Shown here: positions 1-64,000 of the stretch, in pieces | Layout: every line of letters starts with the position of its first letter | How positions within the stretch are numbered: the stretch's first letter is position 1 | Assembly: GCF_026319325.1 (NCBI RefSeq) | Contig: NZ_JAPDMU010000003.1 | Span: forward strand, 186,001-250,000 | Direction: 5' to 3' | DNA length: 64,000 nt | Origin: Methylophaga sp. OBS3 | Lineage (GTDB): Bacteria > Pseudomonadota > Gammaproteobacteria > Nitrosococcales > Methylophagaceae | The notes under the pieces: generated by a model | Database searches by the model: none | What the model saw: the letters and a program-made list of their open reading frames with translations, nothing else | What the model was told of the DNA's origin: nothing | Position numbers and translations under genes: made by a program

Positions 1-118
1 CCAGTCCCGCAGCAATCGCCAGCCATAAAGCAAAAAAGGAAGGCGCTAAGATCTCAACGATAATGAGCGCGACAGCCAATACCCACCAATGCCAAAAATC
101 GATAAGCGGCATGGTCAT
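1..118 (-). CDS. NfeD-like membrane protein, 3' part missing
   Basis: Only the N-terminal ~39 residues are in the window; the gene runs off the left edge. It begins M-T-M-P-L-I-D-F-W-H-W-W and continues as a hydrophobic membrane segment. Its start codon overlaps the stop of the upstream qmcA gene (TAATG at 116-120), so the two are probably translated from one message. An NfeD/YbbK-type small membrane protein next to a stomatin-like gene is a very common bacterial pair, and this supports the call more than the short sequence does. Family knowledge: NfeD proteins are thought to work with SPFH proteins in membrane organisation and quality control. Confidence 0.7.
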   Translation of the reverse strand, partial: MTMPLIDFWHWWVLAVALIIVEILAPSFFALWLAIAAGL

Positions 119-1038
119 TACCCTTTCTTAGTAAAAGCATCTTTAGCCAGTTCAGTAATACCAGCTAACGATCCAATAACATTGCTTGCCTCAAGTGGCA
201 TCATAATCACCTTATGATTATCAGCAGACGCCATATCACGCAGTGCTTCTACATATTTCTGTGCGACGAAGTAATTAACAGCTTGAATATCGCCCTTACC
301 AATCGCTTCTGACACCATCATGGTTGCTTTTGCCTCGGCTTCGGCTAAACGCTCCCGAGCTTCCGCATCACGAAACGCAGCTTCTCTACGACCTTCAGCT
401 TCCAATACAGCTGCCTGCTTTTCACCTTCGGCGCGTAAAATTTCAGCTTGGCGGTGACCTTCTGCATCCAAGATATTGGCACGTTTATCACGCTCAGCCT
501 TCATCTGACGGCCCATTGCTTCGACAAGATCCGTAGGCGGCTCAATATCTTTGATTTCGATACGAGTAACTTTAATACCCCAAGGCGTTGTTGCTTCATC
601 AACAACTCTTAATAAACGGGTATTAATTTCATCACGCTTGGACAAGAGTTCATCTAAATCCATCGAGCCCATGACAGTACGAATGTTGGTCATGGTGAGA
701 TTCAAAATGGCATTGTCCAAACCACTGACTTCATAAGCGGCTTTGGCGGCATCAATGACTTGGAAAAACACCACACCATCAACACGAATCATCGCATTGT
801 CTTTGGTGATGATTTCTTGTGATGGTACGTCTAAGACTTGTTCCATCATGTTGATTTTGGCACCGATCGTGTCGATGACTGGCACAATTAAATTAAGGCC
901 AGGACGTAATGTACGTGTATAGCGGCCAAAACGTTCTACGGTAAATTCGCGTCCCTGTTGAACAGGTTTTACCCCCATTAAAATAATCACCACCGCCAGT
1001 ACTGCGATGACAATCACTAAACTTGCAAAACCACCCAT
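118..1038 (-). CDS. qmcA: SPFH/Band 7 (stomatin-like) membrane protein QmcA
   Basis: This 306-residue protein has one N-terminal transmembrane segment (about residues 5-25), then an SPFH/Band 7 domain starting GREFTVERFGRYTRTLRPGL. A long charged helix rich in A-E-G-R repeats (about 180-245) probably forms the coiled coil. Proteins of this family form large ring or cage assemblies on the inner membrane and are linked to FtsH-type quality control. An AGGAG ribosome site lies just upstream of the ATG at 1038. The NfeD partner follows with overlapping stop and start codons. Length and domain order are normal for the family. Confidence 0.9.
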   Translation of the reverse strand: MGGFASLVIVIAVLAVVIILMGVKPVQQGREFTVERFGRYTRTLRPGLNLIVPVIDTIGAKINMMEQVLDVPSQEIITKDNAMIRVDGVVFFQVIDAAKAAYEVSGLDNAILNLTMTNIRTVMGSMDLDELLSKRDEINTRLLRVVDEATTPWGIKVTRIEIKDIEPPTDLVEAMGRQMKAERDKRANILDAEGHRQAEILRAEGEKQAAVLEAEGRREAAFRDAEARERLAEAEAKATMMVSEAIGKGDIQAVNYFVAQKYVEALRDMASADNHKVIMMPLEASNVIGSLAGITELAKDAFTKKG

Positions 1039-1109
1039 GACTTCACTCCTTTGTTCAAATCATTACCGAAACTGATAATAGCAGTATTAACCGTTTTGTC
1101 GGATAAATC

Positions 1110-1137
1110 TTGGACATTTTGTGCTCAGCATTGGACA
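1110..1137. repeat. Two direct copies of TTGGACA, 21 bp apart
   Basis: TTGGACA occurs at 1110-1116 and 1131-1137, start to start 21 bp, in the 127-bp gap between the divergent qmcA and csiV genes. A 21-bp period puts both copies on the same face of the helix, as regulator sites often are. One copy could instead serve as a -35 element. No partner protein is suggested by the sequence. Confidence 0.25.
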
Positions 1138-1165
1138 ATAAGGTTAATCAACACAAGGTTAAAAC

Positions 1166-1771
1166 ATGATTATTTCCAAACGTTTGAGCATTTTGTTTTT
1201 GACTGGTTTGCTGTTTAGCCTACCGGCCCATGCCCAGCAGTGGTACCAAGTTGAACTGGTTGTATTTGAACAACTTAATCCTTCTACAGATGAAGCATGG
1301 CCTGCCATGCCACCAAGTTCACCTTCTGTAAGTCCACAAACAAGCAGTAGCAAAGTGCAACCATCTGGAAAACAATTATTGAGTGGTGTGGCTGAGCGTT
1401 TACGTAACTCTGCTGGTTATCGCGTGTTAACTCATCAAAGTTGGCAACAAAGCGCCTTGGGTAAACGTGCAAGTGTAGCTGTGACAGTCAGTGGTGAACG
1501 CCTGTCAGGAATGATTCGTGTCTTTAAATCTGCTTATCTGCACACAGAGCTGGACTTGTGGTTAATGGATGCCAGCCAAGCGATGGCTAATGATTCATTC
1601 CAAGGCCCACGTGCACCTAACCTGAAACAATCTAGACGTATCCGTAGTAAAGAACTCCATTACTTCGACCATCCACGTTTTGGTGCGATTTTACAGTTAA
1701 CCCCTATTCAAACGCCTGATGCTGTTTTAGCCGCGATGCAGGGTTCTGAAAGTTATGCGTTACCAGATTAA
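1166..1771 (+). CDS. csiV: CsiV family protein (periplasmic, peptidoglycan-associated)
   Basis: This 201-residue exported protein has a signal peptide ending near A-H-A-Q (residue ~24) followed at once by the family hallmark WYQVELVVFEQLNP. The rest contains a Pro/Ser-rich stretch and the conserved block around LHYFDHPRFGAILQLTPI near the C-terminus. CsiV was described in Vibrio as a peptidoglycan-binding protein linked to septal envelope function; the role here is inferred from family membership. The 3' end overlaps the convergent phosphorylase gene by 4 bp. Confidence 0.8.
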   Translation: MIISKRLSILFLTGLLFSLPAHAQQWYQVELVVFEQLNPSTDEAWPAMPPSSPSVSPQTSSSKVQPSGKQLLSGVAERLRNSAGYRVLTHQSWQQSALGKRASVAVTVSGERLSGMIRVFKSAYLHTELDLWLMDASQAMANDSFQGPRAPNLKQSRRIRSKELHYFDHPRFGAILQLTPIQTPDAVLAAMQGSESYALPD

Positions 1772-2505
1772 TGCTGTGCCATAACGACGGCGGTTATTAA
1801 TTTCTTCACCTTATCCATGGCCATGGACAACGTCTCTAGAATGGCGTCCATGGTCAACGCTTCATCATTAAGACCGGCAGCTTTGTTGGCAACAACCGCA
1901 ATCCCGGCATAAGCAACATTAAGTTCTCTGGCAATTGCCGCTTCAGGCATCGCCGTCATTCCCACCATATCAGCACCATCATTTGCCAAACGGCGAATTT
2001 CGGCCGCTGTTTCTAATCGGGGACCTTGCGTTACGGCATAAGTACCGCTCGTCACAACTGGCTGACCAATCCGAGATGCAGCATCAATGATTTTTTGTCG
2101 TAATAGCCCATCGTAGGGCTCTGTGAAATCAATATGCTTATCAGCACTAAATGTTTCGCTAAACAAGCTGCTGTCCCGGCCCCAAGTGTAATCAATGATT
2201 TGATCCGGAATCGCAATGATGCCTGGCAGTAATAACTCATTAATTCCACCCACAGCGGCCACGGCCAAAATTTGCCGAACACCAAGATGGTGTAAAGCCC
2301 ATAAATTCGCTCGGTAATTAATTAAGTGTGGTGGAATCGTATGGTGTTCGCCATGTCTAGGCAGGAAGACAACTTTCTGCCCATTAAGCTCACCTTTAAT
2401 AATTGGTGCGGATGGCTCACCAAATGGGGTTTCTAGTTGAATCTGCTCAAGGATCTGTAATCCCGGTAATTGGCTCAGACCACTGCCACCAATAATACCT
2501 ATCAT
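1768..2505 (-). CDS. S-methyl-5'-thioinosine phosphorylase (MTA/PNP family)
   Basis: This 245-residue purine nucleoside phosphorylase of the MtnP/PNP-2 family has the phosphate-binding start IIGGSGLSQLPGL, the PRHGEHHTIPPHLINYRANLWAL block and the substrate block MVGMTAMPEAAIAREL. Its length matches the Pseudomonas-type enzyme that cleaves methylthioinosine to hypoxanthine and 5-methylthioribose-1-phosphate rather than acting on methylthioadenosine. It overlaps hpt by 4 bp (ATGA), and Hpt would use the hypoxanthine released. That linkage favours methylthioinosine, but substrate choice cannot be proven from sequence; classical MtnP is the alternative. Confidence 0.82.
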   Translation of the reverse strand: MIGIIGGSGLSQLPGLQILEQIQLETPFGEPSAPIIKGELNGQKVVFLPRHGEHHTIPPHLINYRANLWALHHLGVRQILAVAAVGGINELLLPGIIAIPDQIIDYTWGRDSSLFSETFSADKHIDFTEPYDGLLRQKIIDAASRIGQPVVTSGTYAVTQGPRLETAAEIRRLANDGADMVGMTAMPEAAIARELNVAYAGIAVVANKAAGLNDEALTMDAILETLSMAMDKVKKLITAVVMAQH

Positions 2506-3047
2506 GATAATTCCTCAGTTAAGGCAAAAATACCCGGTGCATTTCGCCAGTAGCCTTGAACATCCATACCAAAGCCAAACACATAACGATCAGGAACCTG
2601 TAAGCCAATATATTCAGGTGGTTGACCAGCTTTATTAGCATGTTGTTTATCAGCCAAGGCCAGACATGCAACTGATATCGCACCTTGTTGCTGACAGTAA
2701 TCACGAAGTGCGATTAAGGTATGACCTTCATCATAAATATCTTCGATTAACAGCAGGTGCCTATTTGCTATCGCAGTTTGGGGTTGTGCTTGCCAGACCA
2801 GTTCACCACCAAACGTTTTATCGCCATAACGCGTCGCATGGATGTAATCAATCTGCAAAGCAAACTCAAGCTTTGGTAATAACTGCCCCATGGTAATAAC
2901 AGCGCCATTCATCACACATAATAACAATGGATTTTTACCGGCATAATCTTGATTGAGTCTTGCCGCAAGATTATCTAAAACAGCATCAATGTCTGCCAAA
3001 GAATACAAACATTCGACCTGCTTGGGCATGGCCTCAGAAATTTTCAT
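2502..3047 (-). CDS. hpt: Hypoxanthine-guanine phosphoribosyltransferase
   Basis: This 181-residue type I phosphoribosyltransferase converts hypoxanthine or guanine plus PRPP to IMP or GMP. The PRPP-binding motif reads LLLIEDIYDEGHTL, with the usual acidic pair, and the flexible loop region precedes it. I place the start at the ATG at 3047 because AGAGGA lies six bases upstream; an in-frame ATG at 3065 has no such site. The stop overlaps the start of the thioinosine phosphorylase (ATGA), which suggests translational coupling and a joint role in recycling purine from polyamine or AHL by-products. Confidence 0.88.
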   Translation of the reverse strand: MKISEAMPKQVECLYSLADIDAVLDNLAARLNQDYAGKNPLLLCVMNGAVITMGQLLPKLEFALQIDYIHATRYGDKTFGGELVWQAQPQTAIANRHLLLIEDIYDEGHTLIALRDYCQQQGAISVACLALADKQHANKAGQPPEYIGLQVPDRYVFGFGMDVQGYWRNAPGIFALTEELS

Positions 3048-3073
3048 CACATGTCCTCTTTTCATTCAGGTCG

Positions 3074-3079
3074 TATAAT
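3074..3079 (+). promoter_or_regulatory. Putative -10 element (TATAAT) for the ABC importer operon
   Basis: A perfect TATAAT sits in the 60-bp gap between the divergent hpt and btuF-like starts, 29 bp before the ATG at 3108. No good -35 hexamer is visible at 16-18 bp. The gap is too short for a cobalamin riboswitch. Confidence 0.35.
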
Positions 3080-3107
3080 AAACAGCTTTACCTTCCCGGG
3101 ATCAATC

Positions 3108-4016
3108 ATGCATCGTTTCTGGCCGGTATTGCCGATACTGCTGATTTTGCTTTTTGCACTCTGGCAACACCCGGAAAACCACAATGAATCGAACAGTGAA
3201 AAAGTACCGGCTCGGATTATTAGTTTAGCGCCGAGCATCACGGAAACTCTTTTTGCGGTCGGCGCTGGTGAGCAGCTCGTTGCCGTCACCAACTTTTGTG
3301 TTTATCCAGAAGCCGCCAAATCTCTGCCACGTATTGGTGGGTATATTGATCCGTCTTTGAGCGAAATCGTCGCGCAGAAACCTGACTTGGTGGTAATGCT
3401 TGACCGCCAGCAACGATTGAATAAACAACTTTTGCAACTCGGTATCAATACATTACTTGTTGATAGTGCCAGCCTGACAGGCATCATGGATAGCATTTTG
3501 ACTATTGGAGAGGCTACTGGTCACCAAGTTACAGCGCATCAGTTGCATGATGAACTAAAACAGCAAATCGACGATATCACGAAAAAAGTATCGACTTTGC
3601 CCAGCAAAGATACCTTACTTGCCATCGCGCATTACACCAATAGTGAGCAACTTGATATGGTGTACATTGCCGGCCAGCAAGATTTTTATAATGATATTCT
3701 GACTCTGGCTGGCGGTAACAATGTCTACCAAGATAGTCGATTAAAAGTCCCTGCAGTATCACAAGAGGGACTACTGCGCATGAACCCTGAAGTTATTATT
3801 GATATCTTTCCAGATGCCAGTGCTCACCAAGCCGATCTCAATAATGTTCTGAAGCAATGGCAAGAGTTAGCGCACCTTCGTGCAGTTGAAGCACAACAAA
3901 TACATTTTATCGAAGCGGATTACGCCACTGTGCCCGGACCGCGTATTGTGCAGTTACTTAAGGATATTGCTGTGCTGATTCACCCAGAAATAAAAACAGA
4001 AATATATGCTCATTGA
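3108..4016 (+). CDS. BtuF-type periplasmic binding protein (cobalamin or metal-chelate)
   Basis: This substrate-binding protein of about 302 residues belongs to the helical-backbone class III family. The start at 3108 gives M-H-R-F-W-P and a hydrophobic signal or anchor (residues 3-20); an in-frame ATG at 3051 would put charged residues ahead of it. The mature domain opens with ARIISLAPSITETLFAVGAG, typical of BtuF, and ends with VPGPRIVQLLKDIAVLIHPE, also BtuF-like. The gene overlaps its ATPase by 11 bp. A cobalamin or corrinoid substrate is the best guess; iron-siderophore or heme are alternatives because the whole class is similar. Confidence 0.8.
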   Translation: MHRFWPVLPILLILLFALWQHPENHNESNSEKVPARIISLAPSITETLFAVGAGEQLVAVTNFCVYPEAAKSLPRIGGYIDPSLSEIVAQKPDLVVMLDRQQRLNKQLLQLGINTLLVDSASLTGIMDSILTIGEATGHQVTAHQLHDELKQQIDDITKKVSTLPSKDTLLAIAHYTNSEQLDMVYIAGQQDFYNDILTLAGGNNVYQDSRLKVPAVSQEGLLRMNPEVIIDIFPDASAHQADLNNVLKQWQELAHLRAVEAQQIHFIEADYATVPGPRIVQLLKDIAVLIHPEIKTEIYAH

Positions 4017-4785
4017 AGTGAAAGACCTGCAGGTCGACGTTGATAATAAAACGCTCATTAGCAACATCCACTTTTCAGTTCGAGCGGGTGAGCATTTGTG
4101 TATTACGGGGCCAAATGGTGCGGGTAAAAGCACACTGCTTAGAACACTAAACGGTATGATGCCAGTGAGTAAGGGTGAGATATCGCTTCAACAACAACCA
4201 CTCAAACACTACTCACAAAAACATATTGCCCAACAGATAAGTTATGTCTCTCAATCAGGTGGGCATGCCCTGCCCTTTATTGTCGACGACTTTTTAAAAA
4301 TGGCCCGTTATCCACATCAACATTGGCTTGGTAGTTGGCGTGCTGAAGATCAGACTGCTATTGACCGCGCTTTGGATATCACTGAATGCCAAGGCTTTAA
4401 ATATCGCCAAATGACAACATTAAGTGGTGGTGAATGCCAAAAAGTCATGATTGCCGCAGCTTTAGCACAAGACACCCCCATCATTTTGTTGGACGAGCCA
4501 ACCAACTCTTTAGATCCACATCATCAGACTGCAGTTCAGTCATTGATAAGAACATTACACGTTGATTACGGCAAAACCATCATTGAAGTAAGCCATGATA
4601 TTAACCATGCCAGCCAGCATACAGATACGGTTTTGGCGCTTAAAGATGGTCAATTATTATGGACAGGTCCGGCAGAGCAGTTCCTTGATGCCAAGCGCTT
4701 ACAAGACTTATATCAGCAGGATTTTGTGTTTGTCCCGCATCCCCAAACTGGTCGTAATATTGCCCTGACGGCACAACACTCATGA
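4006..4785 (+). CDS. ABC transporter ATP-binding protein, FecE/BtuD class
   Basis: This 259-residue ATPase energises the importer encoded by its neighbours. The Walker A motif is GPNGAGKSTLL (about residues 36-46), the signature LSGGECQ carries an unusual Cys after the Glu, Walker B is IILLDEPTNSLD and the switch His is in VSHDINH. The start codon lies inside the binding-protein gene and the stop overlaps the permease start (ATGA), so all three are coupled. The FecE/BtuD/HmuV subfamily is clear; the substrate follows from the partner genes. Confidence 0.87.
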   Translation: MLIEVKDLQVDVDNKTLISNIHFSVRAGEHLCITGPNGAGKSTLLRTLNGMMPVSKGEISLQQQPLKHYSQKHIAQQISYVSQSGGHALPFIVDDFLKMARYPHQHWLGSWRAEDQTAIDRALDITECQGFKYRQMTTLSGGECQKVMIAAALAQDTPIILLDEPTNSLDPHHQTAVQSLIRTLHVDYGKTIIEVSHDINHASQHTDTVLALKDGQLLWTGPAEQFLDAKRLQDLYQQDFVFVPHPQTGRNIALTAQHS

Positions 4786-5759
4786 ATTATTTACAGAAAA
4801 ATCCCAAACAAACATTAGCGGCATTATTGCTAGTCAGCATTGTTGTTTTGTTGGTCAGCCCTTGGTTAGATTTAAGCAGTATTTCATCAACAGAAATCCG
4901 CCAGCAGATCCTCTGGGATATTCGTGTGCCACGATTGCTGTTTGCCTTTTTAGCTGGTTGTGGATTGGCACTTTGCGGTTTGGTTTTTCAAGCCATGTTT
5001 CACAATCCACTGGCCACCCCATTTACGCTAGGCGTGGCTAGCGGCGCCTCATTAGGCGCAGCATTAAGTGTTTACCTTGGTATCAACTTTTTGATTCTAG
5101 GCATTAGTGCACAAACCATCAGTGCGTTTATCGGTGCGATCATCGCAATCAGTCTGGTTTATGGAATTAGTCGCCTTCGCAGCGGCTTTTCAACAGAAAC
5201 CTTATTGCTTGCAGGTGTTGCCATTAGCTTCTTTTTTTCAAGCCTGATTTTACTGGTTCAATATCTCAGTGATGTTAATGATGCTTTTCAAATCATTCGT
5301 TGGCTGATGGGCAGTCTAACCGTGGTTGGCTATGGCGACATTATTCAATTAGCGCCCTTCGTTTTATTAGCTGCCATCGTCATAATTGGTTTTGGTCGTG
5401 AGTTAAATTTGTTGATGGCTGGCGATGATATTGCGGTAAGTCGGGGCATTAATGTCACGCGCCTTCGTTATATTTTGTTTGCCATTACGTCATTATGCGT
5501 TGCTGCTATTGTCGCACTCTGTGGTCCGATTGGCTTTGTTGGCATGATGGTGCCACACATTTGTCGTTTGCTGATTGGTCAAAATCATCAATGGCTTATC
5601 CCCGCCAGCCTGCTTTTTGGCGGCAGCTTTATGATTATTTGTGACACGATTTCTCGCATGATTATTGCCCCGGCTGAATTACCCGTCGGCGTCATTACAA
5701 CATTACTCGGTGGACCATTTTTCCTGTGGCTACTGATGCGTAGCAAACGTACGCTTTAA
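4782..5759 (+). CDS. FecCD/BtuC-type ABC permease
   Basis: This 325-residue inner-membrane permease has about ten hydrophobic segments. It carries the family features RVPRLLFAFLAGCGLALCG and FVGMMVPHICRLLIGQNH, the latter near the coupling helices, and ends close to the membrane at MRSKRTL. It forms a homodimeric channel for cobalamin, heme or ferric siderophores with the binding protein and ATPase upstream. No outer-membrane TonB receptor is adjacent; the only one in the window (55.4 kb) looks zinc-type. Confidence 0.85.
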   Translation: MNYLQKNPKQTLAALLLVSIVVLLVSPWLDLSSISSTEIRQQILWDIRVPRLLFAFLAGCGLALCGLVFQAMFHNPLATPFTLGVASGASLGAALSVYLGINFLILGISAQTISAFIGAIIAISLVYGISRLRSGFSTETLLLAGVAISFFFSSLILLVQYLSDVNDAFQIIRWLMGSLTVVGYGDIIQLAPFVLLAAIVIIGFGRELNLLMAGDDIAVSRGINVTRLRYILFAITSLCVAAIVALCGPIGFVGMMVPHICRLLIGQNHQWLIPASLLFGGSFMIICDTISRMIIAPAELPVGVITTLLGGPFFLWLLMRSKRTL

Positions 5760-5773
5760 GTCTCGCATAAGTA

Positions 5774-5801
5774 TTGTTTGTCAGGCTTTTGACTCTATAA
5801 T
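5774..5801 (+). promoter_or_regulatory. Putative sigma70 promoter for the Tat-exported peptidase gene
   Basis: TTGTTT at 5774-5779 and a perfect TATAAT at 5796-5801 are separated by 16 bp. The predicted start of transcription is about 5808, some 24 bases before the ATG at 5832. The -35 match is only partial. Confidence 0.45.
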
Positions 5802-5831
5802 CAGTCAACTTTATTTTGGTAAAAATTTGTT

Positions 5832-6422
5832 ATGACTGACCTTTCCAAGCAACACGTGATGCCAACAGACACAACTAAATCATCACGCCGACAATTGTTA
5901 AAAACGGCATTCGGTGTCACCGCAGGCATGTTAGTTGCCCCACAATTGATGGCGGCATTACCGCAAAAACCGGAACGTCATTTAGAGCTATTTAATTTAC
6001 ATACTGGCGAACAACTCAAAACCACTTACTGGGTGGAAGGTCAGTATCAAGCCAAAGAAATAAAGGCTATCAATCACATTTTGCGAGATCACCGCACCAA
6101 CGAGTTATTTCCAATAGACCGGAAATTAATTGATTTAATGGCGCTATTACTGATGCCATATGGTGATACTCACCCATTAGAAATTATTTCTGGTTATCGC
6201 TCAGAATCTACTAACGAAATGCTGCGCAAAACAGGCTCGGGTGGCGTTGCGAAGAAAAGCTACCACACACTTGGTAAAGCGGTTGATATCAAACTAGCTG
6301 GCACCAAATTAATCGACTTATATGAAGCAGCTATTGAGCTTAAAGCAGGTGGTGTCGGCTATTACCCAAAAGATGGTTTTGTTCACATCGACACTGGCCC
6401 AGTTCGACATTGGCAGGGTTAA
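5832..6422 (+). CDS. mepK: Tat-exported murein endopeptidase-like protein (DUF882/YcbK, M15 fold)
   Basis: This 196-residue protein starts with a twin-arginine signal: S-R-R-Q-L-L-K at residues 18-24, a hydrophobic stretch, and a cut near A-A-L around residue 42. The mature domain has the DUF882/M15 pattern: EIISGYRSESTNEML, then YHTLGKAVDIKL with a His and Asp, and FVHIDTGPVRHW with a second His. These match the zinc-peptidase layout of E. coli YcbK (MepK), which cuts peptidoglycan cross-links. The catalytic pattern is intact. The 3' end overlaps the convergent unknown gene by 4 bp. The symbol is by family analogy. Confidence 0.8.
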   Translation: MTDLSKQHVMPTDTTKSSRRQLLKTAFGVTAGMLVAPQLMAALPQKPERHLELFNLHTGEQLKTTYWVEGQYQAKEIKAINHILRDHRTNELFPIDRKLIDLMALLLMPYGDTHPLEIISGYRSESTNEMLRKTGSGGVAKKSYHTLGKAVDIKLAGTKLIDLYEAAIELKAGGVGYYPKDGFVHIDTGPVRHWQG

Positions 6423-6829
6423 TCTTCTAATTCCTGGATAATTTGCTGCACGATATCGCGAAATTCCTGCAACTGCTGTTTATGCTCAGAACTAAAATCA
6501 GCATGTTGCTGTTCGGACAGTTGATGAAGCGTTGCTAACTTTTTATGAAAGTGTTGCTGTTGATCAATGGGGATATAACTCTCACAAGTTTCAATACAGT
6601 TAGGATGCAGCCCACATTCATAACGTCTGATTTGGGCATTGTATTGATTGATTTTAGTAACGTAATGCTGCAAATGCTGCGTTTGCTCTGGTAAGGCATG
6701 TTCCAGTTTATGCAGTAAAGCAGATAACCGTTGCGTTTGCTTTGACCAGTTATCAACTTCCTTGAGCCAAAACCCATGGTCATTTCGCCAAGCAAGGTTT
6801 TCTTGTTGCCAGCGTTGTTTTTGGTCCAT
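6419..6829 (-). CDS. Unknown helical protein with a Cys-containing centre
   Basis: This protein of about 136 residues is not recognised. I choose the second of two adjacent ATGs (6829) because GGGG lies six bases upstream; an in-frame extension to 6892 looks non-coding. It is hydrophilic, rich in Gln, His and Glu, with no signal peptide or membrane segment, and is probably mostly alpha-helical with heptad-like stretches. Its middle holds the only notable motif, RRYECGLHPNCIETCESYIP, with three cysteines that could bind metal or form disulfides. It ends in an acidic helix. The convergent 4-bp overlap with the peptidase gene suggests no functional link. Confidence 0.6.
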   Translation of the reverse strand: MDQKQRWQQENLAWRNDHGFWLKEVDNWSKQTQRLSALLHKLEHALPEQTQHLQHYVTKINQYNAQIRRYECGLHPNCIETCESYIPIDQQQHFHKKLATLHQLSEQQHADFSSEHKQQLQEFRDIVQQIIQELED

Positions 6830-6956
6830 CATCCACCCCAAATACAAGCAAGTCACATACTTATTAATTGATCTATGACAATAGTTTGTCAAGTCATAAC
6901 CACAGTCTGAGTGAATGTCTGTAAAATAACCCTTTTTATTTTAAGTATTTACCGGT

Positions 6957-7952
6957 ATGTCAGAAATTGTTGTTTGTGCACTCTACAAGTTTGTTTCACT
7001 TGATGATTATGAAGCGCTAAAAACCCCATTGTTATCATTAATGCTAGCCGAAAAGGTGCGTGGCACACTGCTTTTAGCAAGTGAAGGCATCAATGGCACC
7101 GTGGCAGGTTCTCGTAGTGCTATCGACAAATTACTGGCGCATTTACAAGCTGATCCACGACTTGATCCCATCAGTTATAAAGAGTCATATACCAACACAC
7201 TGCCGTTTTTACGTAGCCGTGTGAAATTGAAAAAAGAAATTGTCACCATGGGTGTTGAAGGCATCGACCCTCGCCGTTCTGTTGGCACTTATATCAAACC
7301 TAAAGACTGGAATCAGTTGATTAGTGATCCTGATGTCTTGTTGATTGATACCCGTAATGATTATGAGTATCAGGTAGGAACCTTTAAAAACGCAGTTAAT
7401 CCAATGACTGACAGTTTTCGGGAATTTCCGGATTACGTAAAACAACAGCTGGATCCAGAAAAACATAGCAAAGTAGCGATGTTTTGTACCGGCGGTATTC
7501 GTTGTGAAAAATCAACGGCTTATTTGAAAGAGCAAGGCTTTAAAGAGGTTTACCATCTTGAAGGTGGTATTTTGAAATACCTTGAGGAAGTCCCAGAACA
7601 AGAAACGCTATGGCAAGGTGAGTGCTTTGTATTTGATGAGCGTGTCACCGTAAACCATAAATTGGAAAAAGGTGATTACGATCAGTGCCACGCCTGCCGC
7701 ATGCCAATTACTGCTGCAGAGAAAGAAAGTGATCAATACCAACAAGGCGTATGCTGCCCACACTGCTACGACAAAACGACTGATGAACAAAAAGCGCGCT
7801 TTGCAGAGCGTGAAAAACAAATGCAGTTGGCGCGTGCCCGTGGTGAAGCACATATCGGTGTTGAAACCCAAGAAGTGGCTCAACAACATCGTAAAGAAAA
7901 ACAACGTCGCCGTGAGCAAGACAGACTGGCTGCCACTCAGAAAAATCGCTAA
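6957..7952 (+). CDS. trhO: tRNA uridine(34) hydroxylase TrhO (rhodanese family, YceA)
   Basis: This 331-residue protein has an N-terminal YceA/acylphosphatase-like domain (1-95), a rhodanese domain (about 120-215) with active-site Cys in [16 protein letters not shown], and a C-terminal part with a Cys4 cluster (CHACR... CCPHC) followed by a basic, Arg/Gln-rich tail. In E. coli and Bacillus, TrhO hydroxylates U34 of certain tRNAs using oxygen, a step toward cmo5U/mo5U. The protein is cytosolic. The next gene starts 4 bp after the stop. Confidence 0.92.
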
Positions 7953-7956
7953 TTTC

Positions 7957-9630
7957 ATGCGTTATTTACGCATTCTGCTACTCAGCTTACCGCTGGTAGC
8001 AACTGCAGGTTGTGATAATTCCACCAGCACACATCAAGCTGCAATTGCCAGTGCTCATCCACTGGCAACACAAGCGGGTTTTGAAATTCTCGAACAAGGT
8101 GGTAACGCATTTGATGCCGCAGTAGCAGTCAGTGCCGCGCTTGCTGTCGCAGAACCAACCGGTTCAGGATTAGGCGGCGGCGGTTTTTGGTTATTACATG
8201 ACGCCAAAACGGGCGAAAAAATCATGTTAGATGGTCGTGAAACAGCTCCTAGAAAAGCACATCGTGATATGTATTTAAACGCTGACGGCACTGTAAACCG
8301 TGACTTATCTCTCAATGGACCAATGGCAGCCGGAATTCCTGGCACGCCAGCAGGCTTAGTTGTACTGAGTGAAGAATATGGCAAGCTGCCTTTATCCCAA
8401 TCATTAGCTCCCGCTATTCGCATTGCACGTGAAGGCTTTGAAGTCACACCACGTTATCAGCGGATGATTGGCTTTCGGGGGCAACATTTTAACGATGAAG
8501 CCAAAGCCATTTTAATTCCGGATGGAGAAACGCCTGAAGTTGGTACGTTAATACGTCAGACTGACTTAGCGATAACGCTTGAGCGTATTGCGGAGTTTGG
8601 TCATGCCGGCTTTTATCAAGGTGATACCGCTGAGAAAATGATCTCAGCTGTTCAGTCCGCTGGCGGTATCTGGGAAGCAGAGGATTTAACTGATTACCAT
8701 GTAAAAAAACGTCACCCCATAACTGGCGAATTTGCTGGTTACAATGTAACCACGGCAGCCCTCCCCTCAGGTGGCGGCATCCTGCTTATCAATATGCTGA
8801 ATCAATTGAGTTATCTTGATTATCTCAATGCAGATCCGGCTTTAAGACTTCATTATCTCGCTGAGGTCATGCGCCGTGGCTATCACGAACGCAGTGAGCA
8901 TCTTGGTGACAGTGACTTTGTGACAATCCCCTCGCATTTAACCGATAAAGCTTTTGCTGAAACTTTAGCCAGCACCATTGATGATAACCAAGCCTCAGTA
9001 AGCGAAAATGGCCCTGATGCCTTTCAAGGCAAAGGTCGAGATACCACTCACTTTTCTATTATTGATACTGAAGGAAACAAAGTCGCCGCGACGTTAAGCA
9101 TTAATTATCCATTTGGCTCAGGCTTTATCGTACCGGGTACCGGGGTGTTGTTAAACGATGAAATGGATGATTTTTCTGCCAAAGCCGGGACACCTAATGC
9201 TTATGAATTAGTGAGTGAATCAGCCAATGGCATCGAGCCTGGAAAACGACCACTTTCTAGTATGACGCCAACATTTGTTGAAAATGATAACAATCTTTTG
9301 ATTGTTGGCACGCCTGGTGGCAGCCGCATCATAACCATGGTGCTGCAAGGTGTTTTACATTTTGTTGATGGTTTAGATGCGTCAGACATTGTTGCACAGC
9401 CTCGCCTACATCACCAATATTTACCGGATCAGGTTTCACTGGAAACACCCGGTTTTGATGATGATTTGGTTGAAGCTTTAGCTAATCGGGGTCATGAAAT
9501 TAATCATCTCAACCGTCAGTTCGGCAATATGCAGCTAATCACTTTAGATAAAACCAATGGCGAGGTAAAAGCTGCTAGTGACCCTCGGGGTGAAGGCCAC
9601 GCAGAGGTTCGTAGCATTACTAAGCACTAA
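7957..9630 (+). CDS. ggt: Gamma-glutamyltransferase, probable lipoprotein
   Basis: This 557-residue Ntn-hydrolase precursor starts at the ATG at 7957, just after trhO; a longer open frame begins inside trhO but would lack a signal. The N-terminus is a lipoprotein-type signal, LVATAGC, with Cys19, although Thr at -3 is not ideal. The self-cleavage nucleophile is the first Thr of DTTHFSI, about residue 363, giving the usual large and small subunits. PLSSMTPTFV and the GGSRIITMVLQ block complete the active site. The enzyme cleaves extracytoplasmic glutathione and other gamma-glutamyl peptides. It overlaps the convergent membrane-protein gene by 4 bp. Confidence 0.9.
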   Translation: MRYLRILLLSLPLVATAGCDNSTSTHQAAIASAHPLATQAGFEILEQGGNAFDAAVAVSAALAVAEPTGSGLGGGGFWLLHDAKTGEKIMLDGRETAPRKAHRDMYLNADGTVNRDLSLNGPMAAGIPGTPAGLVVLSEEYGKLPLSQSLAPAIRIAREGFEVTPRYQRMIGFRGQHFNDEAKAILIPDGETPEVGTLIRQTDLAITLERIAEFGHAGFYQGDTAEKMISAVQSAGGIWEAEDLTDYHVKKRHPITGEFAGYNVTTAALPSGGGILLINMLNQLSYLDYLNADPALRLHYLAEVMRRGYHERSEHLGDSDFVTIPSHLTDKAFAETLASTIDDNQASVSENGPDAFQGKGRDTTHFSIIDTEGNKVAATLSINYPFGSGFIVPGTGVLLNDEMDDFSAKAGTPNAYELVSESANGIEPGKRPLSSMTPTFVENDNNLLIVGTPGGSRIITMVLQGVLHFVDGLDASDIVAQPRLHHQYLPDQVSLETPGFDDDLVEALANRGHEINHLNRQFGNMQLITLDKTNGEVKAASDPRGEGHAEVRSITKH

Positions 9631-10091
9631 AGCTTCATATCTTCAGGGCTGATTCCTTTCCTTGCTTGGGCTAAAGCACTGGTTTCAAATGTCAGCAAAA
9701 CGACCAAAGACAATGACAAAGGTACCAATGCAAACCAGCCAATGACGGCTCGTTGGATAAACTGATCACTGCTACTTGCTGTGTTCATAGTTAAGAGTAT
9801 GCCAATGAGAAAGATGGTCAATGACACACCATAGGTCATCAACAAATAAATACTGCGGCGCCATGCCAGTTGCCAATGCGCATAAACCAAAGCAGATTTA
9901 CCGTCAGTTTTCATTGCCTGATTTCTGATACTCAGAAGGATCACAACTGAAGCAAAAAGCGGTATAGTAAATATCAGCCACAGATTTTTTGTGCCGAATA
10001 ATATCGCCGGGACAAAAAAATGAAATATCGCCAAATTAAACAAAAATCGTTCATGCGGCCGGCTCGCAGCAGCTTGTTCTGTATCGGTCAT
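9627..10091 (-). CDS. Unknown four-helix membrane protein
   Basis: This 154-residue protein has four predicted transmembrane segments, roughly at 20-38, 40-56, 78-100 and 115-137, with a positively charged loop RNQAMKTDGKSALVYAHWQLAWRR cut into short motifs between the second and third. The ATG at 10091 sits seven bases after GGGAGGG; a GTG at 10094 directly before it is a less likely start. The layout recalls small DUF4870-type or Tic20-like proteins, but I do not recognise the family. It is divergent from yjjV, and the 32-bp gap must hold both promoters. Confidence 0.65.
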   Translation of the reverse strand: MTDTEQAAASRPHERFLFNLAIFHFFVPAILFGTKNLWLIFTIPLFASVVILLSIRNQAMKTDGKSALVYAHWQLAWRRSIYLLMTYGVSLTIFLIGILLTMNTASSSDQFIQRAVIGWFALVPLSLSLVVLLTFETSALAQARKGISPEDMKL

Positions 10092-10123
10092 CACACCCTC
10101 CCATTACACGCGCTGTATTTTCT

Positions 10124-10888
10124 ATGTTGCCGTTAATAGACAGCCATTGCCACTTAGATTTCCCTGCATTTGATGATGATCGTGAAACGATCATAGAAAA
10201 TTGTCTTAATCAGGGAATGACGCATATTGTTATTCCAGCGGTCACCGAGTCACGATGGCAAAGTTTGGTGGAAACTTGCCAGCAATCTTCCATGTTGTTT
10301 TATGCATTGGGCTACCATCCCATGTTTATGGATCAACACCCTGAAGATCCGCTCAATAAACTTGAGGCCGCGATTCAGCAATATTCGCCGATTGCGTTAG
10401 GTGAAATTGGTCTCGATTTTTTTCTACACGGTCACGACAAAAAAGCACAACTGGCGCTTTTTGAAGGTCAACTTGGTTTAGCCAAGAAATACGATTTACC
10501 CATCATTCTACATGTACGAAAAGCCCATGATGATGTTCTGAAGCTGTTGCGTCGTTACCAATTGAAAGGCGGGATTGTGCATGCTTTTAGTGGCAGTCTC
10601 CAACAAGCACAGCAATATCAAGAATTAGGTTTTTTGTTGGGTATTGGCGGTGCATTAACCTACCCTCGCGCCCAAAGATTACAAGGTATTTTCAGTCAAT
10701 TACCACTTGAGCAAATTGTTTTGGAAACTGATGCGCCGGATATGCCACTTTGCGGTCACCAAGGAGAGCGTAATTCTCCTGAATACATTCCGATTGTTGC
10801 TGAAACATTAGCCGACATACGTGATGAAAGTCTCCAAGACATTGCGGCACAAAGCACTGCTAACTTGCGAAAACTGCTCAACATCTAA
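10124..10888 (+). CDS. yjjV: TatD-family metal-dependent hydrolase YjjV
   Basis: This 254-residue TIM-barrel hydrolase has the metal motif DSHCHLDFPAFDDDRE at the N-terminus, GEIGLDFF with the metal-bridging Glu, HVRKAHDDV, VHAFSGSL and ETDAPDMPL with the final Asp. All the metal ligands of the TatD family are present. The sequence fits the YjjV branch better than TatD or YcfH. TatD-family proteins act as DNases or D-aminoacyl-tRNA deacylase-like enzymes; the substrate of YjjV is unsettled. Confidence 0.88.
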   Translation: MLPLIDSHCHLDFPAFDDDRETIIENCLNQGMTHIVIPAVTESRWQSLVETCQQSSMLFYALGYHPMFMDQHPEDPLNKLEAAIQQYSPIALGEIGLDFFLHGHDKKAQLALFEGQLGLAKKYDLPIILHVRKAHDDVLKLLRRYQLKGGIVHAFSGSLQQAQQYQELGFLLGIGGALTYPRAQRLQGIFSQLPLEQIVLETDAPDMPLCGHQGERNSPEYIPIVAETLADIRDESLQDIAAQSTANLRKLLNI

Positions 10889-10930
10889 TTGAAAAATTCA
10901 TTTTTTTAAGCATTTAACATTTCATTGTGA

Positions 10931-10976
10931 TTTAGCAATGCTAAAGTTGAACGCATAGGCAAGACTTGTTGTCTTG
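10931..10976. promoter_or_regulatory. Two short inverted repeats upstream of moxR operon
   Basis: TTTAGC-aat-GCTAAA lies at 10931-10945 and CAAGAC-ttgtt-GTCTTG at 10960-10976, in the 145-bp gap before the moxR start. Both are perfect six-base arms and could be operators. The second could also form a small RNA hairpin in the leader. No terminator T-run follows either. Confidence 0.3.
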
Positions 10977-11033
10977 AGCTATAGCAACGATGCCGACAAA
11001 ACCATCATCAATTTGAAGTAATCAGGACTATTT

Positions 11034-11945
11034 ATGACGCAGGGCAGCATTGAGCAAATCCTAAATCAACTTAATCAGGTCATTCTCGGCAAAAGTCGTC
11101 CCGTTAAATTAGCCCTAAGTTGTTTACTGGCTCGCGGTCATTTGTTGATTGAAGATTTACCCGGCGTTGGCAAAACGACTTTGGCGCATACGTTAGCCAC
11201 CACCTTAGGATTGAGTTTTCAACGGGTACAATTTACCAGCGATATGTTGCCTGCCGATATTCTGGGTGTCTCAGTCTATGATCGAGATAAACAACAGTTT
11301 GTATTTCACCAAGGCCCTATCTTTACTCAACTATTGTTAGCAGATGAGGTAAATCGCGCTTCTCCTCGTACTCAAAGTGCTTTGCTTGAAGCGATGGAAG
11401 AACACCAAGTTACGATTGACGGAGAAAGCTATACGCTGTCTTCGCCTTTCTTTGTGATCGCAACGCAAAACCCGACAACACAACTTGGTACTTTTCCACT
11501 GCCAGAATCACAACTCGATCGTTTTTTGATGCGTATTGCTATTGGCTACCCAGATCAGATTGCCGAGCGTGCGTTGTTAATGGGGGAAGATCGACGTGAA
11601 ATGTTGCAAAACCTTAATTCGGTTATTCAACCGGAACAACTGTTAACACTTCAACAAGCCGTGCAGCAGGTTCGCGTTAGTGAAGCATTAGTCGATTACA
11701 TTCAGGCCTTATTACGTTACACCAGACACTCAGGTCAGTTTCTAACCGGCATCTCACCTCGCGCAGGTTTAGGTTTACTGCATGCAGCACAAGCTTGGGC
11801 ACTTATTAGTGGTCGTGATTATGTTGAGCCTGAAGATGTTCAAGCGGTATTACCAAGTGTCGTTGGTCACCGCCTACAACCTCTAGGCGATACCTTGCCG
11901 ACAGACTGGGCAACAAATTTACTTGAGCAAGTCGCGATCCCATAA
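11034..11945 (+). CDS. MoxR-family AAA+ ATPase
   Basis: This 303-residue AAA+ protein has Walker A GVGKTTLA, Walker B LLLADEVNRA, the sensor-1 region ATQNPTTQLGTFPLPESQLDRF and a C-terminal lid domain. MoxR ATPases act as chaperones for proteins with VWA or other partner domains, and this one leads the frequent MoxR-DUF58-transglutaminase operon. DUF58 follows after 2 bp. Its exact client is unknown. Confidence 0.9.
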   Translation: MTQGSIEQILNQLNQVILGKSRPVKLALSCLLARGHLLIEDLPGVGKTTLAHTLATTLGLSFQRVQFTSDMLPADILGVSVYDRDKQQFVFHQGPIFTQLLLADEVNRASPRTQSALLEAMEEHQVTIDGESYTLSSPFFVIATQNPTTQLGTFPLPESQLDRFLMRIAIGYPDQIAERALLMGEDRREMLQNLNSVIQPEQLLTLQQAVQQVRVSEALVDYIQALLRYTRHSGQFLTGISPRAGLGLLHAAQAWALISGRDYVEPEDVQAVLPSVVGHRLQPLGDTLPTDWATNLLEQVAIP

Positions 11946-11947
11946 CC

Positions 11948-12925
11948 ATGTTTGCAGCAATTCAGCAGCAATGGCAGCGCTTAAATGCTAAGCGTGGGCG
12001 ACGTGTTTACATCATTCCAAGTCGGGCGGGTTATGGTTTTGCCCTGCTGATCTTAATCATGCTGCTGGGTGCGATTAACTACAACAACAGTCTCGCCTAT
12101 TTACTTAGCTTTTTATTAGCGAGTATTGGCCACGTTGTGATGCATCATAGTTATCGCAATGCACGATATATTCAGTGTTTACCAGCTCAACCACAGAGCA
12201 TATTTGCAGGTCAGAATTTATCACTCGCACTCACTATCGAAAACCCAAGAAATCACGCGCTATCTGCCATCGAAGTCAGTTATTTTGCAGGCAAAGATCA
12301 TCATCGCTGGAATCCCCTATCTCAGTTCAAGAAATATCAGCCAGTCGGCTTTGTAGAGCATATCGATGGTCAGCAGCAACAGTTACTCACTATTCAATTG
12401 CCAACTGAAAAACGCGGTTGGTTAGATCTCGGTAGGCTCCGTTTCTCCAGCGTCTTCCCATTAGGTTTATTTTACTGTTGGTTTTATAACGATTTACATC
12501 GACGGGTTTTGCTATACCCAGCCCCGTCCGGTGATATGCCATTACCTGAAAGTGGCAGCCCTAAAGGTGCCAAACAATCCTCAGCCCACCCAACAGGTCG
12601 GGATGATTTCTCGGGATTCCAACGCTATCGTGATGGTGATACAAGGCATCAAATCGCATGGAAAGCGCTAGCACGTGATGATGTCATGCGTACCAAACAG
12701 TTCAGCTATCCAAAAGGGAATGAGCTATTTTTAGATTGGCAATTACTTGGCAATATTCAAGGCGTTGAAGCCAAGTTATCTCAACTCTGTCAGTGGGTGC
12801 TTCAGGCTGATGCAACAGGTCGCCATTACAGCTTACGGTTACCCAACCAGCTCATTGTTAGCGGCCAGGGTAACCAACATCGACATCAATGCTTAACGGC
12901 TCTAGCGCTGTATGAACAACAATAA
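11948..12925 (+). CDS. DUF58 domain membrane protein
   Basis: This 325-residue protein begins with a short cytosolic segment and two adjacent transmembrane helices (about 28-65). A beta-rich domain of about 100 residues follows, and then the DUF58 signature around FSGFQRYRDGDTRHQIAWKALAR (in two parts) near residue 225. DUF58 proteins are usual partners of MoxR ATPases, and their biochemical role is not settled. The gene overlaps the downstream transglutaminase gene by 14 bp, supporting one operon. Confidence 0.88.
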   Translation: MFAAIQQQWQRLNAKRGRRVYIIPSRAGYGFALLILIMLLGAINYNNSLAYLLSFLLASIGHVVMHHSYRNARYIQCLPAQPQSIFAGQNLSLALTIENPRNHALSAIEVSYFAGKDHHRWNPLSQFKKYQPVGFVEHIDGQQQQLLTIQLPTEKRGWLDLGRLRFSSVFPLGLFYCWFYNDLHRRVLLYPAPSGDMPLPESGSPKGAKQSSAHPTGRDDFSGFQRYRDGDTRHQIAWKALARDDVMRTKQFSYPKGNELFLDWQLLGNIQGVEAKLSQLCQWVLQADATGRHYSLRLPNQLIVSGQGNQHRHQCLTALALYEQQ

Positions 12926-14951
12926 TCCACCTAATAATGTGCTAATTGTGTGGCTGATTATTGCGTTGGCTATCGGCGCTATTCCACACCTGGTTTACCA
13001 ACCTCTGTGGGTAACAGGTTTATTTGTGTTAATGATGGGCTGGCGACTTATGCATCACTGGCGGCAGTGGCCATTACCCGCAGATAAACCTGTTTTAAAA
13101 TGGCTACATAGTCTTGGGGCAGTGTTTACCATTGTCTTGCTGGTTGCCGACTATGGCATGACCATTGGTCGAGATGCCGGTGTCGCATTATTGACCATTA
13201 TGCTCGCGTTTAAAGTTGTCGAAATTAATAACCGACGTGACTTTTATCTCGCTTGTTTCCTAGGTTACTTTTTTGTCACCACCAACTTCTTCTATACCCA
13301 AAACATGTTGATTTTGCTGTTGATGGTATTGGTGGTTGTCCTGCTAACTGCCTCTCTTATCCACATTAATAGTCCAACACTCCCCCACAAAACAAGACTC
13401 AAACTCGCAGGTAGTATCTTGCTGCAAGCCCTGCCAGTGATGGTTGTTTTGTTTATTCTGTTTCCACGTATTCCTGGGCCAATATGGGGGTTACCTGAAG
13501 ACGCAAACGCAGGCAGCGAGCAATTGCCTGATGGCATGACACTGGGTGATAGCAGTATTAACAGAGGCCGTGGTTCAACTGGCATGTCAGATGAGCTGTT
13601 AATGGGCCGCATCAGTGATGTGATTCAATCTGACGCTATCGCTTTTCGTGTTGAGTTTGAAAATGATGAATATCCTCCGAATAACGAACGTTATTGGCGA
13701 GGCCCTGTTTTGTGGACGACGGATGGCAGCAGTTGGCAGCCTTTATCTCAATATCGTATTGATAGAAGTTCGGCCAATATTGCTGTTGCCGGACAAGCTT
13801 ATCAATACACCATGACGCTCGAGGCTCATAATCGAAATTGGTTATTTGCCCTTGATATGCCGGTCAGTCAGCAATCTGATATGCGAACCAAACTGTCTGC
13901 TGATGGGCTATTAACCAGCGAAAATAAATTACGTAGCCGCAGTCAAATCACTATGACATCACATACTGCGTATCGCTTTAATGCTGAAGAAGAGCCATTA
14001 TTGGATGCCGCATTACAACTTCCTAAAAACCAACACCCCCGCACCAAGCAATTGGCAAATGAACTTCGTGATGCCAGTGCTGACGATGCTGATTATGTGC
14101 AAAGCGTTTTAAGCTATTTTCGCGAACAGCCTTTTTACTACACATTACAACCGCCGCTATTATCAGGTGATGTTGTTGACCAGTTTTTATTTGAGTCACG
14201 CGAAGGTTTTTGCGAACATTATGCAGCCAGCTTTACTGTGCTAATGCGGGCTGCAGGCATACCAGCGAGAATCGTAACCGGCTATCAAGGTGGTGAAATC
14301 AATCCCGTTGATAATGTCATGGTGATTCGCCAACGCGAAGCCCACGCATGGTCTGAAGTATGGCTGCCAGAGCAAGGCTGGCTCAGGGTCGATCCCACTG
14401 CTGCCGTATCCCCAAATCGAGTAGAAATGGGTATTGCAGATCTCTTACCTTCATCACGAAATGCACCCGCGATTCTCGGTGGCAATACCAGCCTTTTAGA
14501 CCTGTGGCGAGATGTGAAAAATAACTGGGAGGCACTCAATAATGCTTGGGATATGTGGGTAGTTGGCTATGGGCCCGCACTACAAAAAGCGGTATTAAGT
14601 TTATTTGGTATGCAGCAACCCAATTGGCAAAAAATGGCGCTGTGGTTAGCGATTGCTATCGCCATTTTATTTAGCTTAATTGCGCTATTGATGCTCTGGC
14701 AAAAACCCATCGCCGATCCCGTCCAACGCTCTTATCAACAGTTTTGCCGTAAACTTGCCAAACAAGGTGTAGTGCGAGAACGCCATGAAGGGCCGAGTGA
14801 TTTTGCGCAGCGTGCAGTGAAACAACTCCCCACTCAGGAACATGAAATTCTAAAAATTAGCGAATACTACCGGCGACTTCGTTATGCCGATGACACTGCA
14901 TTAAAAACAACGTTTGTCGATGCCGTAAAACATTTTTCAGCAAAACGTTAA
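12912..14951 (+). CDS. TgpA-type membrane transglutaminase-like protein (DUF3488)
   Basis: This 679-residue protein starts with a DUF3488 block of several transmembrane helices (residues 1-190). An extracytoplasmic region holds a transglutaminase-like core with a cysteine-protease triad: Cys434 in REGFCEHYAA, His478 in REAHAWSEVW and Asp494 in RVDPTAA. One more transmembrane helix (about 575-600) and a cytosolic DUF4129-like tail follow. Pseudomonas TgpA is an essential protein of this type. Its substrate, probably an envelope protein or peptide, is unknown. All triad residues are present, so an active enzyme is likely. Confidence 0.88.
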   Translation: MNNNNPPNNVLIVWLIIALAIGAIPHLVYQPLWVTGLFVLMMGWRLMHHWRQWPLPADKPVLKWLHSLGAVFTIVLLVADYGMTIGRDAGVALLTIMLAFKVVEINNRRDFYLACFLGYFFVTTNFFYTQNMLILLLMVLVVVLLTASLIHINSPTLPHKTRLKLAGSILLQALPVMVVLFILFPRIPGPIWGLPEDANAGSEQLPDGMTLGDSSINRGRGSTGMSDELLMGRISDVIQSDAIAFRVEFENDEYPPNNERYWRGPVLWTTDGSSWQPLSQYRIDRSSANIAVAGQAYQYTMTLEAHNRNWLFALDMPVSQQSDMRTKLSADGLLTSENKLRSRSQITMTSHTAYRFNAEEEPLLDAALQLPKNQHPRTKQLANELRDASADDADYVQSVLSYFREQPFYYTLQPPLLSGDVVDQFLFESREGFCEHYAASFTVLMRAAGIPARIVTGYQGGEINPVDNVMVIRQREAHAWSEVWLPEQGWLRVDPTAAVSPNRVEMGIADLLPSSRNAPAILGGNTSLLDLWRDVKNNWEALNNAWDMWVVGYGPALQKAVLSLFGMQQPNWQKMALWLAIAIAILFSLIALLMLWQKPIADPVQRSYQQFCRKLAKQGVVRERHEGPSDFAQRAVKQLPTQEHEILKISEYYRRLRYADDTALKTTFVDAVKHFSAKR

Positions 14952-15015
14952 TACCGATCTTTGCCAAGCAAGCGGCCAATAGCGGAAAATAATGCCAAAT
15001 TGTTAGAGGTTAGTT

Positions 15016-15762
15016 ATGGCGAACGCAAATCCTTTGTTTGAACGCACACATATTTTAATTGGCGATACCGGCATCGAGCGGCTACAAAATAGCCATGTTT
15101 TTCTGGCCGGTATGGGCGGCGTGGGTTCGTTTACTGCCGAAGCTTTGGCTCGTATGGGTGTTGGTCAACTCACTCTAGTTGATCATGACGTGGTTTCCGC
15201 TTCGAACTTAAATCGTCAGCTAGTCGCTCTTCAATCAACTGTTGGTGTGTTAAAAGCTGAGGTTATGGCACAGCGCATTCAGGACATCAACCCAGAATGC
15301 CGTGTCCATATTTTGGCGGATTTCCTGACGCCTGAAACCATCCTTCAGATTCTTGATGAGCGTTACAACGTGATTGTAGACGCCATTGATAGCCTGAGCA
15401 GTAAAGCCGCTTTAGTCGAAACTGCTTGGCGAATGAAATTACCGATTTTCGCCAGCATGGGGGCCGGCGGCAAGCTCGACCCAACCCAAGTTCGCACCGG
15501 TGATTTGATGGATACCTCGATGTGCAAACTCGCTAAACACATGCGATCGCAGTTACGTAAGCGTGGTGTTGGTCGTGGTATTCAAACGGTTTACTCACTT
15601 GAATCACCAATGCCACCATTACCGCCAGAACCAGTCAGTCGCGGTCGTGCTAGAGCGGTAAATGGCACTGTTAGTTATATGCCATCAATTTTTGGCCTCA
15701 CCCTCGCAGGCTTAGTCATTAATCATATTATTGGTGATGCACGACGTGACATCGATAGTTGA
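15016..15762 (+). CDS. tcdA: tRNA threonylcarbamoyladenosine dehydratase TcdA
   Basis: This 248-residue ThiF/E1-like enzyme has the nucleotide loop GMGGVGSFTAEALARMGVG, the LVDHDVVSASNLNRQ block and the RTGDLMDTSMCKLAK region with the conserved catalytic Cys. It uses ATP to cyclise t6A37 in tRNA to ct6A, improving decoding of ANN codons. The length is slightly below that of the E. coli protein (about 268). The downstream gene starts inside its 3' end, so the two are probably cotranscribed. Confidence 0.92.
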   Translation: MANANPLFERTHILIGDTGIERLQNSHVFLAGMGGVGSFTAEALARMGVGQLTLVDHDVVSASNLNRQLVALQSTVGVLKAEVMAQRIQDINPECRVHILADFLTPETILQILDERYNVIVDAIDSLSSKAALVETAWRMKLPIFASMGAGGKLDPTQVRTGDLMDTSMCKLAKHMRSQLRKRGVGRGIQTVYSLESPMPPLPPEPVSRGRARAVNGTVSYMPSIFGLTLAGLVINHIIGDARRDIDS

Positions 15763-16261
15763 AGATCCCACCAATGTTTTAGTCTGTGATTCGACTTATT
15801 TGCCAGCGCTCACCAAATTACTCGAACGTTATGGCATGACTATCATCAATGTCGCAGATGATGAGTTAATCCCAGGTAGTTTTTTTGGGGAGCGTGAAGC
15901 AGGCTTAAAAGGCAATCAACTTTATCTTCGAAATGACACACCAATCCATTCCGCATTACATGAGGCGGGTCACTATATTTGTATGGATCCTAAACGCCGC
16001 GCCGCTTTAGATACCGATGCTGCTGGCGATTATGATGAGGAAAATGGCGTCTGCTATCTACAAATTCTACTTAGTGACTATCTACCGAATGTGGGTCGTC
16101 AACGAATGCAGGAAGATATGGACAGCTGGGGTTATAGTTTTCGTTTAGGCAGTGCCAAAGCATGGTTTGAAGAAGATGCTGAAGATGCCCGAGATTGGTT
16201 AATTCAACATCATTTGATTGATGCGCAGCAGCAGCCTACCTTTTTGCTTCGCCAGCAATAA
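15737..16261 (+). CDS. Unknown HEXXH-motif protein, candidate zinc metallopeptidase
   Basis: This protein of about 174 residues overlaps tcdA by 26 bp (ATG at 15737; in-frame TTG and GTG lie just upstream, another GTG at 15749). I do not recognise a named family. The striking feature is a full zincin motif, H-E-A-G-H, at about residues 75-79 within HSALHEAGHYICMDP, followed about 20 residues later by the acidic run DYDEENGVCYLQ that could supply a third metal ligand. There is no signal peptide or membrane helix, so it is cytosolic. EpmC, which also has HEXXH, is a distant alternative, but the flanking sequence does not match it. Confidence 0.7.
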   Translation: MHDVTSIVEDPTNVLVCDSTYLPALTKLLERYGMTIINVADDELIPGSFFGEREAGLKGNQLYLRNDTPIHSALHEAGHYICMDPKRRAALDTDAAGDYDEENGVCYLQILLSDYLPNVGRQRMQEDMDSWGYSFRLGSAKAWFEEDAEDARDWLIQHHLIDAQQQPTFLLRQQ

Positions 16262-16312
16262 TTGCCTAAGCTGTAAATCATTAACAAACTGATTTAAGGA
16301 AATCGACCCCAC

Positions 16313-16804
16313 ATGTCAGCTATACAATCACCGGTCACCGACTTATTAGACGCAAACAATATCAATTACAGCGTCGTAGAAATTCCGCTCAGTGAAGACA
16401 AAAAACCGATTCGCAATCTGGAAGAATTGTTAAGCAGTCAGGGACTGGATCCCCACTCTGTCGTTCGCAGCTTACTCTTTAAAACAGGCTCGGATACGTT
16501 TGTTTTATTAGCCGTGGCTGGTGGTGGTCGTGCTGACTGGGCGGTATTACGTAAGCAGCTTGGTGAAAAGAAACTGCGTATGGCCGAGTTTGATGAAGTG
16601 CCAGAAGCAACTGGTTATGTTGTTGGCGCAGTGCCACCAATCGCCTTACCTGACAGCATTACCGTATTGGCTGATAGCAGCATTCAAAGTTACCAAGACG
16701 TGGTCATTGGCAGTGGTGTTTTAGGTTATGCCTTAGCGTTATCAAGCCAAGACTTACAAAGCCTACTGACTGATGTCGCGATGGGCGAATTCGTTAAAGC
16801 GTAG
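16313..16804 (+). CDS. YbaK/EbsC-family aminoacyl-tRNA deacylase
   Basis: This 163-residue single-domain protein of the YbaK/ProXp superfamily hydrolyses mischarged aminoacyl-tRNA. Visible family features are VVRSLLFKTGSDTFVLLAVAGG with the conserved Lys, and GYVVGAVPPIALP, matching the G-x-x-P loop of the substrate pocket. The exact subtype (Cys-tRNA-Pro, Ala-tRNA-Pro or other) cannot be fixed from sequence. AAGGA precedes the ATG. The 3' end overlaps the convergent cyclase gene by 11 bp. Confidence 0.85.
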   Translation: MSAIQSPVTDLLDANNINYSVVEIPLSEDKKPIRNLEELLSSQGLDPHSVVRSLLFKTGSDTFVLLAVAGGGRADWAVLRKQLGEKKLRMAEFDEVPEATGYVVGAVPPIALPDSITVLADSSIQSYQDVVIGSGVLGYALALSSQDLQSLLTDVAMGEFVKA

Positions 16805-17732
16805 CTTGGAATTGGATCTGGTTACGACCTTCCTGCTTCGCTTGATATAGCAATTTATCCACCTTATCGATAAAGCTTTCTAACGTATCGTTGTGGGTTG
16901 GTGTGATAGTCCCGACACCTAAACTGGCGGTCAACACATTACTGACTTTTGATTGCTGGTGAGGTATTTGTAATTTAAAGACATGTTGCCGGCAACGCTC
17001 AGCGATTTTGCTGGCAGCATTAGCATCGGTTTCAGGTAACACCAATATAAATTCTTCACCACCAAAACGGGCAAAAAAGTCTTTGCTGCGCGTGGCCGTG
17101 CCCGCCAAAGATTGAGCAACTTTGATAAGGCAATCATCGCCCTGCAAATGACCATAGCAGTCATTAAACTCTTTGAAATAATCGATATCGAGCAGAATTA
17201 ATGATAGCGGTTGTTGATTACGCAGCGCGTGGTGCCACTCTTCTTCCAAGACCTTGTCGAGCATCCGGCGATTGGCGACGCCAGTTAAGCCGTCTTTATA
17301 AGAAAACTCTTCCAGCTCTTTTTGTAATAGCAGTAACTTTTCTTCGGTTGCTTTACGCTCGCTAATATCAAACATAAAACCAACCAAAGATTCGACATTA
17401 CCCTCTTCATCACGCATGACATGGACCACATCACGGATCCAAACATACTCGCCACTTTGGGTCAGTGCACGATAATCGGCCTCGTGATCCGTGCCTGCTT
17501 TGGATTGTGAAACGCAGAAATCCACTACCCACTTTTGATCTTCTGGGTGCATACGTGTTGCCCAATCTTCAACGCTGACCCACGTTTCTGGCTTCCAGCC
17601 GAGTAATGCTTCGATTTGTGGCCCGATATAAGTAAATTGTAGTGTTGCCCAATCAATCTTCCACGGAATCGCTTTGGTCGACTCCAGTAGTGATTTGTAA
17701 ACGCTTACGTCGTTATCTAACTCGTTGGCCAT
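16794..17732 (-). CDS. PAS-GGDEF diguanylate cyclase
   Basis: This 312-residue soluble signalling protein has an N-terminal PAS/PAC sensor (about 10-130, with EYVWIRDVVHVMRDEEGN and FDISERKATEEKL), a short coiled linker, and a GGDEF domain with GGEEF at 224-228. An RxxD motif (R215-S-K-D218) lies exactly five residues before GGEEF, the standard inhibitory I-site, so the enzyme should make cyclic-di-GMP under product feedback. No membrane segments are present. The ligand or cofactor of the PAS domain is not predictable. Confidence 0.93.
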   Translation of the reverse strand: MANELDNDVSVYKSLLESTKAIPWKIDWATLQFTYIGPQIEALLGWKPETWVSVEDWATRMHPEDQKWVVDFCVSQSKAGTDHEADYRALTQSGEYVWIRDVVHVMRDEEGNVESLVGFMFDISERKATEEKLLLLQKELEEFSYKDGLTGVANRRMLDKVLEEEWHHALRNQQPLSLILLDIDYFKEFNDCYGHLQGDDCLIKVAQSLAGTATRSKDFFARFGGEEFILVLPETDANAASKIAERCRQHVFKLQIPHQQSKVSNVLTASLGVGTITPTHNDTLESFIDKVDKLLYQAKQEGRNQIQFQATL

Positions 17733-17801
17733 GTTCGTTATACCGGTTTTAAATCGTACCCAAGGCTAATCATATCTGAAAAATTCAGAAAAAATATGAC
17801 A

Positions 17802-19184
17802 CTAACGAATTTTACGAGCCCGGACACTACGATTTTTGATTTTTCCCTCTGCCAAGTAATTTAATGCTTGTCTGACATCATCGTTGGCAATTGCAACATA
17901 GCTCGACATATCCAAAATATTAATTTTGCCGATACTGGTGCCCGCCAAACCGGCATCACCAGTTAACGCCCCCAAAATATCACCGGGACGCATCTTTTGT
18001 TTTCTACCGGCATCAAGCTGAATGGTTGTCCAGTCAGACTGCAAACTAAAGCTAGCGTCACGGTCTAATGAAGCAGGCACATCACATCGACATGGCTGAT
18101 TTAAATAGCGTTCGATAGCCGCCATTCTCGGTGCATCAGCTTCTACCGCCAAACTCATCGCCAGTCCTTTTTCACCCGCTCGGCCTGTACGACCAATGCG
18201 ATGAACATAAACCTCAGGATCACGTGGTAATTCGTAGTTAATCACTAAGTCGATATTCTTAATATCCAAGCCACGAGCAGCGACATCTGTTGCCACTAAC
18301 ACCGGACAGCTCTGATTATCAAAGCAAGCCAGTACCTGATCACGATCACGTTGCTCTAAATCACCATGAATCGCTCTGGCACTAATTCTTTGGCTATTTA
18401 ACCACTCCGCCACTTCATCACATTGTTTTTTGGTATGACAAAACACAATGACGCTTTTAGGCTGGTAATGCTCAAATAATGCTCTTAGCGTGTTATTACG
18501 TTCGTGTTTTTTGATTTCGTAAAACAGTTGTTCGATGACCGCAGGCTGGTGTTCACTTTCGACAGTGACGGTCACGGGGTTCTGTTGAAACTGTCGACTG
18601 ATTTTGGCGATACCATCAGGATAAGTAGCCGAGAACAATAAGGTCTGACGTTGCTTTGGTGTTTGTCCCAAAATGTCATGCATAACATCAACAAAGCCCA
18701 TATCTAACATACGATCAGCTTCATCAAGTACAACCGTTTTGACGTCACTCAGATCTAAGGTCTTTTTGCGTAAATGATCTTGTATCCGGCCTGGTGTTCC
18801 CACCACGATATGCGCGCCATTTTCTAAAGAACCAATCTGTGGGCCAATTGATTTACCACCACACAACATGACGATTTTTAGGTTGGGAATAAAGCGCGCT
18901 AATTTGCGGAGCTCTTTACCCACTTGATCGGCAAGCTCACGTGTCGGGCAAAGCACTAATGACTGCACAGCAAACCATTGTGGTTTGATGTTTTGCAATA
19001 AACCAATACCAAATGCCGCAGTTTTACCACTACCCGTTTTAGCCCGAGCAATGACATCTTTCCCCTCTAAAATAGCCGGTAAGGACTGTGCCTGAATGGG
19101 TGTCATTGTTTGATAACCCAGGCTATCGAGCACATCAATTTGGGCTTTTGGTAATGACAACTGATTAAAACGTGGTGCGGACAT
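17802..19184 (-). CDS. dbpA: ATP-dependent RNA helicase DbpA
   Basis: This 460-residue DEAD-box helicase has the Q-motif region MTPIQAQSLPAI, motif I AKTGSGKT, motif II VVLDEADRML, SAT and motif VI HRIGRTGRAG. Its C-terminal domain (about 385-460) has the DbpA RNA-binding pattern KMRPGDILGALTGDAGLAG and ends in a basic tail. In E. coli, DbpA remodels the 23S rRNA hairpin 92 region during 50S subunit assembly. The gene diverges from a secreted-protein gene across a 163-bp gap. Confidence 0.93.
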   Translation of the reverse strand: MSAPRFNQLSLPKAQIDVLDSLGYQTMTPIQAQSLPAILEGKDVIARAKTGSGKTAAFGIGLLQNIKPQWFAVQSLVLCPTRELADQVGKELRKLARFIPNLKIVMLCGGKSIGPQIGSLENGAHIVVGTPGRIQDHLRKKTLDLSDVKTVVLDEADRMLDMGFVDVMHDILGQTPKQRQTLLFSATYPDGIAKISRQFQQNPVTVTVESEHQPAVIEQLFYEIKKHERNNTLRALFEHYQPKSVIVFCHTKKQCDEVAEWLNSQRISARAIHGDLEQRDRDQVLACFDNQSCPVLVATDVAARGLDIKNIDLVINYELPRDPEVYVHRIGRTGRAGEKGLAMSLAVEADAPRMAAIERYLNQPCRCDVPASLDRDASFSLQSDWTTIQLDAGRKQKMRPGDILGALTGDAGLAGTSIGKINILDMSSYVAIANDDVRQALNYLAEGKIKNRSVRARKIR

Positions 19185-19347
19185 GACGGTTTATCTCTCG
19201 GAATGAGCGCGCATGATACCAAAATTGACTGCCGCTGATGATGAAACTTGCCGGAGAAACAAAAAGTTAAATACCGTAAAGTTTTGAACACAAAGCTAAA
19301 TTTGCTGTCAGACTATTACCAAGCAGTCACAATGTGAGGCGATACAC

Positions 19348-20214
19348 ATGACAAGTCATACCCCATCAAAGAGGTGGTTAATCACATCACTTATCGGTAG
19401 CAGCTTTTTGTTATCGGCCACCACAATCTTTGCAGATACCAGTATGCAACCCCGAACCTGTAGTAATTGCAGTGGCTTTAGTAATACGCCATCTATTTCT
19501 GGCGGTTATTATCCAAGCCCCGGTATTCAAGGCCACAAATCATTTGGCCTGAACTCGGGGCATTACCGTCCACGAAGTTACGATAGTTTTAAACACTCGG
19601 GAAAATATCGTGATCATCATGATGGCCAACATAGTTACCGGCCTCATGTGCCCTACAAACACCGTTATCACAATGGCGTGAGTATTGGACTTGTCGCGCC
19701 GATCATCTATTCAGGAAGTTATTATCAAAGTAATACGCCAAGACAATATTCCCCATCGGTTGCCAGCCCAAATAGACCTGAAAACGCGATTACACGACCT
19801 GCTAATCCACAAATTGATGCTTGGTCTGCCCTAGGTCAATACCAAAGTGATTTGGCTATGCAGGGATTTTCTTATCAAAGCGAACAAAATCCACGTAATG
19901 CTTTACCTAAAGTAGGCTATGCCTTGGCAATCGCTGTTGACGGCGATTATGGTAAAGCGGCTTGGGCAATGAATTTGGCATTAACTGCCAATGTCAGTGA
20001 ATTGCATTACTTTCAAGCCGATACCAATATGCAACTGGTATTAGCTGAGTTAATAACTCACTACCCGACATCGGCCTTTATGCAAGCTACTATCATGTAC
20101 TTTCAGCAGGATTACCAAGCAGCAGGAGCACAAATTGATGTTGCACTTGACCAATGCCAAGACTGTCGGGCCGAAAATAATCTACAACAGCTAATCAGCC
20201 GTAAACTGAATTAA
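19348..20214 (+). CDS. Unknown secreted protein, Tyr/His/Ser/Gly-rich with helical C-terminal domain
   Basis: This 288-residue protein has a clear signal peptide, with a hydrophobic core at about residues 11-27 and a cut near F-A-D. The mature N-terminal half (30-160) is low-complexity: Gly, Tyr, His, Ser and Pro with many basic residues, and a CSNC motif near residue 39. The C-terminal half (about 160-288) is helical and looks like two or three TPR-like units. A CQDC pair lies near residue 271. I do not recognise a family. It is monocistronic, divergent from dbpA and closed by a stem-loop. Periplasmic or surface location is inferred. Confidence 0.7.
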   Translation: MTSHTPSKRWLITSLIGSSFLLSATTIFADTSMQPRTCSNCSGFSNTPSISGGYYPSPGIQGHKSFGLNSGHYRPRSYDSFKHSGKYRDHHDGQHSYRPHVPYKHRYHNGVSIGLVAPIIYSGSYYQSNTPRQYSPSVASPNRPENAITRPANPQIDAWSALGQYQSDLAMQGFSYQSEQNPRNALPKVGYALAIAVDGDYGKAAWAMNLALTANVSELHYFQADTNMQLVLAELITHYPTSAFMQATIMYFQQDYQAAGAQIDVALDQCQDCRAENNLQQLISRKLN

Positions 20215-20217
20215 TAA

Positions 20218-20243
20218 CCGGCAGACAAATTTCTGTCTGCCGG
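20218..20243. terminator. Stem-loop between convergent genes
   Basis: CCGGCAGACA at 20218-20227 pairs perfectly with TGTCTGCCGG at 20234-20243 around a 6-nt loop. It lies between the 3' ends of the secreted-protein gene and the mechanosensitive channel gene, so it could end transcription from both sides. There is no clear T-run, so Rho or a second signal may be needed. Confidence 0.5.
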
Positions 20244-20250
20244 CTGTTGC

Positions 20251-22563
20251 TTAATCGCCATCATCAAAATCTTGGTTTTGTTTGGCATTCGTTTCACTTC
20301 GTGCATCATCACTTGCTTTTGTTTTTTTATCACTCACTGACTTTGGTGCTTCGATCACACGAATAGGCGCAGCAGGGGCTTCGCCTTGCTTATCTTCTCC
20401 AAAGTACAAAGTAAGATGTGGGAATGGAATCTCAATACCCGCAGCATCCAGATGACGTTTAACCAGACGGTTATAAGCCCGACCAATTGCCCACTGACTT
20501 CCCGGCAAGGTCTTAATACGAACCCGCACATTTACCGAACTATCTGCCAAGGCTGTCACGCCGTGAACCTCTAATTCATCAGACAGAATCTTCTGACGAT
20601 TGTCATCATCAGACATCAACTCATCAAAGGCATCACGTAGCTTAATGATGACCTCATCGGTGTCTTCACGATACGCCACACCATATTCACCGACATGATA
20701 AGCAAACTCGCGCATGTAGTTAGATACGGTATCAACCGATGAAAATGGAATGATGTGATAAGTACCTGATAAATCACGTAAACCCAGCGAACGAATCGTC
20801 AATTTTTCCGCGACACCAGTGATACTGCCAGCTGTGACCACATCCCCCACACTGATAGCATTTTCCATCTGGATAAATACACCAGTAATAACGTCTTGCA
20901 CCAATTTCTGGGCACCAAAACCAATAGCCAGACCCAATACACCAGCACCAGCCAGTAATGGCCCGATATTGATACCGATTTCAGACATGACAATCATGAT
21001 CGTCATGATGATTAAGGTAATTGCAGAAGCATTACGGAAAATGGTCAGTAAGGTTTTCTCACGCGCGCTTGGTGCGTTGTCCTCGCTTTGAGGGTTGAGT
21101 CTATGCTCAATCCAACTTGCCAGACCAATCCATACAATCATCGCAGTCAGCAAAATAGCGCCAACCGTCAGCAATGTTGCAATGAAATGTACACCCGCCG
21201 GCGACACCAACCAATCTTTTAAGTTGAATATATGCCAAGCATCGAGCACCACCGCAACGACACTGATAAGCGTCACGATACGTAGTGTTTGGAAAACCTT
21301 GGGCACGAAAGCGTTTAAACGATATTCCAACATCGGATAACGGTTGGTGAGATTTTCACCGATGTGCAGTGGTCGATTTAAATACCAAGCCAGAATTGTC
21401 ATCAGCAACATACCAACCGCAATTGCAACAACGGTTTGTACCGTTGCAATCAACATCAACGGCAAGGCTTCTTTTGGCTCAAGTAATAATGTGCCAGCCA
21501 TAACAGCAAAATAAGCAATAGCCAATAAATGCCAGCTACGTGCCAACATTCCCAAACCTACCCGGGTTAGACTAAAGGTAGAGTCTAGTGCCAAGGTTTG
21601 GATTTGTTCACGAACATGTGATCGGTTGTGCAGAATCGTTAAGACCGCATAAACAAAGGCAAACAAAACAATCAGCACATTGAGTAATTGCGCCACGGCC
21701 GTCGACAATAAATTACTGGTCAGGGGTACAAATAACAGCACACCGTAACCAATAAAGTTAGTTAGGCGATTTAACCAGCTATACCAATAAATCGCTGTCT
21801 GGTCCCCCATCGGTAATGGACGTAACGCTGAGTCTTTCGCAGAAAAGACTGTTCTCAATACCACTTTGAAAATCTCAATCATCAAGAAGGCATTGAGGAA
21901 TAGAGTCTGCGTTACTTCAATTTCGCCACCGCTGCCGATAGCAAACAAAGCAATACCATAGCCGGTGACCCAAGCTAAGATAACCACCAGCAGATCTAAT
22001 AAAATCGAAGCGCCAATGGCGAGACCACGACGAAATACCGGGTTTGATGTTTCGTTATCAGCCCAGTTATTGATTTTGCTAAACGCTGCTCTGGCAATGC
22101 CTCGAACTAACCAAAATACAATGCCTGTGGCAGCAATGACGATAGCCAATTGCGTTAACTCGGCGATGAGTTTTGACCAATCACGGTCACTTTCTTGCGT
22201 GCCAATTTCACCCACAGCCTGAAAACTATCACTGACCGTCGCCACTAAATCCTGAGCGATTTCTTGGGTTTGATCTGCAATTTGCCGAGCAAATGATGGT
22301 CCTTCTTCCTCTGATTTTTCTTTACTACCGTCATCTTCTTTTTCGCTTTGTAAGTCACGAAGTTTATCGATGAGCTCTTGTCTGGACTCTGGATTTTCCA
22401 GAACATCAGCAAGGGTTTCATAAGAGGGTTTACTGTCTGAGCTACTATCAGCACTTGCAGAGGACTCAGCAGCCTGAGTTATAGATGAAAATGCTAAAAT
22501 AAATGTCAGAATAAATGCGACGAGAGTCGGCATAAAGGCCTGATTCAGGTTAGATTGACGCAC
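20251..22563 (-). CDS. Large MscS-family mechanosensitive channel (YbiO-like)
   Basis: This 770-residue inner-membrane protein has a signal peptide, an acidic Ser/Asp/Lys-rich periplasmic region (30-125), about eight to ten membrane helices, and a C-terminal MscS core. The pore helix reads AGVLGLAIGFGAQKLVQDV, followed by the SVGDVVTAGSITGVAEKL beta domain and the typical alpha/beta cage. A charged, probably disordered tail ends the protein. Its length resembles E. coli YbiO (about 740). It opens under membrane tension to release solutes after hypo-osmotic shock, which fits an organism that handles ectoine. Confidence 0.88.
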   Translation of the reverse strand: MRQSNLNQAFMPTLVAFILTFILAFSSITQAAESSASADSSSDSKPSYETLADVLENPESRQELIDKLRDLQSEKEDDGSKEKSEEEGPSFARQIADQTQEIAQDLVATVSDSFQAVGEIGTQESDRDWSKLIAELTQLAIVIAATGIVFWLVRGIARAAFSKINNWADNETSNPVFRRGLAIGASILLDLLVVILAWVTGYGIALFAIGSGGEIEVTQTLFLNAFLMIEIFKVVLRTVFSAKDSALRPLPMGDQTAIYWYSWLNRLTNFIGYGVLLFVPLTSNLLSTAVAQLLNVLIVLFAFVYAVLTILHNRSHVREQIQTLALDSTFSLTRVGLGMLARSWHLLAIAYFAVMAGTLLLEPKEALPLMLIATVQTVVAIAVGMLLMTILAWYLNRPLHIGENLTNRYPMLEYRLNAFVPKVFQTLRIVTLISVVAVVLDAWHIFNLKDWLVSPAGVHFIATLLTVGAILLTAMIVWIGLASWIEHRLNPQSEDNAPSAREKTLLTIFRNASAITLIIMTIMIVMSEIGINIGPLLAGAGVLGLAIGFGAQKLVQDVITGVFIQMENAISVGDVVTAGSITGVAEKLTIRSLGLRDLSGTYHIIPFSSVDTVSNYMREFAYHVGEYGVAYREDTDEVIIKLRDAFDELMSDDDNRQKILSDELEVHGVTALADSSVNVRVRIKTLPGSQWAIGRAYNRLVKRHLDAAGIEIPFPHLTLYFGEDKQGEAPAAPIRVIEAPKSVSDKKTKASDDARSETNAKQNQDFDDGD

Positions 22564-22677
22564 AGATCACTCCGTTAGTTTTTGAATTTTGGCTTTGTGG
22601 TGCAGAACAGGTTGTACACAAGCAGTATACGAAGACATTGGTTCAGCTTCAAATCGCGGCCATCATAATCCGCTATT

Positions 22678-23226
22678 TTAATCCGCAATAAATTCACTCA
22701 ACACCACAGGTTGACCATGCTCATCAAGGCCGACGATATAACCATTACCAGAGTAGGCAAAACCGCCAAGTAATGCCGTTAAATTAACTTGATGAGTAAT
22801 ATAAATGGTTACTTCACCATCATTATTTTTGAGATGCTCAAGAAAACCCGCTGTCGCTTTTGATTCAGCATCATCTTGCGTACTTCGAAAAAAAGAATTG
22901 ATAGTAGGTAATGGTATCGGCTCACCAAATTCTAATAACGCTGCGGTTTCCATACAACGACACCATTGACTGCTATACACCTTGGTCTTGGAGATGCCCG
23001 CTTCACGCAAACGTTCTCCAATCTGCCGAGCTTGTCGCCGTCCTTCGGCTGATAAGTTTCGTTGGGTATCACAATCATTTAAATCGAAATTTGCCGGATC
23101 GCCAACGCCAGGCGCTAGGGCATGTCTGAGTAATAAGGCATTTCCCGGTGCTTTAAGTAAATCAAGATCAGCAGCCTGTAGCGGTGACGCAATTAAAACT
23201 AAGCTAAAAATGAAGTGTCGTAACAC
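22678..23226 (-). CDS. Histidine phosphatase superfamily protein, exported
   Basis: This protein of about 182 residues starts at GTG 23226, which has AGGA eight bases upstream and gives a clean signal peptide (hydrophobic FIFSLVLIASPLQA). An in-frame ATG at 23292 lacks a ribosome site. The catalytic RHA motif is LLRHALAPG, with supporting NLSAEGRRQARQIGERL and SSQWCRCMETAALL, and a second conserved His in ITHQVNLTALLGG. The family includes periplasmic phosphatases acting on sugar or lipid-linked phosphates; the substrate is not known here. The partner gene is divergent. Confidence 0.8.
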   Translation of the reverse strand: MLRHFIFSLVLIASPLQAADLDLLKAPGNALLLRHALAPGVGDPANFDLNDCDTQRNLSAEGRRQARQIGERLREAGISKTKVYSSQWCRCMETAALLEFGEPIPLPTINSFFRSTQDDAESKATAGFLEHLKNNDGEVTIYITHQVNLTALLGGFAYSGNGYIVGLDEHGQPVVLSEFIAD

Positions 23227-23306
23227 CTGACTTGTCCTGTAAATTGCTACGATACTTTTAGTGACCTTATAAACCGTTTTCGGTTGCAACATTTAACGAG
23301 TATAAA

Positions 23307-23981
23307 ATGGCCGAAGGTAAAAACTACAAACGTTTAACACTCATATTACAAGCCATCTTGGTTGTAGGTTTAGCTGGCGCGATATGGGAACAGCAATGGC
23401 TGAATGCCGTCATCATCTGTAGTGTGATTGTGCTGAGTTTGTATCCACTTTATCTCGCAAAACACTTCCGGGTTTTGATACCCGCTGAGTTCCAATTGTT
23501 AACCATTGGTTTTGTCTTCGCTGCCGTCTTTCTCGGTGAGGTGCACGGTTATTACACCCGCTTTTGGTGGTGGGATATCGTGTTACACACTAGCTCTGGA
23601 TTTTTGCTTGGCATCATCGGCTTTTTGCTGGTCTATGTGATGAATGAAAGTGAGCGTATTAATCTAAATATGCGTCCCGGTTTTGTCGCTTTCTTTGCGT
23701 TTTTATTTGCACTCGGCGCAGGTACTTTATGGGAAATATTTGAGTTCGCCACGGATTCTTTGCTCGGCACCAATATGCAAAAACCGATGTTGGGTGATGA
23801 CTCGGGCCTTACCGATACCATGTGGGATTTGATTGTTGATGCTATCGGCGCACTTATCATCAGTGTGCTGGGTTATGGCTACATCAAAACCACCAATGAA
23901 AGCTCATTTTTGGAGCGCATGATTCAACGTTTTATTCGCAGTAATCCAAGGCTATTTCGTCGCGACAACACGCAAGGCTAA
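23307..23981 (+). CDS. DUF2238/YjdF-like membrane protein
   Basis: This 224-residue protein has about six transmembrane segments and the family hallmarks EVHGYYTRFWWWDIVLHTSSGFLLG (in two parts) and GAGTLWEIFEFATDSLLG. The latter holds conserved acidic residues in a membrane helix. It belongs to the DUF2238 (YjdF) family, whose function is not established. A basic C-terminal tail is cytosolic. No operon partner is obvious: 98 bp separate it from the next lipoprotein gene. Confidence 0.75.
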   Translation: MAEGKNYKRLTLILQAILVVGLAGAIWEQQWLNAVIICSVIVLSLYPLYLAKHFRVLIPAEFQLLTIGFVFAAVFLGEVHGYYTRFWWWDIVLHTSSGFLLGIIGFLLVYVMNESERINLNMRPGFVAFFAFLFALGAGTLWEIFEFATDSLLGTNMQKPMLGDDSGLTDTMWDLIVDAIGALIISVLGYGYIKTTNESSFLERMIQRFIRSNPRLFRRDNTQG

Positions 23982-24079
23982 TTTGAGGACAAACTCCCTG
24001 CTGATTTAAGGTCAAACACCACAGGCAAAATCACACCCAAAGGCTAAAGTGCGCGTTTAACCTTTGAGGAGTATTCAGC

Positions 24080-24562
24080 ATGACCACCCACCGTTATGCC
24101 GCCAGCATTGTCGGACTGTTATTGATGGTTTTGCTGTCTGCTTGTGATCAGCAAGATGATGTTCAAAACGTTGATGTACCGCTGAACCATAGTGAAAATC
24201 AACTCCCACTTTGGCTTGACGGCGAAGTGGATATGACACCGCAGGAATGGTTGGTGAAACGTAGTGTTGCCACTGTCGATAATGAACATGCTGAAGTACA
24301 ACGTGCAGCAGAACTATTGGTCGCTGCATCAGAACGTTATGGTGAAAGTCATCGCATGATTGCCAATCGTTCAGCTCAGTTGGAGGATATGTTGCAGGAG
24401 CAGCGTTTTAACGAAACTGCAGTCAACTTATTGGATTGGTTTGTGGAATTGCCGGTGACACAATCACCTCATAGTTATTCCGCAATATGTCAGTACTACT
24501 TTAACCTTCGTACCAAAGGGCTCGATAAGCTAGCGATTCAAGACAGCCTGTTACGAATGTAA
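24080..24562 (+). CDS. Small lipoprotein of unknown function
   Basis: This 160-residue protein carries a textbook lipoprotein signal, LLLMVLLSAC, with the lipidated Cys at about residue 22. The mature part is acidic, helical and without a recognised domain. It contains two Trp-rich stretches (PLWLDGEVDMTPQEWL and LLDWFVELPV). A GAGGAG ribosome site lies ahead of the ATG. Outer-membrane location is likely because residue +2 after Cys is Asp-free only in part: the residue right after Cys is Asp, which in enterobacteria retains lipoproteins at the inner membrane, so the destination is uncertain. Confidence 0.65.
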   Translation: MTTHRYAASIVGLLLMVLLSACDQQDDVQNVDVPLNHSENQLPLWLDGEVDMTPQEWLVKRSVATVDNEHAEVQRAAELLVAASERYGESHRMIANRSAQLEDMLQEQRFNETAVNLLDWFVELPVTQSPHSYSAICQYYFNLRTKGLDKLAIQDSLLRM

Positions 24563-24632
24563 GCAATTTCACACATCCTATACTTTGTGATCTGTATGCT
24601 TTTACGTATAGCGCACACTATTAGGAAGTTAC

Positions 24633-25274
24633 ATGGTTAAAACTTTAGTCATCGGTGCCAATGGTCAGATAGGCAAATTATTAGTCAAACAGCTACGACA
24701 GCAGCAACAACAAGCTGTTCGTGTGATGTTACGTGATGTCCAACAGGCAAGTTTTTTCACCGACCTAGGTGCAGAAGTTGTTGAGGGTGACTTGGAGCAA
24801 ACACTTCCAGATGACGTATTTACTGGCTGTGACCAAATTGTTTTCACTGCTGGTAGTGGCGGTAAAACCGGTGCTGATAAAACCATATTGGTGGATTTAT
24901 GGGGTGCCTGCAAAAGCATCGATATGGCGAAAAAGCATCACGCTAAACAAGTCATCATGGTCAGTGCTCAAAATGCCGGCGATCCTGAAAACGGCACACC
25001 AGCAATTAAGCACTACAACGTCTGTAAGCATTTTGCAGATAACTATCTCATCGATAGCGGATTGCCCTATACGATTCTGCGTCCAGGCCGCTTAACTGAT
25101 GAACCAGCAAACGAGCGAATAACGACCCAAAGACCTGCTGATAAAGCTGATAAACAGATCTCAAGAGCTAATGTCGCGCTGACAATCGCTGAAGTTTTGG
25201 GTAAATCACGTTACCTCAACCAAATTTATGAGCTTTACCAAGGACAGCAAACCATTGCTGAAGCGCTGAGTTGA
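24633..25274 (+). CDS. NAD(P)-binding SDR-like protein (YwnB/NmrA-type)
   Basis: This 213-residue Rossmann-fold protein of the atypical SDR class has the nucleotide motif VIGANGQIGKLLVKQL at the N-terminus, DVQQASFF with a likely NADP-selective basic region before it, and TILRPGRLTDEPAN late in the fold. The canonical YxxxK pair is seen only loosely, as HYNVCKHF. Homologues are often annotated NAD-dependent epimerase or NAD(P)H-binding protein without a known substrate. AGGAAG precedes the ATG. Confidence 0.8.
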   Translation: MVKTLVIGANGQIGKLLVKQLRQQQQQAVRVMLRDVQQASFFTDLGAEVVEGDLEQTLPDDVFTGCDQIVFTAGSGGKTGADKTILVDLWGACKSIDMAKKHHAKQVIMVSAQNAGDPENGTPAIKHYNVCKHFADNYLIDSGLPYTILRPGRLTDEPANERITTQRPADKADKQISRANVALTIAEVLGKSRYLNQIYELYQGQQTIAEALS

Positions 25275-25373
25275 TTAAAAACCTTATTGAAATGCCAACA
25301 GTCAGCGTTAAATCACATACCAAAATGAGCCAGCGAGTTATAATCAAGCAACTGATTTAATTGGAAGTTTGAA

Positions 25374-26711
25374 TTGTCTGCACTGCCGAGACTCACCAAA
25401 CCGTTGACGATTGCGACAGGCTCACCTGAGTCGCGTACCAGTCGTCGTCGATTACGTGCTTGTCAGGAGTGCGATCTTGTCGTTGCCCTTCCAGCGTTAC
25501 GTCCCGGAGAGGCTGCAGAGTGTCCTCGTTGTCAGCATACTTTGGTAAAACGACACTTTCGCCCGGTTCAACGCAGTATTTCGCTGGCTATTAGTGCCTT
25601 ACTCGCTCTTATCGTCGCGGTAAGTTTTCCCTTCGTCAGCTTTTCTGCTTTGGGGATCGGTCGTGAAATAGAACTCACCCAGACCGCAACACAACTTTTA
25701 AGCTTTCATCAGCCTTTGGTGGCTCTGTTAGTAGCCTTAACCATTGTGGTTTTACCCGGATTTTATTTACTCAGCGTGATTTGGTTACAAGGCGGATTAC
25801 TTATAGGTAAACCACTGCAATTTAGCAGAGGCATTGCTAGATCGTTAAAGCACATGCACCCATGGATGATGGCTGATGTCTTTATCATTGGTGCATTAGT
25901 CAGCCTATTTAAACTCTCTGGCGCTGCTGAAGTTAGTCTGGGGATTGGTTTTTGGGGTTTTTGCAGTTTTGCCATATTGCTACTCATGACCATGCGGTCC
26001 ATTGATGATGACTGGATGTGGTTTGCGATAGCGAGTGAACCCCAAGCACCTGAGGGATGCCAAACAGGCAAAACCGCAAGCTCACAAGGCTTATCCGGCT
26101 GTCTTACCTGTGGCCTTTTGCAACGCTTATCGGTTGATGGCAAAAGCTTTTGCCAGCGATGTGGCGAGCGACTACAACAACGATTACCACAGAGCCTGCA
26201 ACGTACATGGGCATTGCTGGCAACTGCACTGGTTTTGTATATTCCGGCCAACCTCTACCCCATTATGTACAACACCAAATTGGGTTTCACCCAACCTAAA
26301 ACAATTATTGGTGGTGTTGTCGATATGATTAATGCTGGTTCATGGCCTATTGCCTTAGTGATTTTTGTGGCCAGTATCATTGTGCCCGTTGGCAAAATGA
26401 TTGCCCTGATGTGGTTATGTCTTCGTGCTGGTAAAAGTAGTGAAATTAGTCATCGAAGCCGAACTCGCTTATATCGGATAACTGAGTTTATTGGTCGCTG
26501 GTCAATGGTCGATGTGTTTGTCGTCGCAATTCTGGTAGCCTTAATTCGTGCTGGTAGCTTTTTGTCGGTTAATCCTGGCCCCGCCGCACTCGCCTTTGCC
26601 GGTGTGGTTATCTTTACCATGTTGGCTGCAATCAGTTTTGACCCTCGTTTAATCTGGGATAATGCAGCCCAAAACAAACCTGCTGTTCTGAAGGAACCGC
26701 TTCATGAGTGA
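25374..26711 (+). CDS. pqiA: Intermembrane lipid transport protein PqiA family
   Basis: This 445-residue inner-membrane protein uses a TTG start at 25374 with GGAAG six bases upstream. It has the PqiA plan: two repeats, each with a zinc-ribbon (CQEC...CPRC near residue 25, and CLTC...CQRC near 240) followed by about four transmembrane helices. PqiA is the membrane partner of the PqiB MCE tunnel that bridges the periplasm and moves lipids. The stop lies inside the start of pqiB (8-bp overlap). Confidence 0.88.
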   Translation: MSALPRLTKPLTIATGSPESRTSRRRLRACQECDLVVALPALRPGEAAECPRCQHTLVKRHFRPVQRSISLAISALLALIVAVSFPFVSFSALGIGREIELTQTATQLLSFHQPLVALLVALTIVVLPGFYLLSVIWLQGGLLIGKPLQFSRGIARSLKHMHPWMMADVFIIGALVSLFKLSGAAEVSLGIGFWGFCSFAILLLMTMRSIDDDWMWFAIASEPQAPEGCQTGKTASSQGLSGCLTCGLLQRLSVDGKSFCQRCGERLQQRLPQSLQRTWALLATALVLYIPANLYPIMYNTKLGFTQPKTIIGGVVDMINAGSWPIALVIFVASIIVPVGKMIALMWLCLRAGKSSEISHRSRTRLYRITEFIGRWSMVDVFVVAILVALIRAGSFLSVNPGPAALAFAGVVIFTMLAAISFDPRLIWDNAAQNKPAVLKEPLHE

Positions 26712-28374
26712 GAGTGAAGTCAATTCGCAAAATCAAACCGACCTGAGCCGTGCAACTGCGGTTAAAGCGTCACGATTTTCGCCTATTTGGATCATCCCTA
26801 TCGTCGCTTTACTGATTGGTATCGGCTTAATTATTGATAACTATCGCAACACGGGCCCACTCATTACTTTAAAAATGGCCAATGCGGAAGGCATTGAAGC
26901 CGGCAAAACCAAAATCAAAACACGTAATGTTGATATCGGTCAGGTTGAGGAAGTTAAACTTTCTGAGGATCTTAGCCACACGTTAATTATGGCTCGTATC
27001 AATACCGATGCCGTCTCAACGTTGGTTGAAGACACCCGTTTTTGGGTGGTAAAACCACGCATCAGTCGTGAAGGCATCACAGGATTTGGAACTGTTTTAT
27101 CGGGTGCGTATATCCAAATGCAACCAGGTAATTCAGACGAAGAACAACGAAGCTTTGATGTTCTCGACCAGCCGCCTATCTCTCTTGATGGAAAAGGCAT
27201 TCGCATCAAACTGATAAGCCAATTAGGTAACTCGCTACGCACAGGCGATCCGGTAACTTATCAAGGCTTTACCGTTGGACGTGTTGAAACCGCTGAGTTT
27301 GATAAAGAAAGTCGTCAGGTTAATCATCAACTATTTATCGAAGAACCATACGACGTTTTAATTAGCCCTAGTACCCGTTTCTGGTCAGCAAAAGGTATTC
27401 ATTTAGACCTGAGTTCAGAAGGCTTTGAAGTTAATATTGCCTCACTTGAAGCGTTGGTCAGTGGCGGTGTGACCTTTGGTGAACTCGCCGATTTACCAAG
27501 CACAGAAGCCGTCGATGACACGGAGCGCGTATATCAATTATTTCCTGATGAAGATGCTGCGCGTCAGGGATTGTACAACGACTATATCGAATACGTTTTA
27601 TTAGTCGAAGATACTGTGCGTGGACTCTCTGCTGGTGCCCCAGTTGAGTTTCGGGGGATTCGTGTCGGTACAGTGAGAAAAGTGCCATGGCGGTTTACCT
27701 CACCAGAGCGACCTATTCGAGAACGCTTTGCTATTCCGGTTTTGATCCGTATTGAGCCACAACGCTTAGGTGGTAATGAAAAAGTCGTGTTGGATGAGTG
27801 GCGCGAGCGACTATCTAGAATGGTTGAGAATGGCCTACGCGCATCCCTGAAGTCAGGTAACTTGCTGACCGGGGCTTTGTTTGTTGACCTAAATTTTCAA
27901 CGTGATCTCGCTGGGAAATACAAACAAGAAACCTTCGAGGGACGTAAGGTTATTCCAACTACACCAACGGGTTTAGCTCAGATTGAACAAAAAATCTCCA
28001 GCTTGCTTGATAAGTTAAATGCCTTACAAATCGAGCCAGTGTTAAAAGGCATGGATGACAGTGTTCAACAGTCAGAACTATTACTCCGTGAAATTGGTGA
28101 CTTAACCAACAGCGTTAATCAACTGGTTAATGATCCACAGACACAGAGTGTGCCAAAAAATATCAACGACACCTTAAATTCGTTGCAAGATGCGATTCAA
28201 GGATTATCGCCAGACTCTCAGGCTTACCAAGAGCTGAACCGCACTATGCAACGTTTAGAAAAACTCATGCGTGACCTGCAGCCAATCGCACAAACATTGG
28301 GTGAGCAACCAAACGCACTTATCTTTAATTCGCCGCCAACGAATGACCCCCAGCCGCCGGCGCCACAACCATAA
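26704..28374 (+). CDS. pqiB: MCE-domain lipid transport protein PqiB
   Basis: This 556-residue protein has one N-terminal transmembrane anchor (PIWIIPIVALLIGIGLII) and three MCE domains, starting near residues 47 (GPLITLKMANAEGIEAGKTK), 163 (GIRIKLISQLGNSLRTGD) and 300 (YVLLVEDTVRGLSAGAPVEF). A long alpha-helical coiled segment (430-535) and a Pro-rich tail follow. In E. coli, hexameric PqiB forms a syringe-like tunnel across the periplasm. Three MCE domains and the helical needle match that design. Confidence 0.9.
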   Translation: MSESEVNSQNQTDLSRATAVKASRFSPIWIIPIVALLIGIGLIIDNYRNTGPLITLKMANAEGIEAGKTKIKTRNVDIGQVEEVKLSEDLSHTLIMARINTDAVSTLVEDTRFWVVKPRISREGITGFGTVLSGAYIQMQPGNSDEEQRSFDVLDQPPISLDGKGIRIKLISQLGNSLRTGDPVTYQGFTVGRVETAEFDKESRQVNHQLFIEEPYDVLISPSTRFWSAKGIHLDLSSEGFEVNIASLEALVSGGVTFGELADLPSTEAVDDTERVYQLFPDEDAARQGLYNDYIEYVLLVEDTVRGLSAGAPVEFRGIRVGTVRKVPWRFTSPERPIRERFAIPVLIRIEPQRLGGNEKVVLDEWRERLSRMVENGLRASLKSGNLLTGALFVDLNFQRDLAGKYKQETFEGRKVIPTTPTGLAQIEQKISSLLDKLNALQIEPVLKGMDDSVQQSELLLREIGDLTNSVNQLVNDPQTQSVPKNINDTLNSLQDAIQGLSPDSQAYQELNRTMQRLEKLMRDLQPIAQTLGEQPNALIFNSPPTNDPQPPAPQP

Positions 28375-28389
28375 ACATTAGGTGATTAC

Positions 28390-28968
28390 GTGACGATATT
28401 AAAAACGAGTCTGGTTATGCTGTTGTTGACGCTGGTGATGGCTTGTAGCAACACCCCACCGGTAGAACGTCATCATTATAGTCTGCCTATTAGTGGCGAA
28501 ATGCCATCCGCAAAAACCGATGGTTCAGCAAAACTGCTACAAATTCATAATGTGCAGCTTGCTGATTTTCTCGACACTGGCAGTTTAGTCCTGCAAATGG
28601 ATGACATCACGCTTAACCAAGCGAAAAACCATCTTTGGGCCGAAGATCTTCGTCAGCAGATAAATTATGGCTTGCGAGTTCGACTCAACCAGATGCAACA
28701 ACAAATCATTGCGGTTAGCCCCTCAACCAAAGGTCAATGGCAACTCACGTTAGAAATCAATGATTTTCAGGGTCGCTTCGATGGATACGCTTTAACCAGC
28801 GGCCAATGGCAGTTACGAGATGCAAAAAACGAAATCGTGCAATTCCAAAGCTTTAGTTTCCAATCGCCATTACAAACTACGGGTTATCCGGCGATGGTAA
28901 GAGCACTAGGAAATAATTTAGATCAACTGGCTAAGCAACTGTCTGACGCTATCAGTTCGCTTGAATAA
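28390..28968 (+). CDS. pqiC: PqiC-family outer-membrane lipoprotein
   Basis: This 192-residue protein starts at GTG 28390 with AGGTG seven bases upstream. The lipobox is LVMAC (Cys at about residue 19). The ABC-type transport auxiliary lipoprotein fold (DUF330/PqiC) is suggested by RHHYSLPI, WAEDLRQQINYGLRVRL and the closing LDQLAKQLSDAI helix. PqiC sits in the outer membrane at the end of the PqiB tunnel. It is the last gene of the pqiABC operon and is followed by a terminator. Confidence 0.85.
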   Translation: MTILKTSLVMLLLTLVMACSNTPPVERHHYSLPISGEMPSAKTDGSAKLLQIHNVQLADFLDTGSLVLQMDDITLNQAKNHLWAEDLRQQINYGLRVRLNQMQQQIIAVSPSTKGQWQLTLEINDFQGRFDGYALTSGQWQLRDAKNEIVQFQSFSFQSPLQTTGYPAMVRALGNNLDQLAKQLSDAISSLE

Positions 28969-29003
28969 AACCGCCAAGACCTCTGTCTCAGCGGTTTTGT
29001 TTT
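28967..29003 (+). terminator. Terminator after pqiC
   Basis: AAAACCGC at 28967-28974 pairs with GCGGTTTT at 28991-28998, and AGAC/GTCT (28977-28980, 28985-28988) extends the stem. A T-rich run follows. It also lies next to the 3' end of the convergent doeC gene and may serve both strands. Confidence 0.7.
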
Positions 29004-29009
29004 AGCGTA

Positions 29010-30371
29010 TTACTTAATCCAAATTTGCTTGGCATTCACAAACTCTTTGATGCCATGAGGTCCTAGCTCACGGCCATAACCAGAGCCTTTTATACCGCCA
29101 CTTGGCAATCGTGGATCAGTTTTAACAATGCCATTAATGGCGACTTGGCCTGACTCTATCTGCATTGCTAATGACTCTGCTAGTTCCGCGTTTTCGGTCC
29201 AGACGCCCGCGCCCAAACCATACTCAGAGTCATTTGCCATTTCCAAAGCTTGGTCAACATCATCCGCTTTGATGAGTACCATAACAGGCCCAAAGGTTTC
29301 TTCTCGAAAGGCACACATGGTTGGCGTGACATCAGCCAATAACGTCACTGGATAGAAAAAACCATCTTCATCAGGCAAGTGACCGCCCAACAGGCATTTC
29401 GCGCCTGCCGCCACGGTATCTTCAACTTGGCGATGCAGATTTAATTGCAGATCTTCTCGCGCAATGGGACCAACATCCGTATTGGGCTGTAATGGATCGC
29501 CCAAAACCAGTTTTTCGAGGCGATCTTTAACCAGTTTCGTGAAACGATCATAAATTGGCTCGGCCACAATAACCCGCTTAGCTGCGATACATGATTGCCC
29601 GGCATTGATGATTCGCGATAAGCAAATTACATCGGCAGCTCGCTCTAAATCAGCATCCTCTAAAACCAAAACCGGATCTGAACCACCAAGCTCTAGCACA
29701 CAAGGCTTAATCTCACTGCCGGCAATGGCTGCAACTTTTTTTCCAGCACCACTAGAACCCGTAAAAGAAACTGCTGCAATACGCGGATCACGAATCGCCA
29801 ACTCCACCTCCGGCGTTTCTAGGGGTAAATTCACCATGATGTTATCGGGAGCACCTGCTTTTACAAACGCATTGGCGATTGCCTGTGCCGACTGTGGCAC
29901 ATTGGGATCATGTTTCATCACACAAGTATTACCGGCCATTAATGCCGGTGCCAAATAACGAAAGGCCAACCACAAGGGTGCATTCCACGGCAAAATACCA
30001 AGCAATGTACCTAATGGTTGGTAGGTCACATAGCTATGGCTTGCGTCAGAGGGCAGCGTTTCATCAGCCAGAAAACTTTCTGCTTTTTCCGCATAAAACT
30101 CAGCGCAACTTGCCGCCTTCTCGACTTCCGGTACACCCTCCTTAATTGGCTTTCCCATTTCCAATGCCATTAACTCAGCGATGTCATGCTTTTCGGCACG
30201 TAGTTGTTTGGCAATAGCCTTTAATACCTCGCCACGCTCAGTAAAAGTCTTATCACGCCATTCCGGAAATGCTGTCACCGCATCACCAATACGTGCATAC
30301 ATTTCATGTTTATCCAAAGCTGGAAAACGATCGATCTGTTGTCCGTTAAACGGATTGGTAGCTATCAGCAT
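29010..30371 (-). CDS. doeC: Aldehyde dehydrogenase, DoeC-type (aspartate-semialdehyde to aspartate)
   Basis: This 453-residue NAD(P)-dependent aldehyde dehydrogenase of the succinate-semialdehyde class has the cofactor motif SFTGSSGAGKKVA, catalytic Glu in CVLELGGSDP and catalytic Cys in NAGQSCIAAKR. Being the last gene of the doe operon, it most likely oxidises the L-aspartate semialdehyde made by the aminotransferase to L-aspartate, as shown for DoeC in Halomonas. By sequence alone it could equally be a Sad/GabD-type succinate semialdehyde dehydrogenase. AAGGA precedes the ATG, 8 bp after the doeA stop. Confidence 0.8.
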   Translation of the reverse strand: MLIATNPFNGQQIDRFPALDKHEMYARIGDAVTAFPEWRDKTFTERGEVLKAIAKQLRAEKHDIAELMALEMGKPIKEGVPEVEKAASCAEFYAEKAESFLADETLPSDASHSYVTYQPLGTLLGILPWNAPLWLAFRYLAPALMAGNTCVMKHDPNVPQSAQAIANAFVKAGAPDNIMVNLPLETPEVELAIRDPRIAAVSFTGSSGAGKKVAAIAGSEIKPCVLELGGSDPVLVLEDADLERAADVICLSRIINAGQSCIAAKRVIVAEPIYDRFTKLVKDRLEKLVLGDPLQPNTDVGPIAREDLQLNLHRQVEDTVAAGAKCLLGGHLPDEDGFFYPVTLLADVTPTMCAFREETFGPVMVLIKADDVDQALEMANDSEYGLGAGVWTENAELAESLAMQIESGQVAINGIVKTDPRLPSGGIKGSGYGRELGPHGIKEFVNAKQIWIK

Positions 30372-30379
30372 AAATATCC

Positions 30380-31636
30380 TTAGTGTGATTGTTTGGCAGT
30401 TGATTTTTTATCACTTTTACTCGCGTCACCTGACCGAGCACTATCCAAGCTGAGTAGTTTTTTGCCGCTGCTGCCAGGCTTAACGACAAAATCTCTATCC
30501 AGACTGAAGAAAGACTCACAGCCATTTTCAGTAATATGAATCGTATCGGAGATACCGCAGGTCTTATCCCCGTCTACACCCCACATCCAAGGAATGATAT
30601 GAAAAGTCATACCCGGTTTTAACACCGCCGACTCACCTTGCTTGAGACTAACGATATACCCCTCATCCCAACTCGGTGGGAAAGCAATACCAATGGAGTA
30701 ACCGGAACGAGTCACCAACCTCGCACCAATATCGTTTTTGGTAATGATATTTCGGATCATATTGTCGGCATCGGAGACCGTCATACCTGGCTGAAATTTA
30801 CTGTGTACCGCATCCAGCGCCATCTTCATAATTTCCTGGGCTTTGTACATTGATGGGCTGAGTTTACCGAGCACAACTGTCCGCATCATGGCTGTGTGAT
30901 AACGTCGGTAACAGCCCCCCACTTCAAGAAACACATGCTCATCAGGCTGCACAATTCGGCCTTCCCAAGTGGCATGACCAATCATGGTGCGTGGGCCAGA
31001 TGTCACATAAGGCATGACCGCCGGGGGTTCACCGCCAGCTTTGAACATTGCGGCGCTAATCGCAGCACCAATTTCATTTTCTGTGGCACCAGCTTCCGTT
31101 GCCTCAATACCAGCACTCATACCAGCTTCAGTGGCACGAGCCGCATTTTGCATCAAGGCGATTTCCATTGGTGACTTACAAACACGCCCCTCCTCGACAA
31201 TGCCAAAACAATCCAGCAATTTGCCATCGGTTAAGGTGGTATGAATGCAATCTTGATGGTAGGCCGGGAAGAAATAACTATTTCGCTCGTAACCAACCCG
31301 TTTGTTATCTAAACCAAACTCACGAAGCGCATCCACCAGCATTTGAATAGCATCCCCGGTATCTGGGTAAGGTCGTGTCACTTCAACCCAAGTTCGAGCA
31401 ATGACATTTGACTCTTCAAGCTTACGGGTAATCATGAAAGGCTCGTCTTCAAGCGGGACAACTAATGCCTGAAAAAATGAATATCCCGTGGTCTGATAGT
31501 CAGTCAGATACATGATGTTTTCCGGATCAGAAATCACCACTGCATCCATGCAACGCTCGGCAATCCGGTGACGCAATTCACTTAGTCGTCGCTCATATTC
31601 CTCAAAAGGAAATGTCATATCATCACGATGTCTCAT
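30380..31636 (-). CDS. doeA: Ectoine hydrolase (DoeA/EutD family, M24 fold)
   Basis: This 418-residue creatinase-fold protein of the M24 family matches DoeA/EutD, which opens the ectoine ring to N-acetyl-diaminobutyrate. Family-specific stretches are GCYRRYHTAMMRTV and GYSIGIAFPPSWDEG. Metal ligands of true M24 peptidases are changed: Glu238 sits in FLEVG where peptidases have Asp, and Ala249 where the second Asp belongs. This is expected for the ectoine branch and argues against a peptidase. A basic Lys/Ser tail of about 20 residues is extra. GGAGG lies 4 bp before the ATG, and the start overlaps the aminotransferase stop. Confidence 0.88.
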   Translation of the reverse strand: MRHRDDMTFPFEEYERRLSELRHRIAERCMDAVVISDPENIMYLTDYQTTGYSFFQALVVPLEDEPFMITRKLEESNVIARTWVEVTRPYPDTGDAIQMLVDALREFGLDNKRVGYERNSYFFPAYHQDCIHTTLTDGKLLDCFGIVEEGRVCKSPMEIALMQNAARATEAGMSAGIEATEAGATENEIGAAISAAMFKAGGEPPAVMPYVTSGPRTMIGHATWEGRIVQPDEHVFLEVGGCYRRYHTAMMRTVVLGKLSPSMYKAQEIMKMALDAVHSKFQPGMTVSDADNMIRNIITKNDIGARLVTRSGYSIGIAFPPSWDEGYIVSLKQGESAVLKPGMTFHIIPWMWGVDGDKTCGISDTIHITENGCESFFSLDRDFVVKPGSSGKKLLSLDSARSGDASKSDKKSTAKQSH

Positions 31637-32910
31637 GCGGCCTCCTGCATCATAACGTTGTCAGTGGCTTTGATGAGGATGTCTAAACCTTCCTCTAAAT
31701 CGGCTTTAGGTGTAGTTAAAGGCGGAATCAGTTTCACCACTCGGCCGCCAGTACCGCAACTGGCAATCATCAATCCGGAATCAAAACATTGGTCGACAAT
31801 TTTTTTAGCACGTTCACCACTGCCCACATCGAGACCAAGAATCATACCTTTGCCGGTCACATTTACCTGTGGATGACGATCAGCAAGCGGTCGTAAGGCA
31901 TCATTCATCATAGCGCCATGTTTTTTGACGGTTTGCATCAGCTCATCATCATCGAAATAACTTAGTGCCTGATCGCCAGCAACAAACGAAATATCTTGGC
32001 CTCGGAAAGTACCGGTATGCTCCCCCGGCGACCAATGTTTATCGTATTCGGGTTTAACCAGATTCATTGCCATGGGTGTACCCAAACCACCAATACCTTT
32101 AGCCAAACAAATGATGTCAGGCTCGATACCCAAATCATCAAAACTGAAAAAAGAACCTGTTCGGCCAACACCGACCTGAATATCATCAACAATCAATAAA
32201 GCACCAACGTCTTTGGCTAGTTTCGCCAAGGCCAAAAGCCAGTCTTTATCGGCAACTTTAACGCCGCCTTCAGCTTGAATTGTTTCCAATAAGAATGCCG
32301 CAGGTGGTGCAATACCACTTGAGCTATCAGCGTAAATTGCCCGCATTTGGTTGATGCTATCTTTACCGCAGCCTAACTCGCAGCCCGGACAGGTTTCACC
32401 ACAACCAAATGGGAAGTGTTTGACGTGTGTTAATGGCACCCCGGCAGCGTTACGAAAATATTGGTTAGCAGTTGCACTCAGCGCACCGAGGGTCATGCCA
32501 TGAAAGCCATGGCTGAAAGCGACAATATCTTGTCTGCCTGTTGCACGACGTGCCAACTTCATTGCTGCTTCCACCGCATTGGTCCCAGTCGGCCCCATAA
32601 ATTGCATTTTGTGAGGCATATTGCGCGGCTTGAGAATCGTTTCCGTGAAATGCTCCATAAACTGGCGTTTGGCAGTGGTATGCATATCAAGGCTATGTGT
32701 GACGCCGTTAGACTGAATATAGTCAATAACTGCATCTTTCATTCGTTGATTATTGTGACCAAAGTTCAACACACCAGCCCCCGCAAAGAAGTCGATATAT
32801 TCACGACCATTTTCATCGGTTTGCCGGGCGTTTAACGCCTTATCAAATACCACTGGATACACTCGACAGTAAGCACGAATTGCCGATTCTCGCTGTTCAA
32901 ATATGCTCAT
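31633..32910 (-). CDS. doeD: Diaminobutyrate transaminase, DoeD/EctB type, with 4-Cys insertion
   Basis: This 425-residue class III aminotransferase resembles EctB along its length (FFAGAGVLNFGHNN, MGPTGTNAVEAA, GFHGMTLGALSATAN). PLP Lys is 271 in CLAKGIGGLG, with Asp242 in VDDIQVGVGRTG. In this operon it should turn L-2,4-diaminobutyrate into aspartate semialdehyde, the reverse of the EctB step. Unusual is a loop at residues 168-183 with Cys170, 174, 177 and 181 (CX3CX2CX3C), where Halomonas EctB as I remember it has no such cluster. GGAG precedes the ATG. It could instead be a second EctB, but ectA and ectC are absent here. Confidence 0.82.
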   Translation of the reverse strand: MSIFEQRESAIRAYCRVYPVVFDKALNARQTDENGREYIDFFAGAGVLNFGHNNQRMKDAVIDYIQSNGVTHSLDMHTTAKRQFMEHFTETILKPRNMPHKMQFMGPTGTNAVEAAMKLARRATGRQDIVAFSHGFHGMTLGALSATANQYFRNAAGVPLTHVKHFPFGCGETCPGCELGCGKDSINQMRAIYADSSSGIAPPAAFLLETIQAEGGVKVADKDWLLALAKLAKDVGALLIVDDIQVGVGRTGSFFSFDDLGIEPDIICLAKGIGGLGTPMAMNLVKPEYDKHWSPGEHTGTFRGQDISFVAGDQALSYFDDDELMQTVKKHGAMMNDALRPLADRHPQVNVTGKGMILGLDVGSGERAKKIVDQCFDSGLMIASCGTGGRVVKLIPPLTTPKADLEEGLDILIKATDNVMMQEAA

Positions 32911-32927
32911 CTAGATCTCCTAACGGT

Positions 32928-34112
32928 TTACGTCTTGCCGACGTGGGATAGTTCCTCCGGAACAGGTGCGCCTGAAAGACGCGAAAACAGTGCCATGACC
33001 AATGGGATCAATCGGTCGTTAAAATCGTAATGGGCGCTATGACAAGGTGCCTGATGCTCAGGCCCATCATCACTACCAATCAAAGCAAAAGCGCCAGGAA
33101 TCTCTTGCAGGTAATAACTAAAATCTTCCGATGCCATGATCGGTAAGCGAATATCGGTATGCAGACTGCCGAGGCCAAACAAGGATTGCCAATGTTCACG
33201 AATAAGTGATGCCTGCATAGGATGGTTTATGGTCGCCTCGTAACGTGGCCAGATTTGTACATCACATTCAACACCGTAACTTGCTGCTGTTTGTTGGCTG
33301 ACCTCAATAATCAGCTGATTGAGTTCGGCTCTGGTCGCTTTATCAGGTACCCGAATACTGCCACCGATAGTTGCTTGTTCAGGAATAACGGTTGGGGCAC
33401 TTGGCGCCTCAATTGAAGTAACACTTAATACCGCCGCTTGTTGAGGTGCTAGTCGGCGGCTAATGATTTGCTGCAAATTTAAGGTAATGGCACTGGCTGC
33501 GAGAACCGGGTCTCGACATAACTCAGGTTGACTGGCATGACCACCACGGCCTTTCACCACAATCTCGAAAGTGCCGTTACCACACATGACAATCTCATCA
33601 GGACAAACGAGTTTCCCAAAAGGAATCGCTGGCCAGTTATGCCAACCAAATATGGCATCCACGCCCTCCAAAGCGCCATCAGCAATCATCTCTCTGGCAC
33701 CATGGCCACCTTCCTCAGCAGGTTGGAATATCAACGTAACTGGGCCTGGTAATAAATCTTCGTGATATTTGAGCCAACGCGCCGCCGCCAGCAAAGTCGC
33801 GGCATGACCATCATGCCCACAGGCATGCATACATCCAAGGTTTTCTGATGACCATTCTTTTTGGGTATTTTCTATGATGGGTAAAGCATCAATATCACCG
33901 CGAAGAGCGATAGTTGGACCTTTACCTGCTGGATTAAGCCATGCCAATGTGCCTGTGCCCGCACACGAACGCCAAGCAATATTCAGCGTACTAAGCGTAT
34001 CGCGAATACGTTCTGCGGTCCGATACTCCTGCCAGCCCAACTCAGGATGCGCGTGTAAATCACGGCGTAACACTTCAGCGTTGGTGATGGTTTCCTGCCA
34101 GACATCTGACAT
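32928..34112 (-). CDS. doeB2: M20 amidohydrolase, probable N-acetyl-diaminobutyrate deacetylase (DoeB2-type)
   Basis: This 394-residue M20 metal amidohydrolase has the metal motifs LRGDIDALPI, MHACGHDGHAATLL, FQPAEEGGHGA and the late His in PCHSAHYDFND, all intact. It is the first gene of the ectoine operon and should remove acetate from N-acetyl-L-2,4-diaminobutyrate. In Halomonas this step is done by DoeB of the unrelated AstE/AspA family; the M20 type is an alternative found in other ectoine clusters. Sequence alone would also allow an N-acyl amino acid or hippurate hydrolase. GGGGAGG lies just ahead of the ATG. Confidence 0.78.
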   Translation of the reverse strand: MSDVWQETITNAEVLRRDLHAHPELGWQEYRTAERIRDTLSTLNIAWRSCAGTGTLAWLNPAGKGPTIALRGDIDALPIIENTQKEWSSENLGCMHACGHDGHAATLLAAARWLKYHEDLLPGPVTLIFQPAEEGGHGAREMIADGALEGVDAIFGWHNWPAIPFGKLVCPDEIVMCGNGTFEIVVKGRGGHASQPELCRDPVLAASAITLNLQQIISRRLAPQQAAVLSVTSIEAPSAPTVIPEQATIGGSIRVPDKATRAELNQLIIEVSQQTAASYGVECDVQIWPRYEATINHPMQASLIREHWQSLFGLGSLHTDIRLPIMASEDFSYYLQEIPGAFALIGSDDGPEHQAPCHSAHYDFNDRLIPLVMALFSRLSGAPVPEELSHVGKT

Positions 34113-34429
34113 GGCCCCTCCCCTTTTTGAATCACGAGTTGTGATTCGATTTTTTTAGCGACTTCCTCTCACAGTGTAAAAATTTTCATTTTATTGCAAG
34201 GGAATAGTTAGAGATTTTTATCAACCTAACCTAAACAGAGCAAAAATTATTCCTAGTAACCATGCAACATCACGAGCTAACAGACAATAACTTTAAAATA
34301 TAATAAGTTAGCGACCATATGATTTTTTCTGCAAGGCAAGTTAACAGACCCGAAATGTCTTTTTTTGGTTCCAAAATTGATTTGCACCATAGCTATGCAC
34401 AGTTTTAAAGCACTGCAGCCAAAAGACGC
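34113..34429. promoter_or_regulatory. 317-bp AT-rich gap: leader and control region of the doe operon
   Basis: No gene is visible. Read on the minus strand it holds a candidate promoter (TTGCAA at 34199-34194, TACACT at 34178-34173, spacing 15, short), then a perfect inverted repeat in the leader, then the ribosome site of doeB2. A 10-bp palindrome CATAGCTATG lies at 34388-34397 near the fpr stop. No terminator with a T-run was found for fpr. Confidence 0.55.
34129..34147. promoter_or_regulatory. Perfect inverted repeat GAATCAC-N5-GTGATTC, candidate operator
   Basis: Seven-base arms at 34129-34135 and 34141-34147 flank a 5-bp spacer (GAGTT). The site ends 17 bp before the doeB2 ATG and just ahead of its ribosome site, so a bound dimeric regulator could block the operon. 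No regulator gene (DoeX or EnuR type) is adjacent. Confidence 0.5.
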
Positions 34430-35170
34430 TCACCAATATTTTTCGATACTAATATGGCCGGGTTCACGCCGACTATGACGTGTTAATCCTCGAGCTAATA
34501 GTGTCTCAGTTGTCTCAAGCACCATATCAGGGTTACCACACAATAAAATTTGGCTATTTGAATCAATCTCATTACCAAGGGCACGTTCAAGCAAACCATT
34601 TTCAATCAATCTAGGTATCCGACCGGCAAGTGCATTATCAGCTGCTTCGCGACTGACAATTGGTTGATAGCGAAATTGCTCCGGATGCGTTTGCTGGCAA
34701 GTTTGAATATCGTCTTGATAACTCAGTTCTTCAGCATAACGAACCGCATGAACCAGTCTCACTTCTGAAAATTGCTGCCATACGGCTTGGGTTTTAATGA
34801 TCGACAGAAATGGTCCAAGGCCAGTACCAGTGGCAAACAAAAATAATTTATCTGCTGGTGCTAGTTGCTTAAGAGTGAGTAGGCCTGATGCCTTTGGCGC
34901 AACCATAATGTCATCACCTACCTTTAAGGCTTTTAATGTGGGTGACAATGTACCGTCAGGTACTTCAATAAAATAAAAGTCGAGGATAGGATCGTCAGGC
35001 GCATTTACCAATGAAAATGGCCGACTCACCAATTCGTCATTAATGGTTAAAGCAAGTCGCGTAAATTGCCCAGCCTCAAATGCTGGAAATGTCGCTTCAA
35101 CACGTAAGGAATGCAAACGTTCGGTCCATCGCTTATTTTCCAGTACGCGTCCGGTTATCCATTCAGCCAT
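34430..35170 (-). CDS. fpr: Ferredoxin--NADP reductase
   Basis: This 246-residue FAD enzyme of the bacterial Fpr class has FAD-binding SRPFSLVNAPDD, the NADP-binding ATGTGLGPFLSII and the family C-terminus HISIEKYW. The aromatic last residue stacks on FAD. It moves electrons between NADPH and ferredoxin or flavodoxin. It is transcribed in the same direction as the doe operon but is separated from it by 317 bp and appears independent. The divergent oxygenase gene lies 146 bp away. Confidence 0.9.
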   Translation of the reverse strand: MAEWITGRVLENKRWTERLHSLRVEATFPAFEAGQFTRLALTINDELVSRPFSLVNAPDDPILDFYFIEVPDGTLSPTLKALKVGDDIMVAPKASGLLTLKQLAPADKLFLFATGTGLGPFLSIIKTQAVWQQFSEVRLVHAVRYAEELSYQDDIQTCQQTHPEQFRYQPIVSREAADNALAGRIPRLIENGLLERALGNEIDSNSQILLCGNPDMVLETTETLLARGLTRHSRREPGHISIEKYW

Positions 35171-35316
35171 AACTACCTCTCGTCTTATTGACCTTGGTGC
35201 CTCCCAACGTTATCAATTTAACCGTGACAGGCATAGTGCTGTTGCCATTAATCACCGGCTAACACCTTATTTGTATTATCATATTGGGTCGAATGTTTTC
35301 GTTAACAGGATCACGC

Positions 35317-35958
35317 ATGAGCACTGTATTGAATTTAGCTGCTTTACAAGCAGCACCGGTACAAACAGACCCATTTCCATTTTTCACGGTGGAACGCTCA
35401 ATTGATGACGTTATGTTGTCTCGCGTATTAACTGATTTCCCAGACATCGGTGATGGTGGCAGCTTTAATGTTGATGACGTCTCAGTTAAAGATGACTTCA
35501 AAGCGTTTTTGGACTCGATTGATAGCCCAGCATTTCGTCAAATCATCTGCGATAAATTTGATGTTGAAGTCATGGATCTGCCCATGATGATGACCTTACG
35601 TGGTTATTCGCGTAAGAAAGATGGCCGTATTCATACTGATTCAAAAACCAAGTTGGTCACCATTTTGATTTATTTAAATGAATCTTGGCCAGCAAGTAAT
35701 GGGCGCCTGCGTATTTTGCGTGATGGCCAAGATCTCGAAAACTATGTTGCTGAAATTGCGCCAGGCCCGGGTTCTTTAGTTGCTTTCAAAGTCACTGATA
35801 ATTGCTGGCATGGTTATCCATTTTACGAAGGCACACGCCGCTCGATTCAAATCAACTTTTTGACCAGTGAAGCAGCTAATAATAAACACCGCTTTTTCCA
35901 TAAGCTGAGTGCCAAATTAAAAGGCTGGTTGCGTCGACGTAAAGTTAAAGCGGCATAA
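35317..35958 (+). CDS. 2OG-Fe(II) oxygenase
   Basis: This 213-residue dioxygenase has the start at the ATG at 35317, where AGGA lies six bases upstream; an in-frame TTG at 35284 would add 11 residues. The iron facial triad reads His-x-Asp in GRIHTDSKTKLV and a distal His in NCWHGYPFYEGTRRSIQINF, with Arg for 2-oxoglutarate in the same stretch. It resembles prolyl-hydroxylase-like (Tpa1/P4H-type) enzymes. A basic tail (KLKGWLRRRKVK) ends it. The substrate is unknown. Its stop overlaps the DUF202 start (TAATG). Confidence 0.8.
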   Translation: MSTVLNLAALQAAPVQTDPFPFFTVERSIDDVMLSRVLTDFPDIGDGGSFNVDDVSVKDDFKAFLDSIDSPAFRQIICDKFDVEVMDLPMMMTLRGYSRKKDGRIHTDSKTKLVTILIYLNESWPASNGRLRILRDGQDLENYVAEIAPGPGSLVAFKVTDNCWHGYPFYEGTRRSIQINFLTSEAANNKHRFFHKLSAKLKGWLRRRKVKAA

Positions 35959-36326
35959 TGTCTTCACTTCAAGATCCGCGGGTTTTATTTGCGGCTGAAA
36001 GAACGTTATTAGCCTGGATACGCACCAGTCTGACATTTATTATGTTTGGTTTTCTGATAGAGCGTTCGGGATTACTGCTGGAAATTCTCTCGACAAACCA
36101 AACCATGTTAAACACTGAGCTTACTTTTTGGTTAGGCTTGGCCTTTATTGTTCTGGGTGTTTTTTCGGGTCTCTATGCTGGCAATCAGTATCGAAATGTA
36201 CTGAAAACATTAAATGCTGCGGAATTTCCTGAAGGCTATCGCAGCCACTGGGGTATTTGGATCAGTATGATCGTTGCCGTGTTAGGTAGTGCACTCGCAG
36301 CTTGTTTATTGTTTAGCTATCACTGA
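35958..36326 (+). CDS. DUF202 (YidH-type) membrane protein
   Basis: This 122-residue protein has three transmembrane helices and the family opening DPRVLFAAERTLLAWIRTSL. Such proteins sit in the inner membrane and their function is unknown. Its ATG shares a base with the oxygenase stop codon, and an SMR transporter gene starts 8 bp after its stop, so the three are probably one transcript. Confidence 0.82.
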   Translation: MSSLQDPRVLFAAERTLLAWIRTSLTFIMFGFLIERSGLLLEILSTNQTMLNTELTFWLGLAFIVLGVFSGLYAGNQYRNVLKTLNAAEFPEGYRSHWGIWISMIVAVLGSALAACLLFSYH

Positions 36327-36334
36327 GTGACAAC

Positions 36335-36667
36335 ATGACTAAATGGTTATTTCTAAGTGCCGCAATTATTGCTGAAGTGTTTGGCACTAGCTTTTTAAAA
36401 GCCTCTGAAGGCTTTACCAAATTTTGGCCGTCTGTGGCGGTCGTGGTTGGTTATGTTGCGGCCTTTTACTTTTTATCATTAAGTTTGAAATTTATTCCGG
36501 TCGGCATTGCATATGCAATCTGGGCCGGTGTTGGCGTCGTACTTATCGCGCTAATTGGCTGGCTGGTATTTGGTCAACAACTGGACTTAGCCGCAATCAT
36601 TGGAATGGCACTTATTCTTGCTGGCGTAATCACACTAAATGTCTTTTCAGGCAGTGTTTCACACTAA
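36335..36667 (+). CDS. emrE: SMR-family small multidrug exporter
   Basis: This 110-residue protein has four transmembrane helices and the essential Glu14 in IIAEVFGTSFLKASEGF, plus GIAYAIWAGVGVVL in helix 3. All are hallmarks of the EmrE/Qac branch of SMR proton antiporters, which work as antiparallel dimers and export cationic compounds such as quaternary amines. The SugE/Gdx (guanidinium) branch is less likely. The EmrE symbol is by similarity only. Confidence 0.85.
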   Translation: MTKWLFLSAAIIAEVFGTSFLKASEGFTKFWPSVAVVVGYVAAFYFLSLSLKFIPVGIAYAIWAGVGVVLIALIGWLVFGQQLDLAAIIGMALILAGVITLNVFSGSVSH

Positions 36668-36695
36668 TTACAGCAGTCATCAATACGAGTAATAC

Positions 36696-38951
36696 ATGCA
36701 GCAAAACACCGAAAATCAAAGCGACTATGTGAATGGCCCGCTGATGGATATCAGCCAACTTCGTCATGCAATTAAGTATGTTCTGAAAGGCCGCTTAGCA
36801 TTACCAGGTGGACACTTACCGCCAGCAGCACACCAAGTGCCAGAAGACTTTATCGGTGTTGGTTTGTCGACCGGTGAAGATCCTGCCATTGATGACTATA
36901 TTTTGGCTAAGCTTGCCGAGCTTAATCTTAAACAAGTGCGTGTTGATTTCACTTATGACGATTTGGATGCGCCTGTCAGCCGTTTATTAGAAAAACTCCT
37001 GACAGCCAAAATCAATGTTTTGCTGCATCTGGTCCAACCATTTAAAGAAGCACAACAAATGAAAACCGCTGAAGCGCAGCAACGCTGGCAGCAGTTTTTA
37101 GAAGAAGTGGTTAAACGATTTGGCCATCGTGTTAAAGCTATCGAAATTGGTGCCACCAGTAACCGTCGACATTGGTCTGGTTATGATAAAGAAAGCTTCT
37201 ATAATGCCTGGCACATTGCCTATGAGCTGCTGAAAGCTGAGCGTATTACTATTGCTGGCCCAAATATTTCAGACTTTGAGCCATTGCATAACATTGCTGC
37301 CCTTGCGAAGTTAAATCGCGACCAAGAGCTACCGGATATTCATACCAATAATCTTTTTAGTGAGCGTGTCACTGAGCCAGAACGCTACGACCACCGAATT
37401 TTTGGTACACAACTGGCACTGAAACTCAAAGTAAATCTAGTCAAAAAAGCCAGATTACTTCGTAAAATTACTGATGATTTTGGCGTAAAAAACTTTATGT
37501 CACCGGCAGCATTTTGGACGCTGCCACGCATTGAACGTCGTTTGGTTGCTATTGAAGATAAACAAGCAGACTACCTCACCCGTTATTTCACCTTGTTGGC
37601 CGCCTCAGGCACCATGCAACAAGCTTTTTGGGGCCCATTTTTATGTAGCCGCGAAGGTTTAGTGGATGATGGCAGTGGCATTTACCCAAAACTAGAACGT
37701 ATCACCCATTATCGTTCGGTTATCGGCCAGCGCATTGATTTTCGTGAACGTCCGGCATTTTATGCATTCCAACAGTTCAACAAACTGATTCCAGGTAGTT
37801 TTTATCAAGGCGCACTAGCAACAACCGAAGATTTAGAAGTTCATGCCTTTCGCCGTCAGGATGGTTTGGTCCATGTCGCTTGGACTATCAATGGCAAAGC
37901 CATGGCATTGAATAAACTTTATGACCCGACAACGCTTGCTAAAGCGACCTGCTTTAGTCGTGATGGTGAGTTGTTAGCCGAAACACCAGAGTTTGCCGGT
38001 GAATCACCTGTCTATCTACGTTGGCCAGCAGGCACATTGGTTAGTTTTAACAACGAACCGACCAAAAACATGGATGCTTGGCATCGATATATGCCGGATA
38101 AAAGCTTGTATCAATTTGAACAAGACGGTTGGCGCGGTCTACTACTTGCAGACAATGCCGAAATGGCGAATGAACTGCGTGAAAAGTTACATCCACAACG
38201 ACTGCCGGAACCAACGCCTGACAACACGCTGCGTAAAGCCAGAAATGTGATCTGGCGTATTACGGATTTACTCAAACAGCCATTTGTTGCCAAAAAACCG
38301 CTGAAAATGCATCCCCATAAACGTTTGCTCGATCGCAATCGTCCTTGCAAAGCAAAACGTAGCTGGATTGGCGCTGCCGAATTATTACGTCGTGGTATTC
38401 CGACCGCACGCCCTATCGCTTACTTTGAGAAGTTAAACGATAAGAGTTTGCTGAATAACTATTACCTATGTGAACAGGTTGATCATGACTTTAGTGCCCG
38501 TGAAATGGTCACCGCTTTCCGTGATGGCGCCCTTAGTTTCGAGGGCGTGAGCGATACCGAGGCATACCAGCAACTCGCTGTATTTTTAAACGAAATGCAT
38601 GCTCGTGGCGTATTTTTCCGAGATCTTGCTGGTGGCAATATCTTGATTAAAAAGCAGCCTGACGAATCATTAGCGTTTACGCTGATTGATATTAACCGTG
38701 CTCGTTTCTTCAATCGCAACTTAACACTAGCGGAGCGTTTGTCAGATATGGCGCGTATTTGCCATAAATTGCATTGGGCGGGACGTGAACAGCTTATGGC
38801 GGCTTATTTGTCCCATACCCGAAAATTTGGCAAAAAATTCAATTGGCGGAAAAAAATACCTTTTTATTTGTACGATTTTAAAGTGAACTTTAAGCGTAAA
38901 TACGGTCGCAAAGCGATCCGTAAATGGTGGCAAGGCCGTAAAAATGGCTAA
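36696..38951 (+). CDS. Fusion of a degenerate glycosidase-like barrel and an InaA/Kdo-type kinase
   Basis: This 751-residue protein has no signal peptide. Residues about 45-420 look like a clan GH-A TIM barrel (FIGVGLSTGEDP, LKQVRVDFTYDD, VKAIEIGATSNRRHW, ITIAGPNISDFEP). At 149-160 the usual N-E-P acid/base motif is replaced by G-A-T-S-N, so hydrolase activity is doubtful. Residues about 535-751 are an LPS-kinase fold: GAAELLRRGIPTARPIAYFE, catalytic loop FFRDLAGGNIL with Asp643, and the metal Asp in LIDINRARF. The extreme C-terminus is very basic, suggesting membrane or LPS-precursor contact. The likely role is phosphorylation of a surface sugar. Confidence 0.7.
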   Translation: MQQNTENQSDYVNGPLMDISQLRHAIKYVLKGRLALPGGHLPPAAHQVPEDFIGVGLSTGEDPAIDDYILAKLAELNLKQVRVDFTYDDLDAPVSRLLEKLLTAKINVLLHLVQPFKEAQQMKTAEAQQRWQQFLEEVVKRFGHRVKAIEIGATSNRRHWSGYDKESFYNAWHIAYELLKAERITIAGPNISDFEPLHNIAALAKLNRDQELPDIHTNNLFSERVTEPERYDHRIFGTQLALKLKVNLVKKARLLRKITDDFGVKNFMSPAAFWTLPRIERRLVAIEDKQADYLTRYFTLLAASGTMQQAFWGPFLCSREGLVDDGSGIYPKLERITHYRSVIGQRIDFRERPAFYAFQQFNKLIPGSFYQGALATTEDLEVHAFRRQDGLVHVAWTINGKAMALNKLYDPTTLAKATCFSRDGELLAETPEFAGESPVYLRWPAGTLVSFNNEPTKNMDAWHRYMPDKSLYQFEQDGWRGLLLADNAEMANELREKLHPQRLPEPTPDNTLRKARNVIWRITDLLKQPFVAKKPLKMHPHKRLLDRNRPCKAKRSWIGAAELLRRGIPTARPIAYFEKLNDKSLLNNYYLCEQVDHDFSAREMVTAFRDGALSFEGVSDTEAYQQLAVFLNEMHARGVFFRDLAGGNILIKKQPDESLAFTLIDINRARFFNRNLTLAERLSDMARICHKLHWAGREQLMAAYLSHTRKFGKKFNWRKKIPFYLYDFKVNFKRKYGRKAIRKWWQGRKNG

Positions 38952-39011
38952 AAACTAGCCGACAACTTTTTAACGGCGTAAATTGTCTTCATAGCCATTA
39001 GGGGTGTGCGC

Positions 39012-39257
39012 ATGAGCTATGACAATTTACAAAGTTTACTGGGCTGGTCAGCGCTGATTAACATTTTGTTACTCACGATTTGGTTTGTCATGTTTTGTTG
39101 TTACGCTGACAAAATTTATCGATTACACAGCCGTTGGTTTTCATTATCTGAGTCACAATTTGCCTGCATTCACTACAGCGGGATGGCAATACTCAAGATA
39201 TTGAACTTTATGTTTTTTGTAGCGCCATGGTTGGCAATGAAAATTATTAGTGGTTAG
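39012..39257 (+). CDS. DUF6868-type small membrane protein
   Basis: This 81-residue protein starts at the ATG at 39012 (AGGGG seven bases upstream; an in-frame GTG is at 39006). It has two hydrophobic helices joined by the conserved block IYRLHSRWFSLSESQFACIH followed by YSGMAILK. I recall this pattern from small proteins of Vibrio and Pseudomonas labelled DUF6868; the function is unknown. The next gene begins 4 bp after its stop. Confidence 0.7.
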   Translation: MSYDNLQSLLGWSALINILLLTIWFVMFCCYADKIYRLHSRWFSLSESQFACIHYSGMAILKILNFMFFVAPWLAMKIISG

Positions 39258-39261
39258 ACGT

Positions 39262-40299
39262 ATGACTTTTTGGCTGAAATTAACGGCCCTAGTTTTTGTG
39301 GGTTGGATGTTAACAAGCTGTCAGTCAGACGATGGTGACGATGATATTCTTGATTGGCGCGCTTCGGTAAGCTTCCCAGCTAGTTATAGTGGCACATTGC
39401 CTTGTGCTGATTGTCCGGGCATTGATTACCGTTTAAACCTGTTTGCCGATCACTCTTTTTTCTTACAAACGGAATACCAAGAGCGTTCGGTAACACCAAG
39501 TTTCACGCTCGGTCATTGGCAGTTACATAACCAAAATACCTTGGTTTTATTAAGCGATGTACAAAACTACCGCTTTGCTATCAATGATCAACGTCATCTC
39601 ACCCTGCTCAACCAGCAAGGCCAGTTGATAAATAGTGAACTCAATTATCAACTAAACCAAGACAAAACCTATCGAGCAATTTATCCAGCGTTACCAATGC
39701 GTGGTCTTTATCGTGAAGATGCAGAAGGTGGCTATTTTAATGAGTGCTTAACAGGTCAGAGCTGGGCTATTGCTGATATTGCAGATTATGAAGCATTAAA
39801 AACGCGTTATAACGAACTTAACCAAGACAATGACACTGCTCTTTTAGTCACCTTAAATGGCGCATTGTTAGCTAGTAGCGGTAAATTAAAAGTCAGCTCC
39901 TTCACCGGTATTTGGCCAGGTGAAACCTGTGGTCAACCTGGCTATAGTGAAAGTTTGTTAGATACCTACTGGAAACTTACTCGGCTGCATAATCAGCCAG
40001 TTATCATCACTGATGGTCAGCGCGAACCCAGTCTAATAATGGCTAGCGGCGATGATCCCAAAGTCACTGGTTACGATGGCTGCAACCGTCTTATGGGAAG
40101 CTTCTATCTGAAAGCCAATACACTGAAGTTTCGGAAAATGGCCAGTACCATGATGGCTTGTGAAAACAGTATGGAAACAGCACAACGTTTTCATGAAGCA
40201 CTCGAAGTTGTTCATATGTGGCACATCAAAGGCCAAAATCTAGAACTCTCTGACAAAGATGGTAATACCCTCGCCCGCTTCCAAGCTGTGCATTTGTGA
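39262..40299 (+). CDS. Lipoprotein with NlpE-like and META domains
   Basis: This protein of about 345 residues has a lipoprotein signal, VGWMLTSC, with Cys at about residue 20. The N-terminal domain (about 35-120) matches NlpE_N, with SYSGTLPCADCPGIDYRLNL including its CxxC motif. A middle segment of unclear type follows, then a META domain (about 235-345): LDTYWKLTRLHNQPV, GYDGCNRLMGSFYL and TMMACE. NlpE senses surface contact and copper stress in E. coli, and META proteins are often outer-membrane lipoproteins such as HslJ. An in-frame GTG at 39250 is an alternative start. The stop shares bases with the next ATG. Confidence 0.78.
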   Translation: MTFWLKLTALVFVGWMLTSCQSDDGDDDILDWRASVSFPASYSGTLPCADCPGIDYRLNLFADHSFFLQTEYQERSVTPSFTLGHWQLHNQNTLVLLSDVQNYRFAINDQRHLTLLNQQGQLINSELNYQLNQDKTYRAIYPALPMRGLYREDAEGGYFNECLTGQSWAIADIADYEALKTRYNELNQDNDTALLVTLNGALLASSGKLKVSSFTGIWPGETCGQPGYSESLLDTYWKLTRLHNQPVIITDGQREPSLIMASGDDPKVTGYDGCNRLMGSFYLKANTLKFRKMASTMMACENSMETAQRFHEALEVVHMWHIKGQNLELSDKDGNTLARFQAVHL

Positions 40300-40523
40300 T
40301 GCAACGTATTTTTGAAGGGCACAATATCTTAGAGGCGCATATTGTCAGTGGGTTACTCACTGCAAATGGCATTGAAAACCATGTTTCAGGCCATTATCTA
40401 CAAGGCGCGGTAGGCGACTTACCAGCCAGTGAGTTTGCTCATGTGATTTTGCATAACGATGCGGATGCAGCGATTGCAGAAAAAATTATTGCTGATTACG
40501 AAGCAAGAAACTTGGCTAATTAA
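40299..40523 (+). CDS. DUF2007-type small protein
   Basis: This 74-residue soluble protein has a single small alpha/beta domain: MQRIFEGHNILEAHIVSGLL, then a C-terminal AEKIIADYEARN helix. The DUF2007 family is annotated as putative signal-transducing and resembles a PII-like or GlnB-like fold, but its role is unknown. The ATG overlaps the upstream TGA (TGATG). The 3' end overlaps convergent ribF by 4 bp. Confidence 0.75.
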   Translation: MQRIFEGHNILEAHIVSGLLTANGIENHVSGHYLQGAVGDLPASEFAHVILHNDADAAIAEKIIADYEARNLAN

Positions 40524-41458
40524 TCTATATCGCCGGCAAAATATTCTTTCGCAGCCGCAATATCTTTATGTATCTGTGCTATCAACGCATCTAGGTTGGG
40601 AAATTTTTGCTCCTGACGCAATTTCTCCAAGAAAACCACCTGAACATGGGCGCCATAAATATCTCGATTAAAGTCCAACAAATGGACTTCTAACAAGGCT
40701 TTGTCATCACCTATTGTTGGTCTAACGCCGATATTAGCGACACCATTCACTGGCTCACCATCAATACCAAAGAGTTGAACGGCATAAACACCGCTGAGTG
40801 GCACGGTACATCTATGCAAATCAATATTTGCCGTGGGAAACCCCATTTGTCGGCCACGTTTGTCACCATGAGAAACACGACCACTCATTCGATAAGGACG
40901 ACCAAGTAGTTGCTCCGCCAGCGCTAAATTGCCTTCAGCCAAAGCATGTCTAATTCGGGTACTGCTAACTCGGTGTTTATCGATCGCAAAAGTATGCATA
41001 TTCACGACTTGGAAACCATACTTTCGCCCTGCTTCTTGTAATAAAGCAAAGTCTCCTTGACGGTCTTTACCAAAACGGAAATCATCACCGACGACCAAGT
41101 AGCTTACTTGTAGACCATCTACTAACAATCGACGGATAAACTCTTCTGCCGCCATATCAGCCAGCGACTTGTTAAAGCGCAGCACACAGAGTTTCTGAAT
41201 GGAATAGGCACGTAGTGCCTCAACCTTTTCTCGAAAACGACTTAATCTGGCTGGGGCTTTTTCAGGGACAAAATATTCGTAAGGTTGTGGTTCGAAAGTA
41301 ATAACGACAGCGGGTAATCCGAGCATATCGGCTTTCATTGCTAGCTGGCTGAGCACCGCTTGATGTCCTAAATGCACGCCATCAAAATTACCAATGGTCG
41401 CAACACAAGCGCATTGTGGAACCGGCAAATTGTGTAAACCACGGATAATTCTTGGCAT
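40520..41458 (-). CDS. ribF: Bifunctional riboflavin kinase / FAD synthetase
   Basis: This 312-residue enzyme phosphorylates riboflavin to FMN and adenylates it to FAD. The N-terminal adenylyltransferase shows IGNFDGVHLGHQAVL, and the C-terminal kinase RMSGRVSHGDKRGRQMGFPTANI (in two parts). I start at the ATG at 41458, giving the E. coli length; an open upstream extension lacks family similarity. No strong ribosome site is visible. No FMN riboswitch is present upstream. It diverges from xseB. Confidence 0.92.
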   Translation of the reverse strand: MPRIIRGLHNLPVPQCACVATIGNFDGVHLGHQAVLSQLAMKADMLGLPAVVITFEPQPYEYFVPEKAPARLSRFREKVEALRAYSIQKLCVLRFNKSLADMAAEEFIRRLLVDGLQVSYLVVGDDFRFGKDRQGDFALLQEAGRKYGFQVVNMHTFAIDKHRVSSTRIRHALAEGNLALAEQLLGRPYRMSGRVSHGDKRGRQMGFPTANIDLHRCTVPLSGVYAVQLFGIDGEPVNGVANIGVRPTIGDDKALLEVHLLDFNRDIYGAHVQVVFLEKLRQEQKFPNLDALIAQIHKDIAAAKEYFAGDID

Positions 41459-41541
41459 AAGAGACGTACAACTGGACAAAACGTGACAGCATAAGCACAA
41501 ATGCGTGAACATTCCAGCAGGCAAGCCCCTGCATATTCTTT

Positions 41542-41547
41542 TATAAT
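41542..41547 (+). promoter_or_regulatory. Putative -10 (TATAAT) for xseB-ispA-dxs
   Basis: A perfect TATAAT lies 31 bp ahead of the xseB ATG at 41579, giving a leader of about 25 bases with a GAGG ribosome site. No convincing -35 hexamer is visible. Confidence 0.35.
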
Positions 41548-41578
41548 GAGTCGCTGTAGCTGTTTTTTTGAGGCCGTA

Positions 41579-41824
41579 ATGGTAGCAAAACGCAAAAAAC
41601 TGGAATATGAGAAGGCTATCGCCGAACTGGAAACCTTGGTGGAACAGTTGGAACAAGGCGATATTACCCTCGAAGAATCCCTCAAACTATACGAACGTGG
41701 TGTATTACTGACTCGTGATTGTCAGGATGCGCTTCAAGCAGCCGACCAAAAGGTACAAATGTTGGTTAAACAAGCTGGCAATACAGAATTAGTTGATTTT
41801 GACGCAGATACGGACGCTTCGTGA
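41579..41824 (+). CDS. xseB: Exodeoxyribonuclease VII small subunit
   Basis: This 81-residue helical protein starts at the ATG at 41579 with GAGG upstream. It matches XseB: YEKAIAELETLVEQLEQGDITLEESLKLYERG (seen as consecutive blocks) and then a charged tail. Several XseB chains bind XseA to form exonuclease VII, which degrades single-stranded DNA. The xseB-ispA-dxs order is conserved in gammaproteobacteria. Its TGA overlaps the GTG start of ispA. Confidence 0.92.
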   Translation: MVAKRKKLEYEKAIAELETLVEQLEQGDITLEESLKLYERGVLLTRDCQDALQAADQKVQMLVKQAGNTELVDFDADTDAS

Positions 41825-42711
41825 CAGATAACTTTTCGCTGGCCAACTGGATGTTGGCTAATCAACAACGTGTTGCTAAGGCACTGGAAGAAAGACTTGG
41901 CCTACAAAGTAATGCCGACATGTTGGTCAAAGCAATGCAATATTCAACACTCGATGGCGGTAAACGCCTGCGCGCTATGTTGGTTTATGCTGCTGGTGAA
42001 GCTTGCCACAGTGATCAGCAGGGTTTAGATGCTGCTGCTTGTGCTGTTGAAATGATTCACGCCTACTCATTGGTACATGATGATATGCCAATGATGGATG
42101 ATGATGATTTACGCCGTGGTCGCCCAAGTTGTCATAAGGCATTTGATGAAGCGACAGCATTGTTAACCGGCGATGCCTTACAAACACATGCCTTCATTAG
42201 TCTTTCAAATAATTCACTCCCAGCTGCTCAGCAAATTGCAATGGTTAATACCTTAGCAACTGCCAGCGGAGTTGATGGTATGGCTGGTGGACAGGCGATA
42301 GATTTACAAAGCGTCGGTAAAAAGCTGACCTTGTCAGAACTTGAACATATGCACCAACTAAAAACTGGTGCCTTAATTCGCGCCAGTGTCCGCCTTGGTG
42401 CCCTTGCTGCCAAAAATGTAAGTGAAGAAGCTTTATCCTATTTAGATCAATATGCGACAGCAATTGGTTTAGCGTTTCAGGTTCAGGATGATGTGTTGGA
42501 TGTCATTGCTGATACCGAAACATTAGGTAAGCAGCAGGGTGCTGATATTGCACGTGATAAACCAACTTACCCTGCTTTGTTGGGACTTGAGAATGCACAA
42601 CAAAAAGCTCAGGATCTGATTGAAGAAGCGCTAAATGCACTCAAAAATCTAACCGGTCCAACACAAGCCCTTTCAGGTTTGGCACACTTTGTTGTTCAGC
42701 GAGCCTTTTAA
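41821..42711 (+). CDS. ispA: Farnesyl diphosphate synthase
   Basis: This 296-residue prenyl transferase starts at GTG 41821, overlapping the xseB stop. The first Asp-rich motif is [14 protein letters not shown] and the second is [19 protein letters not shown]. The substrate-binding [11 protein letters not shown] is at the N-terminal side. It condenses IPP with DMAPP and GPP to farnesyl diphosphate for quinones, undecaprenyl phosphate and heme O. Small side-chain residues before the first Asp motif (S-L-V-H) fit a short-chain product. Confidence 0.93.
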
Positions 42712-42721
42712 CGTGAATATC

Positions 42722-44548
42722 ATGAGTCGATTGTTAGATCAGATTAACGACCCACAAGACCTGCGACAGTTATCTCGTAAACAGCTCCCGCAGCTAGCAG
42801 AAGAGATCCGAACGCTTATCGTTGAGAGTGTGCAACAAACTGGTGGTCATATCTCGTCTAATTTAGGCGTCGTCGAACTGACACTGGCATTACATTACGT
42901 ATTTAACACACCAGAAGATCGCTTAGTGTGGGATGTGGGTCATCAGAGTTATGCCCACAAAATTATCACTGGTCGTCGCGATCAAATGCATACCATGCGC
43001 CAACCCAATGGTTTATCTGGCTTTCCAAAACGCAGTGAAAGCCCATTCGATACATTCGGTGTCGGCCACTCCAGCACTTCAATTAGCGCTGCACTTGGTA
43101 TGGCATTGGCAGCTCAAGCCAACAATGACTCTCGTCGTGCTGTTGCCATTATTGGCGATGGTGCATTAACTGCTGGTCAAGCATATGAAGCTCTGGCTCA
43201 TGCCGGTGACTTGAGTGCAAACCTATTAGTCGTACTCAATGATAATGAAATGTCTATCTCCAAAAATGTTGGTGGTATGGCAAATTATCTTGCACGTCTG
43301 CTATCTGGCAATTTCTACGCGACTGCCCGTGCTGGTGGTAAAAAAGTATTAGAAAAAATCCCAACCGCTTGGGAAATTGCCCGTCGTGCTGAAGAACACA
43401 TGAAAGGCATGGTGGTGCCGGGCACCTTATTCGAGGAGATGGGCTTTAACTATATAGGCCCTATCGATGGCCATAACATTGATACCCTAATCACGACTCT
43501 GACTAACCTTCGCCAGCGTAAAGGCCCACAGTTTCTGCATATTGTGACCAAAAAAGGTAAAGGCTTTGCCCCAGCAGAAGAGCAACCATGCAAATACCAT
43601 GGTGTCAGCCCTGCCGGTAGCCAAAGCAAATCTGGCCCAAGTTACACGCAAGTGTTTAGTGACTGGCTCTGTGATATGGCGGCCAGTGATAAACAACTGA
43701 TTGGTATTACGCCAGCAATGAGTGAAGGCTCTGGCTTAACTAAGTTCGCTGAACGTTTTACAGAACGTTATTTTGATGTTGGTATCGCCGAACAACACGC
43801 CGTCACCCTCGCTGCTGGTCTTGCTTGCGAAGGTAAAAAACCGGTTGTTGCAATCTACTCAACCTTTTTACAGCGTGCCTACGATCAATTGATCCACGAT
43901 GTCGCGCTGCAAAACTTACCCGTACTGTTCGCTATCGATCGTGCAGGTTTAGTAGGTGCAGATGGCCCTACTCATGCCGGTAGTTTTGATCTGAGTTACC
44001 TACGCTGCATTCCGAATATGCTGATCATGACGCCAGCTGACGAAAATGAATGTCGCCAAATGTTAACCACAGGCTACAAACATAATGGTCCAGCTGCTGT
44101 GCGTTATCCGAGAGGCACTGGCCCAGGCGCTGCAATTGATAGCGAGCTATCTAGCCTTGCTATTGGTGAATCCGAGTTAAAACGTAAAGGTCAAAAAGTC
44201 GCAATTTTGGCATTTGGCAGCATGGTCAGTAGTGCACTTGAAGCAGCTGAACAGCTTGATGCAACCGTTGTAAACATGCGTTTTGTGAAGCCATTAGATA
44301 CCGCTATGATTGATAAGATGGCTGCTGAGCATGAACTCTTAGTGACCATTGAAGAAAATGCCATCGCTGGTGGTGCCGGTAGTGGCGTTGCTGAGTATCT
44401 TCGTGAGACTAACTGCCAAACGCCAATTCGCCATTTAGGCCTACCCGATAAATTCCAAGATCATGGTAACCATCAACAAATGCTTGCTGATGTCGGCTTA
44501 TCAGCAAATGGTTTAGTCGATTTCATCAATCGTTTTTTTGCGTCATAA
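42722..44548 (+). CDS. dxs: 1-deoxy-D-xylulose-5-phosphate synthase
   Basis: This 608-residue thiamine-diphosphate enzyme starts the MEP isoprenoid pathway from pyruvate and glyceraldehyde-3-phosphate. Features are [14 protein letters not shown], the ThDP motif [14 protein letters not shown] through NDNEMSIS, and [17 protein letters not shown]. The second half holds the pyrimidine domain ([18 protein letters not shown]) and the C-terminal transketolase domain. The ATG at 42722 gives the normal family N-terminus; GTG at 42713 is an alternative. It follows ispA by 10 bp. Confidence 0.95.
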
Positions 44549-44552
44549 TGAT

Positions 44553-44582
44553 CTGTTACCCCAGCTAATTCCTGAGTATAAT
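44553..44582 (+). promoter_or_regulatory. Putative promoter very close to the queD start
   Basis: CTGTTA at 44553-44558 and a perfect TATAAT at 44577-44582 (18-bp spacing) lie only 10 bp ahead of the queD ATG. Transcription would start about 44589, leaving almost no leader, and no Shine-Dalgarno sequence is seen. Confidence 0.4.
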
Positions 44583-44592
44583 AGTCAACATT

Positions 44593-44973
44593 ATGAGCGC
44601 GACCTACACCCTTAAAATCCTTGCTGATTTCGCTTCTGCCCACACCTTGCGTGATTATCCCGGTGATTGCCGACGCATGCATGGCCATAACTGGAAAGTA
44701 GAAGTAGAAGTCACTGCCCGCGACTTAAATAATCACGGCATGGGCATGGATTTTAAAACAATCAAAACAGCCACACGTGAGCTGGCAAAGACGCTGGATC
44801 ATCGTTATCTCAATGATATTCCACCGTTTGACGAAATCAATCCAACAGCTGAAAACATTGCGAAGTATTTCTATCAGCAACTCAGCCCTGTTTTGAATAA
44901 TGACATCGCCAAAGTTTCTGGTGTAACACTCTGGGAAACTGATCGCGCCTGCGTCAAATACAGCGAGGAATAA
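44593..44973 (+). CDS. queD: 6-carboxytetrahydropterin synthase QueD
   Basis: This 126-residue T-fold enzyme has the catalytic block [24 protein letters not shown], read in two parts, which includes the catalytic Cys and zinc His residues. The DHRYLN and [10 protein letters not shown] motifs and the closing WET-x-R also fit. It converts dihydroneopterin triphosphate to 6-carboxytetrahydropterin on the way to queuosine. FolE2, starting 7 bp downstream, would make its substrate from GTP. There is no ribosome site, and a possible promoter lies right before the ATG. Confidence 0.92.
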
Positions 44974-44980
44974 GCCACTA

Positions 44981-45787
44981 ATGACCGAACAAAACAAACC
45001 GGTAAATGCTGCCGAAATCGAAGACGTTCAAAACATCAAAGACAAACGTCACATTGCCATCGATAAAGTTGGTATTAAAGATATCCGTCATCCGGTGATT
45101 GTCAGTGACCGCACTACTGGCGAACAACATACTGTTGCCAACTTCAATATGTACGTGAATCTGCCGCACCAATTCAAAGGTACGCACATGTCACGTTTTG
45201 TTGAGATTTTGAATCAACACGAACGCGAAATCACCGTAAAATCATTTCACACCATGTTGGGTGAAATGACTGAACGTTTAGACGCTGAGTCTGGCTACAT
45301 CGAAATGAGCTTCCCATACTTTGTAAACAAAGAAGCGCCAATTTCTAAAGTTCGTAGCTTAATGGATTACCAAGTAAGTTTTATTGGTGAGATCAGCAAA
45401 GGTCAAACGAGCATCACGGTTAAAGTTATCGTCCCTGTGACAAGCTTGTGCCCATGTTCAAAAAATATTTCTGACTACGGTGCTCACAACCAACGCTCAC
45501 ACGTTACTTTAACAGTCAAAACCGATAGCTTTATCTGGATTGAAGATCTGATTGATTTGGTTGAAAAAGAAGCATCATGCCAAATCTACGGTCTGCTGAA
45601 ACGTCCAGACGAGAAGTATGTCACTGAGCACGCTTACGACAATCCAAAATTTGTTGAAGATATGGTGCGTGATGTTGCAGCGCAGTTAAACGCTGATGAT
45701 CGTATCAGTGCTTACACAGTTGAATCAGAAAACTTTGAGTCGATTCATAATCACTCAGCTTACGCTTTGATAACCAAAGGTTTCTAA
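44981..45787 (+). CDS. folE2: GTP cyclohydrolase I, type IB
   Basis: This 268-residue FolE2 makes dihydroneopterin triphosphate from GTP, feeding folate and queuosine pathways. Family hallmarks are [13 protein letters not shown] and [24 protein letters not shown] with the catalytic Cys, and [25 protein letters not shown] in the C-terminal half. FolE2 can use metals other than zinc and is often induced in zinc shortage. No Zur-like palindrome was noticed ahead of the operon. A strong terminator follows. Confidence 0.95.
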
Positions 45788-45812
45788 ACCTCTTATCAAT
45801 CTGTTCATAAAG

Positions 45813-45838
45813 TGCCCGGCTTGTCCGGGCATTTTTTT
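45813..45838 (+). terminator. Intrinsic terminator after folE2
   Basis: TGCCCGG at 45813-45819 pairs with CCGGGCA at 45825-45831 around a 5-nt loop, followed by seven Ts (45832-45838). It overlaps the stop codon of the convergent retropepsin-like gene. Confidence 0.9.
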
Positions 45839-46487
45839 AGAATTTCTGAATCAGATCTAGCCGCTCACCAGTTCGTTGTATGTCCAGATCTTGTAAAAAG
45901 CTCATGCCAAGTAACGCATGCTCAGGCTCCGGCCCATCTAACACTACCGCGCGAACATTAGACCTGTTGATATCCCCAACTTGAACTTGATTTAAAGTCA
46001 CTTGATAACCGGTACCAGTTCCAGATGCGGTGCGAATACCAATCATCGGTGCGTTCAAATAATCAATACCTAAACGAGTAGCCGTTTCAGCATTCATGGC
46101 AACTGCCGAAGCACCGGTATCCACCAAAAAATTAACGCTATAACCATTCACATGTCCATTGGTGAAATACATCCCTCCAGTCGGCCACAAGCTAACCGTC
46201 GGTTGTGCTGCCGGTGGTGTAAATGTTCCACTTATCTGTGTGCCTAACGGTAAGGTTTGTTTTACCCCATCAACAGCAACAATCGCCATATTGCTATCAG
46301 CTTCAAGAAGTTTTACGCCTTCGGGGCTTTCCTGACCAACTTTGAGAATGTGCTGCTGCCCATTTATTTCAATTACCGCATGATCTCGGAACAAGCCAGT
46401 AACCTGTAAACTCAAACTTGGGTTGGCTAAGGCTACGGCTGACCAGATAAACGGTATAATCAGGTATTTGAAAAACTGAACTCGCAT
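45837..46487 (-). CDS. Retropepsin-like aspartic protease, exported (clan AA)
   Basis: This protein of about 216 residues starts at the ATG at 46487, which gives a clean signal peptide (FFKYLIIPFIWSAVALA); earlier in-frame TTG and ATG codons at 46505 and 46499 are less suited. Residues 20-85 form an SH3-like or PDZ-adjacent module seen in this TIGR02281-type family. The protease core has the single active-site motif NFLVDTGASAVAMN and a second block, HALLGMSFLQDLDI. It probably works as a dimer in the periplasm. The biological substrate is unknown. Confidence 0.82.
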   Translation of the reverse strand: MRVQFFKYLIIPFIWSAVALANPSLSLQVTGLFRDHAVIEINGQQHILKVGQESPEGVKLLEADSNMAIVAVDGVKQTLPLGTQISGTFTPPAAQPTVSLWPTGGMYFTNGHVNGYSVNFLVDTGASAVAMNAETATRLGIDYLNAPMIGIRTASGTGTGYQVTLNQVQVGDINRSNVRAVVLDGPEPEHALLGMSFLQDLDIQRTGERLDLIQKF

Positions 46488-46520
46488 GATGTGCAACATC
46501 CTCAACCGGAATTTCTATAA

Positions 46521-47630
46521 ATGTTAATGGCAAGTTATCCAACAGTCAGTGGTGTCATTCTCGCTGGTGGGCTTGCTCGTCGCATGGGCGGTGAAGATAA
46601 AGGTCTTGTTAATTTTCAAGGTCAACCGCTTATCAAACACGCCATTAACAGGCTATATCCTCAGGTTGATCACTTAATCATCAACGCTAACCGTAATATA
46701 GACCGCTATCAACAGTTTGGCTACACCGTGGTCAGTGACACCTTAGATAACTTTCAAGGTCCTCTGGCCGGTATGCTCAGTGGTATGCGTCATGCTAAAA
46801 CAGACTATATTTTGACAGCACCTTGTGACGGACCGTTACTGAGTAACAAACTCCGCCAGCGCATGATGGAAACTCTGCTAGTTACCGGTAAAACCATTGC
46901 CGTTGCAACTGATGGCGAACGTTTACAGCCGGTTTACAGTTTAATGCCTTGCCACCTTCAAGATGCGCTTAACGACTTCTTGTTAAGTGGCGAACGTAAA
47001 ATTGATAGCTTCTTTGCAAAATACCCTGTAGCCGAAGTTGACTTTAGTGATGAGCCAGACTGTTTTGTAAATTTAAATCATCCTGAAGATTTGGCTGCGT
47101 TATCAGTTGCTTGTCCTTTACCGATGCTCGGTATCACTGCATTTAGCGGCACAGGTAAAACCACTTTACTCACTCAGTTATTACCGATGCTGAGAAGTAA
47201 AGGGTTACGAATTGCGGTGATTAAACACGCTCATCATAGGTTCGATATTGATAAGCCCGGTAAGGATAGTTACGAAATTCGTGAAGCCGGTGCCAGCCAA
47301 GTTGTTGTTGCCTCTAAAAATTTACTTGCACTGATGCAAAAACCCTTAGCTGAACGTGACGAACCTCAGCTATACGAGTGCTTAGCGCGACTGGATTATG
47401 AGGCTTTAGATTTAGTCCTCGTTGAAGGTTTCAAACAAACAACCTTTCCCAAGCTTGAATTACACCGCCCGAGTATCGGTAAACCGCTATTGGCAAATGA
47501 CGATCCACAGATTATCGCCGTTGCCACAGATGCCTATATTGCACTTAATCGTGAACTGCCCGTGCTGAATTTAAACGATATCGGTAAAATAGCTGAATTT
47601 ATTGAAGAATTCTGCCAAAAGGCCAAATAA
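46521..47630 (+). CDS. mobAB: MobA-MobB fusion, molybdenum cofactor guanylylation
   Basis: This 369-residue protein joins two activities that are separate in E. coli. Residues 1-195 are MobA, a GTP:molybdopterin guanylyltransferase, with GVILAGGLARRMGGEDKGL and LTAPCDGPLL. Residues about 203-369 are MobB, a GTP-binding P-loop protein, with GITAFSGTGKTTLL. It makes the guanine-dinucleotide form of molybdenum cofactor used by DMSO-reductase-family enzymes such as formate dehydrogenase. The moeA ATG is 4 bp downstream. Confidence 0.9.
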   Translation: MLMASYPTVSGVILAGGLARRMGGEDKGLVNFQGQPLIKHAINRLYPQVDHLIINANRNIDRYQQFGYTVVSDTLDNFQGPLAGMLSGMRHAKTDYILTAPCDGPLLSNKLRQRMMETLLVTGKTIAVATDGERLQPVYSLMPCHLQDALNDFLLSGERKIDSFFAKYPVAEVDFSDEPDCFVNLNHPEDLAALSVACPLPMLGITAFSGTGKTTLLTQLLPMLRSKGLRIAVIKHAHHRFDIDKPGKDSYEIREAGASQVVVASKNLLALMQKPLAERDEPQLYECLARLDYEALDLVLVEGFKQTTFPKLELHRPSIGKPLLANDDPQIIAVATDAYIALNRELPVLNLNDIGKIAEFIEEFCQKAK

Positions 47631-47634
47631 TCCC

Positions 47635-48894
47635 ATGCGAGATTTTACCCCCGCTGATAGCTGCGCAATGCCAGAAAAGCCCTCTGTTTTAAGGGTAGAA
47701 GCAGCACGTCAAAAAATTCTCGAACAGTTGGACAGTGTGCAAAACATCCACATGCAACCACTTCGCGATGCATTGGACAGAGTGCTCGCCGAAGACGTTA
47801 TTTCGCCATTTAATGTGCCCCAACACCCCAACTCTGCAATGGACGGATATGCGCTGGCACATAAGGATTTAGCATCACACAACAATACCCTTACATGTGT
47901 GGGGACAGCTTTTGCAGGTAGTCCATTCACGGGTTCGCTCAGCGCTGGTCAATGTGTGCGAATTATGACCGGTGCAATGATGCCGTCTGATTGCGATACT
48001 GTAATCATGCAAGAGCAAGCCAGCGTTGATGACCAAGAGATCAATTTTGCTGGAGAACACCAACTAGGCCAAAACGTCCGGTTGGCAGGTGAAGATATTC
48101 AACAAGGCCAAGCAGTTTTAGCTGCCGGTCGACGTATTAATGCTGCTGATTTGGGCTTGCTGGCGTCATTAGGTATTGGAGAACTCAAAGTCCGTCGTAA
48201 ACTCCGTGTTGCATTTTTTTCAACAGGTGACGAACTCAAATCCATTGGCGAAACCTTAACGCCTGGCGATATCTACGATAGTAATCGCTATACCCTGTTT
48301 GGCATGTTGCAAAAGTTAGGTGTTGATATGCTGGATATGGGGGTTGTTAAAGACAGCCCCGATGCCTTACGACTCGCTTTAGAGTCTGCCGCTGCGAATG
48401 CCGATATTGTGATTACCTCAGGAGGTGTTTCTGTTGGTGATGCCGACTATATAAAACCACTTCTCGCTGAACTTGGTGAAGTTAACTTTTGGAAAATCGC
48501 CATGAAACCTGGCCGACCATTAACCTTTGGTCACATCCAAAACACACCTTTTTTTGGTCTGCCGGGTAACCCAGTCTCAGTTATGGTGACTTTTTACCAA
48601 TTTGTACTGCCAGCGTTATTAAAAATGGCCGGCAACAGTGCACACAAACCACTTATCTTACCGGCTGTAGCCGCCGCCCCTATTCGAAAACGTTCTGGAC
48701 GCTTTGAGTTTCAACGGGGTGTGATGGAAAGTCAGCCAGATGGCTCACTAACGGTTCGTATGACTGGTGAACAAGGCTCGGGCATTTTAAGCTCTATGAG
48801 CCACGCTAATTGTTTTATTTTGTTGGATGAGGACTGTGAAGGTATTCAAGCCGGCGAACATGTCTCAATCCAACCTTTTGCAGGTCTTATCTGA
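47635..48894 (+). CDS. moeA: Molybdopterin molybdenumtransferase MoeA
   Basis: This protein of about 419 residues inserts molybdate into molybdopterin-AMP. Domains are in MoeA order: N-terminal linker, [13 protein letters not shown] block, the MogA-like domain with [22 protein letters not shown] (in two parts) and [13 protein letters not shown], and a C-terminal beta domain from about 345. The ATG at 47635 is chosen; a TTG at 47602 would overlap mobAB. The stop overlaps the ttcA start (TGATG). Confidence 0.92.
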
Positions 48895-49757
48895 TGTCAG
48901 AAGCACAAGCCAAACAACATTTTGAGTTTAATAAATTACGTAAACGTCTGCGTCGTCAGGTCGGTCAGGCGATTGCTGATTACGACATGATTCAAGATGG
49001 TGACAAAGTGATGGTCTGTCTATCTGGTGGTAAAGATAGTTACACCATGTTAGATATCCTGCTTAATTTACGTGATCACGCGCCGATTAACTTTGAGCTA
49101 ATTGCGGTCAACCTTGATCAAAAACAACCTGGTTTTCCAGAGCATGTTTTACCAGAGTATTTGTCTTCTATTGGCGTGCCTTATCACATCATCGAGAAAG
49201 ACACTTACAGCATCGTTAAAGAGGTTGTGCCTGAGGGTAAAACCACTTGCGGTATTTGCTCTCGTCTACGTCGGGGTAGCTTATATGGTTACGCCAGACA
49301 AAATGGTATTACCAAGATTGCCTTAGGCCATCATCGTGATGACATTATCGAAACGTTATTCCTGAATATGTTTTATGGCAGCAAAATTAAAGCCATGCCA
49401 CCAAAACTATTAAGCGACGACAAAACCAATATTGTCATTCGCCCATTGGCTTACGCCAAAGAAGCCGATATTGAGCGTTATGCTGAAGCCAGACAATTCC
49501 CAATCATTCCATGTAACTTGTGTGGCTCACAGCAGAATCTACAACGCCAAGTGATCAAAGACATGCTTCAAGCATGGGAAAAACAATCACCAGGCCGACT
49601 CGAGAATATCTTCCGTAGTTTACAAAATGTTGCGCCTTCTCAACTTGCTGACAATGAGTTGTTTGACTTTAAAAATCTTGAGCAACAACGTGTTATGCCA
49701 ACAGGTGAAGAAGACGAAGCCTATGACGATCAAATTTTCCCAGCTTTGGCACGCTAA
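48894..49757 (+). CDS. ttcA: tRNA 2-thiocytidine synthetase TtcA
   Basis: This 287-residue PP-loop enzyme adds sulfur to C32 of tRNA. The PP-loop is [16 protein letters not shown]. The iron-sulfur ligands lie in [12 protein letters not shown] and [10 protein letters not shown], matching the 4Fe-4S type. The ATG overlaps moeA's TGA, so it is probably the last gene of the mobAB-moeA-ttcA operon, an accident of location rather than a shared pathway. Confidence 0.94.
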
Positions 49758-50025
49758 TTGATAACAATCACGAAAACTTATTCACGTTTTTATGCATATG
49801 TTACAGCGACTTTACAGAAGTACGCGCTAAGTCATTGATCTATGAATTTTAACGATAACATATTGATTTTAAATAAAATTTAAAAATGATTAATTTTTAA
49901 CCAATTTGTAATCGTATGTTAAGAATTAACCACTTAGCGATTTTCACATACATTAACCACAGACTTATCCACAGAAAATGTGAGTAAGTCGCTAAGCTGT
50001 TGATTCGATCATTTAAACTACTGAA
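49758..50025. other. AT-rich convergent gap with DnaA-box-like repeats
   Basis: No gene is seen. Both flanking genes end here, so no promoter is needed, yet the gap is 268 bp. The left half, 49850-49912, is very AT-rich. Nine-base sites resembling the DnaA box (TTATCCACA) all point the same way: TTATTCACG 49778, TTAACCAAT 49897, TTAACCACT 49926, TTAACCACA 49953 and exact TTATCCACA 49965. The last two belong to a tandem 12-bp repeat (49953-49964, 49965-49976). Confidence 0.55.
49933..49996. repeat. Long imperfect inverted repeat enclosing the tandem DnaA-box-like repeats
   Basis: CTTAGCGA (49933-49940) pairs with TCGCTAAG (49989-49996), and inside it TCACAT (49944-49949) pairs with ATGTGA (49978-49983). 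The 28-nt loop is filled by the two 12-bp repeats. It could be a protein-binding site, a replication-related element or simply a terminator, though no T-run follows. Confidence 0.5.
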
Positions 50026-50412
50026 TTACATGCTTTGAGGCGTGAAATCTTCAGAAAACTCCAAGGCATTACCATCAGGGTCACGGCAGAAAAAAGCGGC
50101 ACGTCCAGACTTACTTCGTGAATATGGCATACCCACTTTGTCAAAGTTTGCAGCGAGCTTTTCTAAGTCTTCCACAACCAAAGCGACATGACGATCACGT
50201 CCACCATGTTCTGGACGACCTTCGGCACTATCAGGGTTTGGTAACACCATTAAGTGGATTTGTTGGCCTGCACCTAAATCTAACCAAGCGCCATCAAAAG
50301 GAAACTGGGGACGACTCATATTCTGTTTGATTTGTAAGACATTGCAGTAAAAGTCGAGAGACTTTTCCAAATCTGCAACCAAAAAGGTCGCATGCGCAAT
50401 TGATTTAATCAT
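50026..50412 (-). CDS. VOC (glyoxalase/dioxygenase-fold) protein
   Basis: This 128-residue single-domain VOC protein has the typical two beta-alpha-beta-beta-beta modules. It opens HATFLVADLEKSLDFYCNVL with a metal-type His, and ends with FCRDPDGNALEF, where the Glu is the usual last metal ligand. Another His is in RDRHVALVVEDL. The layout suggests a metal-binding enzyme such as a lactoylglutathione-lyase-like or dioxygenase member; the substrate is unknown. Confidence 0.85.
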   Translation of the reverse strand: MIKSIAHATFLVADLEKSLDFYCNVLQIKQNMSRPQFPFDGAWLDLGAGQQIHLMVLPNPDSAEGRPEHGGRDRHVALVVEDLEKLAANFDKVGMPYSRSKSGRAAFFCRDPDGNALEFSEDFTPQSM

Positions 50413-50462
50413 TTCGCGATTCCTCGTTGTAACGATTTAACTATGAATAATTGATGATGTGT

Positions 50463-51347
50463 TTAGTTACGTCGCTTTTCAATACGAGCCACACCGTAGG
50501 CAGCAGCAATGATTAACATACCTCCGAGCCAATCAACAGCTCGCATGGTTTCTTCTGTTAATAACCATGCAGATATTGCAGCAACGACTAATTCAAACAA
50601 CATGATGACAGCCGCGTGATAGACCGGCAAACGTGCCAAACCATATAGCACGGAAACGGTCATGGCGACGATGGCGATACCACCAAAGATAATGGTCACA
50701 AGCCCCACACTTAGGCTTATATCTGGCAATGGACTGTGGCGTAAGAACATGACGATAAGTGCCACTGCCACAACGCCCCAATAGACCACGGTCGTTTTGA
50801 TATGCATTGGTACATCAGCAAGTTTACGACTCAACACATTATTTATGGCAAACAATATTCCTGCAGCCAATGCCAACCAATCAGCAGGACCATGTGGCCA
50901 AGGCAATCCCATTTCAGGATGCCAAAGCATGATTAAAGTGCCCGTCATAGCGAGAAGTAATAACAAAAATGCCGCTGGAGACAATGTTTCACCCAGCCAC
51001 CAGCGTCCTAATAAGACGCTCCATAAAGGCGCTAAATAAAACAACAACATCACGCGTAGGACTTCGCCTTCAATTAAGGCGACTAAAAAAGCTAAGTTCG
51101 TTGCGCCTGCAGCAAGCGCCAATCCAACTAGCGATATCGGTAATTGTCGCCATGGCCACGGCGCGCTTAAAGCAAGCGGTAAATGCATCACCGCTGCGGC
51201 AAGGTAGATGAATAATGTTGTCCAAACGACCGGCAAGCCCACAGCCTCTAATAACCGCATGGGATACCAAATAAGGCCCCACATTGTGGCTGCAAACAAT
51301 AAACAAATAATGGAAAGGCGTTGTTGTTGAATAGTTGTCAGACTCAT
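50463..51347 (-). CDS. EamA/DMT-family transporter
   Basis: This protein of about 294 residues has ten transmembrane helices in two EamA repeats, starting with IICLLFAATMWGLIWYPMRLLE and DWLALAAGILFAINNVLSRKL (each read in parts). It starts at the ATG at 51347; the long open frame upstream is on the region of the divergent dapC. The family exports metabolites or amino acids, and the substrate cannot be predicted. The VOC gene lies 50 bp downstream in the same direction. Confidence 0.82.
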   Translation of the reverse strand: MSLTTIQQQRLSIICLLFAATMWGLIWYPMRLLEAVGLPVVWTTLFIYLAAAVMHLPLALSAPWPWRQLPISLVGLALAAGATNLAFLVALIEGEVLRVMLLFYLAPLWSVLLGRWWLGETLSPAAFLLLLLAMTGTLIMLWHPEMGLPWPHGPADWLALAAGILFAINNVLSRKLADVPMHIKTTVVYWGVVAVALIVMFLRHSPLPDISLSVGLVTIIFGGIAIVAMTVSVLYGLARLPVYHAAVIMLFELVVAAISAWLLTEETMRAVDWLGGMLIIAAAYGVARIEKRRN

Positions 51348-51382
51348 AACGATGCTTATAACACGGGTCGGTCGCAAAACGT

Positions 51383-51388
51383 TATAAT
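51383..51388 (+). promoter_or_regulatory. Putative -10 (TATAAT) for dapC
   Basis: A perfect TATAAT lies 31 bp ahead of the dapC ATG (51420) in the 72-bp divergent gap to the EamA gene. No clear -35 is visible. A T-run follows at 51395. Confidence 0.4.
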
Positions 51389-51419
51389 GTAGCGTTTTTT
51401 TGATCCGGCAACTGCATAT

Positions 51420-52616
51420 ATGAACCCAGAACTGGCCAAATTGCACCCATACCCTTTTGAGAAACTGGCCGAATTGCAACAGGGCTGTCAGCCGCCATCG
51501 CATTTGCCACATATCGCTTTGTCTATTGGTGAGCCTAAACACCCTACCCCAGGATTTATCACTGAGGCGGTGATTAGCCATCTGCATGGTTTGTCGATTT
51601 ACCCAACAACCGCGGGTTCACCAGAACTACGTCAAACGATTGCAAATTGGTTAGACCAACGCTTTCAACTTGATGGTCATATCAATCCACAAACACAAGT
51701 GTTACCTGTTAACGGCACACGCGAAGCTTTATTTGCTTTTGCGCAAGCTGTCGTTGATCGTGAGACTGATCCATTAATCGTTATGCCGAATCCGTTCTAT
51801 CAAATTTATGAAGGCGCAGCGATTTTGGCAGGTGCACGCATGCATATGCTGAACTGCACTGAAGAAACCGGCTTTGTACCAGATTTTGATAATGTACCTG
51901 GGCATATCTGGTCTCAATGCCAACTTCTGTACATTTGCAGTCCAGGCAACCCTTCAGGCGCAGTAATTGACGCTGAAGCAATGACTCGCCTCATCCAGTT
52001 AGCACATGAGTACGATTTCATCATTGCTGCGGATGAGTGTTATTCAGAAATTTATTTCGATGAAATTCTGCCACCGGTTGGTTTATTACAAGCCGCAGTG
52101 GCCGCTGGCTACACCGACTTAAGTCGTTGTGTGGTTTTTCATAGTTTATCCAAGCGCTCGAATGCTCCGGGATTACGGAGTGGCTTTGTCGCCGGTGATG
52201 CCAAAGTCATCAAAGATTTCCTGCGTTACCGCACTTATCATGGCTGTGCTATGCCGCCAGCAACCCAATCAGCCTCAATTGCTGCTTGGAATGATGAGGC
52301 ACATGTTGCGCACAATCGCACGTTGTATCGTGAAAAATTTCAGGCTGTCCTTGAAATTCTGCAACCTGTGATGAATGTCAGCCAACCTGAAGCAAGTTTT
52401 TATCTCTGGGCAGAAACACCAATCCCAGATACCGAGTTTGCGAGAGAGTTATTTCACCAATTTAATGTCACAGTCTTGCCTGGTCGTTTTCTGGCAAGGG
52501 ATACGCGGCATGGTAATCCGGGCATTAACCGGATCCGCATGGCCCTTGTGGCATCACAGGAAGAATGTGTGGAAGCCGCACATCGTATCCACCAATTTAT
52601 CGAATCCTTATCTTAA
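51420..52616 (+). CDS. dapC: Succinyldiaminopimelate aminotransferase DapC
   Basis: This 398-residue class I/II PLP aminotransferase has the DapC-type N-terminus MNPELAKLHPYPFEKLAEL, YICSPGNPSGAVID, DECYSEIYF and the PLP lysine in FHSLSKRSNAPGLRSG. It transaminates N-succinyl-2-amino-6-oxopimelate in lysine and peptidoglycan precursor synthesis. dapD starts 15 bp downstream and dapE follows, so the succinylase branch is encoded together here. Confidence 0.92.
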   Translation: MNPELAKLHPYPFEKLAELQQGCQPPSHLPHIALSIGEPKHPTPGFITEAVISHLHGLSIYPTTAGSPELRQTIANWLDQRFQLDGHINPQTQVLPVNGTREALFAFAQAVVDRETDPLIVMPNPFYQIYEGAAILAGARMHMLNCTEETGFVPDFDNVPGHIWSQCQLLYICSPGNPSGAVIDAEAMTRLIQLAHEYDFIIAADECYSEIYFDEILPPVGLLQAAVAAGYTDLSRCVVFHSLSKRSNAPGLRSGFVAGDAKVIKDFLRYRTYHGCAMPPATQSASIAAWNDEAHVAHNRTLYREKFQAVLEILQPVMNVSQPEASFYLWAETPIPDTEFARELFHQFNVTVLPGRFLARDTRHGNPGINRIRMALVASQEECVEAAHRIHQFIESLS

Positions 52617-52631
52617 CCGGAGCTTTTTTCC

Positions 52632-53453
52632 ATGAGCGAAATTCAATCAATTATCGAAGATGCTTTTGAGCGTCGTGCTGACATTAACCCAAAAAATGCT
52701 GATGCTAGCGTTCGTAATGCTGTTAATGAAGCATTAGCAATGCTAGACAACGGTACTGCCCGCGTTGCCGAAAAACAAAATGGCGATTGGGTTGTTAACC
52801 AATGGCTGAAAAAAGCGGTTTTGCTGTCATTCCGTTTAAATGACAACCGTCCGATGGCGGGTGGCGAAACACAATACTTCGATAAAGTTGACCCAAAATT
52901 TGCCAGCTTTAGTGAAGATGACTTCAATAAAGCCGGTGTCCGTGTAGTCCCACCAGCAGCAGCACGCCGTGGCTCATATATCGCACCAGGTGTGGTACTG
53001 ATGCCTTCTTACGTCAATATCGGTGCTTACGTTGATTCAGGCACCATGGTGGATACTTGGGCTACGGTCGGTAGCTGCGCACAAATCGGTAAAAACGTTC
53101 ACTTATCTGGTGGTGTTGGTATCGGTGGTGTTTTAGAACCATTACAAGCTGGCCCTACCATTATCGAAGATAACTGCTTTATCGGTGCTCGTTCAGAAGT
53201 TGTTGAAGGTGTTATCGTTGAAGAAGGTTCAGTGATTTCAATGGGTGTCTACATTGGTCAAAGCACCAAGATTTTCAACCGTATGACTGGTGAAATCACT
53301 TACGGCCGTATTCCTGCTGGCTCTGTGGTTGTCTCTGGTAACTTACCATCTAAAGACGGTAGCTACAGCTTGTACTGCGCCGTTATCGTTAAGCAAGTTG
53401 ACGAAAAAACCCGCGGTAAAGTCGGCATTAACGAATTGTTACGAGATATCTAA
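52632..53453 (+). CDS. dapD: Tetrahydrodipicolinate N-succinyltransferase
   Basis: This 273-residue left-handed beta-helix acyltransferase uses succinyl-CoA to succinylate tetrahydrodipicolinate. It has the helical N-terminal domain, then hexapeptide repeats such as [20 protein letters not shown] and [20 protein letters not shown], and the typical tail [18 protein letters not shown]. The length matches the E. coli enzyme (274). It is followed by a long stem-loop. Confidence 0.95.
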
Positions 53454-53471
53454 TTCGTAAATTAAAGTTGT

Positions 53472-53501
53472 GTCTCAGACATTAGCCTTAATGTCTGAGA
53501 C
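53472..53501. terminator. Perfect 13-bp stem-loop after dapD
   Basis: GTCTCAGACATTA at 53472-53484 pairs fully with TAATGTCTGAGAC at 53489-53501 around a GCCT tetraloop. The downstream sequence is only moderately T-rich (TCGCTTTCT). It may end or thin the dapCD transcript, or protect its 3' end. Confidence 0.6.
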
Positions 53502-53543
53502 TCGCTTTCTGCTTACCAGCTTGATTTAAAACGTTGTAACACT

Positions 53544-55017
<1,474 letters not shown>

Positions 55018-55019
55018 TC

Positions 55020-55310
55020 ATGCAAATACGCCGTCATCATTTTAAATGGCTATACCTGCTGGCAGCCCTTGTGCTGTCATTGCAGACGTTTGCTATTTGG
55101 CATGATACGACGCATCCATTCCACAAAGCCGAAGCACAGTGTGAGCGGCTGGAAGCCATTTCGCATACACCTGTTGTTAATGCGACACCTACCCTAATTG
55201 TAGCCACGACTTATGTCGTACTACATTTTGTTTCAGGGGTCGAACAACACTACACGGCAAAAAGCCGTTATTTACCGCAGCTTATCCGCGGCCCACCTGT
55301 TTTCTCATAA
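55020..55310 (+). CDS. Small membrane-anchored protein, DUF2946-like
   Basis: This 96-residue protein begins two bases after dapE. It has a single N-terminal membrane or signal segment (WLYLLAALVLSLQTFAIW) and a second weak hydrophobic patch (LIVATTYVVLHFVSG). The mature part carries several His residues (WHDTTHPFHKAEAQC) and ends LIRGPPVFS. An R-G-P-P end is typical of small DUF2946-like proteins that sit next to TonB receptors. The assignment is tentative, and a role with the following receptor gene is inferred from position and the His content. Confidence 0.55.
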   Translation: MQIRRHHFKWLYLLAALVLSLQTFAIWHDTTHPFHKAEAQCERLEAISHTPVVNATPTLIVATTYVVLHFVSGVEQHYTAKSRYLPQLIRGPPVFS

Positions 55311-55342
55311 CACCACACAATCCAAAACTAAATTTTTAACTG

Positions 55343-55370
55343 GATCGTGCAGTTTCGGCTGCCTGCGATC
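55343..55370 (+). promoter_or_regulatory. Hairpin in the leader of the TonB receptor gene
   Basis: GATCG (55343-55347) pairs with CGATC (55366-55370) and GCAG (55349-55352) with CTGC (55359-55362), with small bulges and a 6-nt loop. It ends 25 bp before the ATG, just ahead of the AAGGA ribosome site. No T-run follows, so a leader regulatory hairpin is possible. Confidence 0.35.
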
Positions 55371-55395
55371 TATTGGTGTTATAAGGACACAATAA

Positions 55396-57561
55396 ATGTT
55401 TACCCAGAAAAAATTAGCCGTGTTGCTCACTGCAGCATTGGCTTCGCTGCCTGTTTTTGCCGAGGCAGAAAATGCTGAACCTGTCAGTATCCCAAGCTTA
55501 ACCGTGACAGCTGATCCGCTTGGTGCCCGTACCCCTGATGAATTAATCACCCCTGTTACAGTTTTATCCGGTGATGAACTTAATCAACAACGTGCTGGCA
55601 CAATTGGTGAAACCCTAGAAAACGTTCCCGGTGTCACAAATTCGGATTTCGGTCCAGGCGTCGGTCGCCCAGTAGTACGTGGCTTACAAGGTTCACGTGT
55701 ACAAATGCTTGATGATGGCATGAGAACTGTTGACGTCTCTGGTGAAGGGGGCGATCACGCCATTGGTCTGGATCCAAGTCGTGCAGAACAAATCGAAGTA
55801 TTACGTGGTCCAGCCACACTACTTTATGGCGGCAATGCCGCGGGTGGTGTTGTTAATGTAAAAAGTGATCGTTTTAACCCAGAGTTTGGCGATGCACCAA
55901 GAGTGAAAGGTCAAATGGGCTATGGCTATAACGGTAATGACCGTCAAGGCAATATAGGTCTTGAGTTGCCAGTTACCGATAATTTTGTATTACGTACCGA
56001 CTATGGCCTGCGTCGTAACCATGACTTTGATATTGATGGTTATCAAAGCATTGGCCAAACCGAAGGTGACAAAGACACGCTGCAAAACAGCAATACATCG
56101 ACAGACTCTTTCTCACTAACCGGTTTATATAAAAATGATTGGGGTTTTGTCGGATTGGGTTATAGCCGCTGGCGGACTGACTACGGTATTCCGGGTGTTT
56201 TCTTGGGTGAAGAACACGAAGAACAAGAACGCATTCATGCTGATTTTGATCGTTACGATCTGCGTTCTGAAATCAATGATCCCCTGCCCGGCTTCCGTAC
56301 TGCGCGTATTAAGTTATCGCACACCAAGTTTTATCAAACGGAATGGGTCTCGGAGTTTCATGATGGCCTGCTTGAAGAACGTGATGCGGCAACCTCATTT
56401 AACAACGATGAAACCAGTGCTCGTCTTGAGTTAGTGCATGATCCGATTGGTGCATGGCAAGGTGTGATTGGTGCTGAAATGGCTTATCGCGACTTTGGTA
56501 GTGCTGGTGAAGGTCATAGTCATGCACATGACGATGATGATCATGATGATCACGGCGGTTCAGCGCATACGCACGGCGACCCGAGCTTCTACGTGCGTGA
56601 CAATACCACCAAAACGTTGTCGATGTTCGTCTTGGAAGAGCGTCCAACTGACTTTGGTCGTTTAGAATTTGCCACACGCTTAGACCATGTTCGTTTAGAT
56701 CCAAGTGATGTCGGAGAGTTTTCGATTCATTTTGATGATGGCGCTCACGTACATCAAAATGAACAATTGGGTAACCAAGTGTTTAATGCATTCAGCGTAT
56801 CAGGCGGTACCATCATTGACCTTGATGCCAGCCACCACTTGAGGTTATCACTGTCACGTTCTGAGCGGGCGCCATCACCTGAGCAGCTCTATGCTTTTGG
56901 TAGCCACGCGGCATCAAGAACCTTTGAAATTGGTGACCCTAATCTTGATAAAGAAACCTATACCAATTTTGAGATTGGCTTAGATCGTCATGCCGGTGAT
57001 TTTCGTTTTAACACCAATGTGTTCTACAACCACGTTCAAGACTACATTTTCTTAGAATCAGTTGATGATGGAACAGGACATGTTGTTGAAGCGGAAGGCA
57101 GTGCTGTTGTGTTTAACCGTCAGGCAAATGCACGTTTTTATGGTGTTGAGTTTGGTACTGCTTGGGATGCTATCAAAGGTCCTATTCCACTAACGTTACG
57201 CGTTGCGGGTGATTACGTTCGTGGTGAACTCAGTGGTGGTGATAATCTGCCGCGTATTAGCCCTGCTCGTTTAGGTGTCGGTTTTGACACAGGTTACCAA
57301 GATTGGACCTTCAGCATGGATTATCGCCATGTGTTTAAACAAAGTGATTCAGCAGCATTAGAGACAGACACTGATGGTTATAACTTGTTGTCATTTAATG
57401 CAGCTTGGAGTCCAGACATGCTTAAAGGTGCAGAAGTCTTTGTTCAAGGTCGTAATTTGTTGAACGAAGATGGTCGTCGTCATACTAGCTTCCTAAAAGA
57501 TGATTCTCCAATTATTGGCAGAACCATTATGACGGGAATTCGTTTTGACTTTGGCGGCTAA
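55396..57561 (+). CDS. TonB-dependent receptor, ZnuD-like (zinc uptake)
   Basis: This 721-residue outer-membrane receptor has a signal peptide (cut near V-F-A), a TonB-box-like SLTVTAD (about 35-42), a plug domain (PGVTNSDFGPGVGRPVVRGL through GPATLLYGGNAAGGVVNV), and a 22-strand-type barrel ending in FDFGG; a terminal aromatic residue is replaced by Gly. An extracellular loop at about residues 371-396 is very rich in His and Asp. That matches ZnuD receptors, which take up zinc. A copper or heme substrate is less likely. A strong terminator follows. Confidence 0.88.
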   Translation: MFTQKKLAVLLTAALASLPVFAEAENAEPVSIPSLTVTADPLGARTPDELITPVTVLSGDELNQQRAGTIGETLENVPGVTNSDFGPGVGRPVVRGLQGSRVQMLDDGMRTVDVSGEGGDHAIGLDPSRAEQIEVLRGPATLLYGGNAAGGVVNVKSDRFNPEFGDAPRVKGQMGYGYNGNDRQGNIGLELPVTDNFVLRTDYGLRRNHDFDIDGYQSIGQTEGDKDTLQNSNTSTDSFSLTGLYKNDWGFVGLGYSRWRTDYGIPGVFLGEEHEEQERIHADFDRYDLRSEINDPLPGFRTARIKLSHTKFYQTEWVSEFHDGLLEERDAATSFNNDETSARLELVHDPIGAWQGVIGAEMAYRDFGSAGEGHSHAHDDDDHDDHGGSAHTHGDPSFYVRDNTTKTLSMFVLEERPTDFGRLEFATRLDHVRLDPSDVGEFSIHFDDGAHVHQNEQLGNQVFNAFSVSGGTIIDLDASHHLRLSLSRSERAPSPEQLYAFGSHAASRTFEIGDPNLDKETYTNFEIGLDRHAGDFRFNTNVFYNHVQDYIFLESVDDGTGHVVEAEGSAVVFNRQANARFYGVEFGTAWDAIKGPIPLTLRVAGDYVRGELSGGDNLPRISPARLGVGFDTGYQDWTFSMDYRHVFKQSDSAALETDTDGYNLLSFNAAWSPDMLKGAEVFVQGRNLLNEDGRRHTSFLKDDSPIIGRTIMTGIRFDFGG

Positions 57562-57580
57562 TCGCTGAGTTAGCAAAACC

Positions 57581-57613
57581 AAAAAGCCTGGCTTCTGCCA
57601 GGCTTTTTTTTTT
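57581..57613 (+). terminator. Intrinsic terminator after the TonB receptor
   Basis: GCCTGGC (57586-57592) and GCCAGGC (57597-57603) form a stem around TTCT, flanked by As and followed by ten Ts (57604-57613). This is a strong rho-independent terminator. Confidence 0.93.
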
Positions 57614-57676
57614 GCCAGTAGATAGTCAAATCACACCGTGTTTGCTACCTTTTAGATATCTTTGAAGGAGACAACC

Positions 57677-58015
57677 GTGGCACAACAACCTGAAAGCAAT
57701 CCACCTAAAATCATCTACATTCTTTATATGATTGGTATTTTACTGCCGATCTTGAGTATTGTCGGCGTCGTCACCGCATACGTATTAAGAAGTGATGTGA
57801 GTAGTGATATTAAAAGCCACTACACATTCCAAATTCGTACGTTTTGGATCAGTATCTTATTCCAGTTTGTTGGCTGGATGACCGTCTTCATTGGTATTGG
57901 CTGGTTAGTATTATTGGCTTGGGTAATTTGGTTATTGGCCCGTAATATCAAAGGCCTACAAATCATTATCAAAAACCAACCTCATCCTAACCCTAAAACG
58001 TGGTTGATTGTTTAA
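57677..58015 (+). CDS. DUF4870-like membrane protein
   Basis: This 112-residue protein starts at GTG 57677 with AAGGAG six bases upstream. It has a Pro-rich N-terminal end and three hydrophobic helices (about 12-36, 50-70, 74-90). The arrangement and the DVSSDIKSHYTFQIRTFW loop resemble the DUF4870/Tic20-like group, whose function is unknown. The stop touches that of the convergent ydfG gene directly. Confidence 0.7.
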   Translation: MAQQPESNPPKIIYILYMIGILLPILSIVGVVTAYVLRSDVSSDIKSHYTFQIRTFWISILFQFVGWMTVFIGIGWLVLLAWVIWLLARNIKGLQIIIKNQPHPNPKTWLIV

Positions 58016-58783
58016 TTACTCACCACGATAAATTGCCAATGGCCCAGTTGCTTGCTGGGTCGGCATGACTTCCATGGTAGTGACATTAACGTGCTTAGGG
58101 GTATTGGCGAGCCACAGGATGGTATCGGCAATATCCTCAGCCGTTAATGGCTGCGTATTGGCATAAATACTATCCGCACGGGTAGCGTTATCTTTAAATC
58201 GCACCATCGAAAACTCGGTTTCCGCATTACCCGGTTCAATATTAGTCACCCGTACACCGGTTCCTAATAAATCAGCACGTAGCGCTAAAGTGAACTGCCT
58301 GACGAAAGCTTTGGTTGCCCCATAAACATTACCGCCCGGATAAGGCCAGTTACCAGCAACCGAACCAATATTGATGATGTAACCGCGACCACGCTCAACC
58401 ATCTTAGGTAATAGCAGTCTGGTACAACGCATAACACCTTTAATGTTGGTATCTACCATACGTTCCCAATCATCAAGATCAGTAACTTGAGCCGGTTCCA
58501 TACCTAATGCTAAGCCAGCATTATTCACCAATACATCGACTGCTGAAAAAGCGTCTGGAATTTGTTGTATGGCGTTTTCTGTTGCTTGCCTACTGCTGAT
58601 ATCAAAATCGGTAATAAAGACTTGCTCAGGGCCACCTAACTCAGCTTGGAGCTTTTCAAGGCGCTCTCTACGTCGTCCAGTAAGAATCAATCGCCAACCT
58701 GATTTTGCAAACAATCTTGCCGTGGCTTCACCAAAACCTGCAGTAGCGCCAGTAATCATAATTATCGGTGCGTTATCAGACAT
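58016..58783 (-). CDS. ydfG: NADP-dependent 3-hydroxy acid dehydrogenase YdfG-type SDR
   Basis: This 255-residue classical SDR has the cofactor motif ITGATAGFGEATARLF, VNNAGLALGMEPA, catalytic Ser in INIGSVAGNWPYPGGN and the YGATK motif. The match to E. coli YdfG runs along the whole length, including the NVYGATKAFVRQF and HVNVTTMEVMP blocks. YdfG oxidises short 3-hydroxy acids such as L-allo-threonine and serine and reduces malonic semialdehyde. It is downstream of purU by 23 bp on the same strand. Confidence 0.9.
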   Translation of the reverse strand: MSDNAPIIMITGATAGFGEATARLFAKSGWRLILTGRRRERLEKLQAELGGPEQVFITDFDISSRQATENAIQQIPDAFSAVDVLVNNAGLALGMEPAQVTDLDDWERMVDTNIKGVMRCTRLLLPKMVERGRGYIINIGSVAGNWPYPGGNVYGATKAFVRQFTLALRADLLGTGVRVTNIEPGNAETEFSMVRFKDNATRADSIYANTQPLTAEDIADTILWLANTPKHVNVTTMEVMPTQQATGPLAIYRGE

Positions 58784-58806
58784 GATTCCCCCCTTGAATC
58801 TATCAA

Positions 58807-59664
58807 TTAAGCGCCTTCAGCAAAAACAATGGTACGTCGACCACTGATGATAATACGGTGTTCAATATGGGCTTTGACAGCACGTGCTAATACTAAACGT
58901 TCAACGTCTTTACCAATCATGACTAAATCAGCCGGACCATCATCATGCTGGGCTCGTGCGACATCTTGCTCAATGATTGGACCTTCATCCAGTTCTGCAG
59001 TGGCATAGTGAGCTGTTGCACCAATTAACTTCACACCGCGTTCGTATGCTTGGTGATATGGTTTGGCACCTTGGAAGGCCGGCAGGAAACCATGGTGAAT
59101 ATTGATAACTTTGCCAGCGAATTCTTGGACAAACTCTTCAGATAGAATTTGCATGTAACGCGCCATCACCACTAAGTCGATGTTATATTCGGCCAGCAAC
59201 GCTTTGATCTGCGCTTCTTGTTGTTGTTTGGTGTCTTTGGTGATGGGTAAATGATAGAAAGGCTTACCAAATTGGCGCGCCATGTCTTCAAGGTCTGGAT
59301 GGTTACCAATGATAAGCGGAATATCACATGTCAATTCGTTTTCGTATTCACGCAAGAGTAGATCAAATGGACAATGCGATGCTTTCGTTACCAGCAAAGC
59401 AACCCGGTAAAGTGTTTCGCTATAACGCACAGACCAAGTCAACGCCATTTCATTCGCTTGGGTTGTAAACGCAGCTTCTAACTCAGCATGATCAAATTGG
59501 CCTTCATCTTCTAATTTCAGGCGCATGAAATACTGTGCATTTTCAGTATCAGTATATTGTTGGCAATGCAGAATGTTATAACCGCGACCAGCAAAAAAAC
59601 CGGTGATCCCCGCCAATAAACCTTTTTGATCTTTACATTGAATAAGAAAAACGATGGATTTCAT
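58807..59664 (-). CDS. purU: Formyltetrahydrofolate deformylase PurU
   Basis: This 285-residue enzyme hydrolyses 10-formyl-THF to formate and THF. The N-terminal ACT domain (1-85: FLIQCKDQKGLLAGITGFFA) probably senses methionine or glycine. The formyltransferase-like C-terminal part has VMARYMQILSEEF, INIHHGFLPAFQGAKPY and EGPIIEQDV with the catalytic Asp, and the catalytic His in HHGF. PurU balances one-carbon pools, which would matter in a methylotroph. Confidence 0.93.
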   Translation of the reverse strand: MKSIVFLIQCKDQKGLLAGITGFFAGRGYNILHCQQYTDTENAQYFMRLKLEDEGQFDHAELEAAFTTQANEMALTWSVRYSETLYRVALLVTKASHCPFDLLLREYENELTCDIPLIIGNHPDLEDMARQFGKPFYHLPITKDTKQQQEAQIKALLAEYNIDLVVMARYMQILSEEFVQEFAGKVINIHHGFLPAFQGAKPYHQAYERGVKLIGATAHYATAELDEGPIIEQDVARAQHDDGPADLVMIGKDVERLVLARAVKAHIEHRIIISGRRTIVFAEGA

Positions 59665-59715
59665 GGCTGGCTCTGAAAATAATTAAAGCGCAAAGCCTAG
59701 CACTTTGCCGATCAT

Positions 59716-60066
59716 TTATGAATATTCGTTGTATTTATCAGCACGCCCTTTCACCTTATCCTTAGGATATTTGGCGGCATTTTTTTGCATCTTGCGAGCA
59801 ACCACTGCAGGCAAATCAACATCTAAGTCGTGACAAAGGTAAGTGAGATACACAGCGACATCAGCAATTTCATCTTCTAATGCTTCACGCTTTTCGGTTG
59901 TCAGCATTGCTTGTATTTCATCTGATGTTCGCCACTGAAACCATTCAAGCAATTCAGCGGCTTCAATTGATAACGAAATCGCCACATCTTTTGGCGTATG
60001 AAATTGCTCCCAGTCACGTTCACGGCGAAACGCTATCAACTGCTGCTTTAATTCATCATCAATCAT
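59716..60066 (-). CDS. MazG-like nucleotide pyrophosphohydrolase
   Basis: This 116-residue all-alpha NTP-PPase has the EExxE-type metal sites in SIEAAELLEWFQW and the EDEIADVAVYL helix. It belongs to the small MazG/RS21-C6 (iMazG) group that clears nonstandard or excess dNTPs such as dCTP. The substrate cannot be fixed. It overlaps the ybfF stop by 4 bp (ATGA), so the two are coupled. Confidence 0.85.
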   Translation of the reverse strand: MIDDELKQQLIAFRRERDWEQFHTPKDVAISLSIEAAELLEWFQWRTSDEIQAMLTTEKREALEDEIADVAVYLTYLCHDLDVDLPAVVARKMQKNAAKYPKDKVKGRADKYNEYS

Positions 60067-60824
60067 TTCAAAAATCTCGTTACCATTTCAGTGAAATAAG
60101 CAGGCTGATCTGCATGCACCCAATGCCCTGCTTTTGAAATCGCTACAATCTGTACATTGGTAAACTGGTTTCTTATTTGTTGCCGATCATCAGCATTAAT
60201 GTAATCAGAGTCTGCACCGCGAATAAAGAGTGTTGGATTATCGACTTTCGTGTCGAGCGAGACTGGCTGTAATAACGCTGGGTAATTACAAAATAAATAC
60301 TCAAGATTGATTCGCCACGATAACTCGCCAGAGACAGACACAACGTTCATCAATAAAAAGCTGCGAACGCCACTGTCAGGAATGAATGTTTTTAAGTAGT
60401 TATCTATGTCACTGCGTTGCTGATATTGGCTAAGATCAACTGACATCAAGGTTTTAAAAATCTGGCTGTGGCCATCGGCATATTGTCTAGGTGCGATATC
60501 TACAACAACGAGCTTATCCAGTCTTTCGGCATATTGTGCAGCAAATTGCATGGCCACTTTACCGCCGATTGAGTGACCCAACAAATGCGTTTTATCGATA
60601 TTAAGTTTATCCAGTACTTCAGCAATATCAACTGCCATCAAGTCATAACTTTGCTGAGCATGCTGAAAAGAACGGCCATGATTACGTAAATCTACGCTGA
60701 TAACTTGATAGGATGGGGAAAGCTGCTTGGCGATACCTCGCCAGTTATCTCCGGATCCAAATAGACCATGAATTAGTAACAGTGACGTATCGCTATCGCC
60801 GATGATTTGATAATGCAGACTCAT
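60063..60824 (-). CDS. ybfF: Alpha/beta hydrolase, YbfF-type esterase
   Basis: This 253-residue esterase has the oxyanion motif LLIHGLFGSGDNW, nucleophile Ser in LLGHSIGGKVAMQFA, catalytic Asp around RGADSDYINADD and His in AGHWVHADQP. It closely resembles E. coli YbfF (about 254 residues), which hydrolyses short to medium acyl esters including acyl-CoA. A cytosolic location follows from the lack of a signal. Confidence 0.87.
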   Translation of the reverse strand: MSLHYQIIGDSDTSLLLIHGLFGSGDNWRGIAKQLSPSYQVISVDLRNHGRSFQHAQQSYDLMAVDIAEVLDKLNIDKTHLLGHSIGGKVAMQFAAQYAERLDKLVVVDIAPRQYADGHSQIFKTLMSVDLSQYQQRSDIDNYLKTFIPDSGVRSFLLMNVVSVSGELSWRINLEYLFCNYPALLQPVSLDTKVDNPTLFIRGADSDYINADDRQQIRNQFTNVQIVAISKAGHWVHADQPAYFTEMVTRFLK

Positions 60825-60843
60825 AAGGTAAGCAGTTTGCCGT

Positions 60844-60849
60844 TATAAT
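60844..60849 (+). promoter_or_regulatory. Putative -10 (TATAAT) for the 57-residue gene
   Basis: A perfect TATAAT lies 29 bp ahead of the ATG at 60879, in the short divergent gap from ybfF. No clear -35 is seen. Confidence 0.35.
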
Positions 60850-60878
60850 GGCCAACTTTCAATTCAGAGTAATGAATA

Positions 60879-61052
60879 ATGGATGAAGCAATCTTAATGA
60901 TGCTGGTTAAGCAATATGCTGACAAATATGGCATTACCTTTAGCTCAAAGCATCTTGATGATGAAGATAAAAAAGCGAAATTAATCAGCCTCATGCAAGA
61001 AGCGATTTCAGGTAAACGCGGGCCTGTAACCGACGCTGATTTAGAAGCATAA
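60879..61052 (+). CDS. Unknown 57-residue acidic protein
   Basis: This short gene encodes 57 residues, MDEAILMMLVKQYADKYG at the start and GPVTDADLEA at the end. It is helical and strongly charged, without signal or membrane segment. It has its own -10 element and ends exactly at a strong terminator, and the frame is open with no overlap to other genes, so it is probably real. The family is not recognised. Start-site support (AGAG upstream) is weak. Confidence 0.65.
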   Translation: MDEAILMMLVKQYADKYGITFSSKHLDDEDKKAKLISLMQEAISGKRGPVTDADLEA

Positions 61053-61080
61053 AAAAAGCCATCCTAGGATGGCTTTTTTA
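61051..61080. terminator. Bidirectional terminator between the small gene and fabB
   Basis: GCCATCC (61058-61064) and GGATGGC (61067-61073) form a perfect stem around TA, with seven As before and six Ts after. It is symmetric and can end both the short gene on the plus strand and fabB on the minus strand. Confidence 0.93.
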
Positions 61081-61098
61081 TTTGAATATCTAGCTAGA

Positions 61099-62316
61099 TT
61101 AAATCTTTTCAAATACTAAGCAGGCATTGGTACCACCAAAGCCAAAGCTATTCGACATAATCGCTTTCAACCCTGCGTTATCTTGACGCTCAACGACAAT
61201 TGACATGCCTTCAGCTTGAGGATCAAGGTTCTCAATATTTGCTGACGCAGCGATAAAATCATCTTGCATCATTAACAAGCTATAGATTGCTTCTTGGACA
61301 CCAGCGGCACCCAAAGAGTGGCCTGACAGTGACTTAGTTGAACCAACCCATGGCATATTGCCGTCAGCAAAAACTTGTTTGATTGCATTTAGCTCAGCCA
61401 AGTCACCAACAGGTGTACTTGTGCCATGCGCATTAATGTAATCAATTTTGTCATTACGCATTGTAGACATAGCGAGTTGCATACAGCGTTGTGCACCTTC
61501 ACCAGATGGTGCGACCATGTCGTAACCATCAGAAGATGCACCATAGCCAGTCAACTCAGCATAGATTTTGGCGCCACGTGCTTTTGCGTGCTCATACTCT
61601 TCTAATACCAACACACCACCGCCACCAGCGATAACAAAACCATCACGGTCTGCATCATATGCCCGTGAGGCTTTTTCAGGCGTGTCATTGTATTTAGTAG
61701 AAAGTGCGCCCATAGCATCAAACAAAGAGCTCATTGACCAATGCTCTTCTTCAGCACCACCAGCAAAGACGATGTCTTGTTTGCCGAGCTGGATTTGCTC
61801 CATTGCATTACCAATACAATGAGCACTTGTCGCACAAGCAGACGACATCGAATAGTTAACACCTTTAATTTGGAAAGGCGTCGCTAAACAGGCTGAAGTG
61901 GTACTGCCCATTACTTGAGTAACACGATATGGCCCAATACGTTTTAGACCTTTATCACGCAAAATATCAGCAGCTTCTACTTGATTTGATGATGACGCAC
62001 CACCAGAGCCCATTACTAAGCCTGTACGTGGGTTAGAAACGTCTGATTCAGATAAACCAGCATCTGCAACAGCTTGCTGCATAGCGATATATGCATAAGC
62101 AGCGGCGTCACCCATAAAGCGTAAAACTTTACGGTCGATATGCTCTTTAAAGTCGATATCAAAGTAACCTGCGACATGACTTCGGAAGCCCATGTCTGCA
62201 TATTCTTGTTTAAATTTGATACCTGAACGGCTTAATCTCAGTGATTCACTTACAGTTTTTGCATCTAACCCCAAACATGAGGTAATGCCTAAACCCGTTA
62301 CTACTACACGTCGCAT
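61099..62316 (-). CDS. fabB: 3-oxoacyl-ACP synthase I FabB
   Basis: This 405-residue elongating ketosynthase is required with FabA for unsaturated fatty acid synthesis. The active-site Cys is in [14 protein letters not shown], and the two His lie in [11 protein letters not shown] and [15 protein letters not shown] start at the ATG at 62316, seven bases after AGGA, giving [16 protein letters not shown] as usual; the ATG at 62322 is too close to the ribosome site. It follows fabA by 9 bp. Confidence 0.95.
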
Positions 62317-62325
62317 CGTCATATC

Positions 62326-62841
62326 CTAAAAATCTTCTGTCGAAGTAAACAAACCAACTCGCAGATCTTTGGCAACATAAATTTCACGGCCATCAACAGA
62401 CACTGTGCCATCAGCAATTGCTAATACCAGTTTTCTTGCAATGACGCGTTTTAGATCGATTTTGTAAGTTACTTTTTTGGCCGTAGGTAATACTTGGCCT
62501 GTGAATTTAACTTCACCGGAACCCAGCGCACGACCACGACCAGGGTTACCATCCCATGCCAAGAAAAAGCCAACCAACTGCCACATTGCATCAAGGCCTA
62601 AACAGCCCGGCATGACAGGGTCACCTGGGAAGTGACAGTCAAAAAACCAAAGGTCAGGACGGATATCAAGCTCAGCAATGATCTCTCCCTTACCGTAAGC
62701 CCCCCCAGTATTTGCGATATGGATAATACGATCCATCATCAACATGTTTGGGACAGGCAGTTGCGCGTTGCCAGGACCGAACATCTCGCCGTGACCGCAC
62801 TGCAATAGTTCCTCGTAGGAAAATGATGCTTGCTTACTCAT
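62326..62841 (-). CDS. fabA: 3-hydroxydecanoyl-ACP dehydratase/isomerase FabA
   Basis: This 171-residue hotdog enzyme dehydrates 3-hydroxydecanoyl-ACP and isomerises the trans-2 to the cis-3 product, starting unsaturated fatty acids. The active-site His is in [21 protein letters not shown] (as two adjacent pieces), with the catalytic Asp in [11 protein letters not shown]. Length and motifs match E. coli FabA (172). It leads the fabA-fabB operon; a promoter candidate lies upstream. Confidence 0.95.
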
Positions 62842-62859
62842 GAAAACTCTTGTTTATCC

Positions 62860-62869
62860 CTCAATTGAG
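62860..62869. promoter_or_regulatory. 10-bp palindrome CTCAATTGAG at the predicted fabA start of transcription
   Basis: This perfect palindrome lies at about +1 to +10 of the predicted transcript. It does not match the FabR or FadR sites I know. It may be an operator or chance. Confidence 0.25.
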
Positions 62870-62875
62870 CCCGAC

Positions 62876-62904
62876 ATGATACCACGAACCGTCGCCATGG
62901 ATAA
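62876..62904 (-). promoter_or_regulatory. Putative fabA promoter
   Basis: Read on the minus strand, TTATCC (62904-62899) and TATCAT (62881-62876) are 17 bp apart. Transcription would start about 62869, 28 bases before the ATG at 62841. Confidence 0.35.
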
Positions 62905-62920
62905 AAGCAACAATTACCTA

Positions 62921-62949
62921 AAAAAAAGCCACGGCCGACTGGCCGTGGC
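62921..62949 (-). terminator. Intrinsic terminator of the TolC-type gene
   Basis: GCCACGGCC (62928-62936) and GGCCGTGGC (62941-62949) form a perfect 9-bp stem around GACT. On the minus strand a run of seven Ts follows (62927-62921). It separates the TolC-type gene from fabA. Confidence 0.93.
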
Positions 62950-62977
62950 TTCTATTTACAATGTTGCTTAGACGAAT

Positions 62978-64000
62978 TTAGTTAGTAGCAACAGTTGTAG
63001 AAGCGTCTGGTGCTTGAACTTCCAAGCTTTCCAGTAATAAGCCCATGCTATTTAAAATACGATACATTGCATAACGTTCATCATATTGGGCTTCAATTAA
63101 TGAAATGCGTGAACGGAACATTTCGTTTTCAGAGTCCAACAAGTCAAGCAATGTGCGCTGACCTAAACTAAATTGTTGTTGGTAAGCATCACGAGTTTTT
63201 TCTGCTGCATCAGCGTAAGTTTCAAAATACACCATTTGGTTGCGAACAGTTTGTAATGCGTTCCATGACAAACGTGTACTTTCTTCTACTTGGCGGTGTG
63301 TATTATTACGAATCTCAGCCGCTTGATTAATCAACGCAGCAGTCTCTTCACGACGAGCTTGGTCACGACCACCGTTATACAAGTTATAACGTAATCTCAA
63401 CATCGCTTGGAAGTCACGGTCTGAACCACGCACAGCATCAATATTGTTGTCTTGACGTGCACCAACTTCAAAATCCAAACGCGGGAAGAAAGGTGCTAAC
63501 GCAGTGTCATGCTGGAAGTGAGCTGACTCAACATCTGCATTCGCAGACTTCAATGTTGGATGATTGTTAATAGCAGTGTTGATTGCTTCTTCAACAGACG
63601 CAGGAATCAAACCAGCTGGTGATTCAGGATCAGTTAAAGATGTTGGCATGATACCAACAACACGCATGTAGTTAGTTTCAGCATCGCGTAAATTGCTTTG
63701 TTCAGCCATCAAATTGGTTTCTGCCAACGATAAACGACCTAAACTTTGGTCAACATCAGCACGACGACCTACACCACGCTCCGAACGCAGCATGATTTGA
63801 TCATGAGTACGTTGATGTGATTCCAAGTTGTTTTGCGCCATTTCAACAATCTTTTGTCGACGTAAAACATTCAAATAAGCATTTACAGCTTCAAGTGCAG
63901 TATTTTCTGATGCACTGTAAACAGTGTGAGCTCGTGAGTTTGTGCGAGCTTTTTGACGACCAACTTCATTTTTGGTTTGCATACCATCAAACAACATTTG
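62978..64000 (-). CDS. TolC-family outer-membrane efflux/secretion protein, 5' part missing
   Basis: At least 341 codons are present; the start lies beyond the right edge. It has the two repeated outer-membrane factor domains: long amphipathic helices (LEAVNAYLNVLRRQKIVEMA, RTHDQIMLRSERGVGRRADV) and beta segments (LRLRYNLYNGGRDQARREET). These form the alpha-barrel tunnel of a trimeric channel. The spelling is close to the type I secretion branch (TolC/LapE/AggA). No partner transporter is in the window. A strong terminator follows the stop. Confidence 0.88.
   Translation of the reverse strand, partial: QMLFDGMQTKNEVGRQKARTNSRAHTVYSASENTALEAVNAYLNVLRRQKIVEMAQNNLESHQRTHDQIMLRSERGVGRRADVDQSLGRLSLAETNLMAEQSNLRDAETNYMRVVGIMPTSLTDPESPAGLIPASVEEAINTAINNHPTLKSANADVESAHFQHDTALAPFFPRLDFEVGARQDNNIDAVRGSDRDFQAMLRLRYNLYNGGRDQARREETAALINQAAEIRNNTHRQVEESTRLSWNALQTVRNQMVYFETYADAAEKTRDAYQQQFSLGQRTLLDLLDSENEMFRSRISLIEAQYDERYAMYRILNSMGLLLESLEVQAPDASTTVATN

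Follow-up and report, generated by a model that had tools for sequence, protein, structure and literature searches.

A conserved fusion of a degenerate GH39-like barrel with a WaaP/InaA-like kinase in Methylophaga and other bacteria

A 751-residue protein of Methylophaga was found to join a GH39-like pseudo-glycosidase to a WaaP/InaA-like kinase. Its gene (P0001) lies at 36696-38951 on the + strand of the 64,000-nucleotide stretch of DNA analyzed here (the window) and is read as 751 codons from an ATG start without internal stops; the antisense reading across it is stop-rich. Full-length homologues with 34-66% identity occur in many genera, and therefore the reading frame is not a chance one and the fusion of barrel and kinase in one protein, as proposed in the preliminary description, is borne out. 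We conclude that the fusion is a real, conserved and apparently undescribed domain architecture with a kinase half of known kind; no literature describing it was found in a search that had most subscription journals outside its coverage. In the explanation we favor, which we consider fairly probable, the protein is an LPS-core kinase of the WaaP/InaA type at the cytosolic face of the inner membrane, and its dead GH39/PslG-like barrel serves as a substrate-recognition module. How LPS-core kinases pick one sugar hydroxyl is, to our knowledge, unclear. A kinase that occurs widely and carries a dead glycosidase in the same chain would give a concrete example, open to experiment, of a glycosidase fold put to new use in reading a substrate, and outer-membrane integrity in Pseudomonas requires core phosphorylation (PMC6147952).

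The whole protein was modeled by AlphaFold2 with 17 homologues in the input (pLDDT 85, pTM 0.85). Two domains are present as described earlier, but their limits were revised from 45-420 and 535-751 to about 40-445 and 455-735. By structure match and hhalign, residues 40-445 (36813-38030, + strand) form a degenerate GH39/PslG-like (beta/alpha)8 barrel with a C-terminal beta-sandwich. Residues 455-735 (38058-38900, + strand) form the Kdo/WaaP-family kinase domain, which contains K533, E562, R642, D643, N648 and D665. The C-terminal residues 702-751 (38799-38948, + strand) are predicted to be helical and are strongly basic, which makes them a candidate membrane-binding tail; the net charge of the last 50 residues is +16, and the tail is positive in nearly all fusions. 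A hydropathy scan gave no evident membrane span or signal peptide (best 19-residue window, 0.92), in agreement with the earlier claim that an export signal is absent.

When the barrel was searched as a single sequence, neither Pfam nor PDB returned a glycosidase, and none of 47 barrels matched PF01229, the GH39 model of Pfam; the likeness to GH39 emerges only through structure and profiles. In the predicted model, residues 40-444 matched 5jvk (GH39) with a Z score of 30.8 (rmsd 2.9, 349 residues). The same residues, barrel and beta-sandwich together, resemble PslG, the GH39 endoglycosidase of Pseudomonas aeruginosa (5bx9, 9g17), with a Z score of 28.4 against 9g17 (rmsd 3.0, 349 residues, predicted model). 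The GH-A-like TIM barrel proposed earlier thus stands as a glycosidase-type barrel and is narrowed to a GH39/PslG-like one (Z 28-31). An hhalign comparison of the 47 barrels with two intact GH39 proteins gave an E value of 8e-12. In this profile-profile alignment, for which the two proteins, from a PF01229 search of the class genomes, were the only reference for active-site mapping, N-E-P-N of intact GH39 aligns to A153-T154-S155-N156 and the nucleophile motif T-E-S-G-W aligns to P270-A271-A272-F273-W274. Thus the acid/base Glu falls on T154 in GATSN (residues 152-156, 37149-37163, + strand) and the beta7 nucleophile Glu on A271 in SPAAFW (residues 269-274, 37500-37517, + strand). A separate weak PslG profile match places STEWGW on SPAAFW, with the nucleophile column as in the GH39 alignment. 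The key residues of PslG are E165 and E276 (PMC9075953); in the fusion the equivalents of both are replaced, a kinase is attached and no export signal is seen.

In the alignment of 82 fusions, 80 have Thr at position 154, one has Ala and one has Val, and the residue at position 271 varies among Ala, Ser, Tyr, Thr, Val, Asn and Cys; Glu occurs at neither. The preliminary description was therefore right about the lost acid/base site, and the loss of the nucleophile goes beyond what it had reported. We also looked for an active glycosidase among the relatives, which would speak against a dead barrel, and the catalytic pair was intact in none of the homologues found. Because the barrel has the GH39 fold but lacks the acid/base Glu, the nucleophile Glu and a PF01229 match, glycosidase would be the wrong name for it.

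The catalytically dead barrel is not decaying, and purifying selection on it is as strong as on the kinase. Of eight close pairs, seven gave a dN/dS of 0.02-0.07 for the barrel and one gave 0.21, and the barrel value was lower than that of the kinase in seven of the eight. The catalytic face of the barrel holds more than its share of residues conserved at 98% or more (21 of 104, versus 19 of 213; one-sided Fisher P = 0.005), and at a 95% threshold the enrichment has P = 0.04; the face was delimited from predicted strands, so the test is approximate. T-x-N-R-x-x-W, D-F-E and N-L-F-x-E-R are family signatures of the barrel. All five aligned standalone barrels have D193, F194 and E195, as do 99-100% of fusions, and E223, R224, E229, D232 and R319 are invariant across fusions. 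Outside the cleft sit 31 positions conserved at 95% or more. A conserved cleft is not in itself proof of sugar binding.

The kinase is the only Pfam domain of the protein (PF06293, Kdo/WaaP; 31.1 bits against a cut-off of 21.3, and 33.5 bits in the genome search). Modeled alone with 42 homologues, the kinase region reached a pLDDT of 94.5. Its best fold match is WaaP (6dfl; Z 16.3, rmsd 4.3, 230 residues, predicted model), which human PRPK equals at Z 16.0, so the fold by itself does not establish a sugar kinase; the profile match to 6dfl has an E value of 1.3e-7. WaaP is a cytosolic kinase that phosphorylates heptose I, with K51, E78, HRD and D188 as key kinase residues (PMC6147952). K533, D643 and D665 of the fusion correspond to K51, D163 and D188 of WaaP. 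The kinase motifs are intact, as had been claimed: K533 is conserved in 81 of 82 fusions, D643 of FFRDLAGGN in 81 of 82, N648 of the same motif in 80-81, and D665 of LIDINRAR in 80 of 81. The HRD-His position is Phe in 72 of the 82 fusions and His in 10. With the strict NCBIfam equivalogs, the Kdo kinase model gave 23.3 bits against a cut-off of 142, and RfaP was not among the matches listed. The protein is thus a member of the broad Pfam Kdo/WaaP kinase family that fails the strict RfaP and Kdo-kinase cut-offs. It shares with the heptose I kinase WaaP/RfaP and with PF06293 the kinase fold, the catalytic Lys and Asp and the metal-binding Asp, and like WaaP/RfaP it has no export signal and its homologues adjoin LPS-core genes. 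Unlike WaaP/RfaP, it has about 445 additional residues at the N-terminus, which form the barrel and beta-sandwich, as well as basic C-terminal helices, mostly has FRD instead of HRD, contains a GGN loop and scores below the equivalog cut-offs.

The LPS-core link claimed for the fusion in the preliminary description is supported by the neighborhoods of its homologues. At least one LPS-core marker gene (waaC, hldE, waaG-like, waaP-type, msbA, carbamoyltransferase or lptF) lay near the fusion in 39 of 80 loci, from the best 80 of 121 relatives; this count is descriptive and not a blind test, since the marker set was partly derived from the same loci. The gene maps were built greedily and may include spurious antisense reading frames. 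In Halopseudomonas pertucinogena (L098) the order is glnE, WaaC, fusion, GT1, WaaP-type, Kdo-type and carbamoyltransferase. Another locus (L119) has APH kinase, WaaC, HldE, fusion, a Kdo-family kinase of 752 aa and GT1, and Azonexus (L121) has two Kdo kinases (WaaP-type), MsbA, a small kinase, fusion and PIG-L. LptF follows the fusion in L120, and in Methylobacillus a phosphoglycerol-transferase-like gene of the sulfatase fold abuts it. The core locus of P. aeruginosa and P. syringae comprises hldE, msbA, kinase, PIG-L, wapO, PA5006, wapQ, wapP, waaP, wapG and waaC (PMC8005017), and genes found around the fusion in the homologue loci are also found in the published P. aeruginosa locus. The PA5006-type and tandem Kdo kinases of such loci resemble the fusion in combining an LPS-type kinase with an extra part; they have no GH39-like barrel, and the kinase similarity is only remote.

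In the window itself, the fusion is preceded on the + strand by genes for a 2OG-Fe(II) oxygenase (35284-35958, PF13640), a DUF202 membrane protein (35958-36326), which is a same-strand neighbor in part of the genus, and an SMR-family transporter (36335-36667) that ends 28 bp upstream; a DUF6868 small protein (39006-39257, + strand) lies directly downstream. A search of the 64-kb window gave no LPS-core marker. The LPS-core locus of this genome is on another contig and contains a heptosyltransferase, three other Kdo/WaaP-family genes, glycosyltransferases, a carbamoyltransferase and a YrbL-like gene. The earlier picture of an oxygenase, DUF202 and SMR group without glycosyltransferases therefore holds in Methylophaga, whereas elsewhere the fusion adjoins heptosyltransferase and other LPS-core genes. 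The oxygenase also adjoins the fusion in M. lonarensis (L048/L065), there without DUF202 and SMR, and lies downstream of it in the distant L117, where a carbamoyltransferase-like gene is adjacent too. These pairings suggest that the oxygenase and the fusion protein may have one glycan as their common target. The oxygenase is prolyl-hydroxylase-like, and comparison with solved structures gave hydroxylase entries only; a KdoO-like role was considered for it and not adopted. A literature search on the core LPS of Methylophaga returned nothing relevant. Further upstream, at 29010-34112 on the - strand, lie aldehyde dehydrogenase, M24 peptidase-like, class III aminotransferase and M20 amidohydrolase-like genes, a set that presumably resembles an ectoine-degradation (doe) cluster. 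A putative lipoprotein with NlpE N-terminal, NlpE OB and META domains is encoded at 39250-40299.

The kinase family and the genomic setting are well supported; for the barrel we infer a sugar-binding role, and the same grade applies to the kinase substrate, the ligand of the barrel, membrane attachment and timing before export. In the LPS-core-kinase explanation, the old active-site cleft of the barrel would hold the core-sugar segment of the lipid-A-linked core while the basic C-terminal helices keep the protein at the inner membrane. The kinase would then move the gamma-phosphate of ATP to a core hydroxyl, of heptose or another core sugar, before export by MsbA. Against this explanation count the position of the Methylophaga gene outside the LPS-core locus and the Phe at the HRD-His position in 72 of 82 fusions. 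The former, together with about half of the loci having no LPS-core marker nearby, would fit a kinase whose target is a capsule or exopolysaccharide precursor or a protein, with an incidental LPS neighborhood. The nearness of the kinase fold to PRPK/Bud32 and the part of PslG in exopolysaccharide synthesis (PMC6813494) point the same way. We nevertheless regard a target other than the LPS core as very unlikely, for the association with waaC, hldE, waaP-type and msbA genes recurs in several distant genera with differing gene orders.

The barrel itself might still be an enzyme with a relocated acid, for example in D193-F-E195 or at E223, that trims or transfers a core sugar which the protein also phosphorylates. 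The near-universal D193, F194 and E195 and the invariant E223, R224, E229, D232 and R319 could furnish such a site, and standalone barrels retain the beta7 Glu. However, no fusion retains either of the canonical residues, position 271 varies freely among A, S, Y, T, V, N and C, and loop 230-245 has low model confidence. E150 was considered as the relocated acid and rejected, since it matches a Glu beside N-E-P in both intact GH39 proteins. On balance an active barrel seems unlikely to us. We give a similarly low chance to a barrel that binds no sugar and acts as a protein-protein scaffold docking the kinase to other core-assembly enzymes. PslA, PslD and PslE reportedly anchor PslG (PMC9075953), and constraint does extend beyond the cleft to the 31 positions noted above, but the invariant, largely polar residues are enriched on the catalytic face, as ligand binding predicts. 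More speculatively, the protein could be a bifunctional core editor and kinase with a relocated-acid glycan site at D193/E195/E223, or the barrel could read the finished core and license its phosphorylation as quality control; we hold this pair of ideas possible, though rather improbable. We know of no quality-control step that licenses core phosphorylation in LPS synthesis.

The fusion is present in 19 of 22 other Methylophaga genomes. A sequence-pattern scan, which is biased to close relatives for that reason, covered 84,980 species genomes and confirmed 121 relatives. The best 80 come from Methylophaga, Porticoccus, Methylobacillus and other Methylophilaceae, Azonexus, Dechloromonas, Azoarcus, Thauera and Pseudomonadaceae, with a few Verrucomicrobia or Lentisphaerae MAGs whose assignments may be binning errors. 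Both parts were carried by every one of these 80 loci that was uninterrupted by a contig end. One copy, from a Methylophaga aminisulfidivorans MAG (HyVt-380; L020/L100), has one in-frame TAG on a short contig, which could reflect either a pseudogene or faulty assembly. A plasmid-borne origin of the fusion was considered and found no support, the single match being weak and confined to the kinase part.

The barrel occurred in 12 of 369 sampled class genomes, as five fusions and seven separate genes, and its distribution is thus patchy. The seven standalone genes (L029-L033, L139 and L140), from related bacteria, encode proteins of 362-546 aa without a kinase. We had looked for homologues with the two parts as separate genes, which would argue against a stable fusion; within the orthologous group no such case was found, and only these distant standalone barrels turned up. 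They share with the fusions the NR..W and DFE signatures and the missing acid/base Glu, having N-A or H-A at the N-E position of GH39 in all seven. Unlike the fusions, they are genes of their own and all seven keep the beta7 Glu in the motif [TS]-E-x-N-W-P (read by eye in L030, where the alignment is shifted). They constitute a half-dead GH39-like family, and these separate relatives may record an intermediate step. Most of them have housekeeping or peptidase genes of no evident relation as neighbors, whereas one comes directly after two Wzy_C O-antigen-ligase-like genes (L123, 2678-6912).

Follow-up and report, generated by a model that had tools for sequence, protein, structure and literature searches.

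A candidate DARS-type DnaA-binding element with a fixed three-box core and phased Fis and IHF consensus sites in Methylophaga

The 268-bp intergenic gap at positions 49758-50025 of the window (the whole 64-kb stretch of DNA analysed here) raised the question of what kind of DnaA-binding site lies between two genes of Methylophaga. As the initial annotation stated, the two genes are convergent: ttcA is on the plus strand (48894-49757; TtcA scored above the NCBIfam cut-off), and a glyoxalase/VOC-like gene is on the minus strand (50026-50412; NCBIfam match below the cut-off only). The AT content of the gap was 71%, and the AT-rich tract that had been reported near the boxes was located at 49840-49915 (84% AT), where it enclosed a Fis site and a distal IHF site. 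The recount on the plus strand gave the same five like-oriented sites within two mismatches of TTATCCACA, at 49778, 49790, 49926, 49953 and 49965, with one exact site, and the best two (49953 and 49965) formed the 12-bp tandem already described. Five such sites were reached in 0.08% of the 268-bp windows in the 64 kb, and more than five in none. The window overall was not enriched, with 20 sites within one mismatch of TTATCCACA against 18.2 expected. The exact TTATCCACA at 4308 cited in the initial annotation was found too, but the count of two was too low: a further copy lies at 13357, which brings the exact occurrences in the window to three (4308, 13357 and 49965).

A sixth DnaA-box site, overlooked in the initial annotation, was found at 49979-49987 in the opposite direction (TTACTCACA on the minus strand), and this third box of the arrangement, TGTGAGTAA, faces the tandem pair. 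The inverted third box is the defining feature of the element. Read on the minus strand, the core at 49953-49987 consisted of box I, TTACTCACA (49979-49987), the 5-bp spacer TTTTC (49974-49978), which is the same as in the E. coli core at 2969135, box II, TGTGGATAA (49965-49973; the exact TTATCCACA on the plus strand), the 3-bp spacer GTC (49962-49964), and box III, TGTGGTTAA (49953-49961; TTAACCACA on the plus strand), with box I opposed to boxes II and III. Allowing five mismatches over 21 fixed positions, this three-box arrangement was unique to this spot in the 64 kb, and it is no chance cluster. With one deviation from TTWTNCACA, box I may be a weak site.

The accessory sites were located with the IHF and Fis consensus sequences given in excerpts of PMC8682772 and PMC4585315. 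An exact IHF consensus, TAAGCTGTTGATT, lay beside box I (49993-50005, plus strand), and on the other side of the core a Fis-consensus palindrome, GATTAATTTTTAACC (49888-49902), started 50 bp past box III and was followed by a second exact IHF consensus, TAACATATTGATT (49856-49868, plus strand), 84 bp past box III. The IHF sites flanked the core, and none lay between the boxes. The exact IHF consensus occurred 17 times in the whole 64 kb, an average of about 0.07 per 268 bp, and the gap contained two (49856 and 49993). The Fis site by itself was unremarkable, since about 0.4 strict Fis matches are expected in 268 bp; it is the fixed position of this site that is remarkable.

Conservation of the gap in relatives had been named as a check in the initial annotation, and the repeats proved to be kept throughout the genus, the core element being matched in all 24 Methylophaga genomes. 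Two syntenic sites were recognized, ttcA-glyoxalase and clpA-cobO, the second copy of the window's genome lying between clpA and cobO. Among the loci fetched, a ttcA-site copy was present in 23 of 24 genomes (absent from G011, which is 68% complete) and a clpA-site copy also in 23 of 24 (absent from G023). The flanking genes were checked by tblastn, with two loci (L014 and L035) cut by contig ends, and in this search four loci from three genomes gave no cobO match alongside. Some genomes, such as G007, G009 and G014, carried two copies at a single site, two cores were 401 bp apart on DELT01000063.1 (Methylophaga sp. UBA2689, 43,153 bp), and further sites with the same core were represented by loci L117, L118, L122, L124, L126, L127, L129 and L130. 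At the third Methylophaga site of L124 (1694-2083), three copies were spaced about 184 bp apart, with TGTGGATAA as box III and an altered box II; similar arrays were also seen in G004, G020 and G021.

The genus copies were stacked ungapped on the core, 27 for each site. Those of the ttcA site came from 22 of 24 loci, L014 and L035 being excluded as truncated by contig ends, and those of the clpA site from all 24 loci, 26 of these copies being distinct. The relaxed Fis consensus GNNYRN5YRNNC started at +50 in 23 of 27 ttcA-site and 25 of 27 clpA-site copies (48 of 54 in total), while other offsets had means of 0.03 and 0.01, respectively. Beside box I, 13 of the 27 ttcA-site copies had an exact IHF consensus and 24 had it with at most one mismatch, as against none of the 27 clpA-site copies at that tolerance. 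At +84 the IHF consensus was exact in 11/27 ttcA-site and 4/27 clpA-site copies, and within one mismatch in 18/27 and 12/27. Mean conservation was 1.92-2.00 bits for boxes I and II (1.92-1.94 for box I over the 54 genus copies, and 2.00 for box II over the 54 aligned copies, most of its bases having been fixed by the search pattern), 1.69-1.85 bits for box III and 1.49-1.52 bits for the Fis site, against 0.46-0.98 bits for the spacing sequence farther out. The 17 bases adjoining box III reached 1.44-1.47 bits. In the window, 49937-49952, between box III and the left arm of the inverted repeat described below, is conserved to the level of a binding site at both genus sites; its sequence differs between the ttcA and clpA sites.

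The copies at the two sites also bear on the inverted repeat. The paired arms pointed out in the initial annotation, CTTAGCGA (49933-49940) and TCGCTAAG (49989-49996), were present. Both overlap IHF-like sequence: the right arm runs into the exact IHF consensus beside box I, and the left arm into a weak IHF-like site with one mismatch (49924-49936, minus strand). The inverted repeat is not a conserved hairpin. In the window copy, 49920-50010 was predicted to form a long hairpin (RNA fold z = -6.7 on the plus and -4.1 on the minus strand), and this strong predicted fold between a convergent gene pair is what an RNA element or a terminator shared by both genes would give. However, the search for a terminator-like site found none, the four Rfam matches were microRNA models far below their cut-offs, and the clpA-site copies lost the fold (three copies, four foldings, with z of -2.3, -0.3, -0.3 and -1.6) while keeping the boxes and the Fis site, all of which makes an RNA or terminator function highly improbable.

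DnaA boxes adjoining an AT-rich tract would also be expected of a replication origin or its relic. The likely origin was searched for in two complete genomes, G005 (3,106,976 bp) and G007, each sampled as 20 stretches of 20 kb. The GC skew changed sign at about 1.4-1.55 Mb in G005 and at 0.16-0.31 Mb in G007, the cumulative GC-skew minimum in a contiguous 410 kb of G005 was at 1,426,232, and dif was located at 2,958,282 (G005) and 1,989,194 (G007). Between folA and priA (the latter named from its translation), three exact copies of TTATCCACA form an intergenic cluster that starts at 1,438,734 in G005. This cluster lies 12.5 kb away from the skew minimum, which is near recF, and is the only place in the 410 kb with at least three boxes within 300 bp; its boxes (3734-3776 of L152, G005:C1:1435001-1440000) are adjoined by an AT-rich stretch. 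Three exact TTATCCACA were also present at folA-priA in G007 and in the window's genome, where the boxes lay at 1511-1587 of L170 (G000:C4:254735-257949), that is, at C4:256235, the window being on contig C6. The folA-priA region was matched in 9 of 9 genomes searched, and judged from these sequence features it is likely the oriC of Methylophaga.

Two other placements of oriC were rejected. The 20 kb around mnmG (gidA) in G005 held scattered single boxes and no cluster, and no box cluster was seen in the 16 kb around dnaA-dnaN (L006, G000:C4:352000-368000), where no TTATCCACA box within one mismatch lay near dnaA and two scattered matches were found in all. The dnaA gene of E. coli is autoregulated via a DnaA box; since no box was found near dnaA here, this gene may lack such autoregulation.

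Of the checks suggested in the initial annotation, GC skew placed the origin far from the element in both G005 and G007. The core element of the ttcA site, at 783,059 in G005, was 656 kb from the likely oriC in that genome and 874 kb in G007 (arm fractions of 0.41 and 0.52), and it lay neither at the skew minimum nor roughly opposite dif. With the skew minimum, dif and the folA-priA cluster all putting oriC elsewhere, an origin or its relic at the ttcA site is the least probable of the alternatives and hardly tenable. The clpA copy was located on the other arm, at an arm fraction of 0.79 in G005 and 0.78 in G007. In G002, unlike in G005 and G007, the distances from the inferred oriC were about 1.25 Mb and 0.47 Mb, and dif was not found in this genome. 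As to the constant chromosomal position that is a hallmark of DARS2, G005 and G007 gave a rough fit and G002 departed from it, so chromosomal position was not counted as evidence of identity.

A site away from oriC with opposed boxes recalls the DARS elements of E. coli. According to the portions of PMC5742627 and PMC8682772 drawn on here, DARS1 and DARS2 have a three-box core of equal spacing in which box I faces the opposite way to the other two. In MG1655 the DARS1 core at 813107 read TTATCCACT-ATTCC-TGTGGATAA-CCA-TGTGTATTA, and a core at 2969135 read TTATTCACC-TTTTC-TGTGGATAG-AGT-TGTGAAGAA, with a second candidate core at 2969451 in the same region; the spacers were 5 and 3 bp in all three. 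The core at 2969135 was taken as the probable core of DARS2, since it is followed by a pair of IHF-like sites with 3 bp between them and then by a Fis site, as in the minimal DARS2 described in the part of PMC4245941 used here.

The ttcA-site element shared with DARS1 and DARS2 the opposed three-box core, its spacing, and a non-coding location away from oriC. With DARS2 (rppH-mutH region) it had in common the box orientation, the 5- and 3-bp spacers, the TTTTC spacer, and, past box III, consensus sites for Fis and IHF. The order of these sites differed: E. coli DARS2 is arranged as core-IHF-IHF-Fis (IHF at +58 and +74, Fis at +110), whereas Methylophaga has core-Fis-IHF (+50 and +84), so that adjoining IHF and Fis sites were found but the E. 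coli core-IBS1-2-FBS2-3 order and spacing were not. The Methylophaga ttcA site further adds IHF beside box I, the neighbouring genes are other ones, and Methylophaga carries at least two copies of one architecture per genome. With DARS1 (bioD-uvrB) the core spacing, the orientation and an identical box II, TGTGGATAA, were shared; no strict Fis or IHF consensus was found in the region scanned at DARS1.

The same core was found well outside the genus. Allowing one mismatch, 60 of the 63 genomes of the order matched the core pattern; the exact pattern was present in 179 of 369 genomes of the class sample (139 of 271 genera), the remaining 190 having no exact core match; the reversed control gave 0 in the order and the control gave 0 in the class. 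When both spacers were freed (48 combinations), 181 genomes were found among the matches listed, against 179 with fixed spacers, and truly other geometries made up about six rows of those matches by eye, excluding overlapping re-readings of standard sites. Freeing the spacers thus added almost nothing, which points to a fixed 5- and 3-bp spacing over the 369 sampled genomes. A scan of named genomes gave at least 118 loci, 80 by title, including Pseudomonas, Nitrosomonas, Woeseiaceae, Legionella, Lysobacter and Citrobacter; a few named matches, such as Paenibacillus, may be due to chance or contamination. That these class-wide matches are misread origins was rejected, since none of the 118 listed loci (up to 8 kb each) matched the Methylophaga queries for origin-type genes (dnaA, dnaN, rnpA, yidC, mnmE, mnmG and folA) at E 1e-8.

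The accessory sites were phased in these distant copies too. Among the 122 cores of the matches listed, the relaxed Fis consensus lay at +51 in 42 and at +50 in 11, the next-best offset having 3, and an exact IHF consensus lay at +84 to +87 in 19 of the 122 cores of the named matches listed. These cores yielded 117 distinct flanks once duplicates and cores too close to an end had been removed, chosen without Fis selection and nearly all from outside Methylophaga, and the profile of these flanks from the matches listed had G at +51, C at +65 and an AT-rich centre. G-N13-C at +50/51 was present in 87 of the 117, against 8.7 expected at random offsets, and in the 87 rows the IHF core motif TCAA-N4-TT appeared near +86, some 36 bp beyond the palindrome start. 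Fis at +50/51 was also seen in 8 of 10 cores from the order search and 10 of 20 from the class search, loci that may overlap the named set.

Convergent placement was rejected as a general rule, since placement was mixed across the 122 cores of the matches listed: heuristic ORF calls placed 16 between convergent, 33 between divergent and 42 between codirectional ORFs, while 15 fell within an ORF and 16 at an edge. Some unusual arrays were observed. In a genome of the same family, one strand of a contig carried at least six cores within about 17 kb (G025:C16:11157-28370), and in several of these box III ends in TGTT. At G265:C62:64822-64858 and G144:C16:2909-2945, opposite-strand cores overlap and share boxes I and II, making a symmetric array with box III on each side.

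A site that titrates or inactivates DnaA, such as datA or the box clusters of B. subtilis, would act in the other direction and lower active DnaA by holding it or by IHF-aided ATP hydrolysis. Clustered boxes with an adjoining exact IHF consensus in non-coding DNA, which datA also has, and several copies per genome are compatible with such a role. In datA, IHF lies between the essential boxes, whereas in Methylophaga IHF flanks the core and box I is inverted. The essential boxes of datA all share one direction (from the text seen of PMC5742627), so with box I opposed the element is not datA-like; moreover, plain titration does not need the invariant 5- and 3-bp spacers of the 369 sampled genomes, and the Fis position is fixed as well. 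A titrating or inactivating site is therefore unlikely, though less so than an origin or an RNA element. From the earlier reading, a DnaA-binding control site is retained, the replication origin is abandoned, and a datA-type site fits poorly.

Regeneration of ATP-DnaA by a DARS-type site is the reading we prefer for the ttcA-site element, with a probability of roughly three in four, given the core geometry, the genus-wide conservation, the fixed Fis and IHF positions, the partner genes and the location of the origin elsewhere. Fis was encoded in 4 of 4 genomes searched, with 49-54% identity to E. coli Fis, and in the window's genome it scored above the profile cut-off. The IhfA and IhfB genes were present. 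In 9 of 9 genomes there was another DnaA-like protein, about 240 aa long; a fragment of it in the window's genome had Hda as its best match, below the full-length cut-off. In E. coli, head-to-head ADP-DnaA on boxes I and II releases ADP (passages of PMC5742627 and PMC8682772), and DARS2 requires IHF and Fis, 5-bp shifts of whose sites impair it (passages of PMC8682772, PMC5742627 and PMC4245941). DARS2 carried on a plasmid is reported to cause additional initiations (PMC4245941). In Methylophaga, ADP-DnaA would bind the three boxes on this non-coding DNA platform, DnaA on box I would contact DnaA on box II head-to-head so that ADP is released, and DnaA would then rebind ATP, so that more ATP-DnaA competent for initiation becomes available. 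Together, Fis at +50 and IHF at +84 and next to box I would bend the DNA and time the activity, as at E. coli DARS2, and the same cycle would run at the ttcA and clpA sites, with the Fis/IHF order changed and the spacing fixed. The binding of DnaA, Fis and IHF, the nucleotide exchange and the timing are all inferred from sequence. Transcription through DARS impairs its function in E. coli, as stated in the part of PMC5010248 used, and a convergent gap fits this, as its promoter-like sites were no more frequent than in shuffles, placement elsewhere being mixed.

The presence of DARS outside E. coli is not itself new, since DARS-like sequences are conserved in many proteobacteria according to the portion of a review consulted (PMC10380432), and the accessory sites of DARS2 have been described as conserved in E. 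coli-like species in the material seen. Among the papers listed, none on DARS, or on a DnaA box, was found for Methylophaga. Within the partial texts covered, which did not extend to the primary 2009 paper (PMC2685538), no description was found of the fixed core-Fis-IHF order, the repeated Methylophaga sites or the class-wide spacing.

DARS was worked out in E. coli. The finding yields a signature usable in sequence searches and, at folA-priA, a candidate oriC of Methylophaga. Distant lineages with phased Fis and IHF sites offer natural variation on which contacts trigger the release of ADP from DnaA, and bear on why the box spacing is invariant and on replication timing with several copies at other chromosomal positions. 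The chances seem to us evenly balanced that a DARS module of core, Fis (+50/51) and IHF (about +86) is the common ATP-DnaA-regenerating form in beta- and gammaproteobacteria, present in at least two copies per genome in most Methylophaga, with the order of E. coli DARS2 as a derived exception. If this is true, Fis and IHF control of DnaA recharging would be class-wide, beyond E. coli and its near relatives.
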